A DNA stretch of 64,000 nt from Enemella dayhoffiae (GTDB lineage Bacteria > Actinomycetota > Actinomycetes > Propionibacteriales > Propionibacteriaceae). This document shows positions 1 to 64,000 of the stretch, piece by piece (the first letter of the stretch is position 1; every line of letters begins with the position of its first letter). The translations under genes were made by a program, and so were the position numbers. A model generated the notes under the pieces. The model saw nothing but the letters and a program-made list of their open reading frames with translations, did not search any database and was not told where the DNA came from. The stretch is taken from positions 186,001 to 250,000 of the forward strand of contig NZ_NMVQ01000023.1 of assembly GCF_002250625.1 (NCBI RefSeq), given 5' to 3'.

Positions 1-339
1 CCACGCGCCAGCAGCGGCTCGATGGATGTGGATTCTGAGCGGTTGGCTACATGGGTCGCCGGGCGGGGCGAGGGCGAGCGGAACCGGGGCCTGTTCTGGG
101 CGGCCTGCCGCCTCGCCGAGAACGGCGTCTCGCCCACCGAAGCGCTCGATGCCCTGGGTGCTGCCGCACAGTCGGCGGGTCTGGGCGATCGTGAGGTCAC
201 CACGACCGTCCGCTCGGCCTACCGAGCCACCCAGCCCGCATCCGGGGCCACGTCAGGCGGCCGGAGCCAGAGCGCGGGTCGCTGGTTCGGTCGCTCGGCG
301 GGCCCACCGTCCGCAGCCGTGGGGAGGGCCGGGCTGTGA
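1..339 (+). CDS. Primase/polymerase-type replication protein, C-terminal fragment
   Basis: The frame is open from the left edge, so this is the 3' end of a longer gene; 112 residues are visible. The segment RNRGLFWAACRLAENG followed by a small helical stretch ending GLGDREVTTTVRSAYRAT matches, from memory, the C-terminal helical domain (PriCT type) that follows the catalytic domain of bifunctional primase/polymerases in actinobacterial plasmids and ICEs. The last 35 residues are low complexity. It would start or support element replication. Its stop overlaps the start of the next gene (TGATG), so the two are probably co-translated. The catalytic part is outside the window, so the assignment rests on this tail only. 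Confidence 0.55.
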   Translation, partial: PRASSGSMDVDSERLATWVAGRGEGERNRGLFWAACRLAENGVSPTEALDALGAAAQSAGLGDREVTTTVRSAYRATQPASGATSGGRSQSAGRWFGRSAGPPSAAVGRAGL

Positions 340-1007
340 TGCGTGAATCGGACGGGCGGCGTTGGGCCGCCATGACGGCGGTCGCGGGGACGGTGTTCAT
401 CGCCGTCGGGGCGTTCTGGCTGTCGTTCACGTCGCTGGCCGATCTGGCTGCACGCTCCGGGATCGGGGCGGGGCAGGCGTGGGCGTGGCCGCTGATCGTG
501 GACGGCATCATCGTCGTCGCGACAGTCGCCGTCGTCGCCCTCGCCGGGCAGCGCTCGGCCTGGTACCCGTGGGCGCTGCTGGTCGGCGGCGCGCTCGTGT
601 CGGTGACGGCGAACGCCATTCATGCCGTCGTGGCAGCAGACGCCGATGTGCCCAGGATGCTCGCGGCCTCGGTCGCCGCGGTGCCGCCCGTCGTGCTGCT
701 GGCCATCACTCATCTGACCGTGATCCTCACCCGCACCAGCGGACCCGACACGGCACCTGCCGCTGCCTCATTCCCGACGGACACTGCGGCGTCCGTCCCA
801 GAGCTGCCGCCCGGCGAGGCGGAACCGGTTCGTCGCGACGATGGTGTGGCGGATCGGCGGGCGCTGGGGTGGGAGCTGCGCGAGGTGGGCTGGTCGAACA
901 AGCGGATCGCCCGCGAACTCGGGGTGCATCCCTCGACCGTGGGCCGCTGGTTCGCCGTCGCGCACCTCACTGACACCACCGACGAGCGGGAGGGGACGAC
1001 CCCATGA
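339..1007 (+). CDS. DUF2637-like membrane protein with C-terminal helix-turn-helix
   Basis: The 222-residue product has about four hydrophobic segments in its first 130 residues (TAVAGTVFIAVGAFWLSF, PLIVDGIIVVATVAVVALAG, WALLVGGALVSVTANAIHAV, AAVPPVVLLAITHLTVILT), the usual DUF2637 layout in actinobacterial conjugative elements. After a Pro/Ala linker comes a short HTH-like segment (LREVGWSNKRIARELGVHPSTVGRWF). A membrane domain with a DNA-binding tail could tether element DNA at the membrane, but that is inference. ATG 339 overlaps the previous stop; a GTG three bases earlier is possible. The end overlaps the next gene by ATGA. Confidence 0.65.
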   Translation: MRESDGRRWAAMTAVAGTVFIAVGAFWLSFTSLADLAARSGIGAGQAWAWPLIVDGIIVVATVAVVALAGQRSAWYPWALLVGGALVSVTANAIHAVVAADADVPRMLAASVAAVPPVVLLAITHLTVILTRTSGPDTAPAAASFPTDTAASVPELPPGEAEPVRRDDGVADRRALGWELREVGWSNKRIARELGVHPSTVGRWFAVAHLTDTTDEREGTTP

Positions 1008-1408
1008 ACACCACCGACAACCCGAAGCACATCGATCCCGCGAGACCCGATCCAGCACGGCTGGTGCCCGATGAGCCGAGGGAACGCCCCGAGCCCGTCG
1101 AGGCGACGGGCACGCCGGAGGCAGTGCGGGCCGCGCAGGTCGCTCGCGACGACAAGCAGCACGCGATCGTTCGCGGACGCGGCGTGGAGTGGGTCCGCCC
1201 CACCGACCTGATCGCCCGCCACTCGGCGCACGCAGCCGGCCGTGGTCTCGACTTCCAGGCCGAGCTGGCACGCCGCAGCCGCACCCCGATCGGTGCCGGA
1301 GTTCGTCGTCTCGGGGATCGCGCCCGGCGGTTGCCGCCGATCTCGGCGTTCGGGCGCAGCACCGCACCGGTGTCGCAGGTGTCCCGCTCTGGGGTCTCGC
1401 TGAGTTGA
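1004..1408 (+). CDS. Hypothetical ICE protein
   Basis: A 134-residue soluble protein that I cannot assign to a family. The N-terminal 35 residues are Pro/Asp/Arg rich; the middle (GRGVEWVRPTDLIARHSAHAAGRGLDF) looks like the conserved core, and the C-terminus is basic (RRLGDRARRLPP). Its ATG overlaps the DUF2637 stop by ATGA, so it belongs to the same transcript. Proteins of this type sit next to DUF2637 and ParB genes in actinobacterial elements; the role is unknown. Confidence 0.55.
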   Translation: MNTTDNPKHIDPARPDPARLVPDEPRERPEPVEATGTPEAVRAAQVARDDKQHAIVRGRGVEWVRPTDLIARHSAHAAGRGLDFQAELARRSRTPIGAGVRRLGDRARRLPPISAFGRSTAPVSQVSRSGVSLS

Positions 1409-1465
1409 CGGTGGTGAGAGTTGATGGCTGCGACGGCATCGGCATGCAGGACGCGCTCGTGGGAG

Positions 1466-1482
1466 CGAGTGCGCACCTGCCT
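1466..1482 (+). repeat. ICE dispersed motif, copy 1
   Basis: The sequence GTGCGCACCTGCC has the palindromic core GTGCGCAC at 1469-1476. It lies 26 bases before the ATG at 1502, just before the ribosome binding site. It is one of six related copies in the ICE. Confidence 0.5.
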
Positions 1483-1501
1483 GCCAGGAGGTGCCGAAAT
1501 C

Positions 1502-2392
1502 ATGACCACACCAACCCGCACCAGCAGCGAGCAGGCGACGGCCTTCGGGGCTGAGGACTTCACCACCGGCGAGGGCCTGCGCGCCCTGCTCAATCGCCTC
1601 GCCGAGGGCGGCGAGGATGCCTGGGTTCACGACCCGGTAGCCCGCGACCTGATGGAGTTCGCCGCCGACAAGTACCGCGCTCTCGCGAGGAAGCACAAGC
1701 TCGACACCTGGGAAGCGGTCACGGCGGCGTTCGACGCGATGCAGTACCGCTCGACCCGCGAGGCCAACGATCCGTGGGCGATCATCACCCACGCCGTGCG
1801 GATCACCTGCGTCTACGAGGAACGCGCCCAAGGTCTGCTGTGCTCGGTGCACCAGGCCCGCCGCGCGCACGTCTCGGCGTTGCACGACCCCGAACGGTTC
1901 TCCGAACGCGACACCGCGCTGGCCGAATACCATCCCGCGTTCCACACCACCGACCTTCGTCCCAGTGACTTCGAACCGGAGCCGCGCGACAGTCTCGGGT
2001 CGGCGCAGGCGTGCATGTCCGCTGGGTCGGCGGCCGAGGACGCCATCGTGATGCTGTGCCTGCTCGACTGGCCAACCGATACCGCGCGGGCCGCCGTCGA
2101 GCACGTCTGCGGGGCGTTGATGAAGGCCGGCACCCGCCAGTCCGCCTACGAGACGTTGCGCCGCGATCGACATGCGCGGGCACTGCTCGACCTGCCGCGT
2201 CGCTCCTGGGCCGCGCTGCTGAAAGCACTGCTTGGGAACCCGCACCCCGCCTACGTGGCCACCAGCAGTGGCCGCGGCATCCTGCTCCGGCTCCTGCTCG
2301 GCGAAACGCTCGACCTGCTGCTCCGCGACGACGACCTGATCCTCGCGCTCGCACTTGCCGCCCCGAAGAGCGGAGGCGGTGAGTCGTCGTGA
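1502..2392 (+). CDS. Hypothetical ICE protein upstream of ParB-like gene
   Basis: A 296-residue soluble protein. I chose ATG 1502 because a strong AGGAGGT precedes it by about 10 bases; the frame stays open upstream but that part carries the dispersed motif. Conserved-looking stretches are GLRALLNRLAEGG, LMEFAADKYRALARKH and DPWAIITHAVRITCVYEE. No catalytic motif or membrane segment is seen. It overlaps the next gene by GTGA and probably works in element maintenance or replication with it. I do not recognise the family. Confidence 0.6.
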   Translation: MTTPTRTSSEQATAFGAEDFTTGEGLRALLNRLAEGGEDAWVHDPVARDLMEFAADKYRALARKHKLDTWEAVTAAFDAMQYRSTREANDPWAIITHAVRITCVYEERAQGLLCSVHQARRAHVSALHDPERFSERDTALAEYHPAFHTTDLRPSDFEPEPRDSLGSAQACMSAGSAAEDAIVMLCLLDWPTDTARAAVEHVCGALMKAGTRQSAYETLRRDRHARALLDLPRRSWAALLKALLGNPHPAYVATSSGRGILLRLLLGETLDLLLRDDDLILALALAAPKSGGGESS

Positions 2393-3390
2393 CCGAGCCA
2401 CAGATCGGCAGCATCCAGCTCGACCGCACCGTCGATTCGATCCTCGTCGGCACCCGGCACCGCGCCGACCTCGGCGACATTGACGCCCTCGCGGCATCCA
2501 TCGACCGCGACGGACTGCTGCAACCGCTCACGATCACCATCGACGGCGTGCTCGTGTGCGGGGCACGGCGCCTGGCCGCGATCAAGAAGCTTGGCTGGCG
2601 CACCGTCAACGTGTGGGTTCGCAGTGGCCTGTCCGACCGACTCGGGAAGCTCCTCGCCGAGCAGGACGACAACATGCTCCACAAGCCCTACACCCAGCTC
2701 GAAGCCGCCGGACTTTACCGCGAGATCAAGCAAGTCATGGCCGAGGACGCCGCCCGCCGGAAGTCCGCCACGCAGTTCAGCAGCGAGAACCAGCCCGGAA
2801 ACGACGGTGGTGCAAACTTTGCACCACCGTCGAACGGGCCGCTTGGGAAGACCCGGGAGCAGGCGGCGGCGATGATTCCCGGCGGTGCGTCGCACACGAC
2901 GTTGGAGAAGATCGGCTACCTCGAAGACGTCGCCAACAACCTCACCCAGCCCGAGACGTTGCGCGCCGAAGCCGCCGCCGGGCTGGAGCGGATCGAGGCC
3001 GGTGACCCGGTGCATCCGATCTATCAAGCGATCCGCGACGCCGACACCACCGAGCGAGAGCGGCGCGAGGCCGAGCTGCACGCCCGCGCCGAAGCCGCCG
3101 TGGCCCGCGCCAAGTCGATCAAGAAAGGCAAGCGCACCCCACCGCGACCACTGCCTCTCGTCAGCGGCGACGGGCAACCCGTCCGCTATCCGCTGCGCGC
3201 GTTCATCCAGACCTGGGGCGAGCTGACCAACTGGTGGACCCACTACGACGCCGACACCCTCGCAGCCGAGCTGACCGACGAGCAGTTCGAGAACTTCCTC
3301 GCCACCACCGACGGCACCGTCCGGTTCGCCGACGCACTCCGGGCCGCCCGCGAAGGCGCGACGGAGCGGCCACGACTCCGCGCGCTCTGA
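2389..3390 (+). CDS. ParB/Spo0J-like DNA-binding protein
   Basis: This 333-residue protein starts with a ParB N-terminal-type domain: residues 15-90 contain TRHRADLGDIDALAASIDRDGLLQPLTI and the arginine-rich signature VCGARRLAAIKKLGW (GxRR box). Then come a helical segment (LLAEQDDN, YTQLEAAGLYREIKQ) and an HTH-like part around residues 150-190 (KTREQAAAMIPGGASHTTLEKIGYL). The C-terminal half is charged and helical. It could act in partition, copy control or transcription of the ICE. No ParA gene is visible. It starts at GTG 2389 with a GTGA overlap. The linker codes for a 29-bp perfect palindrome, listed separately. Confidence 0.75.
   Translation: MTEPQIGSIQLDRTVDSILVGTRHRADLGDIDALAASIDRDGLLQPLTITIDGVLVCGARRLAAIKKLGWRTVNVWVRSGLSDRLGKLLAEQDDNMLHKPYTQLEAAGLYREIKQVMAEDAARRKSATQFSSENQPGNDGGANFAPPSNGPLGKTREQAAAMIPGGASHTTLEKIGYLEDVANNLTQPETLRAEAAAGLERIEAGDPVHPIYQAIRDADTTERERREAELHARAEAAVARAKSIKKGKRTPPRPLPLVSGDGQPVRYPLRAFIQTWGELTNWWTHYDADTLAAELTDEQFENFLATTDGTVRFADALRAAREGATERPRLRAL
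2803..2831. repeat. 29-bp perfect palindrome inside the ParB-like gene
   Basis: Two 14-base arms, GACGGTGGTGCAAA and TTTGCACCACCGTC, match perfectly around one central C. It falls in the linker between the ParB-type domain and the HTH-like part. Such a long perfect palindrome in coding DNA is unlikely by chance and could be a binding site for the encoded protein (parS-like) or an RNA hairpin. Confidence 0.85.
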
Positions 3391-3407
3391 CCACAGCCAA
3401 GGTGCGG

Positions 3408-3424
3408 GGTGCGCACCTGCTCGG
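3408..3424 (+). repeat. ICE dispersed motif, copy 2
   Basis: GGTGCGCACC is a perfect 10-base palindrome, followed by TGCTCGGCA. It ends only 8 bases before ATG 3426, where a ribosome binding site would normally sit. Confidence 0.5.
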
Positions 3425-3425
3425 C

Positions 3426-4118
3426 ATGAGCCCTCCACCCACTGAAACCCGGACCCGCCGCCGACTCGTCGCCCTCATCGCCGCCGGCATCGTCCTGCTG
3501 CTCCTGGCCGGTGTCGGCGTCTACGGACTCCTCACCGGCCCCCGCAACAGCACCAGCACCGATCGCGACCCGGAGCCCGGCCCAGTCACCACGGCACCGC
3601 CCACCGCGGCACCGAGCACGCCGCGACCACCGCAGGTTCCAACGGTCCCGCGTTCGGCCAGTCCCGAGACCTTCGCCCGGGGCGTCGCATCCACGCTGTT
3701 CGCGTGGGACACGGCTTCGGGGCTGTGGCCGCTGGACTACACCTCGGCGATCCTCGCAGTCGGTGACCCCAGCGGAGACGAGCAAGCCGGGCTGGCCTCC
3801 GACGTGGCCGCGTACCTGCCGACCCGCGACGCCTGGATCGAGCTGCGGCAGTACGCCACCCGCCAGCACCTCACCATCGACACCGCGTACATCCCCGACG
3901 CCTGGGCCGACGCCGTCGCGCAGGCCCAGCCAGGACAGCTCGCAGCAGGAACGACCGCCGTCACGATCGAGGGCACCCGCCACCGTGCCGGGGTCTGGAA
4001 CGGCCAGCCGGTCACCAGCGAGCATCCGGTCGCGTTCACCGTGTTCGTCGTCTGCGCCCCGACCTACCCGACCTGCCATCTGCTGCGGCTCTCGCAACTC
4101 GACAACCCGCTGCGCTGA
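3426..4118 (+). CDS. Single-pass membrane protein of the transfer region
   Basis: The 230-residue protein has a basic N-terminus (TRTRRR), one membrane segment at about residues 14-35 (LVALIAAGIVLLLLAGVGVY), a Thr/Pro-rich linker and an extracytoplasmic domain of about 150 residues. This layout resembles VirB8/TcpC-type bitopic proteins with an NTF2-like domain, but I see no decisive motif. Its place before the hydrolase gene fits a mating-channel part. ATG 3426 is the first in-frame ATG after the dispersed motif; no good ribosome binding site is visible, so the start is uncertain. Confidence 0.6.
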   Translation: MSPPPTETRTRRRLVALIAAGIVLLLLAGVGVYGLLTGPRNSTSTDRDPEPGPVTTAPPTAAPSTPRPPQVPTVPRSASPETFARGVASTLFAWDTASGLWPLDYTSAILAVGDPSGDEQAGLASDVAAYLPTRDAWIELRQYATRQHLTIDTAYIPDAWADAVAQAQPGQLAAGTTAVTIEGTRHRAGVWNGQPVTSEHPVAFTVFVVCAPTYPTCHLLRLSQLDNPLR

Positions 4119-4131
4119 AGGGGTTGGCGTC

Positions 4132-5739
4132 ATGTTCCGCAAAGCCGCCATCGCAGCCCTGGCCCTGCTCTTCTTCGCCCCCACCGCAGCACTCCTCGGG
4201 ATCGGGGCGCTGATGAACCCCGCTGCCGCCTACTGCGCCACCCCTACCGGGACGGTGAACCTTGGCCCGATCCCGGACTCGCTCACCGTCAGCACTGCGA
4301 ACGGCGAGACCTTCACGCTGAATCGTCAGCAGCTCACGCACGCGGCCATGATCATCTCCGTCGGCAACAGCATCACCGACGTAGGCAAGCCGGGCATCAA
4401 GATCGCGCTGATGGCCGCGCTCACCGAGTCCACGCTACGGATGCTCACCAACACCGGCGCCTACCCGGAGTCGGCCAACTATCCGCACGACGGCAACGGC
4501 GGCGACCACGACTCCCTCGGCCTGTTCCAGATGCGCCCACAATCGGGCTGGGGCTCGGTCGCAGAGTTGATGGACCCGCAGTACCAAGCGCGGGCGTTCT
4601 TCGGTGGACCGACCGGACCGAACTACCCCTCACCGCGCGGCCTGCTCGACATCCCCGGCTGGCAACAGATGGACCCCGGCGAAGCCGCCCAAGCCGTCGA
4701 AGTCTCCGCCTACCCCGACCGCTACCGCAACTACGCGCCCGTCGCCGACAGCATCCTCGCCGCCCTCACCAACGGTGTCAGTACCGCTGGTGGCGTGGGT
4801 GGCCCGGCCGTCTCGTCGTCGCGGGTGGTGTTCCCGCTGCCCGAGGGCACCTGGGTGCTGACCTCGCCGTTCGGGATGCGCGTCCACCCGATCACGGGCG
4901 AACGGAAGCTGCACACCGGCACCGACTTCGCCGCGGCCGACGGCACGCCGATCCTCGCGGCCGCGGCCGGCGTTGTCACCGTCGCGGAGTTCTCGGGCGG
5001 GTACGGCGGTCTCATCGTCATCGAGCACACCATCGGCGGCAAGACCGTCGCGACCGCGTACGCGCACATGTGGCAGAGCGGCATCCACGTCCGCCGCGGA
5101 GACCGTGTGAGCGCCGGACAGCACATCGGCGATGTCGGCTCTTCCGGCATGAGCACCGGCGCACATCTGCACTTCGAGGTCCGGCCAGGCGGCACGAACG
5201 GTGAGGCCATCGACGCCGCCGCCTGGCTCAACGAGCACGGGGCCGCGAACCTGCCGACGGCGACCAGCGGATCACCCGCCGCCTGTAACAACGCCACTGC
5301 GGGCACGCCGACCGGCGTCGATGGAGACCCCGACCGGCTCGTCGACGATCCCACCAGCTCGGGCACGATCACCGCCCGCATGCTGCACCTCTACCAGCAG
5401 ACACTCGCCACGTTCCCCGACACCGGCTGGGGCTGCTACTCACCGCGCCCCGGCACCAAGTCAGAGCATCCCCTCGGCAGGGCGTGCGACATCACCTTCG
5501 GCAACCGCATCGGCCAGCGACCCACCCCGGCACAGCTCGACGCCGGCTGGAAGGTCACCAACTGGATGAAGGACAACGCCGACGTGCTCGGCGTCGAGTA
5601 CCTGATCTGGCAAGGTCAAATCTGGTCCGTCACCCGCGACACCGAGGGCTGGCGACCCTACAACGGCGGCGGTATGCACGACCCCGCCTCCATCACCGGA
5701 GGCCACTACGACCACCTCCACGTCACAGTCAAGGTGTAA
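4132..5739 (+). CDS. Conjugation cell-wall hydrolase, lysozyme-like plus M23 peptidase
   Basis: A 535-residue exported or membrane-anchored protein. An N-terminal hydrophobic segment (AAIAALALLFFAPTAALLGIG) is followed by a lysozyme/transglycosylase-like region (residues ~70-190, ALTESTLRML and DSLGLFQMRPQSGWG), then an M23 metallopeptidase domain (~235-350) with zinc ligands in KLHTGTDF and GAHLHFEV, and a C-terminal domain (~390-535, EHPLGRACDITFG to HYDHLHVTV) resembling the ARB_07466-type domain found with such hydrolases. It should open peptidoglycan for the mating channel (VirB1/TcpG-like). Start ATG 4132 is 14 bases after the previous stop. Confidence 0.85.
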   Translation: MFRKAAIAALALLFFAPTAALLGIGALMNPAAAYCATPTGTVNLGPIPDSLTVSTANGETFTLNRQQLTHAAMIISVGNSITDVGKPGIKIALMAALTESTLRMLTNTGAYPESANYPHDGNGGDHDSLGLFQMRPQSGWGSVAELMDPQYQARAFFGGPTGPNYPSPRGLLDIPGWQQMDPGEAAQAVEVSAYPDRYRNYAPVADSILAALTNGVSTAGGVGGPAVSSSRVVFPLPEGTWVLTSPFGMRVHPITGERKLHTGTDFAAADGTPILAAAAGVVTVAEFSGGYGGLIVIEHTIGGKTVATAYAHMWQSGIHVRRGDRVSAGQHIGDVGSSGMSTGAHLHFEVRPGGTNGEAIDAAAWLNEHGAANLPTATSGSPAACNNATAGTPTGVDGDPDRLVDDPTSSGTITARMLHLYQQTLATFPDTGWGCYSPRPGTKSEHPLGRACDITFGNRIGQRPTPAQLDAGWKVTNWMKDNADVLGVEYLIWQGQIWSVTRDTEGWRPYNGGGMHDPASITGGHYDHLHVTVKV

Positions 5740-5747
5740 GGTCCGAA

Positions 5748-5905
5748 GTTACATCTAATGTAAGATTCGTACCTTAGATGTAAGCCGGAATCACGCTGTT
5801 CCGCGGAACCAAAGCCGTCTCCAACCTAGCAGCGTCACCGCCGCCTGACCAGGGGTTTCGCTACTCATCTTACATCTGATGCATGATTCTTACATTTAAT
5901 GTAAG
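5748..5905. repeat. Inverted 37-bp blocks built of TTACAT/ATGTAA sites
   Basis: Block 1 (5748-5784) contains TTACATCTAATGTAA at 5749-5763 and CTTAGATGTAAG at 5773-5784. Block 2 (5869-5905) contains CTTACATCTGATG and TTACATTTAATGTAA (5890-5904). By eye the blocks are imperfect inverted copies, about 29 of 37 positions matching, separated by 84 bases. They are AT-rich in GC-rich surroundings and end 8 bases before the recombinase ATG. They look like recombinase recognition sites or an operator for the trio. Confidence 0.75.
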
Positions 5906-5913
5906 GTCGTGGC

Positions 5914-7038
5914 ATGGTGTTCTCAGACGATCAGGTACCCGGCACGGGGGTCTTGTCGTCTGGCAACGTGTCGCTTTTGCGGCCGGCGGAGCAGTTCTTC
6001 GATGAGATGGTGGCGGGCTGGTCGGCACAGCAGACCTCGCGGATGCTCGCGGTGCAAACCATCAAGACCAGGGCCTCGCGGGTACGCCGGTTCGCGGACT
6101 TCTGCAACGCCCCGCCGTGGGAGTGGTCACCGGCTGACGTGGAGGAATGGACAACCTCGCTCGTCTCCGGACCGCGGCCGCTGTCTGTGTCGACGGTGCG
6201 GGCCTATCAGAACTCCGTGGCGCTGTTCTGCGACTACCTGGTCGATCACCGCTACGGCTGGGTCGATCGCTGCGTCGATCTGTTCGACACGCATCCGGTG
6301 CAGGTCTGCCACGAGTGGAACACGGTCATCCATACCAGCGACCACGAGGCACGGCCGGACGTGCGACCGCTCTCGCGGGATGAGCTGCAGATGTTCTTCG
6401 ACTACGCCGATGACCTGGTGGATCAGGCCCGCTCCTCCAAGCGCAAGGGATGGCTGACGCTGTTCCGCGACGCCACGCTGTTCAAGATGATCTATGCGTT
6501 CGGGTTGCGTCGGCGCGAGGCAGCGATGCTCGATCTGCCGGACTTCACCCGCAACCCGCAGGGCTGGGAGTTCGGCCGGTTCGGGGTCTGCAACGTCCGC
6601 TGGGGCAAAGCGATGCGCGGCTCGCAGCCGCGCCGCCGGGCGGTGCTGGCCGTGTTCGGGTGGACCCGGCCGGTGATCGAGGAGTACGTGAGCGAGGTTC
6701 GGCCTCGGTTCGACCTTGCCGACAAGACGATCCTGTGGCCGACCGAGCGACAAGGGCGCATCCGGCTCAAGCACATCGACGACCGGTTCGCCGAGTGGCG
6801 CGATGATCTCGGCCTGGACCCGTTGCTGCACCCGCACTGCTTGCGGCACTCGTATGTGACGCATCTGATCGAGGACGGCTACGACCCGTTGTTCGTCCAG
6901 CAGCAGGTCGGGCACCGCTGGGGCTCGACCACCGCCCTCTACACCGGGGTCTCCGGTGACTACCGCAACCGCACCCTGCGCCGCGCTCTCGACGGCGCGT
7001 TCACCCCACCGACAGCGATCGAGGGAGGATCACGATGA
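5914..7038 (+). CDS. Tyrosine recombinase/integrase (trio gene 1)
   Basis: This 374-residue protein has an N-terminal SAM-like core-binding domain (residues ~20-110) and a C-terminal catalytic domain. The catalytic set is visible: Arg in FGLRRREAAML, the HCLRH box, the GHRWGS histidine and the Tyr in TALYTGVS. It should cut and rejoin DNA, probably at the repeats just upstream. Start ATG 5914 directly follows those repeats. Its stop overlaps the next gene by ATGA. From memory, such recombinase-HTH-zinc protein trios occur next to resistance genes in Gordonia, Rhodococcus and mycobacteria. Confidence 0.88.
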   Translation: MVFSDDQVPGTGVLSSGNVSLLRPAEQFFDEMVAGWSAQQTSRMLAVQTIKTRASRVRRFADFCNAPPWEWSPADVEEWTTSLVSGPRPLSVSTVRAYQNSVALFCDYLVDHRYGWVDRCVDLFDTHPVQVCHEWNTVIHTSDHEARPDVRPLSRDELQMFFDYADDLVDQARSSKRKGWLTLFRDATLFKMIYAFGLRRREAAMLDLPDFTRNPQGWEFGRFGVCNVRWGKAMRGSQPRRRAVLAVFGWTRPVIEEYVSEVRPRFDLADKTILWPTERQGRIRLKHIDDRFAEWRDDLGLDPLLHPHCLRHSYVTHLIEDGYDPLFVQQQVGHRWGSTTALYTGVSGDYRNRTLRRALDGAFTPPTAIEGGSR

Positions 7039-7379
7039 CGAAGACCGTCGCCTATCACTGGCACCTACGCAAGGTGATGAACGAACACGGCATGCAGGTC
7101 ACGACCGATCTGGTGCCGCTGCTGGCCGACCGGGGCGTGGTGATGACCTCCACCCAGGTCTACCGGATCGTGGTCGGCCAACCCGAGCGGCTGAACATGC
7201 AGTTCCTCGCCGCGCTCTGCGACATATTCGGCTGCACACCGGCCGACCTGATCGAGCCCTACGTCGAGTCGGCGTCGCGGCGGGGCCGCAAGACCGGCAC
7301 CGCGGGTGCGGTCAAACCGCCGACGGGCGGGAGCAAGAACCGCCCGACCCGAGCGGTCATCACCCCTGCGGACGAATGA
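7035..7379 (+). CDS. Small Cro/C1-type HTH protein (trio gene 2)
   Basis: A 114-residue protein with an XRE-like helix-turn-helix across residues ~5-75 (HLRKVMNEHGM, MTSTQVYRIVVGQPERLNMQFLAALCDIFGCTPADLIEPY). The C-terminal 40 residues are basic and disordered (RRGRKTGTAG, SKNRPTRA). It overlaps the recombinase by ATGA and is followed 9 bases later by the third gene. It may control the trio promoter or help assemble the recombination complex. Confidence 0.78.
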   Translation: MTKTVAYHWHLRKVMNEHGMQVTTDLVPLLADRGVVMTSTQVYRIVVGQPERLNMQFLAALCDIFGCTPADLIEPYVESASRRGRKTGTAGAVKPPTGGSKNRPTRAVITPADE

Positions 7380-7388
7380 CCGGCGCCG

Positions 7389-9053
7389 GTGGCGAACACG
7401 ATCGTCCAGGGCATCTGCTTTCGCTGCGGCCGGCTGAAGTCTCTGCGCTGGAACCACACGCTGGATCGGGGTGAGTGCCGCGCCTGCCGCGCTCACCGGT
7501 CACCGATCGAGACCTGCACCGGATGCGGACGCCAGCGCAGGGTCAACGCCCGCACCGACGACGGCGGCGCGGTCTGCGTGACCTGCTATGCCCGCGACCA
7601 TCACCCTGAGGATGCCTGCGACGAGTGCGGCATGATCGGCCCGCTGGCGACCAGAGCTGGCGGGAAGCGACCCGGCGCGGCGAACCTCTGCGGTCGCTGC
7701 TATCGGAACCCGTGCCGGGTCTGCGGCGTCTGCGGCAGGCTCAAACGAGTCGCCTTGAAAGCCACCGCGACCAGCCCGGACGTCTGCCCGACCTGCTACC
7801 AAGCGCCCGTGATCGACTGCTCTATCTGCGGGCAGCAGGCTCTCGGGCGACGCACGACGAATCACGGCCGACCACGCTGTTTCGCTTGCCAAGCAGCCCA
7901 GCAGATCGACGCCGCTCTCACCGGCCCGGACGGGGTGATCCGGCCAGAACTGAAACCCGTCCGCGACGCCCTCACCGAGCTCGAACGACCCCGATCGCTG
8001 CTGACCAACTGGCACGATCTGGCATCCTTGCGTCTGCTGACCTCGATCGCCCGCGGCCAGGTCGACCTCAGTCACGACGCGCTCGATGCGCGGCCACAGA
8101 TGTTCTCGGTGACCTATCTGCGCGCGATGCTCGTCGCCGCGGGCACCCTGCCGCCTCGTGATGAGAACGCCGCCCGACTGCACCGATACGCCGCAGACGT
8201 CGTCGCCGAGGTGAGCGATCCCGAGATGCGCGGCGTGCTCACCCGCTACGCCCGCTGGCACGTCGTCGGCCGCGCCAAGACCGACCGGCACGACCGGATC
8301 GCGCCGAACGCGGCCGCCCGCTGCCGGGGCGACATCGACACTGCCCGCGCGTTCCTCGACCATCTCAGCTCCAGCGGCTACGACCTCGATGACTGTCCGC
8401 AAGACCACCTTGACGCCTGGATTACCACCGACCGGAGCCGCCGCCTCGGGTTCGTCCGCTGGCTCAAACGAGGCGGCTACCTCCGGCACGTCTGGCTCCC
8501 TGAGCCGGTTCCGGCGAAAGACCCGGCCCACGACGTCGACCCCGAAGAACAGCTCGCCCTGGTTCGCCGGCTGCTACACGAGCCCGGTAGCGCCAGCATC
8601 GAAGACCGTGCCGCAGCCTGTCTGATCCTGCTCTACGCCCAGCCGGTCGCGAAGATCACCGCCCTGATCACCAGTGACATCGAGGTCCGCGATGGTGAAA
8701 CCTACCTGCGTCTGGGCTCCGAGCCGGTGTTGCTCATCCCGCCGCTGGATGCGCTGGTGACCGCCTTGCCGGTCGCCAAGCCATTCGGGGCGGCGAGCAG
8801 GCTGGCTGATTCCCGGTGGCTGTTCACCGGCAAGAACGCCGGCACCCACTTGCATCCCGCCTCGCTCCTACGCCGGATGCACCAGCTCGGGGTGACTTCC
8901 AGAGCAAGCCGGAACACCGCCCTGCTGCATCTGGCCTCGACCACACCACCGGCGGTGTTCGCCTCACTGATCGGCGTCAGCATCGGCACCGCGACCCGCT
9001 GGGCCGGTCTCGCCGGAGCCTCCTGGAACCGTTACGCGACCCTGCCGCGCTGA
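7389..9053 (+). CDS. Zinc-ribbon protein with recombinase-like C-terminus (trio gene 3)
   Basis: The 554-residue product begins at GTG. Residues 1-170 contain a run of CxxC pairs (CFRCG, CRACR, CTGCG, CVTC, CDECG, CGRC, CRVC, CPTC, CSICG, CFAC), i.e. several zinc ribbons. The rest is helical and resembles a tyrosine-recombinase core: RASRNTALLHLASTTPP, SLIGVSIGTATRWAGLAG, then a late Tyr (NRYATLPR). The HxxR and GH catalytic boxes are not intact, so it may be a catalytically weak partner of gene 1 acting in DNA recognition. It ends 7 bases from the arsR stop on the other strand. Confidence 0.65.
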   Translation: MANTIVQGICFRCGRLKSLRWNHTLDRGECRACRAHRSPIETCTGCGRQRRVNARTDDGGAVCVTCYARDHHPEDACDECGMIGPLATRAGGKRPGAANLCGRCYRNPCRVCGVCGRLKRVALKATATSPDVCPTCYQAPVIDCSICGQQALGRRTTNHGRPRCFACQAAQQIDAALTGPDGVIRPELKPVRDALTELERPRSLLTNWHDLASLRLLTSIARGQVDLSHDALDARPQMFSVTYLRAMLVAAGTLPPRDENAARLHRYAADVVAEVSDPEMRGVLTRYARWHVVGRAKTDRHDRIAPNAAARCRGDIDTARAFLDHLSSSGYDLDDCPQDHLDAWITTDRSRRLGFVRWLKRGGYLRHVWLPEPVPAKDPAHDVDPEEQLALVRRLLHEPGSASIEDRAAACLILLYAQPVAKITALITSDIEVRDGETYLRLGSEPVLLIPPLDALVTALPVAKPFGAASRLADSRWLFTGKNAGTHLHPASLLRRMHQLGVTSRASRNTALLHLASTTPPAVFASLIGVSIGTATRWAGLAGASWNRYATLPR

Positions 9054-9060
9054 ACCCGTC

Positions 9061-9444
9061 TCAGCACGACGAGGCAGGGCCACCGTCGGTCAGGGCCTGC
9101 GGGTCGAGGGCGCTGCTGAGCATGGACAGGATCTCGGGCACGATTTCGTAATAGGCCCACTTGCCGCGCTGCTCGCGGGTGACCAGGCCGGCGTCGACGA
9201 GCTGCTTCATGTGATGCGAGACCGTGGGCTGGGAGAGCCCGACCGGTTCGGTCAGGTCGCACACGCACGCCTCCCCGCCGGACTGCGCCGCGATCATCGA
9301 CAACAACCGGACCCGGGTCGGGTCACCGAGCGCCTTGAACATCCGCGCCAACCGCTGGGCATCCTCGACCGCGAGCACCCCGCCCGTGACCGGAGCACAG
9401 CACCCACCCGCATCGGCGGCGATCAGTGGCAGCGAAGTCGTCAT
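9061..9444 (-). CDS. arsR: ArsR-family arsenic-responsive repressor
   Basis: A 127-residue winged-helix repressor. ATG 9444 gives the N-terminus MTTSLPLIAADAGGCCAP; a longer frame exists upstream but would run through the operator. The HTH core is VGLSQPTVSHHMKQLVDAGLV with the wing TREQRGKWAYYE. Candidate arsenite-binding cysteines are GGCCAP near the N-terminus, EACVC just before the recognition helix, and a final Cys. It is divergent from arsM and the shared gap carries a long palindrome, so it should repress both directions until As(III) or Sb(III) binds. Confidence 0.9.
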   Translation of the reverse strand: MTTSLPLIAADAGGCCAPVTGGVLAVEDAQRLARMFKALGDPTRVRLLSMIAAQSGGEACVCDLTEPVGLSQPTVSHHMKQLVDAGLVTREQRGKWAYYEIVPEILSMLSSALDPQALTDGGPASSC

Positions 9445-9465
9445 GGCCCTGATCCTACGCCACGC

Positions 9466-9499
9466 ATTGACAACTGTCGATGCATCGACGAACATCAAT
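9466..9499. promoter_or_regulatory. ArsR operator between arsR and arsM
   Basis: A 34-base symmetric site: ATTGA, five bases, the 14-base perfect palindrome GTCGATGCATCGAC, five bases, TCAAT. It lies between the divergent arsR and arsM starts, as expected for an ArsR operator. Confidence 0.75.
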
Positions 9500-9538
9500 A
9501 CGTAGATGACGAGTCCACCCGACCGAATGGAGCGCGCC

Positions 9539-10357
9539 ATGAGTGAGAACACCGAGCTGCGCGAGCAGGTCCGCGCCCGCTACGCGCAGGCCGCGACCGC
9601 CGTGACCCGCGGCACCCGCAACGCCGACTTGCTGGCTGAGGAGACCCCCGCGGGCTCGTGCTGCACCAGCACGCCCGCCGTGGAGGAGGCCGATTCGGGT
9701 TCGTGTTGTGCTCCGACCGAGCGCAGCTTCGGCGCGGGCCTCTATGACGAGGCGACCGCCGCCGGCCTGCCCCTCGAAGCGATCGAGGCGAGCCTCGGCT
9801 GCGGCAACCCGACCGCGGTCGCTGAGCTGCATGAGGGTGAGCGGGTGCTCGACCTCGGCTCCGGCGGCGGCATCGACGTCCTCTTGTCGGCCCGCAGGGT
9901 CGGCCCGACCGGGTTCGCCTACGGCGTGGACATGACCGACGAGATGCTCGCGTTGGCCGAGAAGAACAAGACCGAAGCCGGGGCGGAGAACGTCGAGTTC
10001 CTCAAGGGCACCATCGAGGACGTGCCGCTGCCCGATGGGTCGGTGGATGTGGTGATCTCCAACTGCGTCATCAACTTGTCCACCGACAAGCCGGCGGTGC
10101 TCGCCGAGATGTTCCGCGTCCTCACCCCCGGTGGGCGGATCGGGGTCTCCGATGTCGTCGCCGAAGACCGCCTCACCCCCGAGCAGCGGGCCGAGCGCGG
10201 CTCCTACGTCGGCTGCATCGCCGGAGCCCTCTCCAAGACCGAGTACCTCGACGGGCTCGCCAAGGGTGGTTTCGCGGATGCGAGCGTGGAGTTCACCCAC
10301 GAGGCCGCCGACGGGATGCACGCCGCGATCGTCCGCGCCACCAAGCCTGCCAACTGA
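9539..10357 (+). CDS. arsM: Arsenite S-adenosylmethionine methyltransferase
   Basis: A 272-residue class I SAM methyltransferase. ATG 9539 has GGAG about 8 bases upstream; an earlier in-frame ATG is not preferred. Two cysteine pairs (SCCTS, SCCAP) stand near the N-terminus, the SAM motif is [13 protein letters not shown], followed by GVDMTDEML, and the conserved ISNCVINL holds a catalytic cysteine; a further Cys is in YVGCIAGAL. It methylates As(III) to volatile or oxidised methyl arsenicals in the cytoplasm. It is first in the arsM-acr3-arsC operon. Confidence 0.92.
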
Positions 10358-10388
10358 TCCCGAGCTGACGAGGAGACTGAGCAGCACG

Positions 10389-11504
10389 ATGCCCGCACCC
10401 CAGAACATCACCAGCATCGCGACCCCGACGCAGGCCCCGGCCGCGAAGCGCCTGTCCACGTTGGACAAGTGGCTGCCGGCCTGGATCGGCCTGGCCATGA
10501 TCGCGGGTCTCCTCCTGGGCCGGTTCGTGCCCGCCCTCTCGGACCTGCTTGCTCGGATGGAGGTCGGCGGGATCTCGGTGCCGATCGGCCTGGGACTGCT
10601 GGTGATGATGTACCCGGTGCTGGCGAAAGTCCGCTACGACAAGATCGCCGCCGTCACCGGAGACAAGCGCCTCCTCGTCTCGTCTCTGCTGCTGAATTGG
10701 CTGCTCGGCCCGGCGGTCATGTTCGCCCTCGCCTGGCTCTTCCTACCGGACCTGCCCGAATACCGCACGGGCCTCATCATCGTCGGCCTGGCCCGCTGCA
10801 TCGCGATGGTCGTGATCTGGAACGACCTCGCATGCGGCGACCGGGAAGCCACCGCCGTGCTGGTCGCGATCAACTCCGTATTCCAAGTCGTGATGTTCTC
10901 GGTGCTCGGCTGGTTCTACCTCACCATCCTCCCCGGCTGGCTCGGCCTCGACACCCAAGGCCTGGACGTCTCGGTCGGGCAGATCGCCCTCAACGTCCTC
11001 GTCTTCCTCGGCGTGCCCCTGGTCGCGGGGTTCGCGACCCGATGGATCGGCGAGAAACGCCGCGGCCGGGCCTGGTACGAAGAGCGCTTCATCCCGAAGA
11101 TCGGGCCGTGGGCGCTGTATGGGCTGCTGTTCACGATCGTGCTGCTGTTCGCCCTCCAAGGCGACGCCATCACCTCCAACCCGCTCGACGTCGCCCGGAT
11201 CGCTCTGCCGCTGCTGGTCTACTTCGCGCTCATGTGGTTCGCGGGCCTCCTGCTCGGCAAGGCACTGGGCCTCGGCTACGCCCGCTCGACCACGCTGGCG
11301 TTCACCGCGGCAGGCAACAACTTCGAGCTCGCCATCGCCGTCGCCATCGGCACCTTCGGCGCCACCAGCGGCCAAGCCCTCGCCGGGGTCGTCGGCCCGC
11401 TGATCGAGGTGCCCGTCCTCGTCGGCCTCGTCTACGTCTCCCTCTGGACCGCCAGAAGCTGGTTCCACACCAACCCCTACCAGACAGAAACCGAGGCATC
11501 ATGA
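10389..11504 (+). CDS. acr3: ACR3-family arsenite efflux permease
   Basis: A 371-residue membrane protein with about ten hydrophobic helices. Family marks are WIGLAMIAGLLLGRF, PIGLGLLVMMYPVLAKVRYD, LVGLARCIAMVVIWNDLACGD (with the key Cys of ACR3) and the late FTAAGNNFELAIAVAIG. It exports As(III), driven by the proton gradient. Start ATG 10389 follows GAGGAG at 13 bases. The last bases overlap arsC by ATGA, so the two are translationally coupled. Confidence 0.93.
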   Translation: MPAPQNITSIATPTQAPAAKRLSTLDKWLPAWIGLAMIAGLLLGRFVPALSDLLARMEVGGISVPIGLGLLVMMYPVLAKVRYDKIAAVTGDKRLLVSSLLLNWLLGPAVMFALAWLFLPDLPEYRTGLIIVGLARCIAMVVIWNDLACGDREATAVLVAINSVFQVVMFSVLGWFYLTILPGWLGLDTQGLDVSVGQIALNVLVFLGVPLVAGFATRWIGEKRRGRAWYEERFIPKIGPWALYGLLFTIVLLFALQGDAITSNPLDVARIALPLLVYFALMWFAGLLLGKALGLGYARSTTLAFTAAGNNFELAIAVAIGTFGATSGQALAGVVGPLIEVPVLVGLVYVSLWTARSWFHTNPYQTETEAS

Positions 11505-11905
11505 CCACCCCGCAGCTCCCGATGGTCTTGTTCGTCTGCGTCCACAACGCCGGACGATCGCAGATGGCCGCCGCCTACCTCAATCGCATGGCGGCGGGTC
11601 GCATCGAGGTCCGTTCCGCCGGCTCCGAACCCGCCGACCAGCTCAACCCCGCCGTAGTCGAAGCTATGCGCGAGGTCGGGATCGACATCACCGCCGAACG
11701 CCCGAAGCTGCTCACCCCCGACGCGGTGAAGACCTCGGATGTGGTGATCACGATGGGGTGCGGGGATACCTGCCCGATCTTCCCCGGCAAGCGCTACGAG
11801 GACTGGCAGCTCGACGATCCTGCCGGGCAAGGACTCGACGCCGTGCGCACGATCCGCGACGACATCGAGAACCGCGTCCGCGCCCTCGTCGCTGAACTGA
11901 CCTGA
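11501..11905 (+). CDS. arsC: Low-molecular-weight phosphatase-type arsenate reductase
   Basis: A 134-residue enzyme with the CX5R active loop near the N-terminus (VCVHNAGRSQMAAAYL), the usual SAGSEP segment, and ITMGCGDTCPIFPGKRYEDW with two further cysteines. It reduces As(V) to As(III) for the permease. In actinomycetes the reductant may be mycothiol/mycoredoxin or thioredoxin; the sequence alone does not decide. ATG 11501 overlaps the acr3 stop. Confidence 0.92.
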   Translation: MTTPQLPMVLFVCVHNAGRSQMAAAYLNRMAAGRIEVRSAGSEPADQLNPAVVEAMREVGIDITAERPKLLTPDAVKTSDVVITMGCGDTCPIFPGKRYEDWQLDDPAGQGLDAVRTIRDDIENRVRALVAELT

Positions 11906-11918
11906 CCCTGGGCCGCCC

Positions 11919-11935
11919 GGCGCACCTGCCGGGCA
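11919..11935 (+). repeat. ICE dispersed motif, copy 3
   Basis: GGCGCACCTGCCGGGCA follows the arsC stop by 13 bases. It matches the other copies after the GCGCACCTG core and probably marks where ICE sequence resumes after the cassette. Confidence 0.45.
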
Positions 11936-11956
11936 TGGACCTCTCCCTCTTCACAC

Positions 11957-11986
11957 ATAGCCCCGGCCAGTCCTGGCCGGGGCTAT
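11957..11986. terminator. Strong hairpin after the ars genes
   Basis: Two 14-base arms, ATAGCCCCGGCCAG and CTGGCCGGGGCTAT, pair perfectly around TC. No U-tract follows. It likely ends the arsM-acr3-arsC transcript before the next transfer gene. Confidence 0.75.
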
Positions 11987-12030
11987 TCCGTCATCTCCAT
12001 CATCGGACCCTGCCGGTAGGGTGATCGGCG

Positions 12031-12297
12031 ATGGGTGTCTTCCCCGACTTCGACGGGCTCGGCGGTATCGGAGACCTCCGCGCCGTGGTCGGCGCGCTCC
12101 TGACGTTCGTCCTGATCGTCGCCGTCCTCATGCTGATCGTCTCGGCGATCGTCTGGGCCATCGCAACGGCCCACGGCAACTATGCCACCGCTAGCAAGGG
12201 ACGAATCGGAGTCCTCGTCGCCGTCGGTGCCGCCGTCCTCGCCGGAGGCGGCGTCGCCTGGATGAACTGGCTACTCAACCTCGGCCAACAACTCTGA
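12031..12297 (+). CDS. Small membrane protein, pilin-like (DUF6112-like)
   Basis: An 88-residue protein with two hydrophobic segments (VVGALLTFVLIVAVLMLIVSAIVWAI and IGVLVAVGAAVLAGGGVAWMNWLL), joined by a short polar loop with SKGRIG. The shape fits VirB2/TrbC-type small membrane subunits; actinobacterial elements have DUF6112 proteins here (from memory). It is a clear paralogue of the next gene. A TAGGGT box 9 bases before the ATG may be its -10. Confidence 0.65.
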   Translation: MGVFPDFDGLGGIGDLRAVVGALLTFVLIVAVLMLIVSAIVWAIATAHGNYATASKGRIGVLVAVGAAVLAGGGVAWMNWLLNLGQQL

Positions 12298-12376
12298 CGC
12301 CAAGACACCTCAGAGCCTCTCGATGCCCACGACCTCACCGGCGTGGGCATCGTCGTCTCCACTTCGAGGGTCACGG

Positions 12377-12393
12377 GGTGCACCTGTCGCGTG
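12377..12393 (+). repeat. ICE dispersed motif, copy 4 (weak)
   Basis: GGTGCACCTGTCGCG keeps GGTG/CACC symmetry but lacks the central CG of the other copies. It is the weakest of the six, 62 bases before GTG 12446, inside a small inverted repeat (ACGGGGT/ACCCCGT). Confidence 0.3.
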
Positions 12394-12445
12394 TACCCCG
12401 TCTGCGAGTCCGTGGGCGGGCCGCCCGTCGCCAAGGAGACCTACC

Positions 12446-12766
12446 GTGTTCGATCTGCTCGCCAACGTCATGTCCGCGCCGCTGCTGGTGCCGATGGACA
12501 TCAACATCGACCCCAACACCAACGGCCTGCCGGGGATCAACCAGCTCCGCACCATCGTCGGCGCGGTGATGACCATCGGCCTGATCCTGTCCGTGCTCGC
12601 GCTGATCGTGTCCGCGATCGTGTGGGGCTTCGGCGCGAACTCTTCCAACCCGCACCTCGCCTCGCGCGGGAAGATCGGCGTCCTCGTCTCCTGCGGCGCT
12701 GCGGTGATCTGCGGCGCGAGCGTGACGCTCATCAACTTCTTCTGGAACGTCGGCCAGTCCGTCTGA
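12446..12766 (+). CDS. Small membrane protein, second pilin-like paralogue
   Basis: A 106-residue product starting at GTG 12446, preceded by AAGGAGA. After a longer N-terminus it repeats the previous protein: GINQLRTIVGAVMTIGLIL matches GIGDLRAVVGALLTFVLIV, LIVSAIVW is identical, and KIGVLVSCGAAVICG matches RIGVLVAVGAAVLAG. Two membrane segments are seen. The pair may be two subunits of a pilus or channel. The tight link to the TrbL-like gene supports a conjugation role. Confidence 0.65.
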   Translation: MFDLLANVMSAPLLVPMDINIDPNTNGLPGINQLRTIVGAVMTIGLILSVLALIVSAIVWGFGANSSNPHLASRGKIGVLVSCGAAVICGASVTLINFFWNVGQSV

Positions 12767-12797
12767 CCCGCACCGTCGTCGAGAGCTGGTGTTCGTG

Positions 12798-14162
12798 ATG
12801 GGCGTGTGCGACGTTCCCGTGATCTCCTCGGTCTGTGATGCCGTCCGCGAAGGAGCCGCGTCTCTGGTCGCGGCCCCGTTCGACTGGCTCGCCCAGGCGA
12901 TGGGTGCCGCCGCCGGGTGGCTGTTCGAGGCGGTCTGGTCGGTCTTCGACACCACGACCCTGGTGGATGTCACCAGGCCCGCCTACATCGCCGTCTACAA
13001 CCTGCTGTTCGGCATCGCGGTCTTCGTGATGCTGATCTTCTTCTGCCTCCAACTCATCACCGGGCTGATCCGACGCGACCCCACCGCACTCACCCGCGCC
13101 GCTCTTGGCCTGGCGAAGTCCGTTCTCGGGTCGTTCGTGGTCATCACGCTCACTGCGCTGCTGCTGGAAGTCGTTGACCAGTTGTGCATCGGGATCGTGC
13201 AGGCCGCCGGCGAGACCACGGAGTCAATGGGCGACAAGATCGCCCTCCTCGCCGCAGGGCTGGTCGGCATCAACATCGCCGCCCCCGGTGTCGGAGCGAT
13301 CATCACGATCTTCATGGCCGGGCTCGCGATCACGGCCGCCGCGATCGTGTGGCTGTCCCTCCTCGTCAGGAAAGCGCTCCTGCTGGTGGCGGTCGTGTTC
13401 GCGCCGCTCGCGTTCAGCGGCGCATCCTGGGACGCCTCGCGGGGGTGGATCGGGAAGTGGGCGATGTTCGTCGTCGCGCTGATCTGCTCCAAGCTCGTGC
13501 TCGTCGTGATGTTCCTCGTCGCGATCACCCAGGTCTCCGCACCGATCGACGCCGACCTGGCCTCGGTCAGTGACCCCATCGCGGGGATCGTGCTGATGGC
13601 TATGGCGGCGTTCGCCCCATACCTGACCTACAAGTTCATCGCGTTCGTCGGGTTCGACATGTACCACGCGATCGGCTCCGAGCAGGACGCCAAGAGCGCA
13701 CTCAACCGCCCGATCCCCGTCCCGACCAAGCCGCAAGGCGGTGGTGACCCGAAGAAGGTGCTCGACGGAACCAGCAGCGGCGGGAACCCGGGCGGAGGAA
13801 CCAGCGCCCCGCCCCCGCCCAAGACCCCGACACCGGCACCCGCCGCGAGCGGCGGAGGGGCCGCCGGTGGTGGAGGGGCCGCAGCAAGCGGAGGCAGTGC
13901 AGCCGCAGCCGGTCCCGTGGCCGCCGGGGTCGTGGTCGGGGCGAGTGTCGCCAAGGGTGCCGCGACCGCCGGCCCGAAGGCCGGAACCGCCCTGGGAGCC
14001 CAAGGCGGATACGCCGCCGACGCCGCCGCGCAGACACCGCCACCGCCCGCAACATCGCCTGCGGCACCGCCGTCGAGCCCGGCACCACGACCGCCGAGCA
14101 CCGACCCGTCACCGCCACCGAAGCAGCCCCCACCGCCCGCGCCACGCCCACCGAAGGAGTAG
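12798..14162 (+). CDS. TrbL/VirB6-like polytopic transfer protein
   Basis: About 454 residues. The first 300 hold some seven hydrophobic segments (e.g. VYNLLFGIAVFVMLIFFCLQLITG, IITIFMAGLAITAAAIVWLSLLV, ALLLVAVVFAPLAFSG, AMFVVALICSKLVLVVMFLVAIT), typical of TrbL/VirB6 channel proteins, with the family-like GASWDASRGWIGKW between them. The last 140 residues are Pro/Gly/Ala rich and probably disordered. ATG 12798 or GTG 12789 may be the start. It lies 3 bases from the next gene. Confidence 0.8.
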   Translation: MGVCDVPVISSVCDAVREGAASLVAAPFDWLAQAMGAAAGWLFEAVWSVFDTTTLVDVTRPAYIAVYNLLFGIAVFVMLIFFCLQLITGLIRRDPTALTRAALGLAKSVLGSFVVITLTALLLEVVDQLCIGIVQAAGETTESMGDKIALLAAGLVGINIAAPGVGAIITIFMAGLAITAAAIVWLSLLVRKALLLVAVVFAPLAFSGASWDASRGWIGKWAMFVVALICSKLVLVVMFLVAITQVSAPIDADLASVSDPIAGIVLMAMAAFAPYLTYKFIAFVGFDMYHAIGSEQDAKSALNRPIPVPTKPQGGGDPKKVLDGTSSGGNPGGGTSAPPPPKTPTPAPAASGGGAAGGGGAAASGGSAAAAGPVAAGVVVGASVAKGAATAGPKAGTALGAQGGYAADAAAQTPPPPATSPAAPPSSPAPRPPSTDPSPPPKQPPPPAPRPPKE

Positions 14163-14165
14163 ACG

Positions 14166-15635
14166 ATGAGCAGCACGAACCACGACCGGCCCACCGCGGG
14201 CGAACTCGTGCCGGTGAAGTTCTCCCGCCTCACCCGCCGCGGTGTCCTCCTCGGCCTGTCGCTGACCCAGCTCATCACGCTCGCCATCGGCGGAGCCACG
14301 CTCATCGGCGCGTTCTACGCCGGAGGCGGGATGCTGCTCGCCTACACCGCCCCCATCTGGGTACTCGCCGCCGCGCTGACCTGGATACCCATGGCGGGCC
14401 GGCCGATCGTAGAGTGGCTGCCCATCGCCTACTGGTGGCTGTGGCGCACCACCGGCGGACAACTGCTGTACCGGCGCAGGATCGTGGTCCCGCGTCCCGT
14501 CGGAACCCTCGCCCTGCCCGGCGACATGGCGCGACTGCGCGAGTACACCGACCCCGACACCAACGCTGGGATGATCCACGACCCCCACGCAGCCACGTTG
14601 ACCGTGGTGTGCGAGGTCACCCATCCCGCGTTCGTGCTCCTCGATCCCGGCGAGCAGGAACGCCGCGTCAGCTCGTGGGGCCGCGTCCTGGCCACCGTCT
14701 GCCGCTCCGGACGGATCGCGACGCTGCAAGTCCTCGAACGCACCCTCCCCGACTCCGGCACCGGACTGGCCGAATGGTGGGCCACCCACGGCACCCCGGA
14801 TGGATCATGGGCGGCCGACACCTACGCCGAACTCATCGACCGCGCCGGACCCGCCGGCGAACGTCACGCCACCACGCTCTCGCTGTCACTGGACATGAAG
14901 ACGGCAGCGCGGCAGATCAGGACCGCTGGCGGCGGGATGCGCGGTGCTGCCGCCGTGCTGCGGCAGGAGATGAACACGCTCGTCGCGGCGCTCCGCTCCG
15001 CCGACCTCTCGCCGTCGGGATGGCTGACACCGGGGCAGATCGCGGTGATGCTGCGTTCCGCCTACGACCCCGCCATCGCTGCCACGCTGGAACGCCACGG
15101 GAGGCTCGGCCAGTCACTCGCGACCGCAGGGCCGGTTGCGGTCACGGAGACCTGGGGCAGGCTGCGCACCGACTCCGCTCACCATGCGGTGCTTTGGGTG
15201 AGCGAGTGGCCCCGGTCGCTGGTCTATCCGGGGTTCCTGTCGCCGATGCTGCTGTCCACCGGCATCCAGCGGTCGTTCTCACTGATCTGCACCCCCATGC
15301 GCTCCGATGCCGCTGCTCGCGACATCCGCAAGAAGAAGGTCGAGCACATCTCCGACCAGACCCAGCGCGCGAAGCTCGGCCAGATCGAAGACGCCTCCCA
15401 GACCGCCGAGTACCACGACGTGCTCCAACAAGAAGCCGACCTCACCGCCGGACACGGCATCCTCCGCTACACCGGCCTCATCGCCGTCTCCGCGCCCACC
15501 GTCGAGGAACTCGACGCCGCCGCCGCCGCGATTGAGCAGGCCGCGGTTCAGGCGTCGTGTGAGACCCGGCTGCTCGTCGGCCAGCAAGCAGCCGCGTTCA
15601 CAGCCGCCGCGCTTCCGCTCTGCCGTCGGGTCTGA
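14166..15635 (+). CDS. SCO6880-family transfer protein (VirB3 plus VirB4 N-terminal-like)
   Basis: A 489-residue protein. Residues ~25-80 form two membrane helices (VLLGLSLTQLITLAIGGATL, LLAYTAPIWVLAAALTW), as in PrgI/VirB3-like subunits. The long soluble rest ends with VQASCETRLLVGQQAAAFTAAALPLCRR, which resembles the end of the N-terminal domain of VirB4/TraC ATPases just before their ATPase domain. The ATPase itself is a separate gene at 17642. I infer that VirB4 is split and fused to a VirB3-like part here. Its end is 2 bases from the CHAT gene end on the other strand. Confidence 0.75.
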   Translation: MSSTNHDRPTAGELVPVKFSRLTRRGVLLGLSLTQLITLAIGGATLIGAFYAGGGMLLAYTAPIWVLAAALTWIPMAGRPIVEWLPIAYWWLWRTTGGQLLYRRRIVVPRPVGTLALPGDMARLREYTDPDTNAGMIHDPHAATLTVVCEVTHPAFVLLDPGEQERRVSSWGRVLATVCRSGRIATLQVLERTLPDSGTGLAEWWATHGTPDGSWAADTYAELIDRAGPAGERHATTLSLSLDMKTAARQIRTAGGGMRGAAAVLRQEMNTLVAALRSADLSPSGWLTPGQIAVMLRSAYDPAIAATLERHGRLGQSLATAGPVAVTETWGRLRTDSAHHAVLWVSEWPRSLVYPGFLSPMLLSTGIQRSFSLICTPMRSDAAARDIRKKKVEHISDQTQRAKLGQIEDASQTAEYHDVLQQEADLTAGHGILRYTGLIAVSAPTVEELDAAAAAIEQAAVQASCETRLLVGQQAAAFTAAALPLCRRV

Positions 15636-15637
15636 GT

Positions 15638-15654
15638 TCAGCCTTCGGGGCTGA
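15638..15654. terminator. Shared hairpin between convergent genes
   Basis: TCAGCC and GGCTGA pair around a TTCGG loop. The site covers the CHAT stop codon, just after the stop of the SCO6880-family gene, so it could end transcripts from both sides. Confidence 0.5.
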
Positions 15655-16735
15655 CGAGGATCGTGGTTGATGGATCGACGTCGGGCGCCCAGGCCAGGGT
15701 CGGCAGGTCAGCGCTTTCCAGTCCCGCGAGTTCGAGCGCAGCTTGTCCCGACAGGTGGGAAGAGTTGATGGACTGCCCGTTTGCGACTGCCGCGTAGAAC
15801 TGTGCGGCGTAGTTGATCGCATCGGCGTCTTCGATGCTGTCGGCCATCCCGATCGCGAACGGCACGACTTGGGCCACCAGGTCGTCGATCTGGGCTGCGG
15901 AACGGCAGGAGTTCAGCAGGACGAGGAGTGGAGGATCGTCGGTTGCGCTGATCGCGCGTGCGAAGGCTCGCGCCGTCACGATCACTCCCTCGTGGGGTTC
16001 GTCTGCTTCATCCTCAAAGACGATCAGGTCGTCGTTGCTGTGGCCCGAGAAGTGGACTACGTGAGGGCGGAACTTCGTGATGCCGTCCAGTAGGTCAGCC
16101 GTGGTTGCTGCTGGCCGCACATCGAGTTCGATCTGGTCACGGTGCAAAGCCGACTCGACCGCTGCCCGGATGCGCTTCTGCTCCCTTCCAACGCGGAGGT
16201 CACCTTCGGCCGAAGCACCCAGCATGAGCACTCGGAGCTTCTCCGGCTTGGGCGCTGGGAGCTGACGCAGCGCGTGACTGACGGCTACCTCGGCACCGCT
16301 GATCCGCGATTCAAGCTGGGCACGTTCAGCCGCCGCCCGCCGGTCGGCACGCTGCTGCTCGCTCTTTCGGCGTCTCTCGACGGCATCGGCCTCCGACTGT
16401 TCGGCGCGGGAGAGCTTGGTCTGTAGCGCGGCCTCGTCCTTCGCGTAGCCGGCTGCCCGTGTCTGCCAGCGGCTGGCCTCCTTGCCCGCAGTCTCCGCTT
16501 CCTTCTCGCGGCGCTCGGCGTCCCGCAACTTGCTGCTGCGGCTGGAACTGCTCGTCGTCTTTGCGGCAGCCTGCCGTGCCTTGGCGGCATCGGCACGTTT
16601 CGAGGACTCCTTCGACCGGTACTCACCCGCCTTCTTGTCCGCGTCGATCCGCTGCTTGCGCTTGCGGTCAAGCTGTCCTCGGTACTGACTTGCGCTCACT
16701 CTGTCGTGCTCCTGCCTCGTTTGCCCTCGTGTCAT
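15638..16735 (-). CDS. Coiled-coil CHAT protease, candidate immune effector
   Basis: A 365-residue protein on the strand opposite the transfer operon. Residues 1-145 are a highly charged Lys/Arg/Ala/Ser helix, predicted coiled coil. Residues ~165-365 form a CHAT (caspase-like) domain: LRVLMLGASAEGDLRV at its start, the catalytic His in VVHFSGHS (His232) and the catalytic Cys in LLVLLNSCRSA (Cys277), 45 residues apart. CHAT proteases act in several bacterial defence systems that cut host or toxin proteins on infection; this role is inferred here. From memory, similar coiled-coil N-termini are also joined to TIR domains. No obvious partner gene adjoins it, and it splits an otherwise one-way transfer operon, so it is probably cargo. 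Confidence 0.8.
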   Translation of the reverse strand: MTRGQTRQEHDRVSASQYRGQLDRKRKQRIDADKKAGEYRSKESSKRADAAKARQAAAKTTSSSSRSSKLRDAERREKEAETAGKEASRWQTRAAGYAKDEAALQTKLSRAEQSEADAVERRRKSEQQRADRRAAAERAQLESRISGAEVAVSHALRQLPAPKPEKLRVLMLGASAEGDLRVGREQKRIRAAVESALHRDQIELDVRPAATTADLLDGITKFRPHVVHFSGHSNDDLIVFEDEADEPHEGVIVTARAFARAISATDDPPLLVLLNSCRSAAQIDDLVAQVVPFAIGMADSIEDADAINYAAQFYAAVANGQSINSSHLSGQAALELAGLESADLPTLAWAPDVDPSTTILVSPEG

Positions 16736-16775
16736 CTACAACGCTAGGCCGGACCACCGACATTTCCGGGCCGAT

Positions 16776-16795
16776 GGTGCGCACCTCCCCGTCAC
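16776..16795 (+). repeat. ICE dispersed motif, copy 5
   Basis: GGTGCGCACC (perfect palindrome, 16776-16785) followed by TCCCCGTCA. It lies in the 79-base gap between the divergent CHAT gene and the gene at 16815, so it could act on both. Confidence 0.5.
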
Positions 16796-16814
16796 ACGGC
16801 ACCAGGAGGTCACC

Positions 16815-17645
16815 ATGCCCACGTTCTTCGATTCGACTGCCGACGCCGCTGAGGCGTCCGAGGCGCTGCGGGGCTTGGCTCACGCGAGCCGGGGGTTCGA
16901 TCAGCCCGCCGAGATGTACGGGGTGATTGGTGATCTGTCTTCGGGGATGCGCTCGTTGCGGCAGGCGCTCGACCAGATCGCTGATGTTCACGAGCGCAAG
17001 GCCGCGCACGCCTTCAACGATGCCGGAAGCCACGAGGCAGGAGTGCGAGACGCCCTCGCCACTGCGGAGGAACTTCGTCAGGCCGCGAACCTCGTCGACC
17101 GGGCGTACGACCGGCTCGCGGAAGGGTTCATCGCTGCGGGCCGGATCGCCTGGCACCCGGACCCGGCCGTCGAGGAGACCGTGCCGTCGCGGTGGGTCAG
17201 CGTGGTGTTCCTTCAGGGCGAGGAGGCTGACCGGCCGTTGCGCATCCTCGGTGAGCTGGGGCATGTCGATGCGGTGGACTTCCTCGCGCAGTGGGACTAC
17301 GGCGACGAGACCACGCGGGCCGCGCTGGAGAACGGGTACGTCTATGACGAGCCCGGCGAGGGCACGAACGACCGGGTGGCGCTCTCGGGCGACTACGCGC
17401 TGGTCGTCAATCCGCACGTCGGCTACGTCTCGTTGCTGCGCCGCTACACCGTACCGGAGGCAGAGACCCAGGACGCCGAACAGATCGAGCCTGAGCCGGT
17501 GCAGGGTGGGCCGGAGTTGCTGGTGTCGTACTCGTCGCCGGGTGCCCCCGAGCGGCCCGATGTGCCGACGGTGAAGCGGGATGGCTCGTGGTTCGAGCCG
17601 GCGAAGATCACGGCGGTCAAGCAGGCGCGGGGGCTGGTGCGGTGA
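16815..17645 (+). CDS. Hypothetical ICE protein before the VirB4 ATPase
   Basis: A 276-residue soluble protein with a perfect AGGAGGT 7 bases before its ATG. Residues ~1-110 are helical (SGMRSLRQALDQIADVHERKA, LATAEELRQAANLVDRAYDRLAEGF); residues ~125-205 look like a compact alpha/beta domain (WVSVVFLQGEEADRPLRILG, VDAVDFLAQWDYGDET, DYALVVNPHVGYVSLLRRY). I cannot name the family. It overlaps the ATPase gene by GTGA, so it probably serves the transfer machinery. Confidence 0.6.
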   Translation: MPTFFDSTADAAEASEALRGLAHASRGFDQPAEMYGVIGDLSSGMRSLRQALDQIADVHERKAAHAFNDAGSHEAGVRDALATAEELRQAANLVDRAYDRLAEGFIAAGRIAWHPDPAVEETVPSRWVSVVFLQGEEADRPLRILGELGHVDAVDFLAQWDYGDETTRAALENGYVYDEPGEGTNDRVALSGDYALVVNPHVGYVSLLRRYTVPEAETQDAEQIEPEPVQGGPELLVSYSSPGAPERPDVPTVKRDGSWFEPAKITAVKQARGLVR

Positions 17646-19126
17646 TCGAGGATCGCGCGCGGCTGCACACCGCCGTTCTGGTGGCACCGTCGAAGGAGCG
17701 GCGGAAGCTCCGCAAGCAGCGCCGCAAGGCCGAGGCCCGCCTCCATGCCGAGCAGCGTCGGACCGCGCTCGCCGCTGCGAAGGCGAAGGCGGAGGAGGAG
17801 CGTGCCGAGCGGCGCGCCACCGTCTACTTGCCGAAGTCGGGCGAGGCTGGCGCTGCGCGGCTGCGGACTCCGGGTCGGTTCCATTTGACGCGGCATCAGG
17901 ACACGTCGGCGACGCTGGCGGGCGCGTACCCGTTCGTCGCTGAGGGCGGGCTCGGTGCCGATGGCGTGTTCGTCGGCCAGGACCTCTACTCGGGCGGGAG
18001 TTTCGTCTACGACCCGTGGGTGCTCTACGCGCGCGGCATCATCACCGCCCCCAACGTGGTGCTGGCCGGAATCGTCGGCTCCGGCAAGTCCTCGCTGGCC
18101 AAGTCCCTCTACACGCGGTCGCTGCCGTTCGGGCGGCGCGTGTACGTGCCCGGCGACCCGAAGGGCGAACACACCGCGGTCGCCAACGCCGTCGGCGGAC
18201 GCGCCATCGTCCTCGGCCACGGCCTCAACACGCGCCTGAACCCGCTCGACGAAGGCCACCGGCCAAGTGGCCTGTCGGATGAGCAGTGGGCCTCGACCGT
18301 TGCGGCCCGGCGGCGTGACCTGATCGGCGCGCTTGCGGAGACCGTGCTCGCGCGGGGCTTGTCGCCGTTGGAGCACACCGCGATCGACATCGCCCTGACC
18401 CAGACAGTGCGGGAGAACGACGTGCCGATCCTGCCGATGGTCGTTGACCGCATCCTCGCCCCGAGCGCGGATGCGGACGGCCGGTTGGCCGAGGACGGTC
18501 GGCTCGTCGGCCACGCATTGCGCCGTCTCGTCGCCGGCGACCTGGCCGGGCTGTTCGACGGGCCTTCGACGGTCGCGTTCGATCCGTCGTTGCCGATGAT
18601 CTCGCTCGACCTCTCGCGGGTCACCGAGAACTCGACCCTGATCTCGGTGTTGATGACGTGCTCGTCGGCATGGATGGAGTCTGCGCTGCTCGACCCGAAC
18701 GGCGGGCAGCGGTGGGTGATCTACGACGAAGCCTGGCGGCTCATGTCCCATCCCGCGCTGTTGCGGCGGATGGATGCGCACTGGCGACTCGCACGGCACT
18801 ACGGGATCGCGAACATGCTGATCTTCCATAAGCTCACCGACCTCGACAACGTGGGCGATCAGGGCTCTGCGATGCGCTCCCTGGCCAACTCACTGCTCGC
18901 GAACGCCGAGACGCGGATCGTGTACCGGCAAGAGTCCGACCAGCTCGGGCCGACCGCTACCGCCCTCGGCCTGACCGGCACCGAGCAGCAGCTCTTGCCG
19001 AACCTCGGCGTCGGCCAAGGCCTGTGGCGGATCAAGGCCAGGAGCTTCGTCTGCCAACACCAACTCCACCCAGACGAACTCGCCCTGTTCGACACCAGCA
19101 GCCGCGCAGCCGGAGGCCACCGATGA
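17642..19126 (+). CDS. VirB4-like conjugation ATPase (C-terminal domain type)
   Basis: A 494-residue ATPase starting at GTG 17642 (overlaps the previous stop). After a basic helical N-terminus (residues 17-58) the family-like entry AYPFVAEGGLGADGVFVG leads to Walker A GIVGSGKSS (143-151) and Walker B WVIYDEAW, then IANMLIFHKLTDL. It is much shorter than usual VirB4 (~800 residues) because the N-terminal domain seems to be the separate gene at 14166. It should power pilus or channel assembly at the inner face of the membrane. Confidence 0.88.
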   Translation: MIEDRARLHTAVLVAPSKERRKLRKQRRKAEARLHAEQRRTALAAAKAKAEEERAERRATVYLPKSGEAGAARLRTPGRFHLTRHQDTSATLAGAYPFVAEGGLGADGVFVGQDLYSGGSFVYDPWVLYARGIITAPNVVLAGIVGSGKSSLAKSLYTRSLPFGRRVYVPGDPKGEHTAVANAVGGRAIVLGHGLNTRLNPLDEGHRPSGLSDEQWASTVAARRRDLIGALAETVLARGLSPLEHTAIDIALTQTVRENDVPILPMVVDRILAPSADADGRLAEDGRLVGHALRRLVAGDLAGLFDGPSTVAFDPSLPMISLDLSRVTENSTLISVLMTCSSAWMESALLDPNGGQRWVIYDEAWRLMSHPALLRRMDAHWRLARHYGIANMLIFHKLTDLDNVGDQGSAMRSLANSLLANAETRIVYRQESDQLGPTATALGLTGTEQQLLPNLGVGQGLWRIKARSFVCQHQLHPDELALFDTSSRAAGGHR

Positions 19127-19686
19127 ACCTCACCAGCCCACGTCGAACATTGCCGAACGAGGACGACACGACCGGACCCGTCGAGCTGCCACACGTCCTC
19201 GTCACCGTCGCCAACGACGGCACCCTCACCGCCACGGTCGATGGAACACCATTCCCGTCACCGGACGCGGGCGCCTGGGCGCGGGCGACCTTCGGGCCGC
19301 TCATGGATGCCATCACCAAGGACCGCACCATCGCGGTCCGAGTCGAGGTCCGCGAGAACGACGGGACCGTCTTCACCGACATCCTCCGCACCCGCAAGCC
19401 CCGACGCACAGCGGCACCGTCCGAGACCTCCGCGTCCGAGACCTCCGTGCCGGAAACTCGTCGGAGTCGTCACGCCCGCCGGGTGCCTCGCTTGGCTGAG
19501 GTCATAACGGAGGGATTCGTGCCCGGCGAGGATGTCGCGGTCGCGACGATCATCTCCCACACCGACGCCACCGGAACCGGCGAGGCCCGCGCACTCATCG
19601 ACCTCGACGACCTACCCGACGGCACACACGAGGTGATCTTGCTCGGGCGCATCTCGGGCACCCTCGCGATGCGGCGACTGACATGA
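19123..19686 (+). CDS. Hypothetical ICE protein between the two transfer ATPases
   Basis: A 187-residue soluble protein overlapping both neighbours by ATGA. The N-terminal part (PHVLVTVANDGTLTATVDG, ITKDRTIAVRVEVRENDGTVFTD) looks like a small beta-rich domain; a Ser/Thr/Arg linker (residues ~88-115) joins it to a second one (EDVAVATIISHTDATGTGEARALIDLDDL). No family is recognised. Its strict coupling to virB4- and virD4-like genes points to the transfer apparatus. Confidence 0.6.
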   Translation: MNLTSPRRTLPNEDDTTGPVELPHVLVTVANDGTLTATVDGTPFPSPDAGAWARATFGPLMDAITKDRTIAVRVEVRENDGTVFTDILRTRKPRRTAAPSETSASETSVPETRRSRHARRVPRLAEVITEGFVPGEDVAVATIISHTDATGTGEARALIDLDDLPDGTHEVILLGRISGTLAMRRLT

Positions 19687-21458
19687 ACCAGCGGCAAGCC
19701 GGGGGCATGGGCGACGAACTCACCAACGCCGCCCTCATTGGCCTGATCGGTATGTTTGGGATCGCTCTCGTGCTCCGCGCCGCTGGCAGCGTCGCCGCGT
19801 TCCTCACCGGCACACCGCTGCCCGAAGCCGGCGTGGCGGCGGGGCTCGCCGTGTTTTTCAACCCCGGGGACCCTGCGACCGCGCTCGGTGCCGACAAGCT
19901 CAATCCCGTCGTGTACTGGCTCGTCAGCGCGGCGCTGCTCGGCGGACTCGCCGCCGGGATCGTCTGGGTGTGGATCGTGTTGCGCCGCCACACGCGGAAG
20001 ACCGAGACCGACCCGCACCGACTGGCGGGGATCGCGACCAGTCACGAGGTCAAGACCGCAGCATCTGCGAAGGCACTGCTTCACCGCGCGGCCACGCTGC
20101 GGCCCTCCTTGGAGTCGCCAGCACCACAGGATGTCGGCTACCTCCTGGGTGCCAGTCGTGGGACGAAGGTCTGGGCATCGGTCGAAGACTCGATCCTGCT
20201 GATCGGCCCGCCTCGCTCCGGCAAGGGCCTGCACGTCGTCATCAACGCGATCCTCGACGCACCCGGCGCGGTCGTGACCACCAGCACGAGGCCCGACAAT
20301 CTCACCGCGACCCTCCGTGCTCGACGCCGCAAGGGTGGGCCGGTCGCCGTGTTCGACCCGCAACACCTCGCCGAGGGCATACCCGCCGGGCTGCGCTGGT
20401 CGCCCATTCGCGGGTGCGACGATCCGCTGACTGCGATGATCCGCGCTAACGGGCTCGCTGCCGCCACCGGCCTCAGTGCAGGCGGGGTCGAGTCTGGCGG
20501 GTTCTGGGAGGGCAAGACCCGCACCGCACTCCAGAGCCTGCTGCACGCTGCCGCGCTCGACGGCCGCCAGCCGGCCGAGCTGTTCCGGTGGACCCTTGAC
20601 CCCAGCGCCGCGTCCGAGGCCGTCGCCATCCTCAACTCCCACCCGAACGCCGCGATGGGCTGGGACGACTCACTGGGCGCGATGATCGACGCCGACCCCA
20701 AGACCCGCGACAGCATCTGGCAAGGCGTCTCCCTCGCACTCGCCGCACTGGCCGACCCGCGCGTGCTCGATGCCGTCACACCAGGCCCGCACGAACACTT
20801 CGACCCCGAGACCTTCCTCACCGAGCAAGGCACTCTCTACCTGCTCGCAACAGGGGCCGGAGCAGGAGCCTCCGCGTCCCTTGTCGCGGCATTCGTCGAA
20901 GACCTCATCGAAACCGCCCGACGACTTGCCGCCCGCTCACCCGGAGCCCGGCTCGACCCGCCACTGCTCCTCGCGCTCGACGAGATCGGCAACCTCGCGC
21001 CGCTGCCCTCCCTTCCGACGCTCATGGCCGAAGGCGGCGGCACCGGAATCACGACCATGCCGGTCTTGCAGTCCCTCGCCCAAGCCCGCGACCGGTGGAG
21101 TGAACACCAGGCCGGAGCGATCTGGGACGCCAGCATAGTCAAGATCATCCTCGGCGGCGCATCCAACAGCCGTGACCTTCAAGACCTCTCCACGCTCATC
21201 GGAGAGCGTGACGAGTACACCGACAGCGTGACCCTCGGTGACCACGGCACCCGCTCCAACCAACGGTCCATCCGCCGCGTCCCGATCCTGCCGCCAGACC
21301 GCATCCGCACCCTGCCATTCGGCACCGGTATCACGATGCTGCGCTCCGCACCGCCCATCGTCACCGACCTCCGCGCCTGGCCGACCCGCGCCGACGCTGC
21401 GCAGCTACGCAGCGACCGCAACGAACTCGAAGCACTGCTGCGTCGTCCGACGCCCTGA
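19683..21458 (+). CDS. VirD4/TraG-like coupling protein
   Basis: A 591-residue protein with two N-terminal membrane segments (residues ~15-40 and ~78-102) and a cytoplasmic ATPase. Walker A is LIGPPRSGKGLHV, followed by the family-like VVTTSTRPDN and AVFDPQ; Walker B is LLLALDEIGNLAPLPSLP. The motif TTMPVLQSLAQARDRW is typical of TraG/VirD4. It should bring the processed element DNA to the mating channel. It begins with an ATGA overlap and ends at a hairpin. Confidence 0.92.
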   Translation: MNQRQAGGMGDELTNAALIGLIGMFGIALVLRAAGSVAAFLTGTPLPEAGVAAGLAVFFNPGDPATALGADKLNPVVYWLVSAALLGGLAAGIVWVWIVLRRHTRKTETDPHRLAGIATSHEVKTAASAKALLHRAATLRPSLESPAPQDVGYLLGASRGTKVWASVEDSILLIGPPRSGKGLHVVINAILDAPGAVVTTSTRPDNLTATLRARRRKGGPVAVFDPQHLAEGIPAGLRWSPIRGCDDPLTAMIRANGLAAATGLSAGGVESGGFWEGKTRTALQSLLHAAALDGRQPAELFRWTLDPSAASEAVAILNSHPNAAMGWDDSLGAMIDADPKTRDSIWQGVSLALAALADPRVLDAVTPGPHEHFDPETFLTEQGTLYLLATGAGAGASASLVAAFVEDLIETARRLAARSPGARLDPPLLLALDEIGNLAPLPSLPTLMAEGGGTGITTMPVLQSLAQARDRWSEHQAGAIWDASIVKIILGGASNSRDLQDLSTLIGERDEYTDSVTLGDHGTRSNQRSIRRVPILPPDRIRTLPFGTGITMLRSAPPIVTDLRAWPTRADAAQLRSDRNELEALLRRPTP

Positions 21459-21476
21459 TGTTAGGCGGCGCCTCGT

Positions 21477-21495
21477 ATGACGGTGTGTCCGTCAT
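21477..21495. terminator. Hairpin after the coupling-protein gene
   Basis: ATGACGG and CCGTCAT pair around TGTGT, 18 bases after the stop codon. There is no U-tract. It may end the long transfer transcript, though an interrupted gene also seems to start here. Confidence 0.4.
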
Positions 21496-21526
21496 TGCGG
21501 GTTCCGATGAAGGAGCGGTGGTCGGC

Positions 21527-21606
21527 GGCGTCAGCGTGACGATCAACCCCCGGTACCCGGATCGGCAGCGTGCACTCTGCCCGGATCGGGTCGTCACGCT
21601 GACGCC
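21527..21606. repeat. 16-bp perfect inverted repeat with internal direct repeats
   Basis: GGCGTCAGCGTGACGA (21527-21542) and its exact reverse complement (21591-21606) enclose 48 bases. Inside, CCCGGATCGG occurs twice (21556-21565 and 21580-21589). The site lies between the coupling-protein gene and the DUF6431-like gene. It could be an oriT, a transposon end or the operator of the following gene. Confidence 0.8.
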
Positions 21607-21731
21607 ACCCGGACACGCCCGCCCCGCTGATCCCGGCCGACGAGCTCTCCCTGGGCGCAACACGAACCGGACCCACCCAGCGCGCACGGTGTGGTAGAAA
21701 GCCTGAACAACGTTGACGGGAGTACAGTTTC

Positions 21732-22301
21732 GTGATCGCGGTCCGCTCTGTCGAGCACGGCGAGCAGGTGCTGTCCGAGCGGCGGCTGCCCTGCCCGGAC
21801 TGTGACCGCCCGCTGCGCGCGTACGGACACGGCCGGGTCCGGACCGTGCGCGGCCCCGGCGAGTCGAGCCTGACGGTGACCCCGCGGCGGGCCCGCTGCC
21901 CCGGCTGCGGGCGCACCCACGTGCTGCTGCCGGCCGCGTTGCAGCCTCGCCGCGCGGACACCAGCGAGGTGATCGGGATCGCGCTGGCCGCCCGGGCCCG
22001 TGGCTCCGGTGCGCGGCGCATCGCCGCCGCGCTCGGCCGACCGGTCAGCACCGTCAAGGCGTGGCTGCGCGGCGCTGACGCCGGGCACGCCGACCGGCTC
22101 CACCAGCAGGGCATGGCGGCCGCAGCGGTGATCGACGCGCAGCTGATGCCCGCAAGCCAGCCCACCCGGCTCGGTGACGCGTTGAACCTGCTCGCCGGTG
22201 CCGCGCTGGCCCTGCGGGCCCGGCTCGGGCTGAGCGACCCGCCCTGGACCCTGATCGCGTTCTTGGCCGGCGGGCGCCTGCTGCCGGTGCTGCGCACGTA
22301 A
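21732..22301 (+). CDS. DUF6431-like zinc-ribbon/HTH protein of a transposon remnant
   Basis: A 189-residue protein from GTG 21732, with GGGAG 11 bases before. Two CxxC pairs (LPCPDCDRPL and RCPGCGRTHVLLP) form a zinc ribbon; residues ~85-115 are an HTH (AARARGSGARRIAAALGRPVSTVKAWL). From memory this fits the DUF6431 accessory protein found with DDE integrases in actinobacteria. No integrase follows, so the unit looks incomplete. It sits between a start-like fragment (21458) and the tail of another frame (22308-22474), i.e. it broke into an ICE gene. Confidence 0.6.
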   Translation: MIAVRSVEHGEQVLSERRLPCPDCDRPLRAYGHGRVRTVRGPGESSLTVTPRRARCPGCGRTHVLLPAALQPRRADTSEVIGIALAARARGSGARRIAAALGRPVSTVKAWLRGADAGHADRLHQQGMAAAAVIDAQLMPASQPTRLGDALNLLAGAALALRARLGLSDPPWTLIAFLAGGRLLPVLRT

Positions 22302-22307
22302 GACCCG

Positions 22308-22474
22308 GGCCATCACCGGGCGCAGCCCTGCCCAAAATCGCCCATCACCGCCTCGCCCGAGGAGAAGTCGTTCCCGTCACCGATGACGACCGCGCCGTCA
22401 CCACGACGACCAATGCCTCTCTGCACCTCGTCATCGACCGCGACGCCGCCATCGTCAACAAGCGTGATCGGTAA
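22308..22474 (+). pseudogene. 3' remnant of an interrupted ICE gene
   Basis: One frame reads PKIAHHRLARGEVVPVTDDD and on to NASLHLVIDRDAAIVNKRDR before TAA 22472. The composition is protein-like but no start exists; upstream lies the DUF6431-like insertion. An ATG overlapping the coupling-protein stop (21458) could be the original start. The family is not recognised. Confidence 0.4.
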
Positions 22475-22499
22475 CACCTGAGCGCAGACCTGGCGGCGG

Positions 22500-22516
22500 G
22501 AGCGCACCTGCCTGAC
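22500..22516 (+). repeat. ICE dispersed motif, copy 6
   Basis: GAGCGCACCTGCCTGACA shares GCGCACCTGCCTG with copy 1. It lies 56 bases before the ssb start and follows the end of the remnant gene. Confidence 0.45.
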
Positions 22517-22563
22517 ACAGCGGCCACACACGGCTGGTCGCCCGAGTTCAGGAGGACGCCATC

Positions 22564-23001
22564 ATGGCCATTCGTACGCACCAGTCCATCTCCGGCTTCG
22601 TCGCCTCGGACCCGCAGCTCAGCTACACCGACCGCGGCGACGCACGGCTCTACATGAAGGTCGGCATCGAGCACTACCGCAAGGAGCCCGACAACACCTT
22701 CACGCAACTGGAGACGACCTTCCACGACCTCATCGCGTATCGCGGTGCCGCAGAGCAGGGAGCCGAGCGGCTCGCCAAGGGCGACAACATCATCGCCGAC
22801 GGACGGGTGCGCGACTACTCCTACGAGCGTAACGGCCAGCGGTACGAGGGTGAGGAGTTCATCGCGACGCGCATCGGACACGACCTCGCCCGCACCCGCT
22901 ATGAAGTGGACCGCAGCGAACGCACTTCCGGCCGGGACGCAACGGCTTTCGCCGCTCCGCAGCAGGCTGCGCCGTCCAACGCGACCGCCATCGGAATGTG
23001 A
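22564..23001 (+). CDS. ssb: ICE-encoded single-stranded DNA-binding protein
   Basis: A 145-residue OB-fold protein with AGGAGGA 8 bases before its ATG. SSB signatures are FVASDPQLSYTDRGDARLYMKVGIEHY, HDLIAYRGAAEQGAERLAKGDNIIADGRVRDYSYERNG and GEEFIATRIGHDL. The C-terminus ends in AIGM instead of the acidic DDDIPF tip, as is common for plasmid or ICE SSBs. It should coat single strands during transfer or replication. It is a distant relative of the chromosomal copy at 32948. Confidence 0.88.
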   Translation: MAIRTHQSISGFVASDPQLSYTDRGDARLYMKVGIEHYRKEPDNTFTQLETTFHDLIAYRGAAEQGAERLAKGDNIIADGRVRDYSYERNGQRYEGEEFIATRIGHDLARTRYEVDRSERTSGRDATAFAAPQQAAPSNATAIGM

Positions 23002-23011
23002 GCGGTCAGCC

Positions 23012-23575
23012 ATGACCGATCAGTTCTTCCCTGAGCACGACGACATGCCACCCGAGGCAGGTCTCGCGTCCCCACGATTTGACGCGCCTGAGCCTCCGCA
23101 TCCGGTCAACTGGAACTTGCTGACCGCTAATGATCTCGAAGCCGAGTTGCTCGAACTGAACCGCTGGGTGGACTGGCTTCGCCACACCTATGGACTCCCC
23201 GCCAGCGTCGTCCCGCCCTTCTGGCACCGTCACCCCGAACTCCTCTGGGAGTTGTCGGCGCTGCACCTGCACTGGCTGTGCGCGTACGACCCGGAGCAGA
23301 ACGGCTCGGCACCCCTCGGCTGGCACCGCGACTTCGCGGACGCCCGCGCCCGACTTCGCGATTGGGTTGCGGCGTGCGGCACTCGGCTCGACCGAGACCG
23401 CCCGACTCGCCAGACGAGCTGGCCCGGCGAAGACCCTGCCCCGTCCATCGAGGACTCACCGATCACGGATCGCGATGAGGATTTCGTCCGGTTCGTCATC
23501 GACATGGTGAACGCGCGTCAGGAGGCAGAGGATGCCTTCTTCGCGGGCGTCGACCCGGAGACCGGCGAGGTGTGA
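23012..23575 (+). CDS. Hypothetical ICE protein after ssb
   Basis: A 187-residue acidic protein, 10 bases after ssb. Conserved-looking core: WNLLTANDLEAELLELNRWVDWLRHTYGLP, VPPFWHRHPELLWELSALHLHW, then WHRDFADARARLRDW. This pattern (residues ~35-125) is common in actinobacterial ICEs before a small basic protein; no function is known to me. No membrane segment or catalytic motif is visible. Confidence 0.65.
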   Translation: MTDQFFPEHDDMPPEAGLASPRFDAPEPPHPVNWNLLTANDLEAELLELNRWVDWLRHTYGLPASVVPPFWHRHPELLWELSALHLHWLCAYDPEQNGSAPLGWHRDFADARARLRDWVAACGTRLDRDRPTRQTSWPGEDPAPSIEDSPITDRDEDFVRFVIDMVNARQEAEDAFFAGVDPETGEV

Positions 23576-23578
23576 GTC

Positions 23579-23785
23579 GTGGCTCGCCGCTATGAACGGA
23601 AGACCGGGCAGCGCCAGCAGAGCGAACGCGAGCTGACGATCCGGGCCGAGTTCCACGAACCGCCGGACCTGGACAAGCTCTGCGAGCTGCTGATCCGCCT
23701 GGCGCTCCAGCAATCGGGCTCGTGCCGCTCAGAGGGCACGACGCGCCCGAAGCGCCCTCGTGCCACGGCGAGCACGTCGTCGTAA
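23579..23785 (+). CDS. Small basic ICE protein
   Basis: A 68-residue protein from GTG 23579, 3 bases after the previous stop. The core EFHEPPDLDKLCELLIRLAL is helical and resembles a frequent small partner of the preceding protein; both ends are basic and disordered. Function unknown. Its stop codon overlaps a TAAAAT box that may be the promoter of the RNA that follows. Confidence 0.5.
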   Translation: MARRYERKTGQRQQSERELTIRAEFHEPPDLDKLCELLIRLALQQSGSCRSEGTTRPKRPRATASTSS

Positions 23786-23788
23786 AAT
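23783..23788 (+). promoter_or_regulatory. Possible -10 box before the structured leader
   Basis: TAAAAT stands out in GC-rich DNA and lies about 6-8 bases before the first hairpin of the RNA element. No clear -35 is seen. Confidence 0.4.
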
Positions 23789-23793
23789 GTAGG

Positions 23794-23916
23794 CATCCGT
23801 CGCGGATGGCGGATGTTGTGGTCCTAGCGCTTCGCCACCCCGGCGAGGCAAAGTAAACGTGGCCGACTCGGCCTAGTCCTACAGCCTTCGGGCTCTTCTC
23901 ACGATCAACATCCGCC
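23794..23916 (+). ncRNA. Candidate structured RNA before the serine recombinase
   Basis: A closing stem GGCGGATGTTG (23808-23818) / CAACATCCGCC (23906-23916), 11 perfect pairs, encloses three hairpins: GCTTCGCC/GGCGAGGC (23829-23849, one G-U pair), GGCCGA/TCGGCC (23861-23873) and AGCC-TTCG-GGCT (23883-23894, UUCG tetraloop). Upstream, CATCCG/CGGATG (23794-23808) touches the closing stem and could compete with it. A TAAAAT box lies just before, and the recombinase ATG is 46 bases after. It could be a regulatory leader or a small RNA; I cannot match it to a known family. Confidence 0.6.
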
Positions 23917-23962
23917 GTCACACCGTCCGCGTCGGCAGGACCAGTGACTGTGGAGAAGAGCC

Positions 23963-25642
23963 ATGACGATCATCGACGCGGACCGAACCGCGATAGACAG
24001 CCTCGTATCACCAACACCGTTCCCCGGATCGTTCGCCGTCTCTTACCTGCGGGTCTCCACGAAGGAGCAGGCGGAGAAGGGCGGCCAGGCGGAGGGATTC
24101 TCGATCCCGGCGCAGCGTGAGGCGAACCAGCGCAAGGCCGACCAGCTCGGAGCGACGATCATCGAGGAGTTCGTCGATGCGGGCGAGTCGGCGCGCAAGG
24201 CCGACCGGCCCGAGCTGATGCGGATGATCCAGTACGTCGCGAAGCACAAGACGAACTACTGCATCGTCCACAAGGTCGACCGGCTGGCCCGCAACCGAGC
24301 CGACGACGTGACCATCCATCTCGCGCTCAAGGACGCTGGCGTCACGCTGGTGTCGGCCACGGAGAACATCGACGAGACCCCATCAGGGATGCTGCTGCAC
24401 GGCATCATGTCCTCGATCGCGGAGTTCTACTCCCGCAACCTCGCGACCGAGGTCGTCAAGGGCCTGTCGCAGAAGGCCGCGCAGGGCGGCACGGTGACGA
24501 AGGCACCCATCGGCTACCTCAATGTCGGTGTGCGCGACGAGTTCGGGCGGGAGGTACGCACCGTCGAGATCGACGAGGAGCGGGCGCGACTGGTCCGGTG
24601 GGCGTTCCAGGTGTTCGCCTCCGGTGACTGGACGACCAGCCAACTCCACCAAGAACTAGTGGCGCGCGGGCTCACGACAGCGGCGTCGCCGCGACGGCCA
24701 TCTCGACCCATCGGGAAGTCGTCCGTGCATCGGATGCTGACGAATCCGTACTACAAGGGCAGCGTCCGCTACCAGGGCGTCACCTACGCCGGAGCGCACG
24801 AGGCCATCGTCCCGAACGAGGTGTGGGATCAGGTGCAGACCGTGCTCGGCACGCACCGCTCGGCCGCCGACGCGACGCAAGTGCACGAGCACTACTTGAA
24901 GGGGACGGTGTTCTGCGGGCAGTGCGGTTCGCGGCTGCTGGTGTGCAACGCCAAGAGCAGTCAGGGCACGATCTACCCGTACTTCGTGTGCGCCAGCCGG
25001 CATGGTGGCAGAGGCGACTGCACCCGGCAGGCGATGCTGATCGAGCAGGTCGAACGCCTCGTCGAACGCTTCTACGCCAAGGTCCAGCTCGACCCCGAAA
25101 CGACGCAGGCGGTCTCGGCGATGCTCCATGCCAGGTTCGACGAGATGATGGCGGAAGGAGCCGCCGAACTCACTGACCTGGCGACACGAAGAACCCAACT
25201 CGAAGGCGAGCAGCACAAGCTGCTCCAAGCCCACTACGCCGGAGCCATCCCGCTCGATCTGCTCAAGAAGGAGCAGGACCGGATCACTGCGTCGCTGGAG
25301 ACCATCGAGCACCGGATCACCGCTCACCACGGCCACTACGCTGACGCGCGTGCGAACCTCGACGACTCGCTGAAACTGCTGTCGAACGCCGCCGACCTCT
25401 ACGAGCACGCCGACGACGCGAACCGCAGGCTGTGCAACCAAGCCCTGTTCAAGGCGATCTACATAGATGAGGACAACGACGTGCGCGTCGGCTACCGGAA
25501 CCCGTACGACGGGCTGAGTGTCCCCGGCCTCCACGCCGACGCCCTGAGCTGGGCCGCCGAGGCGAAGAAAATGGGCCAGGCGGGAACCGCGACCAAGGGT
25601 GGCCCCTTGGTCGCAAGTTCACACCTGACCCGTTTGGGGTGA
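23963..25642 (+). CDS. Large serine recombinase (ICE integrase)
   Basis: A 559-residue recombinase. The N-terminal resolvase domain (residues ~20-170) has the catalytic Ser in VSYLRVSTKEQ, then DAGESARKADRPELMRMI, HKVDRLARNRADD and MSSIAEFYSRNLATEVVKG. A recombinase domain follows (KAPIGYLNVG, SVHRMLTNPYYKGSVRYQG), then a zinc ribbon (VFCGQCGSRLLVC, CTRQ) and a long coiled coil (~395-480). It should integrate and excise the ICE. The last residues (VASSHLTRLG) read to the tRNA-His 3' end, suggesting that the tail was set by the integration site. GGAG is 9 bases before ATG 23963. Confidence 0.93.
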   Translation: MTIIDADRTAIDSLVSPTPFPGSFAVSYLRVSTKEQAEKGGQAEGFSIPAQREANQRKADQLGATIIEEFVDAGESARKADRPELMRMIQYVAKHKTNYCIVHKVDRLARNRADDVTIHLALKDAGVTLVSATENIDETPSGMLLHGIMSSIAEFYSRNLATEVVKGLSQKAAQGGTVTKAPIGYLNVGVRDEFGREVRTVEIDEERARLVRWAFQVFASGDWTTSQLHQELVARGLTTAASPRRPSRPIGKSSVHRMLTNPYYKGSVRYQGVTYAGAHEAIVPNEVWDQVQTVLGTHRSAADATQVHEHYLKGTVFCGQCGSRLLVCNAKSSQGTIYPYFVCASRHGGRGDCTRQAMLIEQVERLVERFYAKVQLDPETTQAVSAMLHARFDEMMAEGAAELTDLATRRTQLEGEQHKLLQAHYAGAIPLDLLKKEQDRITASLETIEHRITAHHGHYADARANLDDSLKLLSNAADLYEHADDANRRLCNQALFKAIYIDEDNDVRVGYRNPYDGLSVPGLHADALSWAAEAKKMGQAGTATKGGPLVASSHLTRLG

Positions 25643-25660
25643 GTAACGGGACTTGAACCC
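25630..25660. other. Probable ICE attachment site (att) at tRNA-His 3' end
   Basis: The tRNA 3' end and T-arm mark the switch from element to chromosome. Only one att copy is in the window, so the core cannot be defined; it should recur at the far left end of the element. Confidence 0.5.
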
Positions 25661-25711
25661 GCGGCCTCCTGGACCACAACCAGGCGCTCTGCCAGCTGAG
25701 CTATACCCACC
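25635..25711 (-). tRNA. tRNA-His (GTG)
   Basis: On the reverse strand the cloverleaf is complete: acceptor GTGGGTA/TACTCAC with the tRNA-His-specific extra G at -1 opposite C73, D-arm GCTCAGCTGGCAGAGC, anticodon stem CCTGG/CCAGG with loop TTGTGGT (anticodon GTG), T-arm CGGGTTCAAGTCCCG, encoded CCA. Its 3' end overlaps the recombinase stop by eight bases, so it is the likely attachment site of the ICE. Confidence 0.95.
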
Positions 25712-25782
25712 ATGTGCCCTGTTCGGGCGAGTGTTCATGCTACCGGTAACCAGGGCCGGTGGGAAATCGTTTCGCGGCAGGC

Positions 25783-26436
25783 TCAGCAGGGGTCCTCGGT
25801 GAGGTCGGAGCCGTCGGGCCCTGGCGTGGCCCCGGTGAGCGCCCCCTGGTGCCGGGTGGCGATCTCCTTCAACTGATCGGTGCCCGGACCCGGAGGGGCG
25901 ACGAAGAGGGCCTCCCGGTAGTAGCGCAGTTCCTCGATCGACTCCTGGATGTCGGCCAGGGCGCGGTGGTTGCCCGACTTGGCAGGGGTGTTGTAGTACA
26001 CCCGGGGGAACCACCGGCGGGCCAACTCCTTGAGGCTGGAGACGTCCACGTTGCGGTAGTGCACGTGCTGCTCCAGGGTGGGCATGTCCCGGGCCAGGAA
26101 GGCCCGGTCGGTGCCGATCGTGTTGCCCGCCAGCGGCGCCTTCCGCGGTTCGGGCACGAACTCCCGCAGGTACGCCAGCACGCGCTCCTCGGCGTCGGCC
26201 AGGGTGAGCCCCCCATCCAGCTCCGCCAGCAGACCCGAACTGGTGTGCATCTGCCGGACGAAATCACCCATCCGTTCCAACGCCTCGGCAGAGGGCTTGA
26301 TCAGCACGTCGACACCCTCGCCGAGCACGTTCAACTCGGGGTCGGTGACCAACGCCGCCACCTCGACCAGGGCGTCGCCCCCGGCCAGGTCCAGGCCCGT
26401 CATCTCGCAGTCGATCCATACCAACAGCTCATTCAC
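25783..26436 (-). CDS. orn: Oligoribonuclease
   Basis: A 217-residue DEDDh 3'-5' exonuclease that degrades 2-5-nt RNAs, including pGpG. Motifs: [12 protein letters not shown] (first Asp and Glu), [16 protein letters not shown], and the later [21 protein letters not shown] with the His/Asp pair. It is a common chromosomal gene in actinobacteria. The start is GTG 26436. The C-terminal ~20 residues ([17 protein letters not shown]) are a lineage-specific tail. Confidence 0.95.
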
Positions 26437-26447
26437 GGGCCCCCACC

Positions 26448-27653
26448 CTACCGCTCGGGTGCCCGGCGCACCGTTTCCAGCGGTTGCCGGCCGCGGGGGA
26501 GCCACTTCACGAACCACCCCGCCCCGAACCAGCAGGTGGCCGCCGTGACCAGGGCCGCCGCCCACAGCGGTGCCACCGCCACCACCGCTCCGACCAGGAA
26601 CGGGCCGACCGCATTCCCGGCGTCGGAGAGCAGCCGCCACGCACCCAGGAACTGGGGTCGCCCGGCCGCCGGGGAGGCGTCGGAGCCGAGGGTCATCACG
26701 ATCCCGGCGGAGAAGCCGTTGCCGATCCCGAGCAGCACCGCGACCAGGCCGATCGTCCACGGGCCGTGGCTGAGCGGGAGCAACGCGAACCCCAGGCCCA
26801 GCAGCACCAGCGTGGGGGCGGTGGACCAGAAGCGGCCGAACCGGTCCATGATCAGTCCCGAGGGATAAAACATCGCCATGTCGGCGAACGCGGCCACCGC
26901 GAAGATCAGGCTGGTCGCCTGGGCGCTCAGCCCCGCGGCCTCGGCCCACAGCGGCAGCAGGCTGAGCCGCCCCGCCCGGCCCAGCATGATCAGTAGGGCG
27001 CCCAGGCCGAGCGTGGCCAGCACCTTGCGGTGCTCCCGGATCACCTCGATCGTGCGCGGCCGGGGCGGGGCCGGCCCCCGCACGGTCGGGCGGGGCACGT
27101 CGGGCAGCGCCAGGGTGAGCAACCCCGCCGCCAGGGACATCGCCGCCGCTGCGGCGTACGCCGAAGAGAGGCCGAACCGGCCGACCACCAGGGCCCCGAC
27201 CAGGGGACCGACGAACATCCCGACCCGCAGCGTCCCGCCCAGGGTGGACAGCGCCCGGGCGCGCTGGCGGAACGGCACGACCTCGGTCAGGTACGCCTGC
27301 CGGGCCAGCCCGAACACCGCTCCCGCCAGCCCGGCCACGAACACCGCCGCGGCGAGGACGATCAGATGACCGGCCCGCCAGGCGGCCAGCATGGCGGCGG
27401 CCTCGAGGACGGCCGCGCCGACCAGGGCCCGCTTCTCGCCGATCCGCGCCGCGATCGAGCCGGCTGGCAGGTCCCCGACGAGTTGGCCGAATCCGTGCAG
27501 TCCGACCACCAGCGCGGCCATCCCGACGCTGGCGCCCATCTCCCGGGCCGACAGTGCGACCAGCGGGAGCATCGCTCCCCAGCCGATCGAGACCAGCAGG
27601 GTGGGGGCGTACGCCGCCAGCGCCACCTTCCGCCACTCGATCGTCTCCGCCAC
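26448..27653 (-). CDS. Major facilitator superfamily permease
   Basis: A 401-residue integral membrane protein with about 12 helices. The MFS loop signature appears as [18 protein letters not shown] between helices 2 and 3, and a second-half counterpart is [15 protein letters not shown]. The substrate cannot be told; the set resembles sugar or drug efflux types. GTG 27653 is the annotated start, but the GGGAGG is right against it, so the true start could differ or the gene may be leaderless. It lies 11 bases upstream of orn on the same strand and may be co-transcribed. Confidence 0.88.
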
Positions 27654-27728
27654 CCTCCCACGCTATCCCCACCGATGACGCGGGCAACCGGCTGACCACG
27701 TACCGACCGTTAGACTGTTCGCTGCCCG

Positions 27729-27804
27729 GCCCCGATAGCTCAGCGGATAGAGCAGCAGCCTTCTAATCTGACGGTCGTAGGTTCGATTCCTACTCGGGGC
27801 GCCA
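27729..27804 (+). tRNA. tRNA-Arg (TCT)
   Basis: Acceptor GCCCCGA/TCGGGGC, D-arm GCTCAGCGGATAGAGC, anticodon loop CTTCTAA (anticodon TCT) and T-arm GTAGGTTCGATTCCTAC are present, with encoded CCA. The anticodon stem (GCAGC/TCTGA) has only three good pairs, which is weaker than usual. A TAGACT box lies at 27711-27716. Confidence 0.9.
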
Positions 27805-27837
27805 GACCCAGCCCGTCACCCCGGTACGCTGGGCGCC

Positions 27838-29292
27838 ATGCATCTCGCCGCCGCCAACGAGCCTGACCTGAGCGACCCGCGGCTCCGCTCGGGGCTGCGG
27901 CGCAACGGGTTGCCCGTTCCGGGTCGGCCGGAGGATCCCTGGATCAAGCGGTTCCTCACCTCACCGATGACCTGGCTGATCTTCGCAGCGCTGGTGATCG
28001 AGGCGATCTGCATCGTCCGGATGTGGTTCGAGCTGGTCCCCGACAAGAAGGTGCCGGGTGGGTCGGTGGTCGGGATCGGCGAGGACACGGTTTGGCTCAC
28101 GCTGCCGTATGCCCTGATCACGGTGATTCCGCTGACGCTGCTCTTCCTGTGGGCGGATCGTTTCCGCCCGCAGCGATTCTGGGTCTGGTTGGTCACCTTC
28201 GGCTGGGGCGCCTGCGTCGCCACCTACCTCTCCCTGCACGTGAACACCTGGGCCGCCGCCCACCTCTCGGTCGCCGGGGACGGGGATCCGGCCACCGCGC
28301 CCCGGGCCGCTGTGTTCGTGGCACCCTTCGTGGAGGAGGCGACCAAGGCGACGATCCTGTTCTTCCTCGCCATCGCCATGCGCTATCGCTGGGTGAGCAC
28401 CCTGTCCGGGATCACCCTGGCCGGGCTCTCCGCCTCGGCCTTCGCCTTCACCGAGAACATCATCTACTACACCAGGTCGGTCCGGCTCGCCTACAAGTAC
28501 GGGGTGGACGAGTCCCTGCTGTTGCAGTCCACCTTCTTCCAGCGGGGTGTGCTCACCTTCTTCGGTCACCCGTTGTTCACCGCCATGACCGGGATCGGGC
28601 TGGCGATCGCGCTGCGCACCCGGAGCAAGCTGGTCCGGGTGCTGGCACCGGTGACCGGCTTCCTGGCCGCCGCCCTGCTGCACATGCTGTTCAACGGGGT
28701 CGCCTCGGCGGGACTGCCGGAGCAGGCCCTGTTGATCCCGCTGTTGTTCGTGGCGTACCCGATGGTGATCACGCTGATCGTCTTCACCGTGCGCCAGTTC
28801 CTCGCCCAGCGCCGACTGATCGGCGCGCGGCTGGCCGACTACGAGCGGATGGGCTGGCTCAACGACACTGACGTCGAGTACGCCCCCCGCCCGCTGACCC
28901 GGATCCGCGTGCTGTGGCAGGCCCTGTGGGGCGGACGGTTGCTGAGCACGTGGATGATGCAACGGGCGCTGACCGAGCTGGCGTACCTGCGCGACTCCAT
29001 CGCCCGGGGACTGGTCGACGACGCGGGTCTGGTCCGCGAGAAGCAACTGCTCTTTCGGATCCGGGGGTTGCGGGAGCGCGCGATCGTGGCGCCGCTGCCG
29101 CGCACCGTCTACCCGTGGCAGCGCCGGCGCCGGAAGGCCCAGCTGTGGTCGGCGCCCAGCTATCCCGGACCGGCCGGCCTCGGCGGCAATTACCCGGCGT
29201 CGGTACCGGCCGCCCCTGGCGGTGTACCGCTAGGATCGCGAGCGACCCAGTATTCGGCGGTTGATCCACGCTGGAAGCCGCCGGCCCCCTAG
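27838..29292 (+). CDS. PrsW-family intramembrane metalloprotease
   Basis: A 484-residue membrane protein with about eight helices between residues 40 and 330. The PrsW motifs are PFVEEATKATILF (the EE motif), FAFTENIIYY and GHPLFTAMTG (His), followed by HMLFNG. PrsW proteases cut membrane proteins such as anti-sigma factors; the substrate here is unknown. The C-terminal 150 residues are cytoplasmic, helical, then Pro/Gly rich. The ATG lies about 12 bases after a TACGCT box, so the mRNA may be nearly leaderless. It ends 8 bases before the first dynamin-like gene. Confidence 0.85.
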   Translation: MHLAAANEPDLSDPRLRSGLRRNGLPVPGRPEDPWIKRFLTSPMTWLIFAALVIEAICIVRMWFELVPDKKVPGGSVVGIGEDTVWLTLPYALITVIPLTLLFLWADRFRPQRFWVWLVTFGWGACVATYLSLHVNTWAAAHLSVAGDGDPATAPRAAVFVAPFVEEATKATILFFLAIAMRYRWVSTLSGITLAGLSASAFAFTENIIYYTRSVRLAYKYGVDESLLLQSTFFQRGVLTFFGHPLFTAMTGIGLAIALRTRSKLVRVLAPVTGFLAAALLHMLFNGVASAGLPEQALLIPLLFVAYPMVITLIVFTVRQFLAQRRLIGARLADYERMGWLNDTDVEYAPRPLTRIRVLWQALWGGRLLSTWMMQRALTELAYLRDSIARGLVDDAGLVREKQLLFRIRGLRERAIVAPLPRTVYPWQRRRRKAQLWSAPSYPGPAGLGGNYPASVPAAPGGVPLGSRATQYSAVDPRWKPPAP

Positions 29293-29300
29293 GAGGCCCG

Positions 29301-31217
29301 ATGGCGAGCGACCGGCTGCAGGAATCCCTGAACCGGTTGCGCGACGTGGTCGCTGGGGTGGAGCTGCCGCTGGGCCTGCCCTCATCGGGAGCCCAGCAGC
29401 GGACGGCCCGCGAGATGGCCGACCAGCTCGACGACTACATCCTGCCGCGTCTGGCCACCTTGGACGCGCCGTTGTTGGCGGTGGTCGGCGGGTCCACCGG
29501 GGCGGGCAAATCGACCCTGGTCAACTCCCTGATCGGCCGCGTGGTGACCCGTCCGGGGGTGATCCGGCCGACCACCAAGGCGCCGGTGCTGATCCACCAT
29601 CCGCGGGATGCGCACTGGTTCGACGACGACCGGATCCTGCCCGGGCTGGCACGGACCACCGCCCAGTCCGACGATCAGCGTGAGCTGCAGTTGGTCGCCG
29701 ATGACACGATCCCACCGGGTCTGGCGATCCTGGACGCGCCCGATGTCGACTCGGTGGTCGAGGAGAACCGGCGACTGGCCGCCCAGTTGCTGGCGGCGGC
29801 CGACCTGTGGCTCTTCGTCACCTCCGCCGCCCGGTACGCCGATGCGGTGCCCTGGGAGTTCCTGCTGCAGGCCGCGGAGCGCTCGGCCGCCGTGGCCGTG
29901 GTACTGGACCGGGTGCCCCCGGCCGCGATGGACGACATCCCGACCCACCTCGGCACCATGATGACCCAGCGCGGTCTCGGCGACTCACCGTTGTTCGCGG
30001 TTCCCGAGACCCGCACCGATGCCGAAGGTCTGCTGCCGGACTCCGCGGTCTCGCCGATCCGCAGCTGGCTGGCGACCCTGGCGCACGATGCGACCAGCCG
30101 GCAGGAGGTCGTCCACCAGACCCTGGACGGCGCGATCGGGTCGCTGCTGGCCCGCGGGCCGGACCTGGTCTCGGCGCTGGAGGACCAGGACCGGGTGCTG
30201 GCCCAGCTGCGCGAGGACGCGGACAAGGCGTACGCCGAAGGGGTCCGGGCCGTGTCGGTGCAGACCGCCGACGGCACCCTGCTGCGCGGTGAGGTGCTCA
30301 CCCGCTGGCACGACTTCATCGGCACCGGGGAACTGTTCCGAGCCCTCGATCAGAAGGTCGGCTGGCTACGGGACAAGGTCGTCAACGCGCTCCGCGGCCG
30401 CCCGGCCGCCTCCGACAAGGTGCAGGTCGCCGTCGAGTCCGGCCTCGAGGCGCTGTTGCGCGAGGAGGGGGACGCGGCGGCCGAACGGGCCGAGGCCGCC
30501 TGGGCCGCCAACCCGGCGGGACGGACGCTGCTCAAGGCCAGCCGCGAGGACCTGTCGCGATCCTCCCGCGACTACGCCGGCGACGCGGCCCGCACCGTCC
30601 GCGACTGGCAGGGTGCGGTGCTCGACCTGGTGGCCGATGAGGGGATGGGAAAACGTTCCCAGGCACGGTTCCTGGCCTTCGGGGTGAACACCATCGGTCT
30701 CGCGCTGATGATCGTCGTCTTCGCGCACACCGGTGGGTTGACCGGAGCGGAGATCGGCGTGGCCGGCGGCACTGCGGCGCTGGCCCAGCGGGTGCTCGAG
30801 GCGGTCTTCGGTGACGACGCGGTACGCCGCCTGGCCGAGCGGGCCAAGGAGGATTTGGACGCCCGCGTGTCCGCCCTGCTCGCGCACGAGCTGGAGCGGT
30901 ACCACCACCTGCTCGATGGCATCAGCTCCAGCGAGGACTCGGCGGCCCGGCTCCGTAGCGCCCTTGCGGACGTCCGGGCGGCCCGCGACGGCGCACCGCT
31001 GCCCGCCGAGGCGATCACCGCCGCCGAGACCGCGGAGCTGACCACCGGCGAACCCGGGCGATCGGACACGAACACCGAGCTGCCGGGGGCTCGCCGCCTG
31101 GAGCTCGAGGACGGTGGGGAGGTCGCCGCCCGTGCGATCGACACCCGGTATGCCGATCCCGCCGCGGACGTGGTGGACGCCGAGATCGTCGAGGAGCGTC
31201 CCGATGGCCCGCGCTGA
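29301..31217 (+). CDS. Dynamin-like GTPase, first of a pair
   Basis: A 638-residue protein. The G1/P-loop is GGSTGAGKSTLVNSLIG (residues ~63-79), followed by a conserved switch-type Thr region (GVIRPTTKAPVL), G3-like ILDAPDVDSV, and a G4-like VVLDRVPP that lacks the usual NKxD. A long helical middle follows, one or two membrane segments occur around residues 452-500 (FLAFGVNTIGLALMIVVFA), then a helical bundle and an acidic tail. Bacterial dynamins remodel membranes in division or stress; the exact role here is unknown. It overlaps the next GTPase by 14 bases. Confidence 0.8.
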   Translation: MASDRLQESLNRLRDVVAGVELPLGLPSSGAQQRTAREMADQLDDYILPRLATLDAPLLAVVGGSTGAGKSTLVNSLIGRVVTRPGVIRPTTKAPVLIHHPRDAHWFDDDRILPGLARTTAQSDDQRELQLVADDTIPPGLAILDAPDVDSVVEENRRLAAQLLAAADLWLFVTSAARYADAVPWEFLLQAAERSAAVAVVLDRVPPAAMDDIPTHLGTMMTQRGLGDSPLFAVPETRTDAEGLLPDSAVSPIRSWLATLAHDATSRQEVVHQTLDGAIGSLLARGPDLVSALEDQDRVLAQLREDADKAYAEGVRAVSVQTADGTLLRGEVLTRWHDFIGTGELFRALDQKVGWLRDKVVNALRGRPAASDKVQVAVESGLEALLREEGDAAAERAEAAWAANPAGRTLLKASREDLSRSSRDYAGDAARTVRDWQGAVLDLVADEGMGKRSQARFLAFGVNTIGLALMIVVFAHTGGLTGAEIGVAGGTAALAQRVLEAVFGDDAVRRLAERAKEDLDARVSALLAHELERYHHLLDGISSSEDSAARLRSALADVRAARDGAPLPAEAITAAETAELTTGEPGRSDTNTELPGARRLELEDGGEVAARAIDTRYADPAADVVDAEIVEERPDGPR

Positions 31218-32946
31218 GGATCTCGGCGGTCGACTCCGCGCGTTGCGTGAAGCCGCCGAGGGGGCGCGCGGACGCGTCGACGACGCCGTGGTTGAGCGGG
31301 CCGAGACCGTCGTCAACCGGGCCGGACGCCGGCTGGAGCTGGCCGGGGACAGCACGGTGATCGCCCTGGGTGGGGCCACCGGATCCGGCAAGTCGTCCAC
31401 GTTCAACGCGCTGTCCGGGACCGAGTTGGCCGTGGCCGGCGTACGCCGACCCACCACCTCCAAGGCGATGGCGGCCACCTTCGGAGACACCGCCGCCGAG
31501 GACCTCCTCGACTGGCTGGACATCCGCACCCGCCACCACGTGCCGAACCCCACGGCGGCGGCCGCGGACATCGAAGCCGCGGGGGCGGCCCAGCTCGAAC
31601 CCGACCGGTCACGTACCCGAATGCCCAGCGTGACCCAGCACCTGCCGAAGCTGCCGACGCTGCGGCGCCGCGAGGCCGGGCCGGCCAACTTCGACGGCCT
31701 GGTGCTGATCGACCTGCCCGATCACGACTCGACCGAGGTGGCGCACCGCCAGGAGGTGGACCGCCTCGTCGAGCTCGTCGACATGCTGATCTGGGTCGTC
31801 GACCCGCAGAAGTATGCCGACGCTGCCCTGCACGACGGCTATCTCAAACCGCTGGCCCGCTACGCACCGGTGATGCTGGTGGTGCTGAACCAGATCGACC
31901 GGCTGGACGAGGCCGAACGCAAGCGGTGCGTGAGCGACCTGCGCCGCCTGCTCGACTCCGAGGGCCTCCAGCAGACCCAGATCGCCGCGATCAGCGCCAG
32001 CACCGGCGAAGGCGTGGCCGAGCTGCAACAGCTGATCCGCAGCCGGGTCGCCGACAAGCAGGCGTCCACCGGGCGGATCTCGGCCGACGTCGACGGCGCC
32101 GCCGAGGCGCTGGCCGCCGAGTCGGGGACCGCGCCCGTCGGCCACGTCACCAAGGGTGCGGCCCGGCGCCTGGACCAGGCCATGGCCGCCGCCGCCGGGG
32201 TCGAGGTGGTGGCCGAGGCGGTCGGCGGTGCCTGGCGGCATCGGGGCGGGCTCGCCACCGGCTGGCCGGTGCTGGCCTGGCTCGCCCGATTCCGGCCGGA
32301 CCCGTTGCGCCGGCTCCACCTCGACCGTTGGGGGGCGGGCAAGCGGGGCGAGGAGATCGACCCGGCCCGGGTGTCGCGGACCTCACTGCCTGCGACGACC
32401 TCGGTGCAACAGGCCCGAGTCGACTCCGCCGTGCGCGACCTGGCCGACGCTGCAGCCGACGGCCTGTCCCGGGGCTGGGTGGCGGCCGTTCGGGCGGCCG
32501 CGCGAGGGCAGCAGGAGCGGGTCAGCGATCAGCTCGATCGGGCGGTGGCCACCACCGACCTGGAGCTGGACCGCAACCGCGGCTGGTGGAAGGTGGTGAC
32601 CGTCCTCCAGTGGATCCTGGTGGCCGCCGTGGTCGCCGGATTGGCCTGGCTCGGGGTCGCCTTCCTGATGCTCTATCTGCAACTGCCCCCGCTCCCCGAG
32701 GTGCGCTGGTGGGGGATCCCCGCCCCGACCGTGCTGCTGGTCGGCGGCGTCGGGCTCGGCCTGCTCGTGGCGGCCCTGGCCCGGATCGGGGTCGAGGTCG
32801 GTGCCAGACGCAAGCAACGGCGGGCGCGGGCCGCCCTGCTGGCTTCCATCTCCGGCGTCACCCGGCGACTTGTGATCGATCCGGTGAACGAGGAGCTGGA
32901 CCGCTACGAGGGGGTCCGCTCGGGGCTCGAACGCGCCCGCCGCTGA
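31204..32946 (+). CDS. Dynamin-like GTPase, second of a pair
   Basis: A 580-residue GTPase. G1 is GGATGSGKSSTFNALSG (residues ~53-69), with VRRPTTSKAM as the Thr switch, G3 VLIDLPDHDS, G4 VLNQID and G5-like AISASTGEG, so all GTPase boxes are intact. Two membrane helices lie at about 462-490 and 505-530 (VLQWILVAAVVAGLAWLGVAFLM, VLLVGGVGLGLLVAAL). It resembles YfjP-type membrane GTPases and the paired DynA/DynB arrangement in Streptomyces. ATG 31204 lies inside the end of the first gene, so translation is coupled and a hetero-oligomer is likely. Confidence 0.85.
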   Translation: MARAEDLGGRLRALREAAEGARGRVDDAVVERAETVVNRAGRRLELAGDSTVIALGGATGSGKSSTFNALSGTELAVAGVRRPTTSKAMAATFGDTAAEDLLDWLDIRTRHHVPNPTAAAADIEAAGAAQLEPDRSRTRMPSVTQHLPKLPTLRRREAGPANFDGLVLIDLPDHDSTEVAHRQEVDRLVELVDMLIWVVDPQKYADAALHDGYLKPLARYAPVMLVVLNQIDRLDEAERKRCVSDLRRLLDSEGLQQTQIAAISASTGEGVAELQQLIRSRVADKQASTGRISADVDGAAEALAAESGTAPVGHVTKGAARRLDQAMAAAAGVEVVAEAVGGAWRHRGGLATGWPVLAWLARFRPDPLRRLHLDRWGAGKRGEEIDPARVSRTSLPATTSVQQARVDSAVRDLADAAADGLSRGWVAAVRAAARGQQERVSDQLDRAVATTDLELDRNRGWWKVVTVLQWILVAAVVAGLAWLGVAFLMLYLQLPPLPEVRWWGIPAPTVLLVGGVGLGLLVAALARIGVEVGARRKQRRARAALLASISGVTRRLVIDPVNEELDRYEGVRSGLERARR

Positions 32947-32947
32947 C

Positions 32948-33424
32948 TCAGGCGGCCTGCTCGACCCGCTCGGCCTGGTTGACCCGCTCCGCCTCCTCCC
33001 CGATGAACTCACCGGACTGGTCGGGCTCGGGGCGTACGTCCTCGTCATCCCGCTCGGCGGGCGGCTGCTCCTTGACCAGTCGCCGGAAGCTGCTGGCCCC
33101 CCAGTTGAGGTCGTGGCCGACGCTCTGCGCCTCCAGCACCGTCCGCTCCCGCTGGGCGCCGGACTGGTCCTGCCAGCTCTCGGTGCGCAACCGGCCGATC
33201 ACCAGCACCGGCTGGCCCTTCTGCAGGCTGAACTGCACGTGCTCGGCCAGGCCGCGATAGCAGCGCACGCTGACCCAGGTGGTGGGTCCGTCGACCCAGA
33301 CGCCCTCGCGCCGGAATCGGGTGGTGCTGGCCATCCGGAAGGTGGCATAGGGGGTGCCGTTGCGGGTGGTCCGCTCGTCGACGGGGGTGCCGAGGCGACC
33401 GGTCATGCTGACGATGGGCTCCAT
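32948..33424 (-). CDS. Chromosomal SSB paralogue
   Basis: A 158-residue OB-fold protein from ATG 33424 (AGGAGAGGA upstream). Motifs: VSMTGRLGTPVDERTTRNGTPYATFRMA, TTWVSVRCYRGLAEHVQFSLQKGQPVLVIGRLRTESW. The C-terminus is acidic (ERDDEDVRPEPDQSGEF) but lacks the canonical DDDIPF tip. It is the second, SsbB-type protein common in actinobacteria, used for example in sporulation or competence in other genera; its role here is not shown. It is convergent with the dynamin pair, with one base between the stops. Confidence 0.88.
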   Translation of the reverse strand: MEPIVSMTGRLGTPVDERTTRNGTPYATFRMASTTRFRREGVWVDGPTTWVSVRCYRGLAEHVQFSLQKGQPVLVIGRLRTESWQDQSGAQRERTVLEAQSVGHDLNWGASSFRRLVKEQPPAERDDEDVRPEPDQSGEFIGEEAERVNQAERVEQAA

Positions 33425-33556
33425 TGGTGTGTCCTCTCCTAGGGCTCGATACCGATACAGTGCGGCTCTGCGCCGGAATCGTGCACCGGCCAGGCTCCAC
33501 CTGTGGACAGAGCTCGTGGTGCCGATCCGACTGTGGACAAACCTGATTGATCGAAA

Positions 33557-33575
33557 ATACGTAAGAACGTATAAT
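33557..33575 (+). promoter_or_regulatory. Operator and -10 of an HTH-regulator gene
   Basis: ATACGT-AAGA-ACGTAT (33557-33572) is an inverted repeat that overlaps a perfect TATAAT (33570-33575). The ATG follows 6 bases later at 33582, so the mRNA is likely leaderless and the site fits autorepression. Confidence 0.65.
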
Positions 33576-33581
33576 CGACTC

Positions 33582-34094
33582 ATGTCCGACGATCTGACCG
33601 ACCGCGTGGCGGCACTGGAGGCCGCCATGGCCCGCCTCGAGGCAGGCCTGGGATCGAACCACTCCGGCACCCCACTGCCCCCCGCCCAGGCGGGGGAGTT
33701 CTGGGCGCTGGAAGGACTGGAGCAGCGACACCCCGAGGGTGCGGTGCTGCTCGCCGGCTCGGTGGAGGTGCCCGAAGCCGGGCCGGTGCGCTGGCAGTAC
33801 GGACTCGCCCAGGCGAGCCTGCTCGACCTCGACTGGGCCGAGCTGGCCGCCGCGCTGGATGCCCTCGGCCATCCGGTACGCCTCACCCTGCTGCAGCTGG
33901 TGCTCTCCGGCGTACGCTCCACCGCCGCCCTGGCCGCCCGCGACGAGCTCGGCACCACCGGCCAGTTGCACCACCACCTGCGGGTGCTGCTCGGTGCCGG
34001 CTGGCTGTCGTCGACCAGCCGCGGCCACTACGAGATCCCGGCCTCCCGCGTGGTACCGCTGCTGGCGATCCTGCTGGCCGCCCGCCCGACCTGA
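33582..34094 (+). CDS. ArsR-type helix-turn-helix regulator
   Basis: A 170-residue protein. Residues 1-25 form a short coiled coil (LTDRVAALEAAMARLEAGL); the winged-helix part is at about 88-160 (ALDALGHPVRLTLLQLVLSG, TTGQLHHHLRVLLGAGWLSS, GHYEIPAS). No metal-binding cysteines are present, so it probably does not sense metals. A palindrome overlapping its own -10 suggests autoregulation. It lies 13 bases before the serine-hydrolase gene, which is probably its target. Confidence 0.78.
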   Translation: MSDDLTDRVAALEAAMARLEAGLGSNHSGTPLPPAQAGEFWALEGLEQRHPEGAVLLAGSVEVPEAGPVRWQYGLAQASLLDLDWAELAAALDALGHPVRLTLLQLVLSGVRSTAALAARDELGTTGQLHHHLRVLLGAGWLSSTSRGHYEIPASRVVPLLAILLAARPT

Positions 34095-34107
34095 TCCGAG
34101 GAGAACG

Positions 34108-35601
34108 ATGTCCACCGCCACCGCACCTCCCGCCCCGGACGACCCCGCCGCCCAGCCGATGGCTCCCACACCACGACGCGCCCGGACCTGGCCCGGCCTG
34201 CTGATCGGCGCCCTCGTGGGCGCGCTGCTCGGCGTCTTCCTCGGCCCCGGTCTCAGCCCACCCACCACCAGCACGGGCGACCCCGGGCTGACCAGCAGGG
34301 TGCAGCAGCACCTGGCCGGCTCCCGCGGGTTCGGTTCGCTCAGCGTGGTCGAGCTCGAGCGGGGCGGTGTACGCCGGGCCGACCTGGGTCCGGTGGGCAG
34401 GCACCACGAGCTCGGTTCCGTCACCAAGACGTTCAACGGGCACCTGCTCGCGGATGCGGTCAAGCGCGGCGAGGTCGCGCTCGACGACCCGGTTGCCAAG
34501 CACCTGCCCGAGCTCGCCGGTACGCCGGCCGGTGAGGTGAGCCTGGCCCAGTTGGCCAGCCACCGCGGCGGCCTCCCGCGGATGCTGCTCAGCGAGGCGT
34601 TCGGCGGACTGCTGCACCCGCTGACCATGCAGAGCCCCTACCACTCCACCGCCGCCGGGCTGATCGCGGAGGTGGGTCGAACCCCGTTGAACGGCCGCGG
34701 GAAGGTGACCTACTCCAACGTCGGCGCCTCGCTGCTGGGCCACGCGCTGGCCCGGGCCGCGCACCAGCCGGACTGGCCGACGCTGGTCCGGGTCCGGATC
34801 TTCGAGCCGCTCGGCATGCGCGACACCGTCATCGCCACCCGGCCCGAGCAGGTGCCCGCCAGCCGCACCGTCGGGCGGACCGACAACGGGGGCACTCCCG
34901 AACCGTGGACGGCCGAGGGCACGGCGCCGGCGGGGTCCTCGACCTGGACCACGACCGAGGACCTGACGCGGTACGCCCAGGCGCTGCTGAACGGCACCGT
35001 CCCCGGCATGGAGGCCCTCGACCCCCGCTGGCCGGCGGGATCGGAGTCGCGCCGGATCGGGCTGCACTGGTTCACCACCAGTCGGGACGGAGCCGCGGTG
35101 GTCTGGCACAACGGGGGCACCGGCGGCGGAACCAGCTACCTCGGTCTCGACCGCCAGCAGGGCCGTGCGGTGCTGATCCTGAACGACTCCACCACCGACG
35201 TGACCGGGATCGGCACCGACCTGCTGCGGGGCAACCCCCCGGCCGGGCACGGCATCCCCTGGATGAACCTGCTGGTGCTCGTCCTGTACGCCGCAGCGGT
35301 CGGCCAGCTGGCCTTCCGGGCGATCCGTCCCAGCTCGCGGATGAGCGTGCTCTCCGCCAGTCTGGACGCGCTCAGCATGGCCCTGCTCGCCTGGCGACTC
35401 GGCCCCTGGCAGCTGCTGCCGGGAGCGGTGTTCGGGCTGCTCACCGGCGCCGCGGTGGCGGCGGGGCTGCTCGCCCTGCGGCGTACCCGGGGTGCCCCGT
35501 GGACCGGCCGGAACCCGGTGCTCGGTTGGCTCGGTCTCGGGATCAGCTCCGCGATCTGCCTGCTGCTGGTGGTCCTGGTGGGGTGGGGACTGGTCGCCTG
35601 A
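34108..35601 (+). CDS. Membrane-bound beta-lactamase-fold serine hydrolase
   Basis: A 497-residue protein with GAGGAGAA before its ATG. A membrane helix (residues ~30-50) precedes the class C beta-lactamase/PBP4*-type domain (~55-375): catalytic SxxK in ELGSVTKTF, YSN in VTYSNVGAS, and HNG in VVWHNGGTGGG. Four more helices form the C-terminus (~388-497). Such proteins are usually peptidases or esterases rather than true beta-lactamases. It forms a two-gene operon with the regulator upstream. Confidence 0.85.
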   Translation: MSTATAPPAPDDPAAQPMAPTPRRARTWPGLLIGALVGALLGVFLGPGLSPPTTSTGDPGLTSRVQQHLAGSRGFGSLSVVELERGGVRRADLGPVGRHHELGSVTKTFNGHLLADAVKRGEVALDDPVAKHLPELAGTPAGEVSLAQLASHRGGLPRMLLSEAFGGLLHPLTMQSPYHSTAAGLIAEVGRTPLNGRGKVTYSNVGASLLGHALARAAHQPDWPTLVRVRIFEPLGMRDTVIATRPEQVPASRTVGRTDNGGTPEPWTAEGTAPAGSSTWTTTEDLTRYAQALLNGTVPGMEALDPRWPAGSESRRIGLHWFTTSRDGAAVVWHNGGTGGGTSYLGLDRQQGRAVLILNDSTTDVTGIGTDLLRGNPPAGHGIPWMNLLVLVLYAAAVGQLAFRAIRPSSRMSVLSASLDALSMALLAWRLGPWQLLPGAVFGLLTGAAVAAGLLALRRTRGAPWTGRNPVLGWLGLGISSAICLLLVVLVGWGLVA

Positions 35602-35627
35602 GCGCGGCGGCCGGCCGACGTCGTGGG

Positions 35628-36370
35628 CTATCCGGCGTCGGCCACCAACCGCTTCAGCATCAACCCGTTGAACGCGGCGTGACCGTGGTTGTCGTTGTTG
35701 AAGTAGGCGTATCCGGGCCGGTTGTCGGCGGTGAGCCGGCGCAGCCGCGGGACCCACTCGGCGAGTGCCGCGTCATCGAAGCTGCCGCCGTAGCGCCAGT
35801 TGGGATCGGCGTTGTGCAAGCGGACGTACGCCAGCCGCCCGGTCGCCCGCAGAATCGGCTCCTTCCCCGCGATGACCGAGACGACGAACCCGGCGCCGCG
35901 GCGGTCCAGCAGGTCGAGCACCCCATCGTCCAGCCCGGCCAGCCAGCTCGCGCGCTGGAACTCGACCGCGACGCGCACCCGCTCGGACAGCCGCGCCAGA
36001 AAGGAGTCGAGCCGCTGGTCGTCGCGCCCCAGGTCCGCCGGCAGCTGGACCAGCAACGGGCCCGCCCGGTCACCGAGCAGCTCGTGGGTGTGGGTGATGC
36101 GCTCGATCCAGTCGCCCGGGTCGGCAAGCTTGCGGAAGTGGGTGAGATACCGCGACGCCTTGAGCGCCATCTCGAACCCCTCCGGCAGCCGGTCGCGCCA
36201 CCCCTAAACGGTGGAGTCGGCGGGCCAGCGGTAGTGCGAGCCATTCAACTCCACGGTGTCGAAGCGCTCGGCGTAGTGGTCGAGCTGGTCCTTACGCGTA
36301 CGCCGTCGGGATAGAACGTGCCCCGCCAGTGCCGGTAGGTCCAGCCCGAGGTTCCGATCCGCACGTCCAT
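35628..36370 (-). pseudogene. Decayed DUF72-family gene
   Basis: The reading starts at ATG 36370 (MDVRIGTSGWTYRHWRGTFYPDG), shifts frame near 36300 (then DQLDHYAERFDTVELNGSHY) and meets an in-frame TAG near 36206 after PADSTV, continuing with GWRDRLPEGFEMALKASRYL and the rest of a DUF72 protein to 35628. One frameshift plus one nonsense codon make a functional full-length product unlikely, although a 180-residue downstream frame from 36170 is open. DUF72 proteins have a TIM-barrel-like fold of unknown function. Confidence 0.75.
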
Positions 36371-36491
36371 TCCACCGAGGGTATGCCCGCCGCCCGCGGT
36401 CCAGGGGATGGGGACGCGGTCGGCCCGTCCTTCGCCGGGCTGGCATACTGTGACGCGGTCCAGATCCCGACACCGAAGGTTGATCAAGCCG

Positions 36492-38174
<1,683 letters not shown>

Positions 38175-38199
38175 GCGTCCCACCCATCGGGTCGGTGCC

Positions 38200-38700
38200 A
38201 TGAACGTCGTGGTGCGCTATCGCAAACAGGCTTCAGGTATCGCCCGGCGGATCATCGGTGTCGCGCTGCTGGTGCCCGGACTCTTCCTGTTCTGGTTGGG
38301 GATCGCTCATCCGCTGCTGCGGATCCATGGTGGGTTGGCGGCGCTCCCGGGTCAGGTGCTGAAGCCACCGCTCGACCTGATCCTGCCGACCCTGCTGGGT
38401 CTGCTGCTGATCGCCGGCGGTGTCCTGGCCTCGACGCTTCGCTCTCCGCTGGCCCGGATCAGCGCCCCGAACGGGGTCGCGTGGGTGCTCGAGCCGCTGG
38501 GCGTGGTGGTGCCGCTGCCCGGCCGCGAGGCAAGGATTCCGTGGCACCAGGTGCGTTTCCAGCGCACGCAGGTGGCGGGCCGTCCGGGCGTACGCTGCAC
38601 CGGTCCGGGGGTGGACGTCGCCTATCCCGAGGCCGGGCTGTCGCTGAACCACCAGCAGCTCGACGCCGAGGCCCGGCGAATCAGCGGTGATCACCGGTAG
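38200..38700 (+). CDS. Membrane protein of unknown function, tandem copy 1
   Basis: A 166-residue protein: N-terminus MNVVVRYRKQ, two membrane helices (~18-45 and ~62-82), then a soluble part of ~70 residues (IPWHQVRFQRTQVAGRPG and LSLNHQQLDAEARRIS) that looks like a small beta-rich, PH-like domain. No family is recognised. It is followed 9 bases later by a paralogue whose 3' 167 bases are nearly identical. It starts 25 bases after ettA. Confidence 0.65.
   Translation: MNVVVRYRKQASGIARRIIGVALLVPGLFLFWLGIAHPLLRIHGGLAALPGQVLKPPLDLILPTLLGLLLIAGGVLASTLRSPLARISAPNGVAWVLEPLGVVVPLPGREARIPWHQVRFQRTQVAGRPGVRCTGPGVDVAYPEAGLSLNHQQLDAEARRISGDHR
38512..38678 (+). repeat. Near-identical 167-bp segment, copy 1
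   Basis: This 3' part of the first paralogue matches 39031-39197 with three differences by eye (about 164 of 167), all within ten bases of the segment. The 5' parts of the two genes are far less alike, which suggests recent gene conversion or duplication. Confidence 0.85.
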
Positions 38701-38709
38701 AGTCAGCGC

Positions 38710-39216
38710 ATGGACGTCGTGGTGCGCTATCAGCAGCAGACCGGGGGAGGCGGATCCGGCGCTCGCATCGTGGGTGCCGTCCTCGCGCTGCTCGGGCTCT
38801 ATCTGGTGATCGACGGAGCTTCCATGTTGCTCGGGTTCGTGCTGCCGATCTCGGACTACCTGCACATGGTGCTCGGATACACCATCGCGTACCTCCTGCC
38901 CGGGCTGGTCGGGCTGGCCCTGCTGGTGAGCGGAATCCTTCTGCTGGTGCGAAAGCCGGGCGGCCAGGGCCGGGGGATCACCGCCGCGAACGGCATCGCC
39001 TGGGTGCTGCAACCACCGGGTGTGCTCGTCCCGCTGCCCGGCCGCGAGGCAAGGATTCCGTGGCACCAGGTGCGCTTCGAACGCACGCAGGTGGCGGGCC
39101 GTCCGGGCGTACGCTGCACCGGTCCGGGGGTGGACGTCGCCTATCCCGAGGCCGGGCTGTCGCTGAACCACCAGCAGCTCGACGCCGAGGCCCGGCGGAT
39201 CTCCAGCGGAGGCTGA
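38710..39216 (+). CDS. Membrane protein of unknown function, tandem copy 2
   Basis: A 168-residue paralogue of the preceding protein: MDVVVRYQQQ, two membrane helices (~20-40 and ~55-80), then the same C-terminal segment (IPWHQVRFERTQVAGRPG, LSLNHQQLDAEARRIS). The N-terminal halves have diverged but share the layout. It is convergent with the FAD/Fe-S oxidoreductase gene. No function can be assigned. Confidence 0.65.
   Translation: MDVVVRYQQQTGGGGSGARIVGAVLALLGLYLVIDGASMLLGFVLPISDYLHMVLGYTIAYLLPGLVGLALLVSGILLLVRKPGGQGRGITAANGIAWVLQPPGVLVPLPGREARIPWHQVRFERTQVAGRPGVRCTGPGVDVAYPEAGLSLNHQQLDAEARRISSGG
39031..39197 (+). repeat. Near-identical 167-bp segment, copy 2
   Basis: Second copy of the 38512-38678 segment, 519 bases downstream in direct orientation. 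Confidence 0.85.
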
Positions 39217-39226
39217 ACGATGCTGC

Positions 39227-42049
39227 TCAGGGACGCCGGGCCGCCGAGCTGAGCAACTCGGCCAACGTCACCGCACTGCGGCCCTCGAGCTCGTCGAGCT
39301 GCAATCGGCAGCTGAACCCGTCGGCGAGCACCACCGCGCCCGCTCCGGCGCCCCGGACCGCGGGCAGCAGGTCGTGCTCGGCGACTGCCACCGACACCTC
39401 GTAGTGCCCCTCTTCGACCCCGAAGTTCCCTGCCAGGCCACAGCATCCGCCGACCGTCGTCACCTCGGCGCCGGTCCGGGCCAGCAACGCGGCGTCGGTC
39501 TTCCACCCCAGCACCGAGGCGTGATGACAGTGCGGCTGCGCCACCACGTGTACGCCCCTGAGGTCCGGTACCTGCCACTCGGGTGAGCGGGTCAGAAGCT
39601 CAGCCAGGGTGAGGATCCCCGACGCCAGCTCCGCCACCCGCGGGTCGTCCGGCAGCAGCTCGAGGGCGTCGGTGCGCCACACGGCCGTGCACGACGGCTC
39701 CACGCCGACGATCGGCACACCCGCGGCGACGAGCGGGTGCAGCACCTCGACGGCATCCCGCAGTTGGCGCCTGGCTCCCTCCCGCTGTCCAGTGCTGATC
39801 CAGGTGAGTCCGCAGCAGGCGTTGCGCTGCACCACCTGCGGGGCCCAACCGGCCGAAACGAGGACCTCCAGCAGCGCCTCCAGGTCACCGCCGTCGAAGC
39901 AGTCCGAGAACGAGTCCACCCAGACCGCGACCGGACGGCCCGAGGTGGCCGGCGCCTCGGCGCGCGCCCGATTCGACCCGGCGGCGAATCGGGGGAGGGC
40001 CCGGCGACGGTCCACCCCGGCCGTCTTCTTCAGCACCGCGGAGATTCCCGGCAGCCGACCGGCCAGGTTGACCAGTGGCCCGACCCGGGTTGCCCCGATC
40101 AGCCGACCCCAGCGGGGCAGCCAGCCCAGCGCATAGTGCGCCCGGGGCCGCAGCTTCCCGGCAAAGGCCCGATCGGTGGCGATCGACTTGTAGGTGGCCA
40201 TGTCGATCCCGGTCGGGCAGTCGCGATAACACCCTTTGCAGGAAAGGCAGAGATCCAGCGCCTGGTGCACCTCGGGGGATTCCCACCCGGTGACCAGCTC
40301 GCCGTTCACCAGCTCCTGCAGCACCCTGGCGCGGCCGCGGGTGGAATCCTTCTCCTCACCGGTGGCCAGATAGGAGGGGCACATCACCTGCCCGCCCGCG
40401 GTCGAATCGGCCAGGCACTTGCCCACCCCGGAACACTGGTGCACCTGCTCCACCAGGTGCGGATCGCTGCGGAACAACGACTTCTGCCGGATCTGCGGCA
40501 CGCGCAGGTCACCCTCGACCGGCCGCGGATCGACCAGCACGCCGGGATTCAGCAGGTTCTCCGGGTCGAAGATCGTCTTCACCTTTCCCATCAGCGCGAT
40601 CGCCTCGGCCGAATACATCCGCGGCAGCAGCGCCGAGCGGGCGCGCCCGTCCCCGTGTTCGCCCGACATCGACCCGCCAAAGGAGGCGACCAGATCGGCG
40701 GCCTCCTCGACGAAGGCCCGATACGCCTCGGCACCGCCGTCGGCCTCCAGCGGGAAGTCGATCCGGCAGTGCACACACCCGTCGCCGAAGTGGCCATAGG
40801 GCAGCCCGTGCAACCCGTGGCGCTTCAGCAGCGCGTCGAAGTCGCGCAGATAGGCGCCCAGCTTCTCCGGCGGCACGGCGGCGTCCTCCCAGCCGCCATA
40901 GGCGGGCCGCTCCAGTGACACCCCGGCCAGCCCGGCACCGTCCTCGCGGATCTTCCACAGGGCAAGGGCCTCCGCGGGATCGGCGACCACCCAGCCGTCG
41001 ATCGGGTTCGCGTCGGCGAGCAGCGCGTCGGCGCGCTCGCGCAGGCGTACCGGGTCGTCGTCGACCAACTCGACCAGCATCCACCCGTCGCCATTCGGCA
41101 ACCGCGGCACTGAACCCGCGCCCTTGGCCCGCTCCACCACGTTGACGATGCGCCGGTCCAACCCCTCGGCGGCGGTCGGGGAGTGGCGAGCGAGCACGAC
41201 CGCGTCGTCACCGGCGTCGGCCATGCTGGCGTACCCCAGGGCGACCATCGCCTTGTGCGGCGCGTCCGCCACCAGCCGCATCGTCAGCTCGGTGAACACC
41301 GCCAGCGTTCCCTCCGTGCCGGCCAGGAAGCGTGCCACGTCGAAGCCGCGCTCGGGCAGCAGGTGCTCCAGCGAATAGCCCGACACCTGCCGGCCGAAGC
41401 GACCGAACTCGGTGCGGATCAACGCCAGGTTGTCTGCGACCAGCTCGCGCAGCCGGTCCAGCGTGGGGGATGCCGGCGTCGACTCCCCGGAGACCACGCG
41501 CAGCCGCTCTCCATTGCCACACACGATTTCCGCGGCCACCACGTTGTCGGCGGTCCGCCCATAGCCCATCGCCCGGGGCCCGCACGCGTTGTTGCCGACC
41601 ATCCCGCCGACGGTGCAGCGGGTGTGGGTGGACGGGTCCGGCCCGAACCGCAGCCCCTGTGCGGTGGCGGCCAGCTGCAGCATCGCGTGCACGGTGCCGG
41701 GTTGTACCGTCGCCGTGCGGGCCGCGGCGTCGATGGACAGCACCCGGTGCAGGTGGCGCCGGGTGTCCACCACCAGACCCGGGCCCACCGCGTTGCCGGC
41801 GCAGCTGGTTCCCGCCCCGCGGCTGGTCAGCGGCGTACCCGATGCCCGGGCGGCGTCCACCACCGCCACCAGTTCGTCGACCGTGCGCGGGTAGGCCACC
41901 GCCTCCGGGACCAGGCGATAGAGGCTGGCATCGGAGGAATAGAGGGCCCGCGCCAGGGTGCTGCTGTCGACCAGCTCGGCCAACCCGCGACTGGTCAGCT
42001 CGGCGTACAACGGGGACGCGGCGAACGGAAGGGTCAGCGTGGTGGACAT
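39227..42049 (-). CDS. FAD-linked and Fe-S oxidoreductase, D-lactate dehydrogenase-like
   Basis: A 940-residue fusion. The N-terminal half is a GlcD/Dld-type FAD-binding oxidase (PRTVDELVAVVDAARASGTP, SRGAGTSCAGNAVGPGLVVD, GMVGNNACGPRAMGYGRTADN). Then two Fe-S cluster motifs follow (CSGVGKCLADSTAGG, CLSCKGCYRDCPTGIDMA) and a C-terminal GlpC/LutA-like domain with CCG motifs (ACCGLTWISTG, GGCCGLAGNFGVEEGHYE). Such fusions oxidise D-lactate or D-2-hydroxy acids and pass electrons to the quinone pool; the exact substrate is not shown. ATG 42049 is preferred to 42058. The MarR gene lies just upstream on the same strand. Confidence 0.85.
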   Translation of the reverse strand: MSTTLTLPFAASPLYAELTSRGLAELVDSSTLARALYSSDASLYRLVPEAVAYPRTVDELVAVVDAARASGTPLTSRGAGTSCAGNAVGPGLVVDTRRHLHRVLSIDAAARTATVQPGTVHAMLQLAATAQGLRFGPDPSTHTRCTVGGMVGNNACGPRAMGYGRTADNVVAAEIVCGNGERLRVVSGESTPASPTLDRLRELVADNLALIRTEFGRFGRQVSGYSLEHLLPERGFDVARFLAGTEGTLAVFTELTMRLVADAPHKAMVALGYASMADAGDDAVVLARHSPTAAEGLDRRIVNVVERAKGAGSVPRLPNGDGWMLVELVDDDPVRLRERADALLADANPIDGWVVADPAEALALWKIREDGAGLAGVSLERPAYGGWEDAAVPPEKLGAYLRDFDALLKRHGLHGLPYGHFGDGCVHCRIDFPLEADGGAEAYRAFVEEAADLVASFGGSMSGEHGDGRARSALLPRMYSAEAIALMGKVKTIFDPENLLNPGVLVDPRPVEGDLRVPQIRQKSLFRSDPHLVEQVHQCSGVGKCLADSTAGGQVMCPSYLATGEEKDSTRGRARVLQELVNGELVTGWESPEVHQALDLCLSCKGCYRDCPTGIDMATYKSIATDRAFAGKLRPRAHYALGWLPRWGRLIGATRVGPLVNLAGRLPGISAVLKKTAGVDRRRALPRFAAGSNRARAEAPATSGRPVAVWVDSFSDCFDGGDLEALLEVLVSAGWAPQVVQRNACCGLTWISTGQREGARRQLRDAVEVLHPLVAAGVPIVGVEPSCTAVWRTDALELLPDDPRVAELASGILTLAELLTRSPEWQVPDLRGVHVVAQPHCHHASVLGWKTDAALLARTGAEVTTVGGCCGLAGNFGVEEGHYEVSVAVAEHDLLPAVRGAGAGAVVLADGFSCRLQLDELEGRSAVTLAELLSSAARRP

Positions 42050-42141
42050 GGGGCCCATCCTGCCAACTCAGGCCTCGGTGGACCCTCGGTGACCGCGATC
42101 AGGGACGATCAGCCGTTGCGGCGGAGGCGTACGCCCGGGGC

Positions 42142-42603
42142 TCAACTGGTCGCGACGACGACGGCGCGGAACACCCTGCCCAGCGCCTCCAGGTCGTCGG
42201 GTTCGATCAGGTCGATGAACGCCTGCCGCACGGACTCGACGTGGGTGGGCGCGGCCTCGGCGAGCAGAGCCAGTCCGCGGTCGGTCAGTCTCGCCAGCAC
42301 CCCGCGGCGATCCTCGGGACAGGCCTCGCGGGTGACCAGCCCCGCCTGCTCCATCCGCGAGATGGTGTGCGTCAACCGGGAACGGGACTGGTGGACCAGG
42401 GCGGCCAGGTCACTCATCCGCAGCTGGCGGTCCTTCGACTCCTCGAGGCCGACGAGGATCTCGTACTCCCCGATGTCGATGCCGAACGGGCGCAGGTCGG
42501 CGTCCATCCGCTCGTTGATCCGCGCGGAGCCGAGCAGATAGGCGCGCCAGATCTGCTGCTGGTTCTCGTCCAGCCATCGGGGTGCGGCGGCCACCTGGGT
42601 CAT
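42142..42603 (-). CDS. MarR-family transcription regulator
   Basis: A 153-residue winged-helix protein: GIDIGEYEILVGLEES, MSDLAALVHQSRSRLTHTISRMEQAGLVTREACPEDRRGVLARLTDRGLALL. The DRRG wing is typical of MarR. It is read away from the acyl-CoA ligase gene, with 196 bases between, so it may control itself, the ligase or the oxidoreductase behind it. The ligand is unknown. Confidence 0.85.
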   Translation of the reverse strand: MTQVAAAPRWLDENQQQIWRAYLLGSARINERMDADLRPFGIDIGEYEILVGLEESKDRQLRMSDLAALVHQSRSRLTHTISRMEQAGLVTREACPEDRRGVLARLTDRGLALLAEAAPTHVESVRQAFIDLIEPDDLEALGRVFRAVVVATS

Positions 42604-42799
42604 GGGAAGATGATACCCCGTTGTTCAATGCTTGATCTTCCCACTTTGAACCACTTGATTGCCCTCTAGGCACGGCGCATACCTGCCAGTAACCTACTGC
42701 GAGTTGCCAGCCCGGATGAGATCGGGTTCACACAGGCAGGTAGGATCAACGGCCACGGCGGCCGGGGGAGTCTCCTCGGCGGAACGAAGGGGAGGACCC
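42604..42799. promoter_or_regulatory. Divergent promoter region, marR / acyl-CoA ligase
   Basis: Close to marR are two similar boxes, TTCAATGCTTGAT and TTGAACCACTTGAT, possible MarR sites. Further on, TACCTGCC (42680-42687) and GGCAGGTA (42735-42742) form an inverted repeat of 8 bases. I see no convincing -35/-10 pair for the ligase and no open reading frame of note. Confidence 0.35.
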
Positions 42800-44662
42800 A
42801 TGACCAGCACCCGGCTAGAGACCGCCGAGATCACCCCCGAGCTCGAGGCGAAGTTGGCCGACCGCGCCCCCTCGGTGGGCGAGATGCTGAAGCGACGGAT
42901 CGCCAAGGACCCCCAGCGGACCGCCTTCAAATACCCGGACAAGGACGAGAACTGGCAGGACCTGACCTGGCAGGAGTCGGCGGAGATCATCCACGATCTG
43001 GCCGGCGGTCTGCTGGCCGTCGGGCTCGAGCCGGAGGGCCGGGTCGCGCTCGCCTCCACCACCCGGGTGGAGTGGATCCTGGCCGATCTGGCGGTGATGT
43101 GCGCCGGCGGCGCGACCACCACGATCTATCCGACGACCCAGGACTCCGATGTGGGCTACATCCTCGACGACTCGGGTTCGCGGGTCGCCATCGTCGAGGA
43201 CGCCGAGCAGCTCGCCAAGGTGGCCCAGCACCAGGACATCTTCGACAACCTGCTCGCCGTGGTGCTGATCGACGGGGAGTCCACCCAGGAAAAGGTGCAC
43301 TCCTGGAAGGAGTTCAGCGAGCTCGGCCGGGCGTACCGCAACGACCACCCGCAGGCGATCGATCAGGCGATCGCGCGGACCGGTCCGGACAGCCTGTCGA
43401 CGCTGATCTACACCTCCGGAACCACCGGCCGCCCCAAGGGCGTACGCCTGACCCACGACTGCTGGTGCTATCTGGGCGCCGGTGTCGAGCAGCTCGACCT
43501 GCTCAACTACGACGACCTGCACTATCTGTGGCTGCCGCTCTCGCACGTCTTCGGCAAGGCGCTGCTCACGCTGCAGGTGCAGATCGGTTTCCCGACCGCG
43601 GTGGACGGACGGATCGACAAGATCGTGGACGGCCTCGGTGCGGTCAAGCCCACCTTCATGTGCGGCGCCCCGCGGATCTTCGAGAAGGTGCGCGCCAAGG
43701 TGATGATGGGCGCCGCCTCCGGCCTGAAGTCCAAGATCGCCCGCTGGGCGTTCAGCGTCGGTCAGCAGTCGATCCCTTACCGGCTTGAGAATCGCAAGCT
43801 GCCCGCCGGTCTGGCCGCCCAGTACAAGGTCGCCGACAAGCTGGTGTTCAGCAAGCTCAAGGAGCGGCTCGGCGGCAACCTTCGGTTCATGATCTCGGGA
43901 TCCGCCAAGCTCAACGCCCAGGTCCAGCAGTGGTTCTATGCCGCCGGAATCCTCGTCATCGAGGGATATGGGATGACCGAGTCCTCCGCGGTCACCTGCG
44001 TCAACGACCCGCGTACGCCGCGGCTGGGCACCGTGGGTGCGCCGCTTCCCGGGACCCGGTTGAAGATCGCCGAGGACGGTGAGGTGCTGATCAAGGGACC
44101 GGCGGTGATGCTCGGCTATCACAACCTGCCGGAGCAGACGGCCGAGTCGCTGACCGAGGACGGCTGGTTGCACACCGGTGACATCGGTGAGCTGGACGAG
44201 GAGGACAACCTCAGGATCACCGACCGCAAGAAGGATCTGATCAAGACCTCCGGCGGAAAATACGTTGCCCCGCAGAAGGTCGAGGGTGCGCTGGTCGCGA
44301 ACTGCCCCTACATCTCCCAGGTCGTGGTGCACGGCGAGGGACGCAAGTACATCACGGCGCTGATCGCACTCGACCCCGAATCGTTGCAGGGCTGGGCCGA
44401 GAATCACGGGGACGGCAGCCTCAAGGGCCTCGACTACACCGCCCTGGTCAAGCATCCCGAGGTCGAGGCGATGGTCGATCACTACGTGCAGACCGGCAAC
44501 GAGCGGCTCGAGCGGTGGGAGACGGTGAAGCGGTTCAAGCTGCTCGAGCACGAGTTGACCGTCGATGAGGGGTCGGTCACGCCCAGCCTGAAGATCCGCC
44601 GCGTGGCGGTGGAGAAGCGGTACGCCGCAGACCTGGATTCCCTGTACGACAAGGAGGACTGA
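42800..44662 (+). CDS. Long-chain fatty-acid CoA ligase (FadD15-like)
   Basis: A 620-residue adenylate-forming enzyme with GGAGGA 5 bases before ATG 42800. Motifs: SLSTLIYTSGTTGRPKGVRLTH (phosphate loop), YLWLPLSHVFGKAL, IEGYGMTESSAVTC, DGWLHTGDIGELDEEDNLRITDRKKDLIKTSGGKYVAP. The last Lys region (TPSLKIRR) holds the catalytic lysine of the C-terminal domain. It activates fatty acids with ATP and CoA; the sequence fits the AMP-binding FACL group of actinobacteria. The thioesterase gene follows after 3 bases. Confidence 0.9.
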   Translation: MTSTRLETAEITPELEAKLADRAPSVGEMLKRRIAKDPQRTAFKYPDKDENWQDLTWQESAEIIHDLAGGLLAVGLEPEGRVALASTTRVEWILADLAVMCAGGATTTIYPTTQDSDVGYILDDSGSRVAIVEDAEQLAKVAQHQDIFDNLLAVVLIDGESTQEKVHSWKEFSELGRAYRNDHPQAIDQAIARTGPDSLSTLIYTSGTTGRPKGVRLTHDCWCYLGAGVEQLDLLNYDDLHYLWLPLSHVFGKALLTLQVQIGFPTAVDGRIDKIVDGLGAVKPTFMCGAPRIFEKVRAKVMMGAASGLKSKIARWAFSVGQQSIPYRLENRKLPAGLAAQYKVADKLVFSKLKERLGGNLRFMISGSAKLNAQVQQWFYAAGILVIEGYGMTESSAVTCVNDPRTPRLGTVGAPLPGTRLKIAEDGEVLIKGPAVMLGYHNLPEQTAESLTEDGWLHTGDIGELDEEDNLRITDRKKDLIKTSGGKYVAPQKVEGALVANCPYISQVVVHGEGRKYITALIALDPESLQGWAENHGDGSLKGLDYTALVKHPEVEAMVDHYVQTGNERLERWETVKRFKLLEHELTVDEGSVTPSLKIRRVAVEKRYAADLDSLYDKED

Positions 44663-44665
44663 GCG

Positions 44666-45538
44666 TTGCCCCATGTCGTCGACGTCCCCACCCGGTGGGG
44701 CGACATGGACGCTCAGGCCCATCTGAACAACGGCGTGTTCGTCGACTTCCTGCAGGAAGCCCGCGTCGACTTCCTGCACTCGGGGCCGTTCGGCTATCTG
44801 CTCGGTGAGGAGGACGATCCCGAGCACGCGCACGACGCCATCCTGGTGGTCAGCCACCAGGTGGAGTACCGGCGCCCGGTGGTGCACGGACAGCGGGTGC
44901 AGGTCGAACTGTCGGTGGTGTCGGTCGGGGCGGCCCGGTTCGAGGTGGCGTACAACGTCACCGCCGACGGTGAGGTCGCCGCGCGCGCCCGGACCGTGCT
45001 CTGCGTCTTCGATCGCCGGGCGCAGCGGATCCGCCGTTTCACGCCAGAGGAACGCGCCTGGTTCAGCGAGCGGATCGAGTCGGTCGAGCCGCTACGAGAA
45101 TTGCCGAAGCCGCCGGATTTCGAGGTGCAGAAGGCATTCCGCGGTCCGTTGAAGGTGCGCTGGTCCGACATCGACCAGTACCGCCACGTGAACAACGTCC
45201 GCTTCTATGACTATGCGCAGGAAGCCCGGATCACCATGATGAGCACCGCGCGCGCGGCGTTCGAGAGCACCGAACCGTCCGAGAACATGTGGCTGGTGGT
45301 CCGCCAGGACGTCGACTACCTGGGTCAGGTGCGGTTCCGCCGCGAGCCCTACAGCGTGCTGACCGTGCTGGAGCGGCTCGGTGGTTCCTCGATGATGCTG
45401 CGGCTGCGGCTGCTCGACGAGGAGACCGGCGAGCAGTTTGCCACCGCGCGCACGGTGTTGGTCCACACCGGACCCGACGGTCGACCGTTGCCGATCGACG
45501 ACCGGATCCGGCACGCCATGGCGCCCTACGTGCTCTGA
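44666..45538 (+). CDS. Double-hotdog acyl-CoA thioesterase
   Basis: A 290-residue protein from TTG 44666; AAGGAGG lies 8 bases before it and no in-frame ATG is near. Two 4HBT-type hotdog domains are evident: GDMDAQAHLNNGVFVDFLQEAR (residues ~12-33) and SDIDQYRHVNNVRFYDYAQEAR (~172-193), each with the Asp in the helix start. It should hydrolyse acyl-CoA, next to the acyl-CoA ligase; the two together may form a ligase/hydrolase control pair. Confidence 0.85.
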   Translation: MPHVVDVPTRWGDMDAQAHLNNGVFVDFLQEARVDFLHSGPFGYLLGEEDDPEHAHDAILVVSHQVEYRRPVVHGQRVQVELSVVSVGAARFEVAYNVTADGEVAARARTVLCVFDRRAQRIRRFTPEERAWFSERIESVEPLRELPKPPDFEVQKAFRGPLKVRWSDIDQYRHVNNVRFYDYAQEARITMMSTARAAFESTEPSENMWLVVRQDVDYLGQVRFRREPYSVLTVLERLGGSSMMLRLRLLDEETGEQFATARTVLVHTGPDGRPLPIDDRIRHAMAPYVL

Positions 45539-45565
45539 TTCACCGGCCTGCCTGGAATGAGCGGG

Positions 45566-47287
45566 TCAGCGGGCGAGCCAGACCGCTTCGTCGGTGCCCA
45601 GTCGCCCGGTCGTCGCATCGCCGCTGTGCACCAGCACGCGGGCGTCGGCCGGCAGCTCGATCGGGTCCCCGAAGTTCACCACACAACGGAATCCGGGCTC
45701 GCGGTCGAACGCCAGCACCTCATCGTGCGGCCCTTCCACCCAGCTCAGGTCGCCATCCCCCAGCGCCGGGTTGCGGCGACGCTCGGCCAGCGCCGCGCGA
45801 TAGAGGCTCAGGTGGCTGGTCGGGTCGTTCGCCTGGTCGGCCACGGTCTGCCCGGCCCAGCGCGCCGGTTGCGGTAGCCACGGCACGCCGGACGGTCCGA
45901 AACCGAACGGTGATCGAGATCCCGACCACGGGAGTGGTACGCGGCAGCCGTCGCGTCCGCGGATGGTGCGACCGGAACGGAACCAGGTGGGGTCCTGCAG
46001 CGCCTCCTCCGGCAGATCCTCCACCTCCTCGAGCCCGAGTTCGTCACCTTGATAGACGTAGCAGCCACCGGGCAGGGCAAACTCCAGCAGGGCGGCGGCG
46101 CGGGCGCGGCGCCGACCCAGCTCCAGGTCGACCGGCATGCCCGCGTAGTGGTGCCATTCGCGGCCCCCGTGCTCGGGGACCATCCCGGCCGAGGAGAACC
46201 GCACCCCGGTCTCCGGCTTGCCATAACGGGTGGCCACCCGCGGGGTGTCGTGGTTGGACAGCACCCAGGTGCAGGGCGCGCCGGCCGCGGCGTGCTCGCG
46301 GCGCGAGGCGTCGATCACGTGGCGCTGCGAGTCGATCGTCCACTCGCACAGCAGGTGATCGAAGTTGAAGGTGGTGTGCAACCGGTCCGGCTGCACGTAG
46401 GCCACCAGCCGCGGCAACGGGTCGAGATAGGCCTCGGAGACGAACACCCGTGGTCCCTGCGGGGTGTCGGCATATTCGTCGGCCACGGTACGCCAGCGGC
46501 GGTGGATCTCCTCCAGCTGCGGTTGCACGTCCCACAGCGGGGAGCCGGGGTGCTTCTCCTTGCTGGCTCCGTAGCCGGTCTCCGGGTCGACCGGCAGGTC
46601 GGGCAGGGTGGCGTCCTTGGCCATCGAGTCGGCGACGTCCACCCGGAATCCGTCGACGCCACGGTCGAACCAGAAGCGCAGGATGTCGTCGAACTCCTCG
46701 ACCACCTTGGGGTTGTCCCAGTTCCAGTCCGGCTGCTCGGGGGCGAACATGTGCAGGTACCACTGCCCGGGGCTGCCGTCCGGCTCGGTGACCCGCTGCC
46801 AGGCGGAACCGCCGAACATCGCCTCGTAGTTGTTGGGTGGCTCGTCACCGTTCGGGCCACGGCCGTCGCGGAACCAGAACAGGTCCCGCTCGGCCGACCC
46901 GCGGCCGGCGGCGACCGCCTGCTGGAACCACGGGTGCTGGTCGGAGCAGTGGTTGGGGACCAGGTCGATCAACACCCGCATCCCCAGGGCGTGCGCGGCG
47001 GCGATGAACTCGTCGGCATCGGCGAGGGTGCCGAAGTCGGGGTGGATGTCGCGATAGTCGGACACGTCATAGCCGCCGTCGGCGAGCGGGGAGGGATACC
47101 ACGGGGACACCCAGATGGCGTCGACCCCGAGCTCGGCCAGGTGCGGCAGCCGGTCGATGATCCCGCGGAGGTCGCCCGTGCCGTCGCCGTTGGCGTCGGC
47201 GAAGGAACGCGGATAGATCTGATACACCACCGCGCTGCGCCACCAGTCGGTGGACTGCGTCGTGCTGGTCTGCGGCTGCTCGGTCAC
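45566..47287 (-). CDS. Alpha-glucosidase/oligo-1,6-glucosidase, GH13
   Basis: A 573-residue enzyme. GH13 regions: VYQIYPRSFADANGDGTGDL, DLVPNHCSDQHPWF, GFRVDVADSMAKD (nucleophile Asp), VFVSEAYLDPLPRL (acid/base Glu) and VLSNHDTPRVATRYG (the third acid). It hydrolyses alpha-1,4 or 1,6 glucosides, or acts as a trehalose or sucrose-type enzyme; which is not clear. No signal peptide is present, so it is cytoplasmic. It faces the thioesterase gene tail to tail with 27 bases between. Confidence 0.88.
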   Translation of the reverse strand: MTEQPQTSTTQSTDWWRSAVVYQIYPRSFADANGDGTGDLRGIIDRLPHLAELGVDAIWVSPWYPSPLADGGYDVSDYRDIHPDFGTLADADEFIAAAHALGMRVLIDLVPNHCSDQHPWFQQAVAAGRGSAERDLFWFRDGRGPNGDEPPNNYEAMFGGSAWQRVTEPDGSPGQWYLHMFAPEQPDWNWDNPKVVEEFDDILRFWFDRGVDGFRVDVADSMAKDATLPDLPVDPETGYGASKEKHPGSPLWDVQPQLEEIHRRWRTVADEYADTPQGPRVFVSEAYLDPLPRLVAYVQPDRLHTTFNFDHLLCEWTIDSQRHVIDASRREHAAAGAPCTWVLSNHDTPRVATRYGKPETGVRFSSAGMVPEHGGREWHHYAGMPVDLELGRRRARAAALLEFALPGGCYVYQGDELGLEEVEDLPEEALQDPTWFRSGRTIRGRDGCRVPLPWSGSRSPFGFGPSGVPWLPQPARWAGQTVADQANDPTSHLSLYRAALAERRRNPALGDGDLSWVEGPHDEVLAFDREPGFRCVVNFGDPIELPADARVLVHSGDATTGRLGTDEAVWLAR

Positions 47288-47382
47288 GCCTCTTCCTCAG
47301 AACTCTGGACGGGTTTCACCCATCCTGCCAGAACTCCTGACCACCATGTCAGTACCACCCGGGCGTTGGCCGCGGAGCTCGC

Positions 47383-47787
47383 TCAGGGAGCGTCCGGGGT
47401 GTTGCGCAGGGAGTCGGCCGCGCGGGTCAGATAGTCCCACAGGATCGCGTCGTCCTCGGCGGACAGCCCCACGTCGTCCAGGGCGCCGCGCATGTGCCGC
47501 AGCCAGGTGTCCCGTTCGACCGAGGAGATCTGGAAGGGGAAGTGCCGCATCCGCAGCCGCGGGTGCCCCCGCTGCTCGGAATAGGTGGTGGGCCCACCCC
47601 AGTACTGCTCGAGGAACATCATCAACCGCACGCGCGCCGGTTCGAGGTCCTGCTCCGGATACATCGCGCGGAAGGTGGCGTCCTCGGCCACGCGGTCATA
47701 GAAGCCGCGGGTCAGCCGGTCGAAGGTGTCATGGCCTCCGACGCGCTGATAGAACGTCTGCTGCGGGTCAGGGGGCTCGGCACTCAC
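47383..47787 (-). CDS. glbO: Group II truncated haemoglobin
   Basis: A 134-residue globin. Visible marks: FYQRVGGHDTFDRLTRGFYDRVAED, YPEQDLEPARVRLMMFLEQYWGGPTTYSEQRGHPRLRMRHFPF (Tyr/Gln/Trp region and proximal His in RMRHFPF) and a final helix. It matches GlbO of mycobacteria and corynebacteria, proposed to bind O2 and protect respiration or lipids. A 99-base inverted repeat lies just upstream. Confidence 0.92.
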   Translation of the reverse strand: MSAEPPDPQQTFYQRVGGHDTFDRLTRGFYDRVAEDATFRAMYPEQDLEPARVRLMMFLEQYWGGPTTYSEQRGHPRLRMRHFPFQISSVERDTWLRHMRGALDDVGLSAEDDAILWDYLTRAADSLRNTPDAP

Positions 47788-47803
47788 CCGGGCATCCTAC
47801 GCC

Positions 47804-47902
47804 GTGACGCCTGACCTGCAGTCTCCGAAACGGTCCATGATCAAACGCAGTGGGACTGGGTTTCACGGCGCCTTGCGACGGAGACTGCAGGTCAGGCGTC
47901 AC
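47804..47902. repeat. Large inverted repeat between glbO and mscS
   Basis: Perfect 24-base arms (47804-47827 and 47879-47902) enclose 51 bases. The arms begin GTGACGCCTGAC on both strands. The right arm includes the mscS stop codon (47892-47894). The inner part has an imperfect palindrome of its own (AAACGCAGT/ACTGGGTTT). It may be a terminator for mscS on the reverse strand or a MITE/REP-like element. Confidence 0.85.
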
Positions 47903-48617
47903 CGTCAACCGGACGCCGGCCGGGCTTGTCGTCCACCTCACGCGCGCCGTCGGCCGGCTCGGGCGGCTTCACCACGGTGGTGTCCGGCTTCGCCTTGCCC
48001 GGTGACCAGGACAGCGTCCAGGCACCGGCCTCCGGCACCACCGGTCGATCCGAACCGCCCTGGGAGAAGTTGCCGACCCGCATCACCTCGCCGTTGCGGA
48101 CATACCAGGTGTTGCCGTTGTCGTCGCGCAGGACCGTCACCCGCAGACCCACCGACTCCACGGTCCCCGACGCCTTGTCCATGTCCACGTAGTCACCGAC
48201 ACCGAGCTGATCCTCAACCAGCATGAAGATTCCGGACAGCAGATCCTTGATGATCGACTGCACGCCGAAGGCGACCGCCACGCCGATCACCGAGGTGCCG
48301 GCGACGATGGTGGTGATGTTGAAGCCCAGTTCGTCGAAGATCATCATAAGGATCACGAAACAGATGATCGCGGTGGCGAAACCGCGGGCCATCGACCCCA
48401 GGGCGGTGATCCGCTGCTCGCGGCGCTGCACGCCGACGGCCGGGGTCGACGCCCGACGGTTCGCCTTTCCCTGCACCAGTCGGCGTACGCCCAGGTCGAT
48501 CAACTTGTGCGCCACGGCGCGCAGGATCACCGCCATCAGCAGCAGGAAGACGATCCGGACCGGAGCCCAGGTCATCACCGCCTCGAAGGTGCGCGGAAAT
48601 TCCCAGCTCCCCTTCAT
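47892..48617 (-). CDS. Small-conductance mechanosensitive channel (MscS family)
   Basis: A 241-residue protein. Two hydrophobic helices (residues ~15-40 and ~78-102) are followed by the MscS pore helix/beta domain pattern: VAGTSVIGVAVAFGVQSIIKDLLSGIFMLVEDQLGVGDYVDMD, SGTVESVGLRVTVLRDDNGNTWYVRNGEV. ATG 48617 overlaps the pyrC stop by ATGA. It releases solutes on hypo-osmotic shock; co-translation with pyr genes is probably incidental. The Pro/Asp-rich C-terminus is variable. Confidence 0.88.
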   Translation of the reverse strand: MKGSWEFPRTFEAVMTWAPVRIVFLLLMAVILRAVAHKLIDLGVRRLVQGKANRRASTPAVGVQRREQRITALGSMARGFATAIICFVILMMIFDELGFNITTIVAGTSVIGVAVAFGVQSIIKDLLSGIFMLVEDQLGVGDYVDMDKASGTVESVGLRVTVLRDDNGNTWYVRNGEVMRVGNFSQGGSDRPVVPEAGAWTLSWSPGKAKPDTTVVKPPEPADGAREVDDKPGRRPVDGDA

Positions 48618-49879
48618 CGGCGGCTCCAGGTCACCTGGCCGCGCCACATCGTCAACTCCACCGGATCCGGCAGATCCCTGCCGTGATAGGGATTGTTGCG
48701 CGACAGTGAGGCCGAGTCGGCGCGATCCACCACCCTTCGCCGATCCGGGTCGACCAGCACCAGGTTGGCCGGCCCGCCGACCTCCAGCGGGCGACCCTGC
48801 GCGGTCAGCCCGGCGATCCGGGCCGGGGCGTACGCCATCCGCTCGACCAGCTGCGCCCAGTCCAGCCGTCCGGTGCTGACCATCGTCTCCAGCACCACGC
48901 CGAGCGCGGCCTCCAGGCCGAGCATCCCGAAGGCCGCGTCACCGAAGGCGTGGTCCTTGTCCTGGGCCGCGTGCGGCGCATGGTCGGTACCGACGCAGTC
49001 GATCGTGCCGTCGGCGAGACCTTCGCGCAGGGCCGTCACATGCTCATCGGGCCGCAACGGTGGATTCACCTTGAAGGTGGGGTCATAGCCGACCACCTCG
49101 TCGGTGGTCAGCAGCAGGTGGTGCGGTGTCACCTCCGCGGTGACCCGCACCCCGCGCTGCTTCGCCCAGCGGATGATGTCCACCGATTCGGCGGTGGACA
49201 CGTGGCACACGTGCACCCGCGACCGGGTCAACCGGGCCAGCTCCACGTCCCGGGCGACGATCACCGACTCCGCGGCCGCCGGCCATCCGCCCAGGCCCAG
49301 CCGCCCGGAGATCTCGCCCTCGTGGCAGCAGGCTCCGGAGCCGGCCAGCCGCGGGTCCTGGGCGTGCTGGGCGATCACCCCGTCGAACGCCCGCACATAT
49401 TCCAGCGCCCGCCGCATCAGCAACGGGTCCGCGACGCAGTGCCCGTCGTCGGAGAACACCCGCACCCCGGCCCGCGCCATCAACCCCAGCTCGGCCAGCT
49501 CCTGGCCGGCCAGCGATCGGGTCACCGCCCCGACCGGGAACACCTCGGCGCTGGCGGTCTCCGCCGCGACCTCGCGGATGTGCCGCGCCGCCTCGGCGGT
49601 GTCGGTGACCGGGTTGGTGTTCGCCATCGCCAGCACCGCGGTGAACCCGCCGCGGGCCGCCGCGCGGGTGCCGGTGGCGATCGTCTCGGCGTCCTCACGG
49701 CCCGGTTCGCGCAGGTGGCAGTGGGTGTCCACCAGCCCCGGCAGCGCGATCAACCCGTCGGCGTCGACCCGCTCCGGATCGTCAGCCCCGGCGGGATCGG
49801 CGAACCGCCCGTCGCGGATCAACAGGTCCTGCGGCTCCCCGCCCAGGATCCGTGCCCCGGTGATCAGGATCTCGCTCAC
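48614..49879 (-). CDS. pyrC: Dihydroorotase
   Basis: A 421-residue amidohydrolase starting at GTG 49879. Metal and substrate motifs: [21 protein letters not shown] (HxH and Asp), TEVSADDGHC-like region [29 protein letters not shown] and [12 protein letters not shown] (Asp). It makes dihydroorotate in pyrimidine synthesis. GTGA overlap with pyrB upstream and ATGA overlap with mscS downstream. Confidence 0.93.
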
Positions 49880-50826
49880 GCCGTCGCTCCCGTCTCGTTC
49901 GCCCCACCCAGCAGGTGATAGAGCACACTCATCCGCACCGCCACCCCGGCCGCCACCTGGTCCAGCACCCGGGAGGCCGCGGCGTCGGCGGCCGCCGCGG
50001 AGATCTCCAGTCCGCGGTTCATCGGTCCCGGGTGCATCACCGCGGCCTCGGGCCGCATCCGCGCGAGCCGCTCCGGGGTCAGCCCATAGCCGATGGTGTA
50101 TTCCCGCGCCGTGGGGAAGTAACCCCCGCTCATCCGCTCCCGCTGCACCCGCAGCATCATCGCGATGTCCACCTGGTCGATCACCTCGTCGAAGTCGGTG
50201 TGCACCTCGGCCGGCCAGCTGTCCACCCCCGACGGCAGCAGGGTCGGTGGCGCGACCAGCAGCACCCGGGCGCCGAGGGTGTGCAGCAGCAGCACGTTGC
50301 TGCGCACCACCCGCGAGTGGGTCAGGTCGCCGGTGATCGCCACCGTCTTCCCCGACCAGTCGGCAAAGCCCGGATCCACGAGGCGGAAGTGCCGGCGCAT
50401 CGTGAACGCGTCCAGCAGCGCCTGGGTGGGGTGCTCGTGGGTGCCGTCGCCGGCGTTCACCACCGACGCGTCCACCCAGTTGGCGGCCTGCGCGGGGGCG
50501 CCCGAGGAGCTGTGCCGGATGACCAGGGCGTCCACCCCCATCGCCGCGATCACCTGCACCGTGTCGCGCAACGATTCCCCCTTGCTCACCGAGGATCCCT
50601 TGGCCGACACGTTGATCACGTCGGCGCTCAACCACTTGCCGGCGATCTCGAAGGAGGAGCGGGTCCGGGTGGAGTCCTCGAAGAACAGGTTCACCACCGT
50701 GCGGCCGCGCAGCGTGGGCAGTTTCTTCACCTCGCGCCGCTGCACCTCCGACATCTCCTCGGCCAGGTCGCAGATCGAGTCGATCTCCGACCGGCTCAGG
50801 TCGGCGGCCGACAACAGGTGCTTCAT
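49876..50826 (-). CDS. pyrB: Aspartate carbamoyltransferase catalytic subunit
   Basis: A 316-residue transcarbamylase: [19 protein letters not shown] (STRTR carbamoyl phosphate motif), [30 protein letters not shown], and [12 protein letters not shown]. No regulatory subunit gene is seen, as usual in actinobacteria. Its stop overlaps the pyrC start and its start overlaps the pyrR end (both ATGA/GTGA). Confidence 0.95.
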
Positions 50827-51404
50827 TCACCGTCTCCCTGCTCGGAATCCTCGGCACCGGGGGCGCTGCTGATGGTCACCTCGGTGACCCCGTCCACCTC
50901 GTCCAGGCGTACGCCGACCCGCTCGTTCGCGGCGGTGGGCAGGTTCTTGCCGACGTGGTCGGCCCGGATGGGCAGCTGGCGGTGTCCGCGATCGACCAGC
51001 ACCGCCAGGCGTACCGCGTGCGGCCGGCCGAGCTCCTTCAGCGCGTCCAGGGCCGCCGCCACGCTGCGCCCGGAGAACAGCACGTCGTCGACCAGCACCA
51101 CGGTCGCCTCGTCGACCGAGCCAGGCAGGCTGGTCCGGCCGACCTGGCGGGTGGGCTGTTGGCGCAGGTCGTCGCGATACATGGTGATGTCGAGTCGTCC
51201 CACCGACACCGGCCCCTCGCCGGCGCGTTGGATCGCCGTGGCCAGCCGTTCGGCCAGCGGAACCCCGCGGGTGGGGATCCCCAACAGCATCAGCCCGTTG
51301 GCGCCGTGGTTCGCCTCGATGACCTCGTGTGCCATCCGGGTGATCGCCCGGGCCACCTCACCGGAGTCCAGAACGACCCTGCTCCGGGGTCCCTGCTGTG
51401 CCAT
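50823..51404 (-). CDS. pyrR: PyrR bifunctional regulator/uracil phosphoribosyltransferase
   Basis: A 193-residue PRT-type protein: [30 protein letters not shown], the PRPP motif [27 protein letters not shown], and the C-terminal [17 protein letters not shown]. PyrR senses UMP and regulates pyr genes, in actinobacteria probably by blocking translation of its own leader. The leader to the divergent gene is only 53 bases, so no full attenuator hairpin fits. ATG 51404 has AAGGAGT. Confidence 0.93.
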
Positions 51405-51457
51405 CAATACTCCTTGCCGGCGTGCTGCCGCGAGCCATCTCCACTACCGTAGGGCAG

Positions 51458-51784
51458 GTGAGCGAACTGTCCTGCATGCTAATCCCCCTGACCGGCACGT
51501 TTCCCGGTTGGCCCACGGCCGAGCAGCCGTCGGTGGCCCTGTGGCTCTTCGTCGTGCTCGGCATCCCGGTGCTGGTCGCGGTCGTGATCGCCGTCGTGGT
51601 CGGCGCCGGCGCGCTGGCCCGCCGGGGCCGCGGTGAGCGGCAGCTCAACCAGCCGGTCTGGTACGGCCAGTCCGCGGTCGCCTCGGGCAACGGGCAGGGC
51701 GAGTTGACCGACGGCGGCGGGCAGCCGAAGGGCGACGACAACTCCAACGACAAGAACCTGGGAGGCACCAGTGTCCGGTGGTGA
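51458..51784 (+). CDS. Small single-pass membrane protein
   Basis: A 108-residue protein from GTG 51458. One membrane helix at residues ~31-55 (WLFVVLGIPVLVAVVIAVVVGAG), then a basic turn (RRGRGER) and a hydrophilic, Gly/Asn-rich tail. It is divergent from pyrR and overlaps the next gene by 14 bases. No family is recognised. Confidence 0.6.
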   Translation: MSELSCMLIPLTGTFPGWPTAEQPSVALWLFVVLGIPVLVAVVIAVVVGAGALARRGRGERQLNQPVWYGQSAVASGNGQGELTDGGGQPKGDDNSNDKNLGGTSVRW

Positions 51785-52160
51785 GCTCAGCGGCACCGAC
51801 TCCGCCCGCCTCAAGGAGGCGGTGCATCGCGCCGAAACCCTGTCCGGGTTGAAGTTCTCGCTCTTCCTCGGTGACGCGGAGGGGGATCCGCGTCGGCACG
51901 CCCAGCAGTTGCACGCCCGGCTGGAGGACCCCGCCGACTCCGTTCTGGTGCTCTGCGACCCGGGCCAGCGGGCGTTGGAGATCGTCACCGGGGTCGAGGC
52001 CCGGCGTACCCTCACCGACGGCGAGTGCCGGATGGCCGCCGCCAGCATGCAGTCCAACTTCATCGCCGGCGACCTGGTCGGCGGGCTCACCCACGGCCTC
52101 GCCCAGCTCGGCGGGTACGCCCGCAAGGCGCGGGTGCTGCACGTCACCGAGAACTCCTGA
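51771..52160 (+). CDS. DUF5130-family protein
   Basis: A 129-residue protein from GTG 51771. The conserved core is LSGLKFSLFLGDAEGDPRRHAQQLHARLEDPADSVLVLCDPGQRALEIVTGVEARRTLTD, as in the small DUF5130 (TPM-like) proteins of actinobacteria (assignment from memory). It probably works with the membrane protein translated just ahead of it. Function is unknown. Confidence 0.7.
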   Translation: MSGGELSGTDSARLKEAVHRAETLSGLKFSLFLGDAEGDPRRHAQQLHARLEDPADSVLVLCDPGQRALEIVTGVEARRTLTDGECRMAAASMQSNFIAGDLVGGLTHGLAQLGGYARKARVLHVTENS

Positions 52161-52174
52161 CCCTTCGACTCGTC

Positions 52175-52234
52175 GCTGCGCTCCTCGCTCAGGGAACGTG
52201 CGGGAGTGCGCTGCGCTCCTCGCTCGGGGAACGT
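52175..52234. repeat. Direct repeat of a 25-bp dispersed sequence
   Basis: GCTGCGCTCCTCGCTC[A/G]GGGAACGT occurs at 52175-52199 and 52210-52234, one mismatch by eye. The type is a familiar dispersed intergenic repeat in actinobacteria; a partial relative (GCTCGCTCAGGGAGCGTCC) is at 47379-47397. Confidence 0.75.
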
Positions 52235-53193
52235 CAGCTGGCGTAGCCGCGCTGCTTGTCCACCACCGACGGCAACTCCTCCCCGGCGACCCAGCGACGC
52301 AGGTTCTGCTCGAACTGCTCGGCCAGCGAATCCCGCCAGCCGACCACGTCTCCGGACAGGTGAGCGCTGACCTGCACCCCGGGCAACGACCACAGGGGAG
52401 AGTCGTTCGGCAGCGGCTCGGTCTCGAACACGTCGAGGGCGGCCGCCGCGATCCCGCCGGACTCCAGCGCCGCGATCAGATCGGCCTCGACCACCAGGGG
52501 CCCGCGCCCCACGTTCACCAGCTGCGCGGTCGGCCGCATCGCGGCCAGCACCCGGCGCTCGACCAGCCCGCGGGTCTGGTCGGTCAGCGGTGCCGCCAGG
52601 ACCACGTGGTCCGCCCAGCCGACGTGCTCGGCCAGCTCGGCACTGGGGACCACCTGGCCGAAGTCCGGGTCGGTCACCCTGGGCGTACGCCCCACCCCGC
52701 GCACCTCGAACCCCACCGCCTTCAGCAGTCGCGCGGTGGCCCGGCCGATCCCACCGGTACCCACCACCAGCGCGGTACGCCCGGCGGCGCGCAGCGTCTC
52801 GGCGTGCTCCCAGTGACGCTCCTGCTGGCGGCGGTACAGCCGTGGCAGGTCCTTGAGGTGCGCCAGCACCGAGGCGAGCACGAACTCGGCGATCGGCTGG
52901 TCGAACACGCCCCGGGCGTTGCTGAGCAGCACATCGGAGTCGCGCAGCTCGTCGAACAGCACGGCGTCCACCCCGGCCGAGGCGACGTGCACCCAGCGCA
53001 ACCGGTCGGCGTACCCCCACGCCTGCGCCAGCGCGGGGCTGAAGTAGTCCCACCACAACAGCACGTCGGCCCCCGGCAGCGCGTCGGCAAGCCCCGCAGC
53101 CGTGCACACGCGCACCTCGGCGAGCCGCTCCAGGCGGGCCAGGTTGCTCGGGGGCCCGAGGTCGTCGCGGGTCAGGATCACCACCGTGGTCAT
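52234..53193 (-). CDS. D-2-hydroxyacid dehydrogenase (NAD-binding)
   Basis: A 319-residue enzyme: NAD motif VVGTGGIGRATARLLKAVGFEV, then VGWADHVVLAAPLTDQTRGLVERRVLAAM, NVGRGPLVVEADLIAALESG, LDVFETEPLPNDSPLWSLPGVQVSAHLSGD (Glu and the usual His). It reduces or oxidises a 2-hydroxyacid; the substrate is not certain. It is divergent from gabT, with the palindromic operator between. Confidence 0.88.
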   Translation of the reverse strand: MTTVVILTRDDLGPPSNLARLERLAEVRVCTAAGLADALPGADVLLWWDYFSPALAQAWGYADRLRWVHVASAGVDAVLFDELRDSDVLLSNARGVFDQPIAEFVLASVLAHLKDLPRLYRRQQERHWEHAETLRAAGRTALVVGTGGIGRATARLLKAVGFEVRGVGRTPRVTDPDFGQVVPSAELAEHVGWADHVVLAAPLTDQTRGLVERRVLAAMRPTAQLVNVGRGPLVVEADLIAALESGGIAAAALDVFETEPLPNDSPLWSLPGVQVSAHLSGDVVGWRDSLAEQFEQNLRRWVAGEELPSVVDKQRGYAS

Positions 53194-53214
53194 GGCCCAA
53201 CCCTAGGCGATTGC

Positions 53215-53230
53215 AGATTGTTGACAATCT
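53215..53230. promoter_or_regulatory. GntR-type operator upstream of gabT
   Basis: AGATTGT-TG-ACAATCT is a perfect inverted repeat with 7-base arms and 2-base centre, containing the TTGT-ACAA core common to FadR-type GntR sites. It lies 26 bases before ATG 53256 in the gabT / dehydrogenase gap. Confidence 0.75.
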
Positions 53231-53255
53231 TGGTCGGGTCTGATTTCGTCGGCTC

Positions 53256-54509
53256 ATGACTGCCCTCAGCCCGATCCTCAAGCAGGCCACCCCCGTGGTT
53301 GTCGACCACGCGAAAGGGTGCTGGATCCACGGCACCGACGGCCGGGACTACCTCGACTTCACCACCGGCATCGGCGTCACCAGCACCGGCCACTGTCACC
53401 CGCAGGTGGTCGAGGCCGCCCGCGAGCAGGTCGGCTCGATCATCCACGCCCAGTACACGACGGTGATGCACAAGCCGCTCCTGGAGTTGGTGGACAAGCT
53501 GGGCGGGGTGCTGCCCACCGGGCTCGACTCGCTGTTCTTCGCCAACTCCGGCTCCGAGGCGGTCGAGGCCGCGGTCCGGCTGACCCGGATGGCCACCGGG
53601 CGGCCCAACATCATCGTCTTCCAGGGCGGGTTCCACGGCCGCACCGTCGCCGCCGCCACCCTGACCACCGCCGGCACCCGCTTCTCCGCCGGCTTCTCCC
53701 CGCTGATGGGCGGGGTGCAGATGGCCCCGTTCCCGTACGCCAAGCGCTACGGCTGGAGCGAGCAGCAGGCCGTCGACTTCGCCCTGGCCGAGCTCGACTA
53801 CCTGTTCGCCACCCGGGTCGCCCCCAACGACACCGCGGCCTTCCTGATCGAGCCGGTGCTCGGCGACGGCGGCTACCTCCCGACCCCGGACGCCTTCCTG
53901 CGCGGGCTGCGCGAGCGCGCCGACAAGCACGGGATCGTGCTGGTGATCGATGAGGTGCAGGCCGGCTTCGGGCGTACCGGCAAGTTCTGGGGACACGAGT
54001 TCTCCGGCGTACGCCCCGACGTGCTGATCACCGCCAAGGGCCTGGCCTCGGGTTTCCCGATCTCCGCCATCGCCGCCTCGGCCGAGCTGATGGGCAAGGC
54101 GTGGCCGGGCTCCCAGGGCGGCACCTACGGCGGCAACGCGGTCGCCGCTGCGGCCGCCTGCGCGACCATCGACGTGATCTCCGAGGAGGGCCTGGTCGAG
54201 AACGCCCGGGTCCGCGGCGAGCAGCTCGCGGAGGGGCTGCGTCGGCTCGCCGAGAAATATCCGATGATCACCGACGTCCGCGGCCGCGGGCTGATGCAGG
54301 GGATCGAGTTCACCGAGACCGGTGGCCGCGGCGGCGGGGAGCTGGCCACCGCCGTGCAGCAGGCCACCACCGGCCACGGGCTGCTGTCGTTGACCTGCGG
54401 GCCGCTGGGTAACGTGGTGCGCCTGATCCCGGCACTGGTGGTCTCCGCCGACGAGATCGACCTGGGGCTGGAGCGCTTCGGCGCCGCCCTAGCCGATGTC
54501 GCCGACTGA
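53256..54509 (+). CDS. gabT: 4-aminobutyrate aminotransferase
   Basis: A 417-residue class III PLP aminotransferase: TGIGVTSTGHCHPQVVEA, FFANSGSEAVEAAVRL, FQGGFHGRTVAAATLT, LVIDEVQAGFGRTGKFWG (Asp), ITAKGLASGFPISA with the catalytic Lys, and GTYGGNAVAAAAA. It converts GABA (or a related omega-amine) to succinate semialdehyde. It is first in a gabT-gabD-aminotransferase-gntR operon with a GntR operator before it. Confidence 0.88.
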   Translation: MTALSPILKQATPVVVDHAKGCWIHGTDGRDYLDFTTGIGVTSTGHCHPQVVEAAREQVGSIIHAQYTTVMHKPLLELVDKLGGVLPTGLDSLFFANSGSEAVEAAVRLTRMATGRPNIIVFQGGFHGRTVAAATLTTAGTRFSAGFSPLMGGVQMAPFPYAKRYGWSEQQAVDFALAELDYLFATRVAPNDTAAFLIEPVLGDGGYLPTPDAFLRGLRERADKHGIVLVIDEVQAGFGRTGKFWGHEFSGVRPDVLITAKGLASGFPISAIAASAELMGKAWPGSQGGTYGGNAVAAAAACATIDVISEEGLVENARVRGEQLAEGLRRLAEKYPMITDVRGRGLMQGIEFTETGGRGGGELATAVQQATTGHGLLSLTCGPLGNVVRLIPALVVSADEIDLGLERFGAALADVAD

Positions 54510-54543
54510 GCCCGGTCCCGGACCCGCCACCGAGGAGGACATC

Positions 54544-55998
54544 ATGGCAAACGATCCGATCTCGCAGGTCAACACCGGTCTGTTCATCGACGGGCAGTGG
54601 GGCCCCGCAGCCTCCGGACGCACCTTCGACGTGATCAACCCGGCCACCGAGGAGGTGCTCGCCCAGGTCGCCGACGGCAACGGCGACGACGCCCGACGCG
54701 CCATCGAGGTGGCCGGCCAGAAGCAGGCCGAGTGGGGGCGTACGCCGCCGCGTGAGCGCAGCGAGATCCTGCGCCGGGCCTACGACCTGGTGATTGAACG
54801 CACCGACGAGCTCGCCGCGATCATGACCGCCGAGATGGGCAAGCCATTGGCCGAGGCCAGGGGCGAGGTCGCCTACGGCGCCGAGTTCCTGCGTTGGTTC
54901 TCCGAGGAGGCCGTGCGGATCGGCGGTGACGTGACCCTGACCGGGGACGGGAAGACCCGGATCATGGTCACCCACGAACCGGTCGGGCCGTGCGTGCTGA
55001 TCACCCCGTGGAACTTCCCGCTGGCCATGGGCACCCGCAAGATCGGCCCGGCCATCGCCGCCGGCTGCACCATGGTGTTCAAGCCGGCCGAGCTCACCCC
55101 GCTCACCTCGCTGGCGCTGGCCGGAATCCTCACCGAGGCAGGACTTCCCGGCGGTGTGCTGAACGTGGTCACCACCACCGACCCCGGCTCGGTGGTCGAG
55201 CCGTGGATGGCCAGCGGGATCGCCCGCAAGGTGTCGTTCACCGGCTCCACCCCGGTCGGGGTGAAGCTGCTGCAGCAGGCGTCGGAGCACGTGATGAAGT
55301 CGTCCATGGAGCTTGGTGGCAACGCCCCGTTCATCGTCTTCGCCGACGCCGACCTGGACAAGGCGGTCGCCGGTGCGATGGTCGCCAAGATGCGCAACAT
55401 GGGCGAGGCGTGCACCGCCGCCAACCGGCTCTATGTGGAGGCGCCGGTGGCCGAGGAGTTCGCAAAGAAGCTGAGCGAGCAGATGGGCGCGCTGAAGGTC
55501 GGTGACGGGGCCGCCGAGGGCACCCAGGTCGGCCCGCTGGTGGAGCGCAAGGCGCTGGACAAGGTGCAGCAGTTCGTCGAGGAGGCGGTCTCCCGCGGCG
55601 CCACCGTGATGTGCGGTGGCGATGCGCCCGAGGGGAAGGGGTTCTTCTACAACCCGACCGTGCTCAGCAACGTCGACCCCGATTCCGCCCTGCTGGCGAA
55701 CGAGATCTTCGGTCCCGTCGCGCCGGTGGTCCCGTTCGACACCGAGGAGGAGGCGGTCGAGCTCGCCAACGGCACGGCCTGGGGACTGGTCGGCTATCTG
55801 TTCACCTCCGACGTGCAGCGCGCCTTCCGGGTCGGGGAACGGATCGAGGCGGGCATGGTCGGTCTGAACACCGGGCTGGTGTCCAACCCGGTCGCCCCGT
55901 TCGGCGGCGTGAAGGCGTCCGGGTTGGGCCGCGAGGGCGGCCGGATCGGGATCGATGAGTTCCTCGAGACGAAATACTTCGCGCTGCCCCGTGACTGA
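54544..55998 (+). CDS. gabD: NAD(P)-dependent succinate-semialdehyde dehydrogenase
   Basis: A 484-residue aldehyde dehydrogenase with AGGAGGA 6 bases before ATG 54544. Motifs: VLITPWNFPLAMGTRKIGPAI, SFTGSTPVGVKLL, MELGGNAPFIVF (Glu) and MGEACTAANRLYV (catalytic Cys). It oxidises succinate semialdehyde to succinate, completing the GABA shunt with gabT. The end overlaps the next gene by eight bases. Confidence 0.92.
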   Translation: MANDPISQVNTGLFIDGQWGPAASGRTFDVINPATEEVLAQVADGNGDDARRAIEVAGQKQAEWGRTPPRERSEILRRAYDLVIERTDELAAIMTAEMGKPLAEARGEVAYGAEFLRWFSEEAVRIGGDVTLTGDGKTRIMVTHEPVGPCVLITPWNFPLAMGTRKIGPAIAAGCTMVFKPAELTPLTSLALAGILTEAGLPGGVLNVVTTTDPGSVVEPWMASGIARKVSFTGSTPVGVKLLQQASEHVMKSSMELGGNAPFIVFADADLDKAVAGAMVAKMRNMGEACTAANRLYVEAPVAEEFAKKLSEQMGALKVGDGAAEGTQVGPLVERKALDKVQQFVEEAVSRGATVMCGGDAPEGKGFFYNPTVLSNVDPDSALLANEIFGPVAPVVPFDTEEEAVELANGTAWGLVGYLFTSDVQRAFRVGERIEAGMVGLNTGLVSNPVAPFGGVKASGLGREGGRIGIDEFLETKYFALPRD

Positions 55999-57265
55999 TC
56001 CCCGCGGCACGACCACCATCGGTTCCCTGGATCCCCTGCCCACGCAGGGAATCCGGGGAGGCTTCGCCGAAAACGGCCTGCCGCTGGCCCGGCTCGCCGA
56101 CGGTCTCGTCGGCTCGGTGATCGACTCCAGCACCTCCCTGCTGGCCGGCATCGAGCACGACGTGGTGCGGTTCGCGATGGGGGCGCCGGCACCCGAGGCG
56201 ATTCCCGTCCAGGCGTTGCGCGAGCTGGCTGGTGGTGCGCTGGATGCGGGGTCGTTCACCTACGGCGCCAGCGAGGGCGAGCCCGGACTGCTCGCCGCCA
56301 TCGCCGACGGCTACGCCGACACCCGCGGCACCAGCGCGGAGCGGGTGGTCATCACCTCGGGGGGCATGCAGGGACTGGACCTCGCCTGCAAACTGTTCAT
56401 CGACCCCGGTGACCTGGTGGTGGTGGAGAGCCCCACCTATACCAACGGCTCGGCCACGGCGCTGAGCTATGGCGCGGAGCTGCTCGAGATCCCCATCGAC
56501 GACTCGGGCATGGTGATCGACGAACTGGTGGAGCAGGTGGCGGCCAGCGGGCGTACGCCGAAGCTGATCTACACCATCTGCAACTTCCAGAACCCGTCGG
56601 GGGTGACGCTGTCCGCCGAACGCCGGCAACGACTGCTGGAGCTGGCCCATCGGTGGGGTGCGGTGATCCTGGACGACGACCCCTACGGGCTGCTCCGCTT
56701 CGTCGGTGACGACCTGCCCGGTTTTGCCGAACTGTCGCCGGGGGACCCGCACGTGTTCTCGGTGCGCACCTTCTCGAAGGTGCTCGCCCCCGGGCTGCGG
56801 GTCGGTTGGGTGGACGCCGATCACCGGTTGCGGCCGTTGCTGATCTCGGCGAAGCAGGCGATGGACACCTGCACCAACGTGCCCAACCAGCACCTGATCG
56901 ACGGGTTCCTGCGCGGTGGCGGGTTGCAGGAGCATCTGACCGGGTTGCGCGACACCTATCGGCTGCGGCGCGACGCCCTGCTGCGCTCCTTGGCCGCCCA
57001 CCTGGGCGACCGAGTGCGCAGCACCGTCCCCGAGGGTGGGATGTTCTGTTGGGTCACCCTGCTGGGCGACGGCGCGGTCTCGGCCCATGAGCTGTTCGAG
57101 GTCGCCCTCGGCCGCGGGGTCGCCTTCATCCCCGGACCGGCGCTGTCCCCGAGCGGTCGCTTCGGTGACGCCCTGCGGATCTGTTATGCGACCGAGGATC
57201 CCGGGCGGATCGACGTGGGTGTCCGCCGGTTGGCGGCGGCGCTGGACGAACTGGAGGCGCGATGA
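55991..57265 (+). CDS. Class I PLP aminotransferase (2-aminoadipate/MocR-like)
   Basis: A 424-residue protein from GTG 55991. Family marks: SFTYGASEGEPGLLAAIADG, ITSGGMQGLDLACKLFIDPGDLVVVESPTYTN, ICNFQNPSGVTLS, VILDDDPYGLLRF and SVRTFSKVLAPGLRVGW (catalytic Lys). It resembles the aminotransferase half of MocR regulators but has no DNA-binding part. In this operon it may act on a GABA-related or polyamine-derived amino acid. Coupled to gntR by ATGA. Confidence 0.82.
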   Translation: MTDPRGTTTIGSLDPLPTQGIRGGFAENGLPLARLADGLVGSVIDSSTSLLAGIEHDVVRFAMGAPAPEAIPVQALRELAGGALDAGSFTYGASEGEPGLLAAIADGYADTRGTSAERVVITSGGMQGLDLACKLFIDPGDLVVVESPTYTNGSATALSYGAELLEIPIDDSGMVIDELVEQVAASGRTPKLIYTICNFQNPSGVTLSAERRQRLLELAHRWGAVILDDDPYGLLRFVGDDLPGFAELSPGDPHVFSVRTFSKVLAPGLRVGWVDADHRLRPLLISAKQAMDTCTNVPNQHLIDGFLRGGGLQEHLTGLRDTYRLRRDALLRSLAAHLGDRVRSTVPEGGMFCWVTLLGDGAVSAHELFEVALGRGVAFIPGPALSPSGRFGDALRICYATEDPGRIDVGVRRLAAALDELEAR

Positions 57266-57918
57266 CCGTCCTGGGTCCGATCCAGCAGGTATCGACCGCC
57301 GAACTGATCGCCGGGCAGCTGCGCGAGGCGATCGCCACCGGAGAGTACGCCCCCGGCCAGCAGGTGTCGGAGCAGGCCTTGGCCGAACGACTGGGGGTGA
57401 GCCGTGGACCGCTGCGGGAGGCGATGCAGCGGCTCACCCAGGAGGGGTTGCTGACCGGGCAGCGCAATCGCGGGCTGTTCGTGATGGAGCTGGACGCCGC
57501 AGCGGTGCGCGACATCTATCTGGCCCGCACGGCGATCGAGCGGCAGGCGGTGGCCCATCTGATCGAGACCGGCCGATCCGCCTCGGCCGACGCCCTGGCA
57601 CCCCTGGAGCGGCGGATGGCGCAGCTGGAATCGACCGACCCGGCCATCTCCGACACCGACCTGGAGTATCACCGGTTGCTGGTCGGGCTGACCGAGAGCC
57701 CACGACTGATCCGGATGCACGACAGCCTGCTGCTCCAGCTGCGGTTGTGCCTGACCGCGATGCAGCCGACCTACGACTCCAGCGAGCACCGGGTGAAGGA
57801 ACACGGAGATCTCTTCCGTGCCGTGGTTGCCGGTGACCTCGAGCTGGCCGACCGGTTGCTGGTGGCGCACATGCGGGACGGCCAGCGGCGGGTGCTCGAG
57901 GTCAACGGCTGGGCGTGA
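57262..57918 (+). CDS. GntR-family (FCD) transcription regulator
   Basis: A 218-residue protein. N-terminal winged HTH: LIAGQLREAIATGEYAPGQQVSEQALAERLGVSRGPLREAMQRLTQEGLL. C-terminal FCD ligand domain with metal-binding residues (EYHRLLVGL, KEHGDLFRAVVAGDLELADRLL). It is the last gene of the gab operon and probably binds the palindrome at 53215. The ligand may be GABA or a product. Its 3' end overlaps alkA on the other strand by 17 bases. Confidence 0.9.
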   Translation: MTVLGPIQQVSTAELIAGQLREAIATGEYAPGQQVSEQALAERLGVSRGPLREAMQRLTQEGLLTGQRNRGLFVMELDAAAVRDIYLARTAIERQAVAHLIETGRSASADALAPLERRMAQLESTDPAISDTDLEYHRLLVGLTESPRLIRMHDSLLLQLRLCLTAMQPTYDSSEHRVKEHGDLFRAVVAGDLELADRLLVAHMRDGQRRVLEVNGWA

Positions 57919-58804
57919 TCCTGCGTTCGGCGGCGGCCCGCCACAGGTGCAGCGAGGCATGGGAGCGGACGCCGAGGGCCGGCCGCAGCGTCTGCGCGGT
58001 GATTCCGCGCCGGGCCGCCTCGCGGCGCAGCACCAGGTCCGATTCCAGCCACACGTCCCGGTCCCCGCAGCCGCGCAGCAGCACATACCCGGCGGTCCAG
58101 GGACCGATTCCCTTCAACGACAGCAGGGATTCCCGGACCCGGTGCAGGTCCGGCCCGCCGAGGTCGACGGTTCCCTCGGCCAGCGCCTGGGCCAGCGTGT
58201 GCAGCGCCTGCTGCCGCGACGCCGGCATCGCGAACCGGCTCGGGTCCACCGTGGCCAGCCGGGCCGGGGTGGGGAACAGCGAGGTGAGACCGTACGCCGC
58301 CCCGGCCTTCAGCAGCGGCGCCGGCAGCGGATCACCGTGCTCACGGACCAGCCGTTCGGCGGCCCGGGTGGCTCCGATCAGCGAGATCTGCTGGCCGAGC
58401 AGCCCGCGCACCGCGGTTTCGGCCGGCTCGACGCTGCCCGGGATCCGAATGCCCGGGCGGTTGGTGACCAGGATGGCGAGCTCCGGGACGGCGCTCAGCC
58501 GGGAGTCCACCAGGGCCGGATCACACCCAAGGTCGAGCAGCGCGATCACCCGCCGCCGCAGCGCGGGCAGATCGTCCGCGTCGGTGAGCCAGCCGGTCAG
58601 CTCGACCCCGGCGGTCCGCCCAACCTCCGCGGACTGGCCGCGTATCGCCAGCACCGCGGGGCCTCCGGGCAGGCGTACCGTCCGGGCGAAGGTGTCGGTG
58701 TCGGCAAACTCCAACCCGGTCACGGTCCGCCCACCGAGGAAGGCGAGCAGACCACCGAAGTCGAACGGGGCCAGGGTTTCCAGCCGTTCGGTGTGCGCCT
58801 TCAC
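57902..58804 (-). CDS. alkA: DNA-3-methyladenine glycosylase II (AlkA-like)
   Basis: A 300-residue HhH-GPD glycosylase from GTG 58804. The N-terminal part is the AlkA-N-like domain (VTGLEFADTDTFARTVRLPGG), then the HhH-GPD fold: VRGLLGQQISLIGATRAAERLV, SLKGIGPWTAGYVLLRGCG and ESDLVLRR with the catalytic Asp. It removes alkylated bases. Unlike many actinobacterial relatives it is not fused to Ada. GTGA overlap with the Nif3-like gene. Confidence 0.88.
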   Translation of the reverse strand: MKAHTERLETLAPFDFGGLLAFLGGRTVTGLEFADTDTFARTVRLPGGPAVLAIRGQSAEVGRTAGVELTGWLTDADDLPALRRRVIALLDLGCDPALVDSRLSAVPELAILVTNRPGIRIPGSVEPAETAVRGLLGQQISLIGATRAAERLVREHGDPLPAPLLKAGAAYGLTSLFPTPARLATVDPSRFAMPASRQQALHTLAQALAEGTVDLGGPDLHRVRESLLSLKGIGPWTAGYVLLRGCGDRDVWLESDLVLRREAARRGITAQTLRPALGVRSHASLHLWRAAAERRITPSR

Positions 58805-59931
58805 CGGTGATAGGCCGCGGCCCAGGCGTCGGTGTTGTGCTCGCTCACCCGCACCCGCAGCTCCGGCTCGGCGGCGGTGATCAACCCCGCGAGCACCGGG
58901 AGCCAGGTCCACTCGGCGGCCCAGTGGGCCACGTCGAGCAGCACCGGCGCGTCGGTCCACTCCAGCGCCTCGGTGGCCGGGTGATGGCGCAGGTCGGAGG
59001 TCAGATACAGGTCTGCCCCGGCCGCGCGCGCGGCGTCCAGGTGCGAGTCGCCGGCGCCGGCGAGCACCGCGACGGTACGCACCACCCGCTGCGGGTCGCC
59101 GCCCAGGCGTACCCCGGAAACCGTTGCGGGCAACGCGTTCGCGACCTGCTGGGCGAACTCGCCGGCGGTACGTTCGGGCTCGAGTGTGCCGACCCGGCCG
59201 ATCCCGGCGGTGGGGGAGTCGGTGCGGGCCAGCTCGATGACGTGGAAGGCCGGCTCCTCATAGGGGTGGGCCGCCAGCAGGGCCGCCACCACCGCGCCGC
59301 GGCGGGAGCGGGGGAGCACCATCTCCAACCGGTCCTCACTCACCCGCTCGACCTCGCCAACCCTGCCCAGCTGAGGATTCGCGCCCTCCAGCGGACGGAA
59401 GGAACCGGTACCGGGACTGGTGAAGTGGCAGCGGTCATAGTCGCCGATCGCGCCGGCCCCCGCGGTCGACAGCGCGTCCACCACGGCCCGGGTGTGCTCG
59501 GTGGGGACGAAGCAGACCAGCTGGTCCAGCGCTGCGGAGGTGTCGCGGGGGTCCAGCGGTCGCTGCTCGCGCAGCCCGATCGCGTCGGCCAGCGCCTCGC
59601 ACACCCCGTCGGGGGGAATGTCGGCGTTGGTGTGGGCGGCGATGCAGCCGATCCGGTGGCCGGCCAGTTCCAGCAGCAGCGCCCCCTTCGGGTGGCGGCC
59701 GTCGATGCCGTGAATTCCCTTCAGCAGCAGGGGATGGTGCGTGATCACCAGGTCCGCACCCAGCTCGACCGCCTGCCGCACCACCTCACCGGTGATGTCC
59801 ACGGTGAGCAGCACCGAGGTCACCGGCCAGCTCGGATCTCCGCAGACCACCCCCACCTTGTCCCACGCCTCCGCGGTCCGCGGGGGATAGTGGCGGTCGA
59901 GCAGCTGCTGCACCTCGGCGAGAGTCGTCAC
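58801..59931 (-). CDS. Nif3-like dinuclear metal centre protein
   Basis: A 376-residue protein of the NIF3/DUF34 family: AEAWDKVGVVCGDPSWPVTSVLLTVD, LVITHHPLLLKG (metal-binding His pair), AAHTNADIPPDGV, a middle insert (residues ~140-250, AHPYEEPAFHVIEL; the PII-like type of long NIF3s), and a C-terminal GDSHLDAARAAGADLYLTSDLRHH metal site. Its biochemical role is unclear; a GTP cyclohydrolase I type-like activity was proposed for relatives. Overlaps alkA. Confidence 0.88.
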   Translation of the reverse strand: MTTLAEVQQLLDRHYPPRTAEAWDKVGVVCGDPSWPVTSVLLTVDITGEVVRQAVELGADLVITHHPLLLKGIHGIDGRHPKGALLLELAGHRIGCIAAHTNADIPPDGVCEALADAIGLREQRPLDPRDTSAALDQLVCFVPTEHTRAVVDALSTAGAGAIGDYDRCHFTSPGTGSFRPLEGANPQLGRVGEVERVSEDRLEMVLPRSRRGAVVAALLAAHPYEEPAFHVIELARTDSPTAGIGRVGTLEPERTAGEFAQQVANALPATVSGVRLGGDPQRVVRTVAVLAGAGDSHLDAARAAGADLYLTSDLRHHPATEALEWTDAPVLLDVAHWAAEWTWLPVLAGLITAAEPELRVRVSEHNTDAWAAAYHR

Positions 59932-59955
59932 CTCAGCGACCCTACGCGAGGGCGC

Positions 59956-62541
59956 TCAGCCGGCGTTGAACTCCCGGGCGCGCAGGGCGCGTTGGGCGTC
60001 GTCGCGGCACTCGCCGATGATCCGTCGGGCCGAGTCCTCCAGCTGCGCCTCGGCGAGCCACTCGTCCAACCGCTTCAGGAACTCCTCGTCGGCGGTTGGC
60101 CACGGGAACAGGTGGGTCAGCGCGGCCTGCGCCAGCACCGTGCCGTTCTCCGCCCAGACCCCCTTGCGGCCGGAGATCAGTTCGGCCAGGTCCAGGTAGC
60201 GCTCGGCGTACGGTGCGAGCACCTCGGCCTGGCCCGGCTGGTTGAAGTGCGCGCAGATGCTGCGGTGGGTCTCGTTGGGGATCCCGGCCGTCGCGGTGGC
60301 GAGCTGCCAGGCCGCGGCCTTGGCGGCCTCGGTCGGCATGGCGGCCCGGGCGCCGGCGGCGTGCTCGGCTCCCGAGCTGGTGTTGTCCCGCTCCAGCTCG
60401 GCGTCGATCAGGGCGTCATCGGCAACGCCCAGTCGGGTCAGCTGGGTCAGCAGGTGCCAGCGCAGCTCGGCGTCCACCTCCAGTCCGTCGGGGACCTCCT
60501 CGCCCTTCAGCCAGCCGTCCAGCAGGGTCACCCCGGCCGGACCGTCGATGGTGGAGGCGAGGGCGCGGGTGAACGCCAGCTGGTGGTCCGACCCCGGCTC
60601 GGCATCGCGCAGCAGCCCGGCCAGCCCGGTGATCAGCTGCGATCGCAGACCCGCCTGCGCCTCGGCGGGAACATAGCGGGAGATCGCCGTCTGCACCTGG
60701 CCCAGCACCCGGGACACCGCGGTGAGATCGGTCTCGCTGCCCACCCCGGTCAGCACCAGCTGGAGATAGTCGGCCACCGGCAGCTCGGCGTCGCGACACA
60801 TGTCCCAGGCCGAGCCCCACACCAGCGCCCGCGCCAGCTCGTCGTCGATCAGGTTGAGGTGTTCGATCGCGGCCCTGCGGGAACGCGGGTCGAGGCGTAC
60901 CTTCGCGAAGGTCAGGTCGTCGTCGTTGACCAGCACCAGGTCGGGCTGGTGCTTGCCGACCAGCTGCTTGACCTGGGTGAGTTCGCCGGCGATGTCGGTC
61001 TCCACCCGGTGCGCCCGGCGCAACCGGCCGTCCACCAGCTCATAGAGCCCGATCGCCACCCGATGCGTGCGCAGGGTCGGGTGCGCTGCCGCGGACGTCT
61101 GACGGATCGCGAACTCGGTCATCACCCCGCACTTGTCGGTGGTGAACTCCGCCGACAGGGTGTTCACCCCGGTCGACTCCAGCCACTGCCGCGACCAGTC
61201 GGACAGGTCGCGTCCCGAGGCCTCCTGCAGCACCGCCAGCAGGTCGGCGAGCTCGGTGTTGCCGTACGCGTGCCGGGCGAAGTACTGCTTCGCGCCGGCC
61301 AGGAAAGCGTCCTCGCCGACGAAGGCGACCAGCTGACGCAGCGTCGAGGCGCCCTTGGCATAGGTGATGCCGTCGAAGTTGAGTTCGACCGCCTCCAGGT
61401 CGACCATGTCGGCGGCGATCGGGTGGGTGGAGGGCAACTGATCGGCCCGGTACGCCCAGGTCTTGCGGGCGTTGCTGAACGACGCCCACGCGTGGTTGCG
61501 GTCGGTGTGCAGTCGCGACTGGGCGAAGTGGGAGGCCCATTCGGCGAAGGACTCCTTCAGCCACAGGTCATCCCACCAGCGCATGGTGACCAGGTCGCCG
61601 AACCACATGTGCGCCAGCTCGTGCAGGATCGTGTTGTCCCGCGACTCGTACTGCGCCGAGGTGGCTCGGGAGCGGAAGATCAGGTCGTCGCGGAAGGTGA
61701 CCAGGCCGACGTTCTCCATCGCGCCCATGTTGTATTCCGGCACGAACGCCTGGTCGTAGGACTCGAACGGGTACGGCGTACCGAAGCTCTCCTCGAACAC
61801 CTCGAAGCCGCCCTGGGTGGTGGCCATGATCCGGTCGGTGTCCAGTTTGTCGGCGAGCGAGCGACGGCACAGCACCGAGGCCGGGATGGTGCCCGCCTGC
61901 GAGGTGATCGACGTCTTCTCGCGGTGGTAGTCGCCGGCCACGATCGCGGTCAGGTAGGTCGAGATCTTCTTGGTGGGTTGGAAATCCCAGCGGGCGAACC
62001 CGTCGCCGATCGGTGTTGGGTCGGCGTCGGGGGAGTTCGACAGCACCACCCAGTCGGCCGGCGCCAGCACCGAGGTGGTGAAGCGCGCCTTCGCATCGGG
62101 CTGCTCGAAGTTGGCGTACACCCGCCGGGCGTCGGCGGGCTCGAACTGGGTGTAGAGGTAGACCCCGCCATCGGCCGGGTCGACGAACCGGTGCAGGCCC
62201 TGTCCGCTGCGGCTGTAGCGGTGCAGGCCGACGATGGTCAGCACGTGCGGACCATCGGTCAACTCGATCGGCAGCCGCTCACCATTGAAGGCGGTCGTGT
62301 CCAGCGGCTTGCCGTCCAACTCGGCCGACAGCAGCTCATCGGCGATGGCGTCGACACAGGTCATCCCGGCACGGGAGGAGAACCGCAGCGTGCTGGTGGT
62401 GACGAAGTTCTGCTCGGGATGGGCCAGTGCGGCACCGTCCGGCGCCCGGCCGGTCAGGTCGATGAGCAGCTGGTAGGCCTCGGTCTGGACCAGCGCGGCC
62501 CGGGCCCGGGTGTCCTGCCGGGTGATGTTCGCTGGGTACAC
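59956..62541 (-). CDS. pepN: Aminopeptidase N
   Basis: An 861-residue M1 zinc peptidase, typical length for PepN. Start GTG 62541. Motifs: GAMENVGLVTFRDD (substrate recognition), HELAHMWFGDLVTMRWWDDLWLKESFAEW (HExxH with the downstream Glu). An N-terminal beta domain and a long C-terminal helical ERAP1-like domain complete it. It trims N-terminal residues in the cytoplasm. Nothing unusual was found. Confidence 0.95.
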   Translation of the reverse strand: MYPANITRQDTRARAALVQTEAYQLLIDLTGRAPDGAALAHPEQNFVTTSTLRFSSRAGMTCVDAIADELLSAELDGKPLDTTAFNGERLPIELTDGPHVLTIVGLHRYSRSGQGLHRFVDPADGGVYLYTQFEPADARRVYANFEQPDAKARFTTSVLAPADWVVLSNSPDADPTPIGDGFARWDFQPTKKISTYLTAIVAGDYHREKTSITSQAGTIPASVLCRRSLADKLDTDRIMATTQGGFEVFEESFGTPYPFESYDQAFVPEYNMGAMENVGLVTFRDDLIFRSRATSAQYESRDNTILHELAHMWFGDLVTMRWWDDLWLKESFAEWASHFAQSRLHTDRNHAWASFSNARKTWAYRADQLPSTHPIAADMVDLEAVELNFDGITYAKGASTLRQLVAFVGEDAFLAGAKQYFARHAYGNTELADLLAVLQEASGRDLSDWSRQWLESTGVNTLSAEFTTDKCGVMTEFAIRQTSAAAHPTLRTHRVAIGLYELVDGRLRRAHRVETDIAGELTQVKQLVGKHQPDLVLVNDDDLTFAKVRLDPRSRRAAIEHLNLIDDELARALVWGSAWDMCRDAELPVADYLQLVLTGVGSETDLTAVSRVLGQVQTAISRYVPAEAQAGLRSQLITGLAGLLRDAEPGSDHQLAFTRALASTIDGPAGVTLLDGWLKGEEVPDGLEVDAELRWHLLTQLTRLGVADDALIDAELERDNTSSGAEHAAGARAAMPTEAAKAAAWQLATATAGIPNETHRSICAHFNQPGQAEVLAPYAERYLDLAELISGRKGVWAENGTVLAQAALTHLFPWPTADEEFLKRLDEWLAEAQLEDSARRIIGECRDDAQRALRAREFNAG

Positions 62542-62667
62542 GTTTCTGCTTTCGGTGCGATCGAGAAGGGCAATCAGTCGACGGTAAACCCTACTGGCGA
62601 GTAGTGGGGTGCCCAAACTGCTCGGCCCCTTCCGACGGGCCCGGAGCCGCTCCCTAGACTGCTGTTC

Positions 62668-63288
62668 ATGACACAGACCGAGAACAGCGTCACCACCGTC
62701 GACTTCTGGTTCGACCCCCTGTGCCCCTGGGCCTGGATGACCTCCCGTTGGATGCTCGAGGTGGAGAAGGTACGCCCGGTGCGGACCGTGTTCCACGTGA
62801 TGAGCCTGTCGGTGCTGAACGACGGCCGCGACCTGCCCGAGCAGTACCGCGAGCGGTTGGATCGCGGCTGGCACGGTGTACGCGTCGCCCTGGCGGTCGA
62901 GGAGCAGTTCGGCTCGGACAAGCTGCGCGAGTACTACACCGCGATCGGCACCCGGATCCACCCCGGCGGCGAGGACGGCGCCGAGCGGGCCACCATCGAG
63001 TCCGCCCTGGCCGAGGTCGGGCTGCCCACCGAGCTCGCCGAAGCCGGCTGGACCGACGCCAACGACGAGGCGCTGAAGAAGTCCCACCACGAGGGCATGG
63101 ACCCCGTCGGCGACGAGGTCGGCACCCCGGTCATGCACATCAACGGCATGGCGCTGTTCGGCCCGGTGATCTCCCCGGCACCCACCGGCGAGCAGGCCGG
63201 CCGCCTCTTCGACGGCTTCCAACTGCTCACCGAATACGACGGCTTCTTCGAGGCCAAGCGCACCCGCACCCGCGAGCCGATCTTCTGA
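62668..63288 (+). CDS. Mycothiol-dependent nitroreductase (Rv2466c-like, DsbA fold)
   Basis: A 206-residue protein with a thioredoxin-like fold and DsbA-type helical insert. The active motif is [16 protein letters not shown] (Cys-Pro-Trp-Ala), then a central helical part and [17 protein letters not shown] as the cis-Pro region. It matches actinobacterial Rv2466c, a mycothiol-linked F420-free nitroreductase/oxidoreductase. A single cysteine in the motif fits that type. It faces the nitronate monooxygenase gene tail to tail. Confidence 0.85.
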
Positions 63289-63292
63289 GCCG

Positions 63293-63309
63293 CTCGCGCG
63301 CAGCGCGAG
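63293..63309. terminator. Short hairpin between convergent genes
   Basis: CTCGCGC and GCGCGAG pair around GCA, 4 bases after the nitroreductase stop and 5 bases before the end of the next gene. It may end both transcripts; no U-tract. Confidence 0.4.
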
Positions 63310-63314
63310 ACGAC

Positions 63315-64000
63315 CTACAACTCGGCGACGAGGGCGGCGATGATGTCGGCGGCGGGGAGGTCGGGGGCACGGCGATAGCCGGTACCGGCCCACAGGTGCA
63401 TCCACTCCGGGTCCCCGGCGGCGGCCGCCGCGCGGCGCAGCGGTGAGGTGAGCTGGTGCACCTGCGGGTACGCCGCGGGGGCGGCGGCGTCGTGGGTGTC
63501 GATGAACCGGTTCCGCTGGCCGCGGGCCGGACGCCCCGAGAAGGCGCGGGTGACCACCGTGTCCCGCCGCCGGGTCAGCGCCTTCTTGTGGGTGGGGCTG
63601 GCGCCGGACTCGGGGCAGCGCAGGAACAGCGTGCCGAGCTGCGCGGCGTACGCCCCAGCGGCCAGCACGTCCCGCACCTGGGCCGCGGTGGCGATCCCGC
63701 CGGCCGCCAGCAGCGGCACCGCCACCGCCCCGCGCACCGCCCCGAGCAACTCCAGCAGCGGCAGCTCCGACGGCTCGTCGAGCAACCGGTGCGTGCCGCG
63801 GTGCCCACCCGCCTCCGGACCCTGCACGCACACCGCGTCCAACCCCCGCTCCACCACCGCGACCGCCTCGGCGACGGTGGTCGCGGTGCCGACCAGCGCC
63901 GACCCGGCCGCGTGCAACCGCTCCACCTCCGCGGCCGACGGTAGCCCGAAGGTGAACGACACCACCGGCACCGGGTCGGTCACCAGCAGCTCGACCTTCT
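63315..64000 (-). CDS. Nitronate monooxygenase (2-nitropropane dioxygenase-like), partial
   Basis: The frame runs to the right edge, so the 5' end is missing. About 228 residues are visible: PVPVVSFTFGLP, VGTATTVAEAVAVVERGLDAVCVQGPEAGGHRG, VPLLAAGGIATAAQVRDVLAAGAYAAQLGTLFL (FMN phosphate site) and THKKALTRRRDTVVTRAFSGRPARG. It is an FMN TIM-barrel enzyme that oxidises nitronates or related toxic anions. It sits end to end with the nitroreductase, so both may handle nitro compounds, though they are on opposite strands. Confidence 0.88.
   Translation of the reverse strand, partial: KVELLVTDPVPVVSFTFGLPSAAEVERLHAAGSALVGTATTVAEAVAVVERGLDAVCVQGPEAGGHRGTHRLLDEPSELPLLELLGAVRGAVAVPLLAAGGIATAAQVRDVLAAGAYAAQLGTLFLRCPESGASPTHKKALTRRRDTVVTRAFSGRPARGQRNRFIDTHDAAAPAAYPQVHQLTSPLRRAAAAAGDPEWMHLWAGTGYRRAPDLPAADIIAALVAEL

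Follow-up and report, generated by a model that had tools for sequence, protein, structure and literature searches.

The gene for a large serine recombinase (LSR), the integrase of an ICE, is preceded by a structured leader which, judged by sequence comparison, forms a new family of cis-regulatory RNA and most likely restrains integrase translation by sequestration of the Shine-Dalgarno (SD) region. The leader would be about 165 nt long and extend from a sigma-70-like promoter, from which we infer the transcript start, to the LSR ATG. Some 100 loci from several actinobacterial orders have it ahead of their LSR gene. A first-pass annotation of this DNA had proposed either a regulatory leader controlling integrase synthesis or a small RNA of the ICE. 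The comparison of homologs strongly supports the former: the element lies in cis to an LSR in 31/31 cases, runs from a -10 box to the start codon, exceeds a tree-preserving null in its pairing and includes a pairing of the SD region.

Anatomy and genomic setting of the leader

The features of the locus are listed below, with coordinates in the window, i.e. the whole stretch of 64,000 nucleotides that was analysed.

23579..23785 (+), small ORF of 68 aa (...LTIRAEFHEPPDLDKLCELLIRLALQ...), stop codon inside the -10 box; similar ORFs occur upstream of other LSRs
23760..23788 (+), promoter-like pair GTGCCA-17-TAAAAT, a sigma-70-like match
23794..23808 (+), P0', upstream hairpin CAUCCG-UCG-CGGAUG, alternative to P0 (fold prediction; a hairpin is present here in most lineages)
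23797..23807 (+), outer helix P0, 5' strand (cognate/mixed-strand test, full-length alignment)
23808..23818 (+), closing stem P1, 5' strand GGCGGAUGUUG, 11 bp (two-sided changes, tree null)
23819..23825 (+), PK1, 5' strand UGGUCCU (A-like lineages)
23829..23849 (+), hairpin P2 (fold prediction, alignment)
23861..23873 (+), hairpin P3 (fold prediction, alignment)
23883..23894 (+), hairpin P4 with UUCG loop, 3' strand overlapping the anti-SD (fold prediction, alignment)
23891..23900 (+), anti-SD GGCUCUUCUC, perfect complement of 23953-23962 (cognate tests)
23906..23916 (+), closing stem P1, 3' strand CAACAUCCGCC, 11 bp (two-sided changes, tree null)
23925..23935 (+), outer helix P0, 3' strand (cognate/mixed-strand test, full-length alignment)
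23937..23943 (+), PK1, 3' strand AGGACCA (full-length alignment)
23952..23962 (+), SD region and spacer GGAGAAGAGCC (pairing tests, accessibility prediction)
23963..25642 (+), LSR (Resolvase PF00239, Recombinase PF07508 and Zn_ribbon_recom PF13408, above cut-off)
25635..25710 (-), tRNA-His; its 3' end and that of the integrase meet here, at the insertion site (tRNA detection, relatives)

The elements described in the first-pass annotation can be read directly from the sequence: the TAAAAT box at the start of the element (23783-23788, +), the 11-bp closing stem around three hairpins, one of them UUCG-looped (P1 to P4), the competing upstream hairpin, which is P0', and the integrase ATG at 23963, 46 bases 3' of the closing stem. 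The long-range outer helix P0, PK1 and the anti-SD/SD pairing are additions to that structure. The impression of more structure than expected between two genes proved correct: the folded 180-nt stretch 23783-23962 has an MFE of -77.2 kcal/mol (z = -3.4), whereas dinucleotide shuffles average -62.2 +/- 4.4 and only 1/200 of them folds as low. Over 21 homologous lineages, the mean folding z is -2.3.

The leader is placed between a promoter-like sequence and the start codon of a single gene. Within 450 bp, GTGCCA-17-TAAAAT is the sole match to a promoter, and shuffled sequences give a mean of 0.0. Aligned homologs carry a -10 box of the form TA(G/A/C)AAT, which served to extract these leaders, at the equivalent place and extend to the start codon. 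In L103/L104, the most distant of the clades with a leader, this position reads TATCCT/TAACCT.

Genes to the left of the integrase encode a TraG/VirD4-type coupling protein, an SSB and VirB4-like, SCO6880 and SCO6881 proteins, and the label of ICE (type IV secretion) therefore holds. A tyrosine integrase gene (5914-7038, +) located left of the conjugation genes may correspond to a second recombinase, either within the ICE or adjacent to it. At the other side, the integrase ORF and the 3' end of tRNA-His share 8 nt. The search for direct repeats at the ICE ends identified no second tRNA-His 3' end in the window or the genome; serine att cores can be very short, and this negative result therefore carries little weight. 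A tRNA gene (His, Ala, Val, Leu or Lys) is found at the integrase 3' end in 30 of 33 scanned relatives. Members of the broad actinobacterial LSR family (L031-L110 and L142-L171) are located at the 3' ends of His, Ala, Val, Leu, Lys, Arg and Ile tRNA genes, and two LSRs (L145 and L152) at tmRNA. Ghinet et al. 2011 (PMC3218068) described tRNA genes as rare targets of serine recombinase integration.

ORFs related to the small ORF 23579-23785 precede other LSRs, both with and without leader (by eye). Its 68-aa product has no NCBIfam match; it is a candidate partner of the leader and a candidate directionality factor.

Distribution among relatives and conservation of the pairings

The protein search retrieved 80 LSR loci with 55-98% identity from many actinobacterial genera, including Tessaracoccus, Leucobacter, Microbacterium, Arthrobacter and Brevibacterium but also Actinomyces, Saccharomonospora, a Nocardioides and a Bifidobacteriaceae MAG. 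At the DNA level, the leader was matched in 37 of the 199 genomes of the family, some over short stretches only. The leaders of a Granulicoccus (L032) and a Leucobacter (L033) are identical, which indicates recent transfer. A covariance model of the core of the leader (R1) matched in 34 of 393 genomes of the order and in 2 of 396 genomes across the phylum, with an LSR directly downstream in each of the 31 matches extracted as loci. LSRs below about 55% identity are devoid of leader by inspection. The leader therefore belongs to a single LSR clade. It has no match in the plasmid collection, and LSR relatives of at least 60% identity were found in neither the plasmid nor the phage collection.

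The genome from which the window comes carries a second, partial LSR (58% identity; L167, G000 contig C43:12015-13112) without leader. In L018 and L051 the leader is cut before P3 and fused to coding-like DNA that is unrelated to it and looks TIR-like by eye, and these natural deletion variants have lost the promoter, P0 and the P1 5' strand. P3 is missing from a shortened clade (L106-L110).

Conservation of the pairings was assessed on several alignments. On a sequence-only alignment of 24 leaders, 87.4% of the P1-P4 cells are paired compared with 40-55% when the partners are slid by 1-3 columns. Two-sided changes affect 14 of the 24 pairs (5.7 +/- 1.5 in shuffles) and, within P1, 8 of 10 pairs have changed on both sides. 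These are the compensating changes in the closing stem to which the first-pass annotation had pointed as potential support. Two full-length alignments reach 94.6% and 95.4% paired cells, against 39-57% when slid. Under a null model preserving the tree and the substitutions per branch (200 simulations per alignment), the means are 69.6, 76.0 and 72.7% paired, and the observed value was reached in 0/200 simulations for all three alignments; the count of two-sided pairs exceeds this null only in the first alignment (A1). Compensatory changes also back the inner hairpins and the long-range outer helix. For P0', two-sided changes are countable in one alignment (A4), where there are none. A test on hand-picked hairpins is selection-biased and carries little weight.

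The expected covariation among homologous leaders is upheld by the closing stem and by the structure-specific tests, but not by a general scan of 57 leaders (G-test with APC, tree-simulated null), in which no pair reached significance, probably owing to the weight of two deep clades in the set. Structure-specific and alignment-free cognate/mixed-strand tests were used instead. In the alignment-free version, windows were defined by sequence anchors in 25 lineages and each strand was paired with its cognate or with strands of other lineages. Cognate strands pair better for P1 (-14.7 vs -10.8 kcal/mol), for P0 (-23.5 vs -19.6) and for SD/anti-SD (-21.3 vs -16.3), with a permutation p<=5e-5 in each case. 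PK1 gives p = 0.07 over all lineages and is good only in A/B-like lineages. Helix cells contain 122 G-U against 33 A-C, which points to folding of the plus-strand RNA.

The pairing of the SD region is conserved and is written with different letters in divergent lineages. Here, GGCUCUUCUC (23891-23900) perfectly complements GAGAAGAGCC (23953-23962), covering most of the RBS GGAG and the spacer. The pairing has been remade in L025 (GGCUUCUUCUC/GAGAAGAAGCC), L095 (GGCUCUUUCA/UGAAAGAGCC), L106 (GGGUCGUGUUUCC/GGAAACACGACCC), L103 (CCUCUCGUCGG/CCGACGAGAGG) and L105 (UUCACAGUUC/GAACUGUGAA), and over 26 lineages the cognate combination beats the mixed one with p = 2e-5. With wide windows, other stretches of the leader pair in isolation with the SD window equally well or better in some lineages; the anti-SD is therefore favoured by its recurrence and covariation and not by energy alone. 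The 12 nt preceding the start are predicted to be mostly paired, with mean unpaired probabilities of 0.00-0.36 across 21 lineages.

Proposed control of integrase translation

Predictions on the growing transcript favour P1 together with P2, P3 and P4 at lengths of 130-155, with P0 from 145, while the predicted nested optimum once the SD is present consists of P0' and the SD/anti-SD helix. The anti-SD shares sequence with the 3' strand of P4, as P0' does with P0 (and, in other lineages, with P1). The two sets of pairings, P0 + P1 + P4 and P0' + SD/anti-SD, overlap in prediction and would probably exclude each other, as expected of a translational switch.

We consider it probable that the leader operates as such a switch. 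It would form the untranslated 5' end of the integrase mRNA and control translation in cis, with transcription starting about 7 nt 3' of TAAAAT. The emerging RNA would fold into P0 and P1 around P2-P4, locking part of the anti-SD in the UUCG hairpin P4. Once the RBS has been made, the anti-SD (23891-23900) may pair instead with the SD and spacer (23953-23962). This helix would exclude P4, as well as P1 unless a pseudoknot forms, and would leave P0' free to form. Integrase translation would be OFF in the SD-paired state and ON in the P0/P1/P4 state, the balance being set by a signal that could be a ligand, a protein or folding kinetics, and the ICE would thereby keep its recombinase scarce while integrated. 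We infer both the state that dominates in cells and translation as the regulated step. P1 and the SD helix may also coexist as a pseudoknot, and the two-state picture would then be incorrect in its details. A more specific proposal, which we put forward tentatively as quite possible, is that the leader represents a riboswitch-like class sensing a specific cellular or ICE-derived signal to switch integrase translation.

A simpler reading, which appears doubtful, is a constitutive brake, in which the leader would cover the SD at all times and the alternative pairings would be by-products of folding. It agrees with the SD pairing being the most recurrent feature and with the fact that no signal for switching is known. 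However, a plain SD hairpin would suffice for this function, whereas P0, P1 and the inner hairpins have been kept over deep divergence and overlap the partners of the SD helix. Autoregulation is unlikely: the integrase or the upstream small protein would bind the P1 core and fix the SD-closed or SD-open state. Such binding would fit the strict linkage to one LSR clade and the related small ORF adjoining the leader in several clades, but this ORF also accompanies leaderless LSRs, and an RNA-binding domain was found in neither the LSR nor the small protein.

The second proposal of the first-pass annotation, a free small RNA of the ICE, is not supported and very improbable. The element does have its own promoter-like sequence and a compact fold, but no plus-strand terminator was found, and the leader ends at the start codon and runs into the ORF, pairs with its own SD and is not found away from an LSR (31/31 in cis). 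Serine recombinase att sites and operators contain inverted repeats near int, but an attP or operator whose repeats mimic RNA stems is extremely improbable here. The tRNA, and with it the insertion end, is on the far side of int, the helices have preserved G-U in far more cases than A-C, and the partners are interleaved, up to ~140 nt apart and, for one helix, cover the SD.

Two other candidates were rejected. The frame of a possible leader peptide at the P1 5' strand (AUG UUG UGG UCC UAG) is lost in other lineages (by eye). Sensing of tRNA, suggested by the tRNA-sited LSRs, is contradicted by distant leaderless LSRs that also adjoin tRNA or tmRNA genes, so that the presence of the leader is not tied to tRNA targeting.

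Discussions of how ICE excision is controlled usually centre on transcription factors and directionality factors. An RNA hiding the integrase RBS would add a translational layer to this control across several actinobacterial orders and, if the leader is indeed riboswitch-like, the movement of a tRNA-targeting ICE family would depend directly on an RNA sensor. The anatomy of the leader predicts the effects of compensatory SD/anti-SD and P1 mutants.

Comparison with known RNA families and elements

The leader is absent from Rfam and from the open-access literature searched. The Rfam search suggested in the first-pass annotation assigned it to no family: Rfam 15 recognises two tRNAs only in the window, with no match to the leader at the gathering score, and at E<=10 a single 16-bit minus-strand match to the leader (E = 1.2), taken as chance. 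No leader match was obtained on relatives either. An Rfam ALIL pseudoknot (RF01497; L059 36-164, +) precedes the Brevibacterium casei leader by about 3.7 kb. Among the open-access papers searched, none describes a structured serine-integrase leader. The leader would constitute a new RNA family for Rfam.

The hallmark of T-boxes is an invariant UGGN for the tRNA 3' end. Actinobacterial T-boxes act on translation and the integrases studied here are located at tRNA genes, but a T-box riboswitch (RF00230) is not supported: the model gives no match, and the UGG following P1 is UGA in L059/L060 and hence not invariant.

PreQ1-II and SAM-II are examples of translational riboswitches and SD-sequestering leaders. 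The integrase leader shares with them a position in the 5' leader, a conserved fold, predicted alternative pairings, an SD paired with an upstream anti-SD and a likely pseudoknot. It differs by having no Rfam match, by preceding a serine integrase and by a ligand that is possibly absent. Ribosomal protein genes have autogenous leaders, which are likewise structured and tied to one gene family, whereas here the gene is a recombinase and any protein binding is hypothetical.

The nearest published motif by theme is STAXI (PMC2864571), a repeated simple pseudoknot found near integrase and SSB genes; the integrase leader, in contrast, is a single long leader ending at the start codon. As in the present element, a serine recombinase integrates at a tRNA gene, in that case tRNA-Leu, in actinobacterial AICEs (PMC3218068). 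The present element, however, is a type IV secretion ICE with relatives at many different tRNA genes, and the AICE paper nowhere uses the word 'leader'. A member of none of the families that could be tested, the leader appears to work in a manner similar to translational riboswitches and to autogenous leader RNAs.
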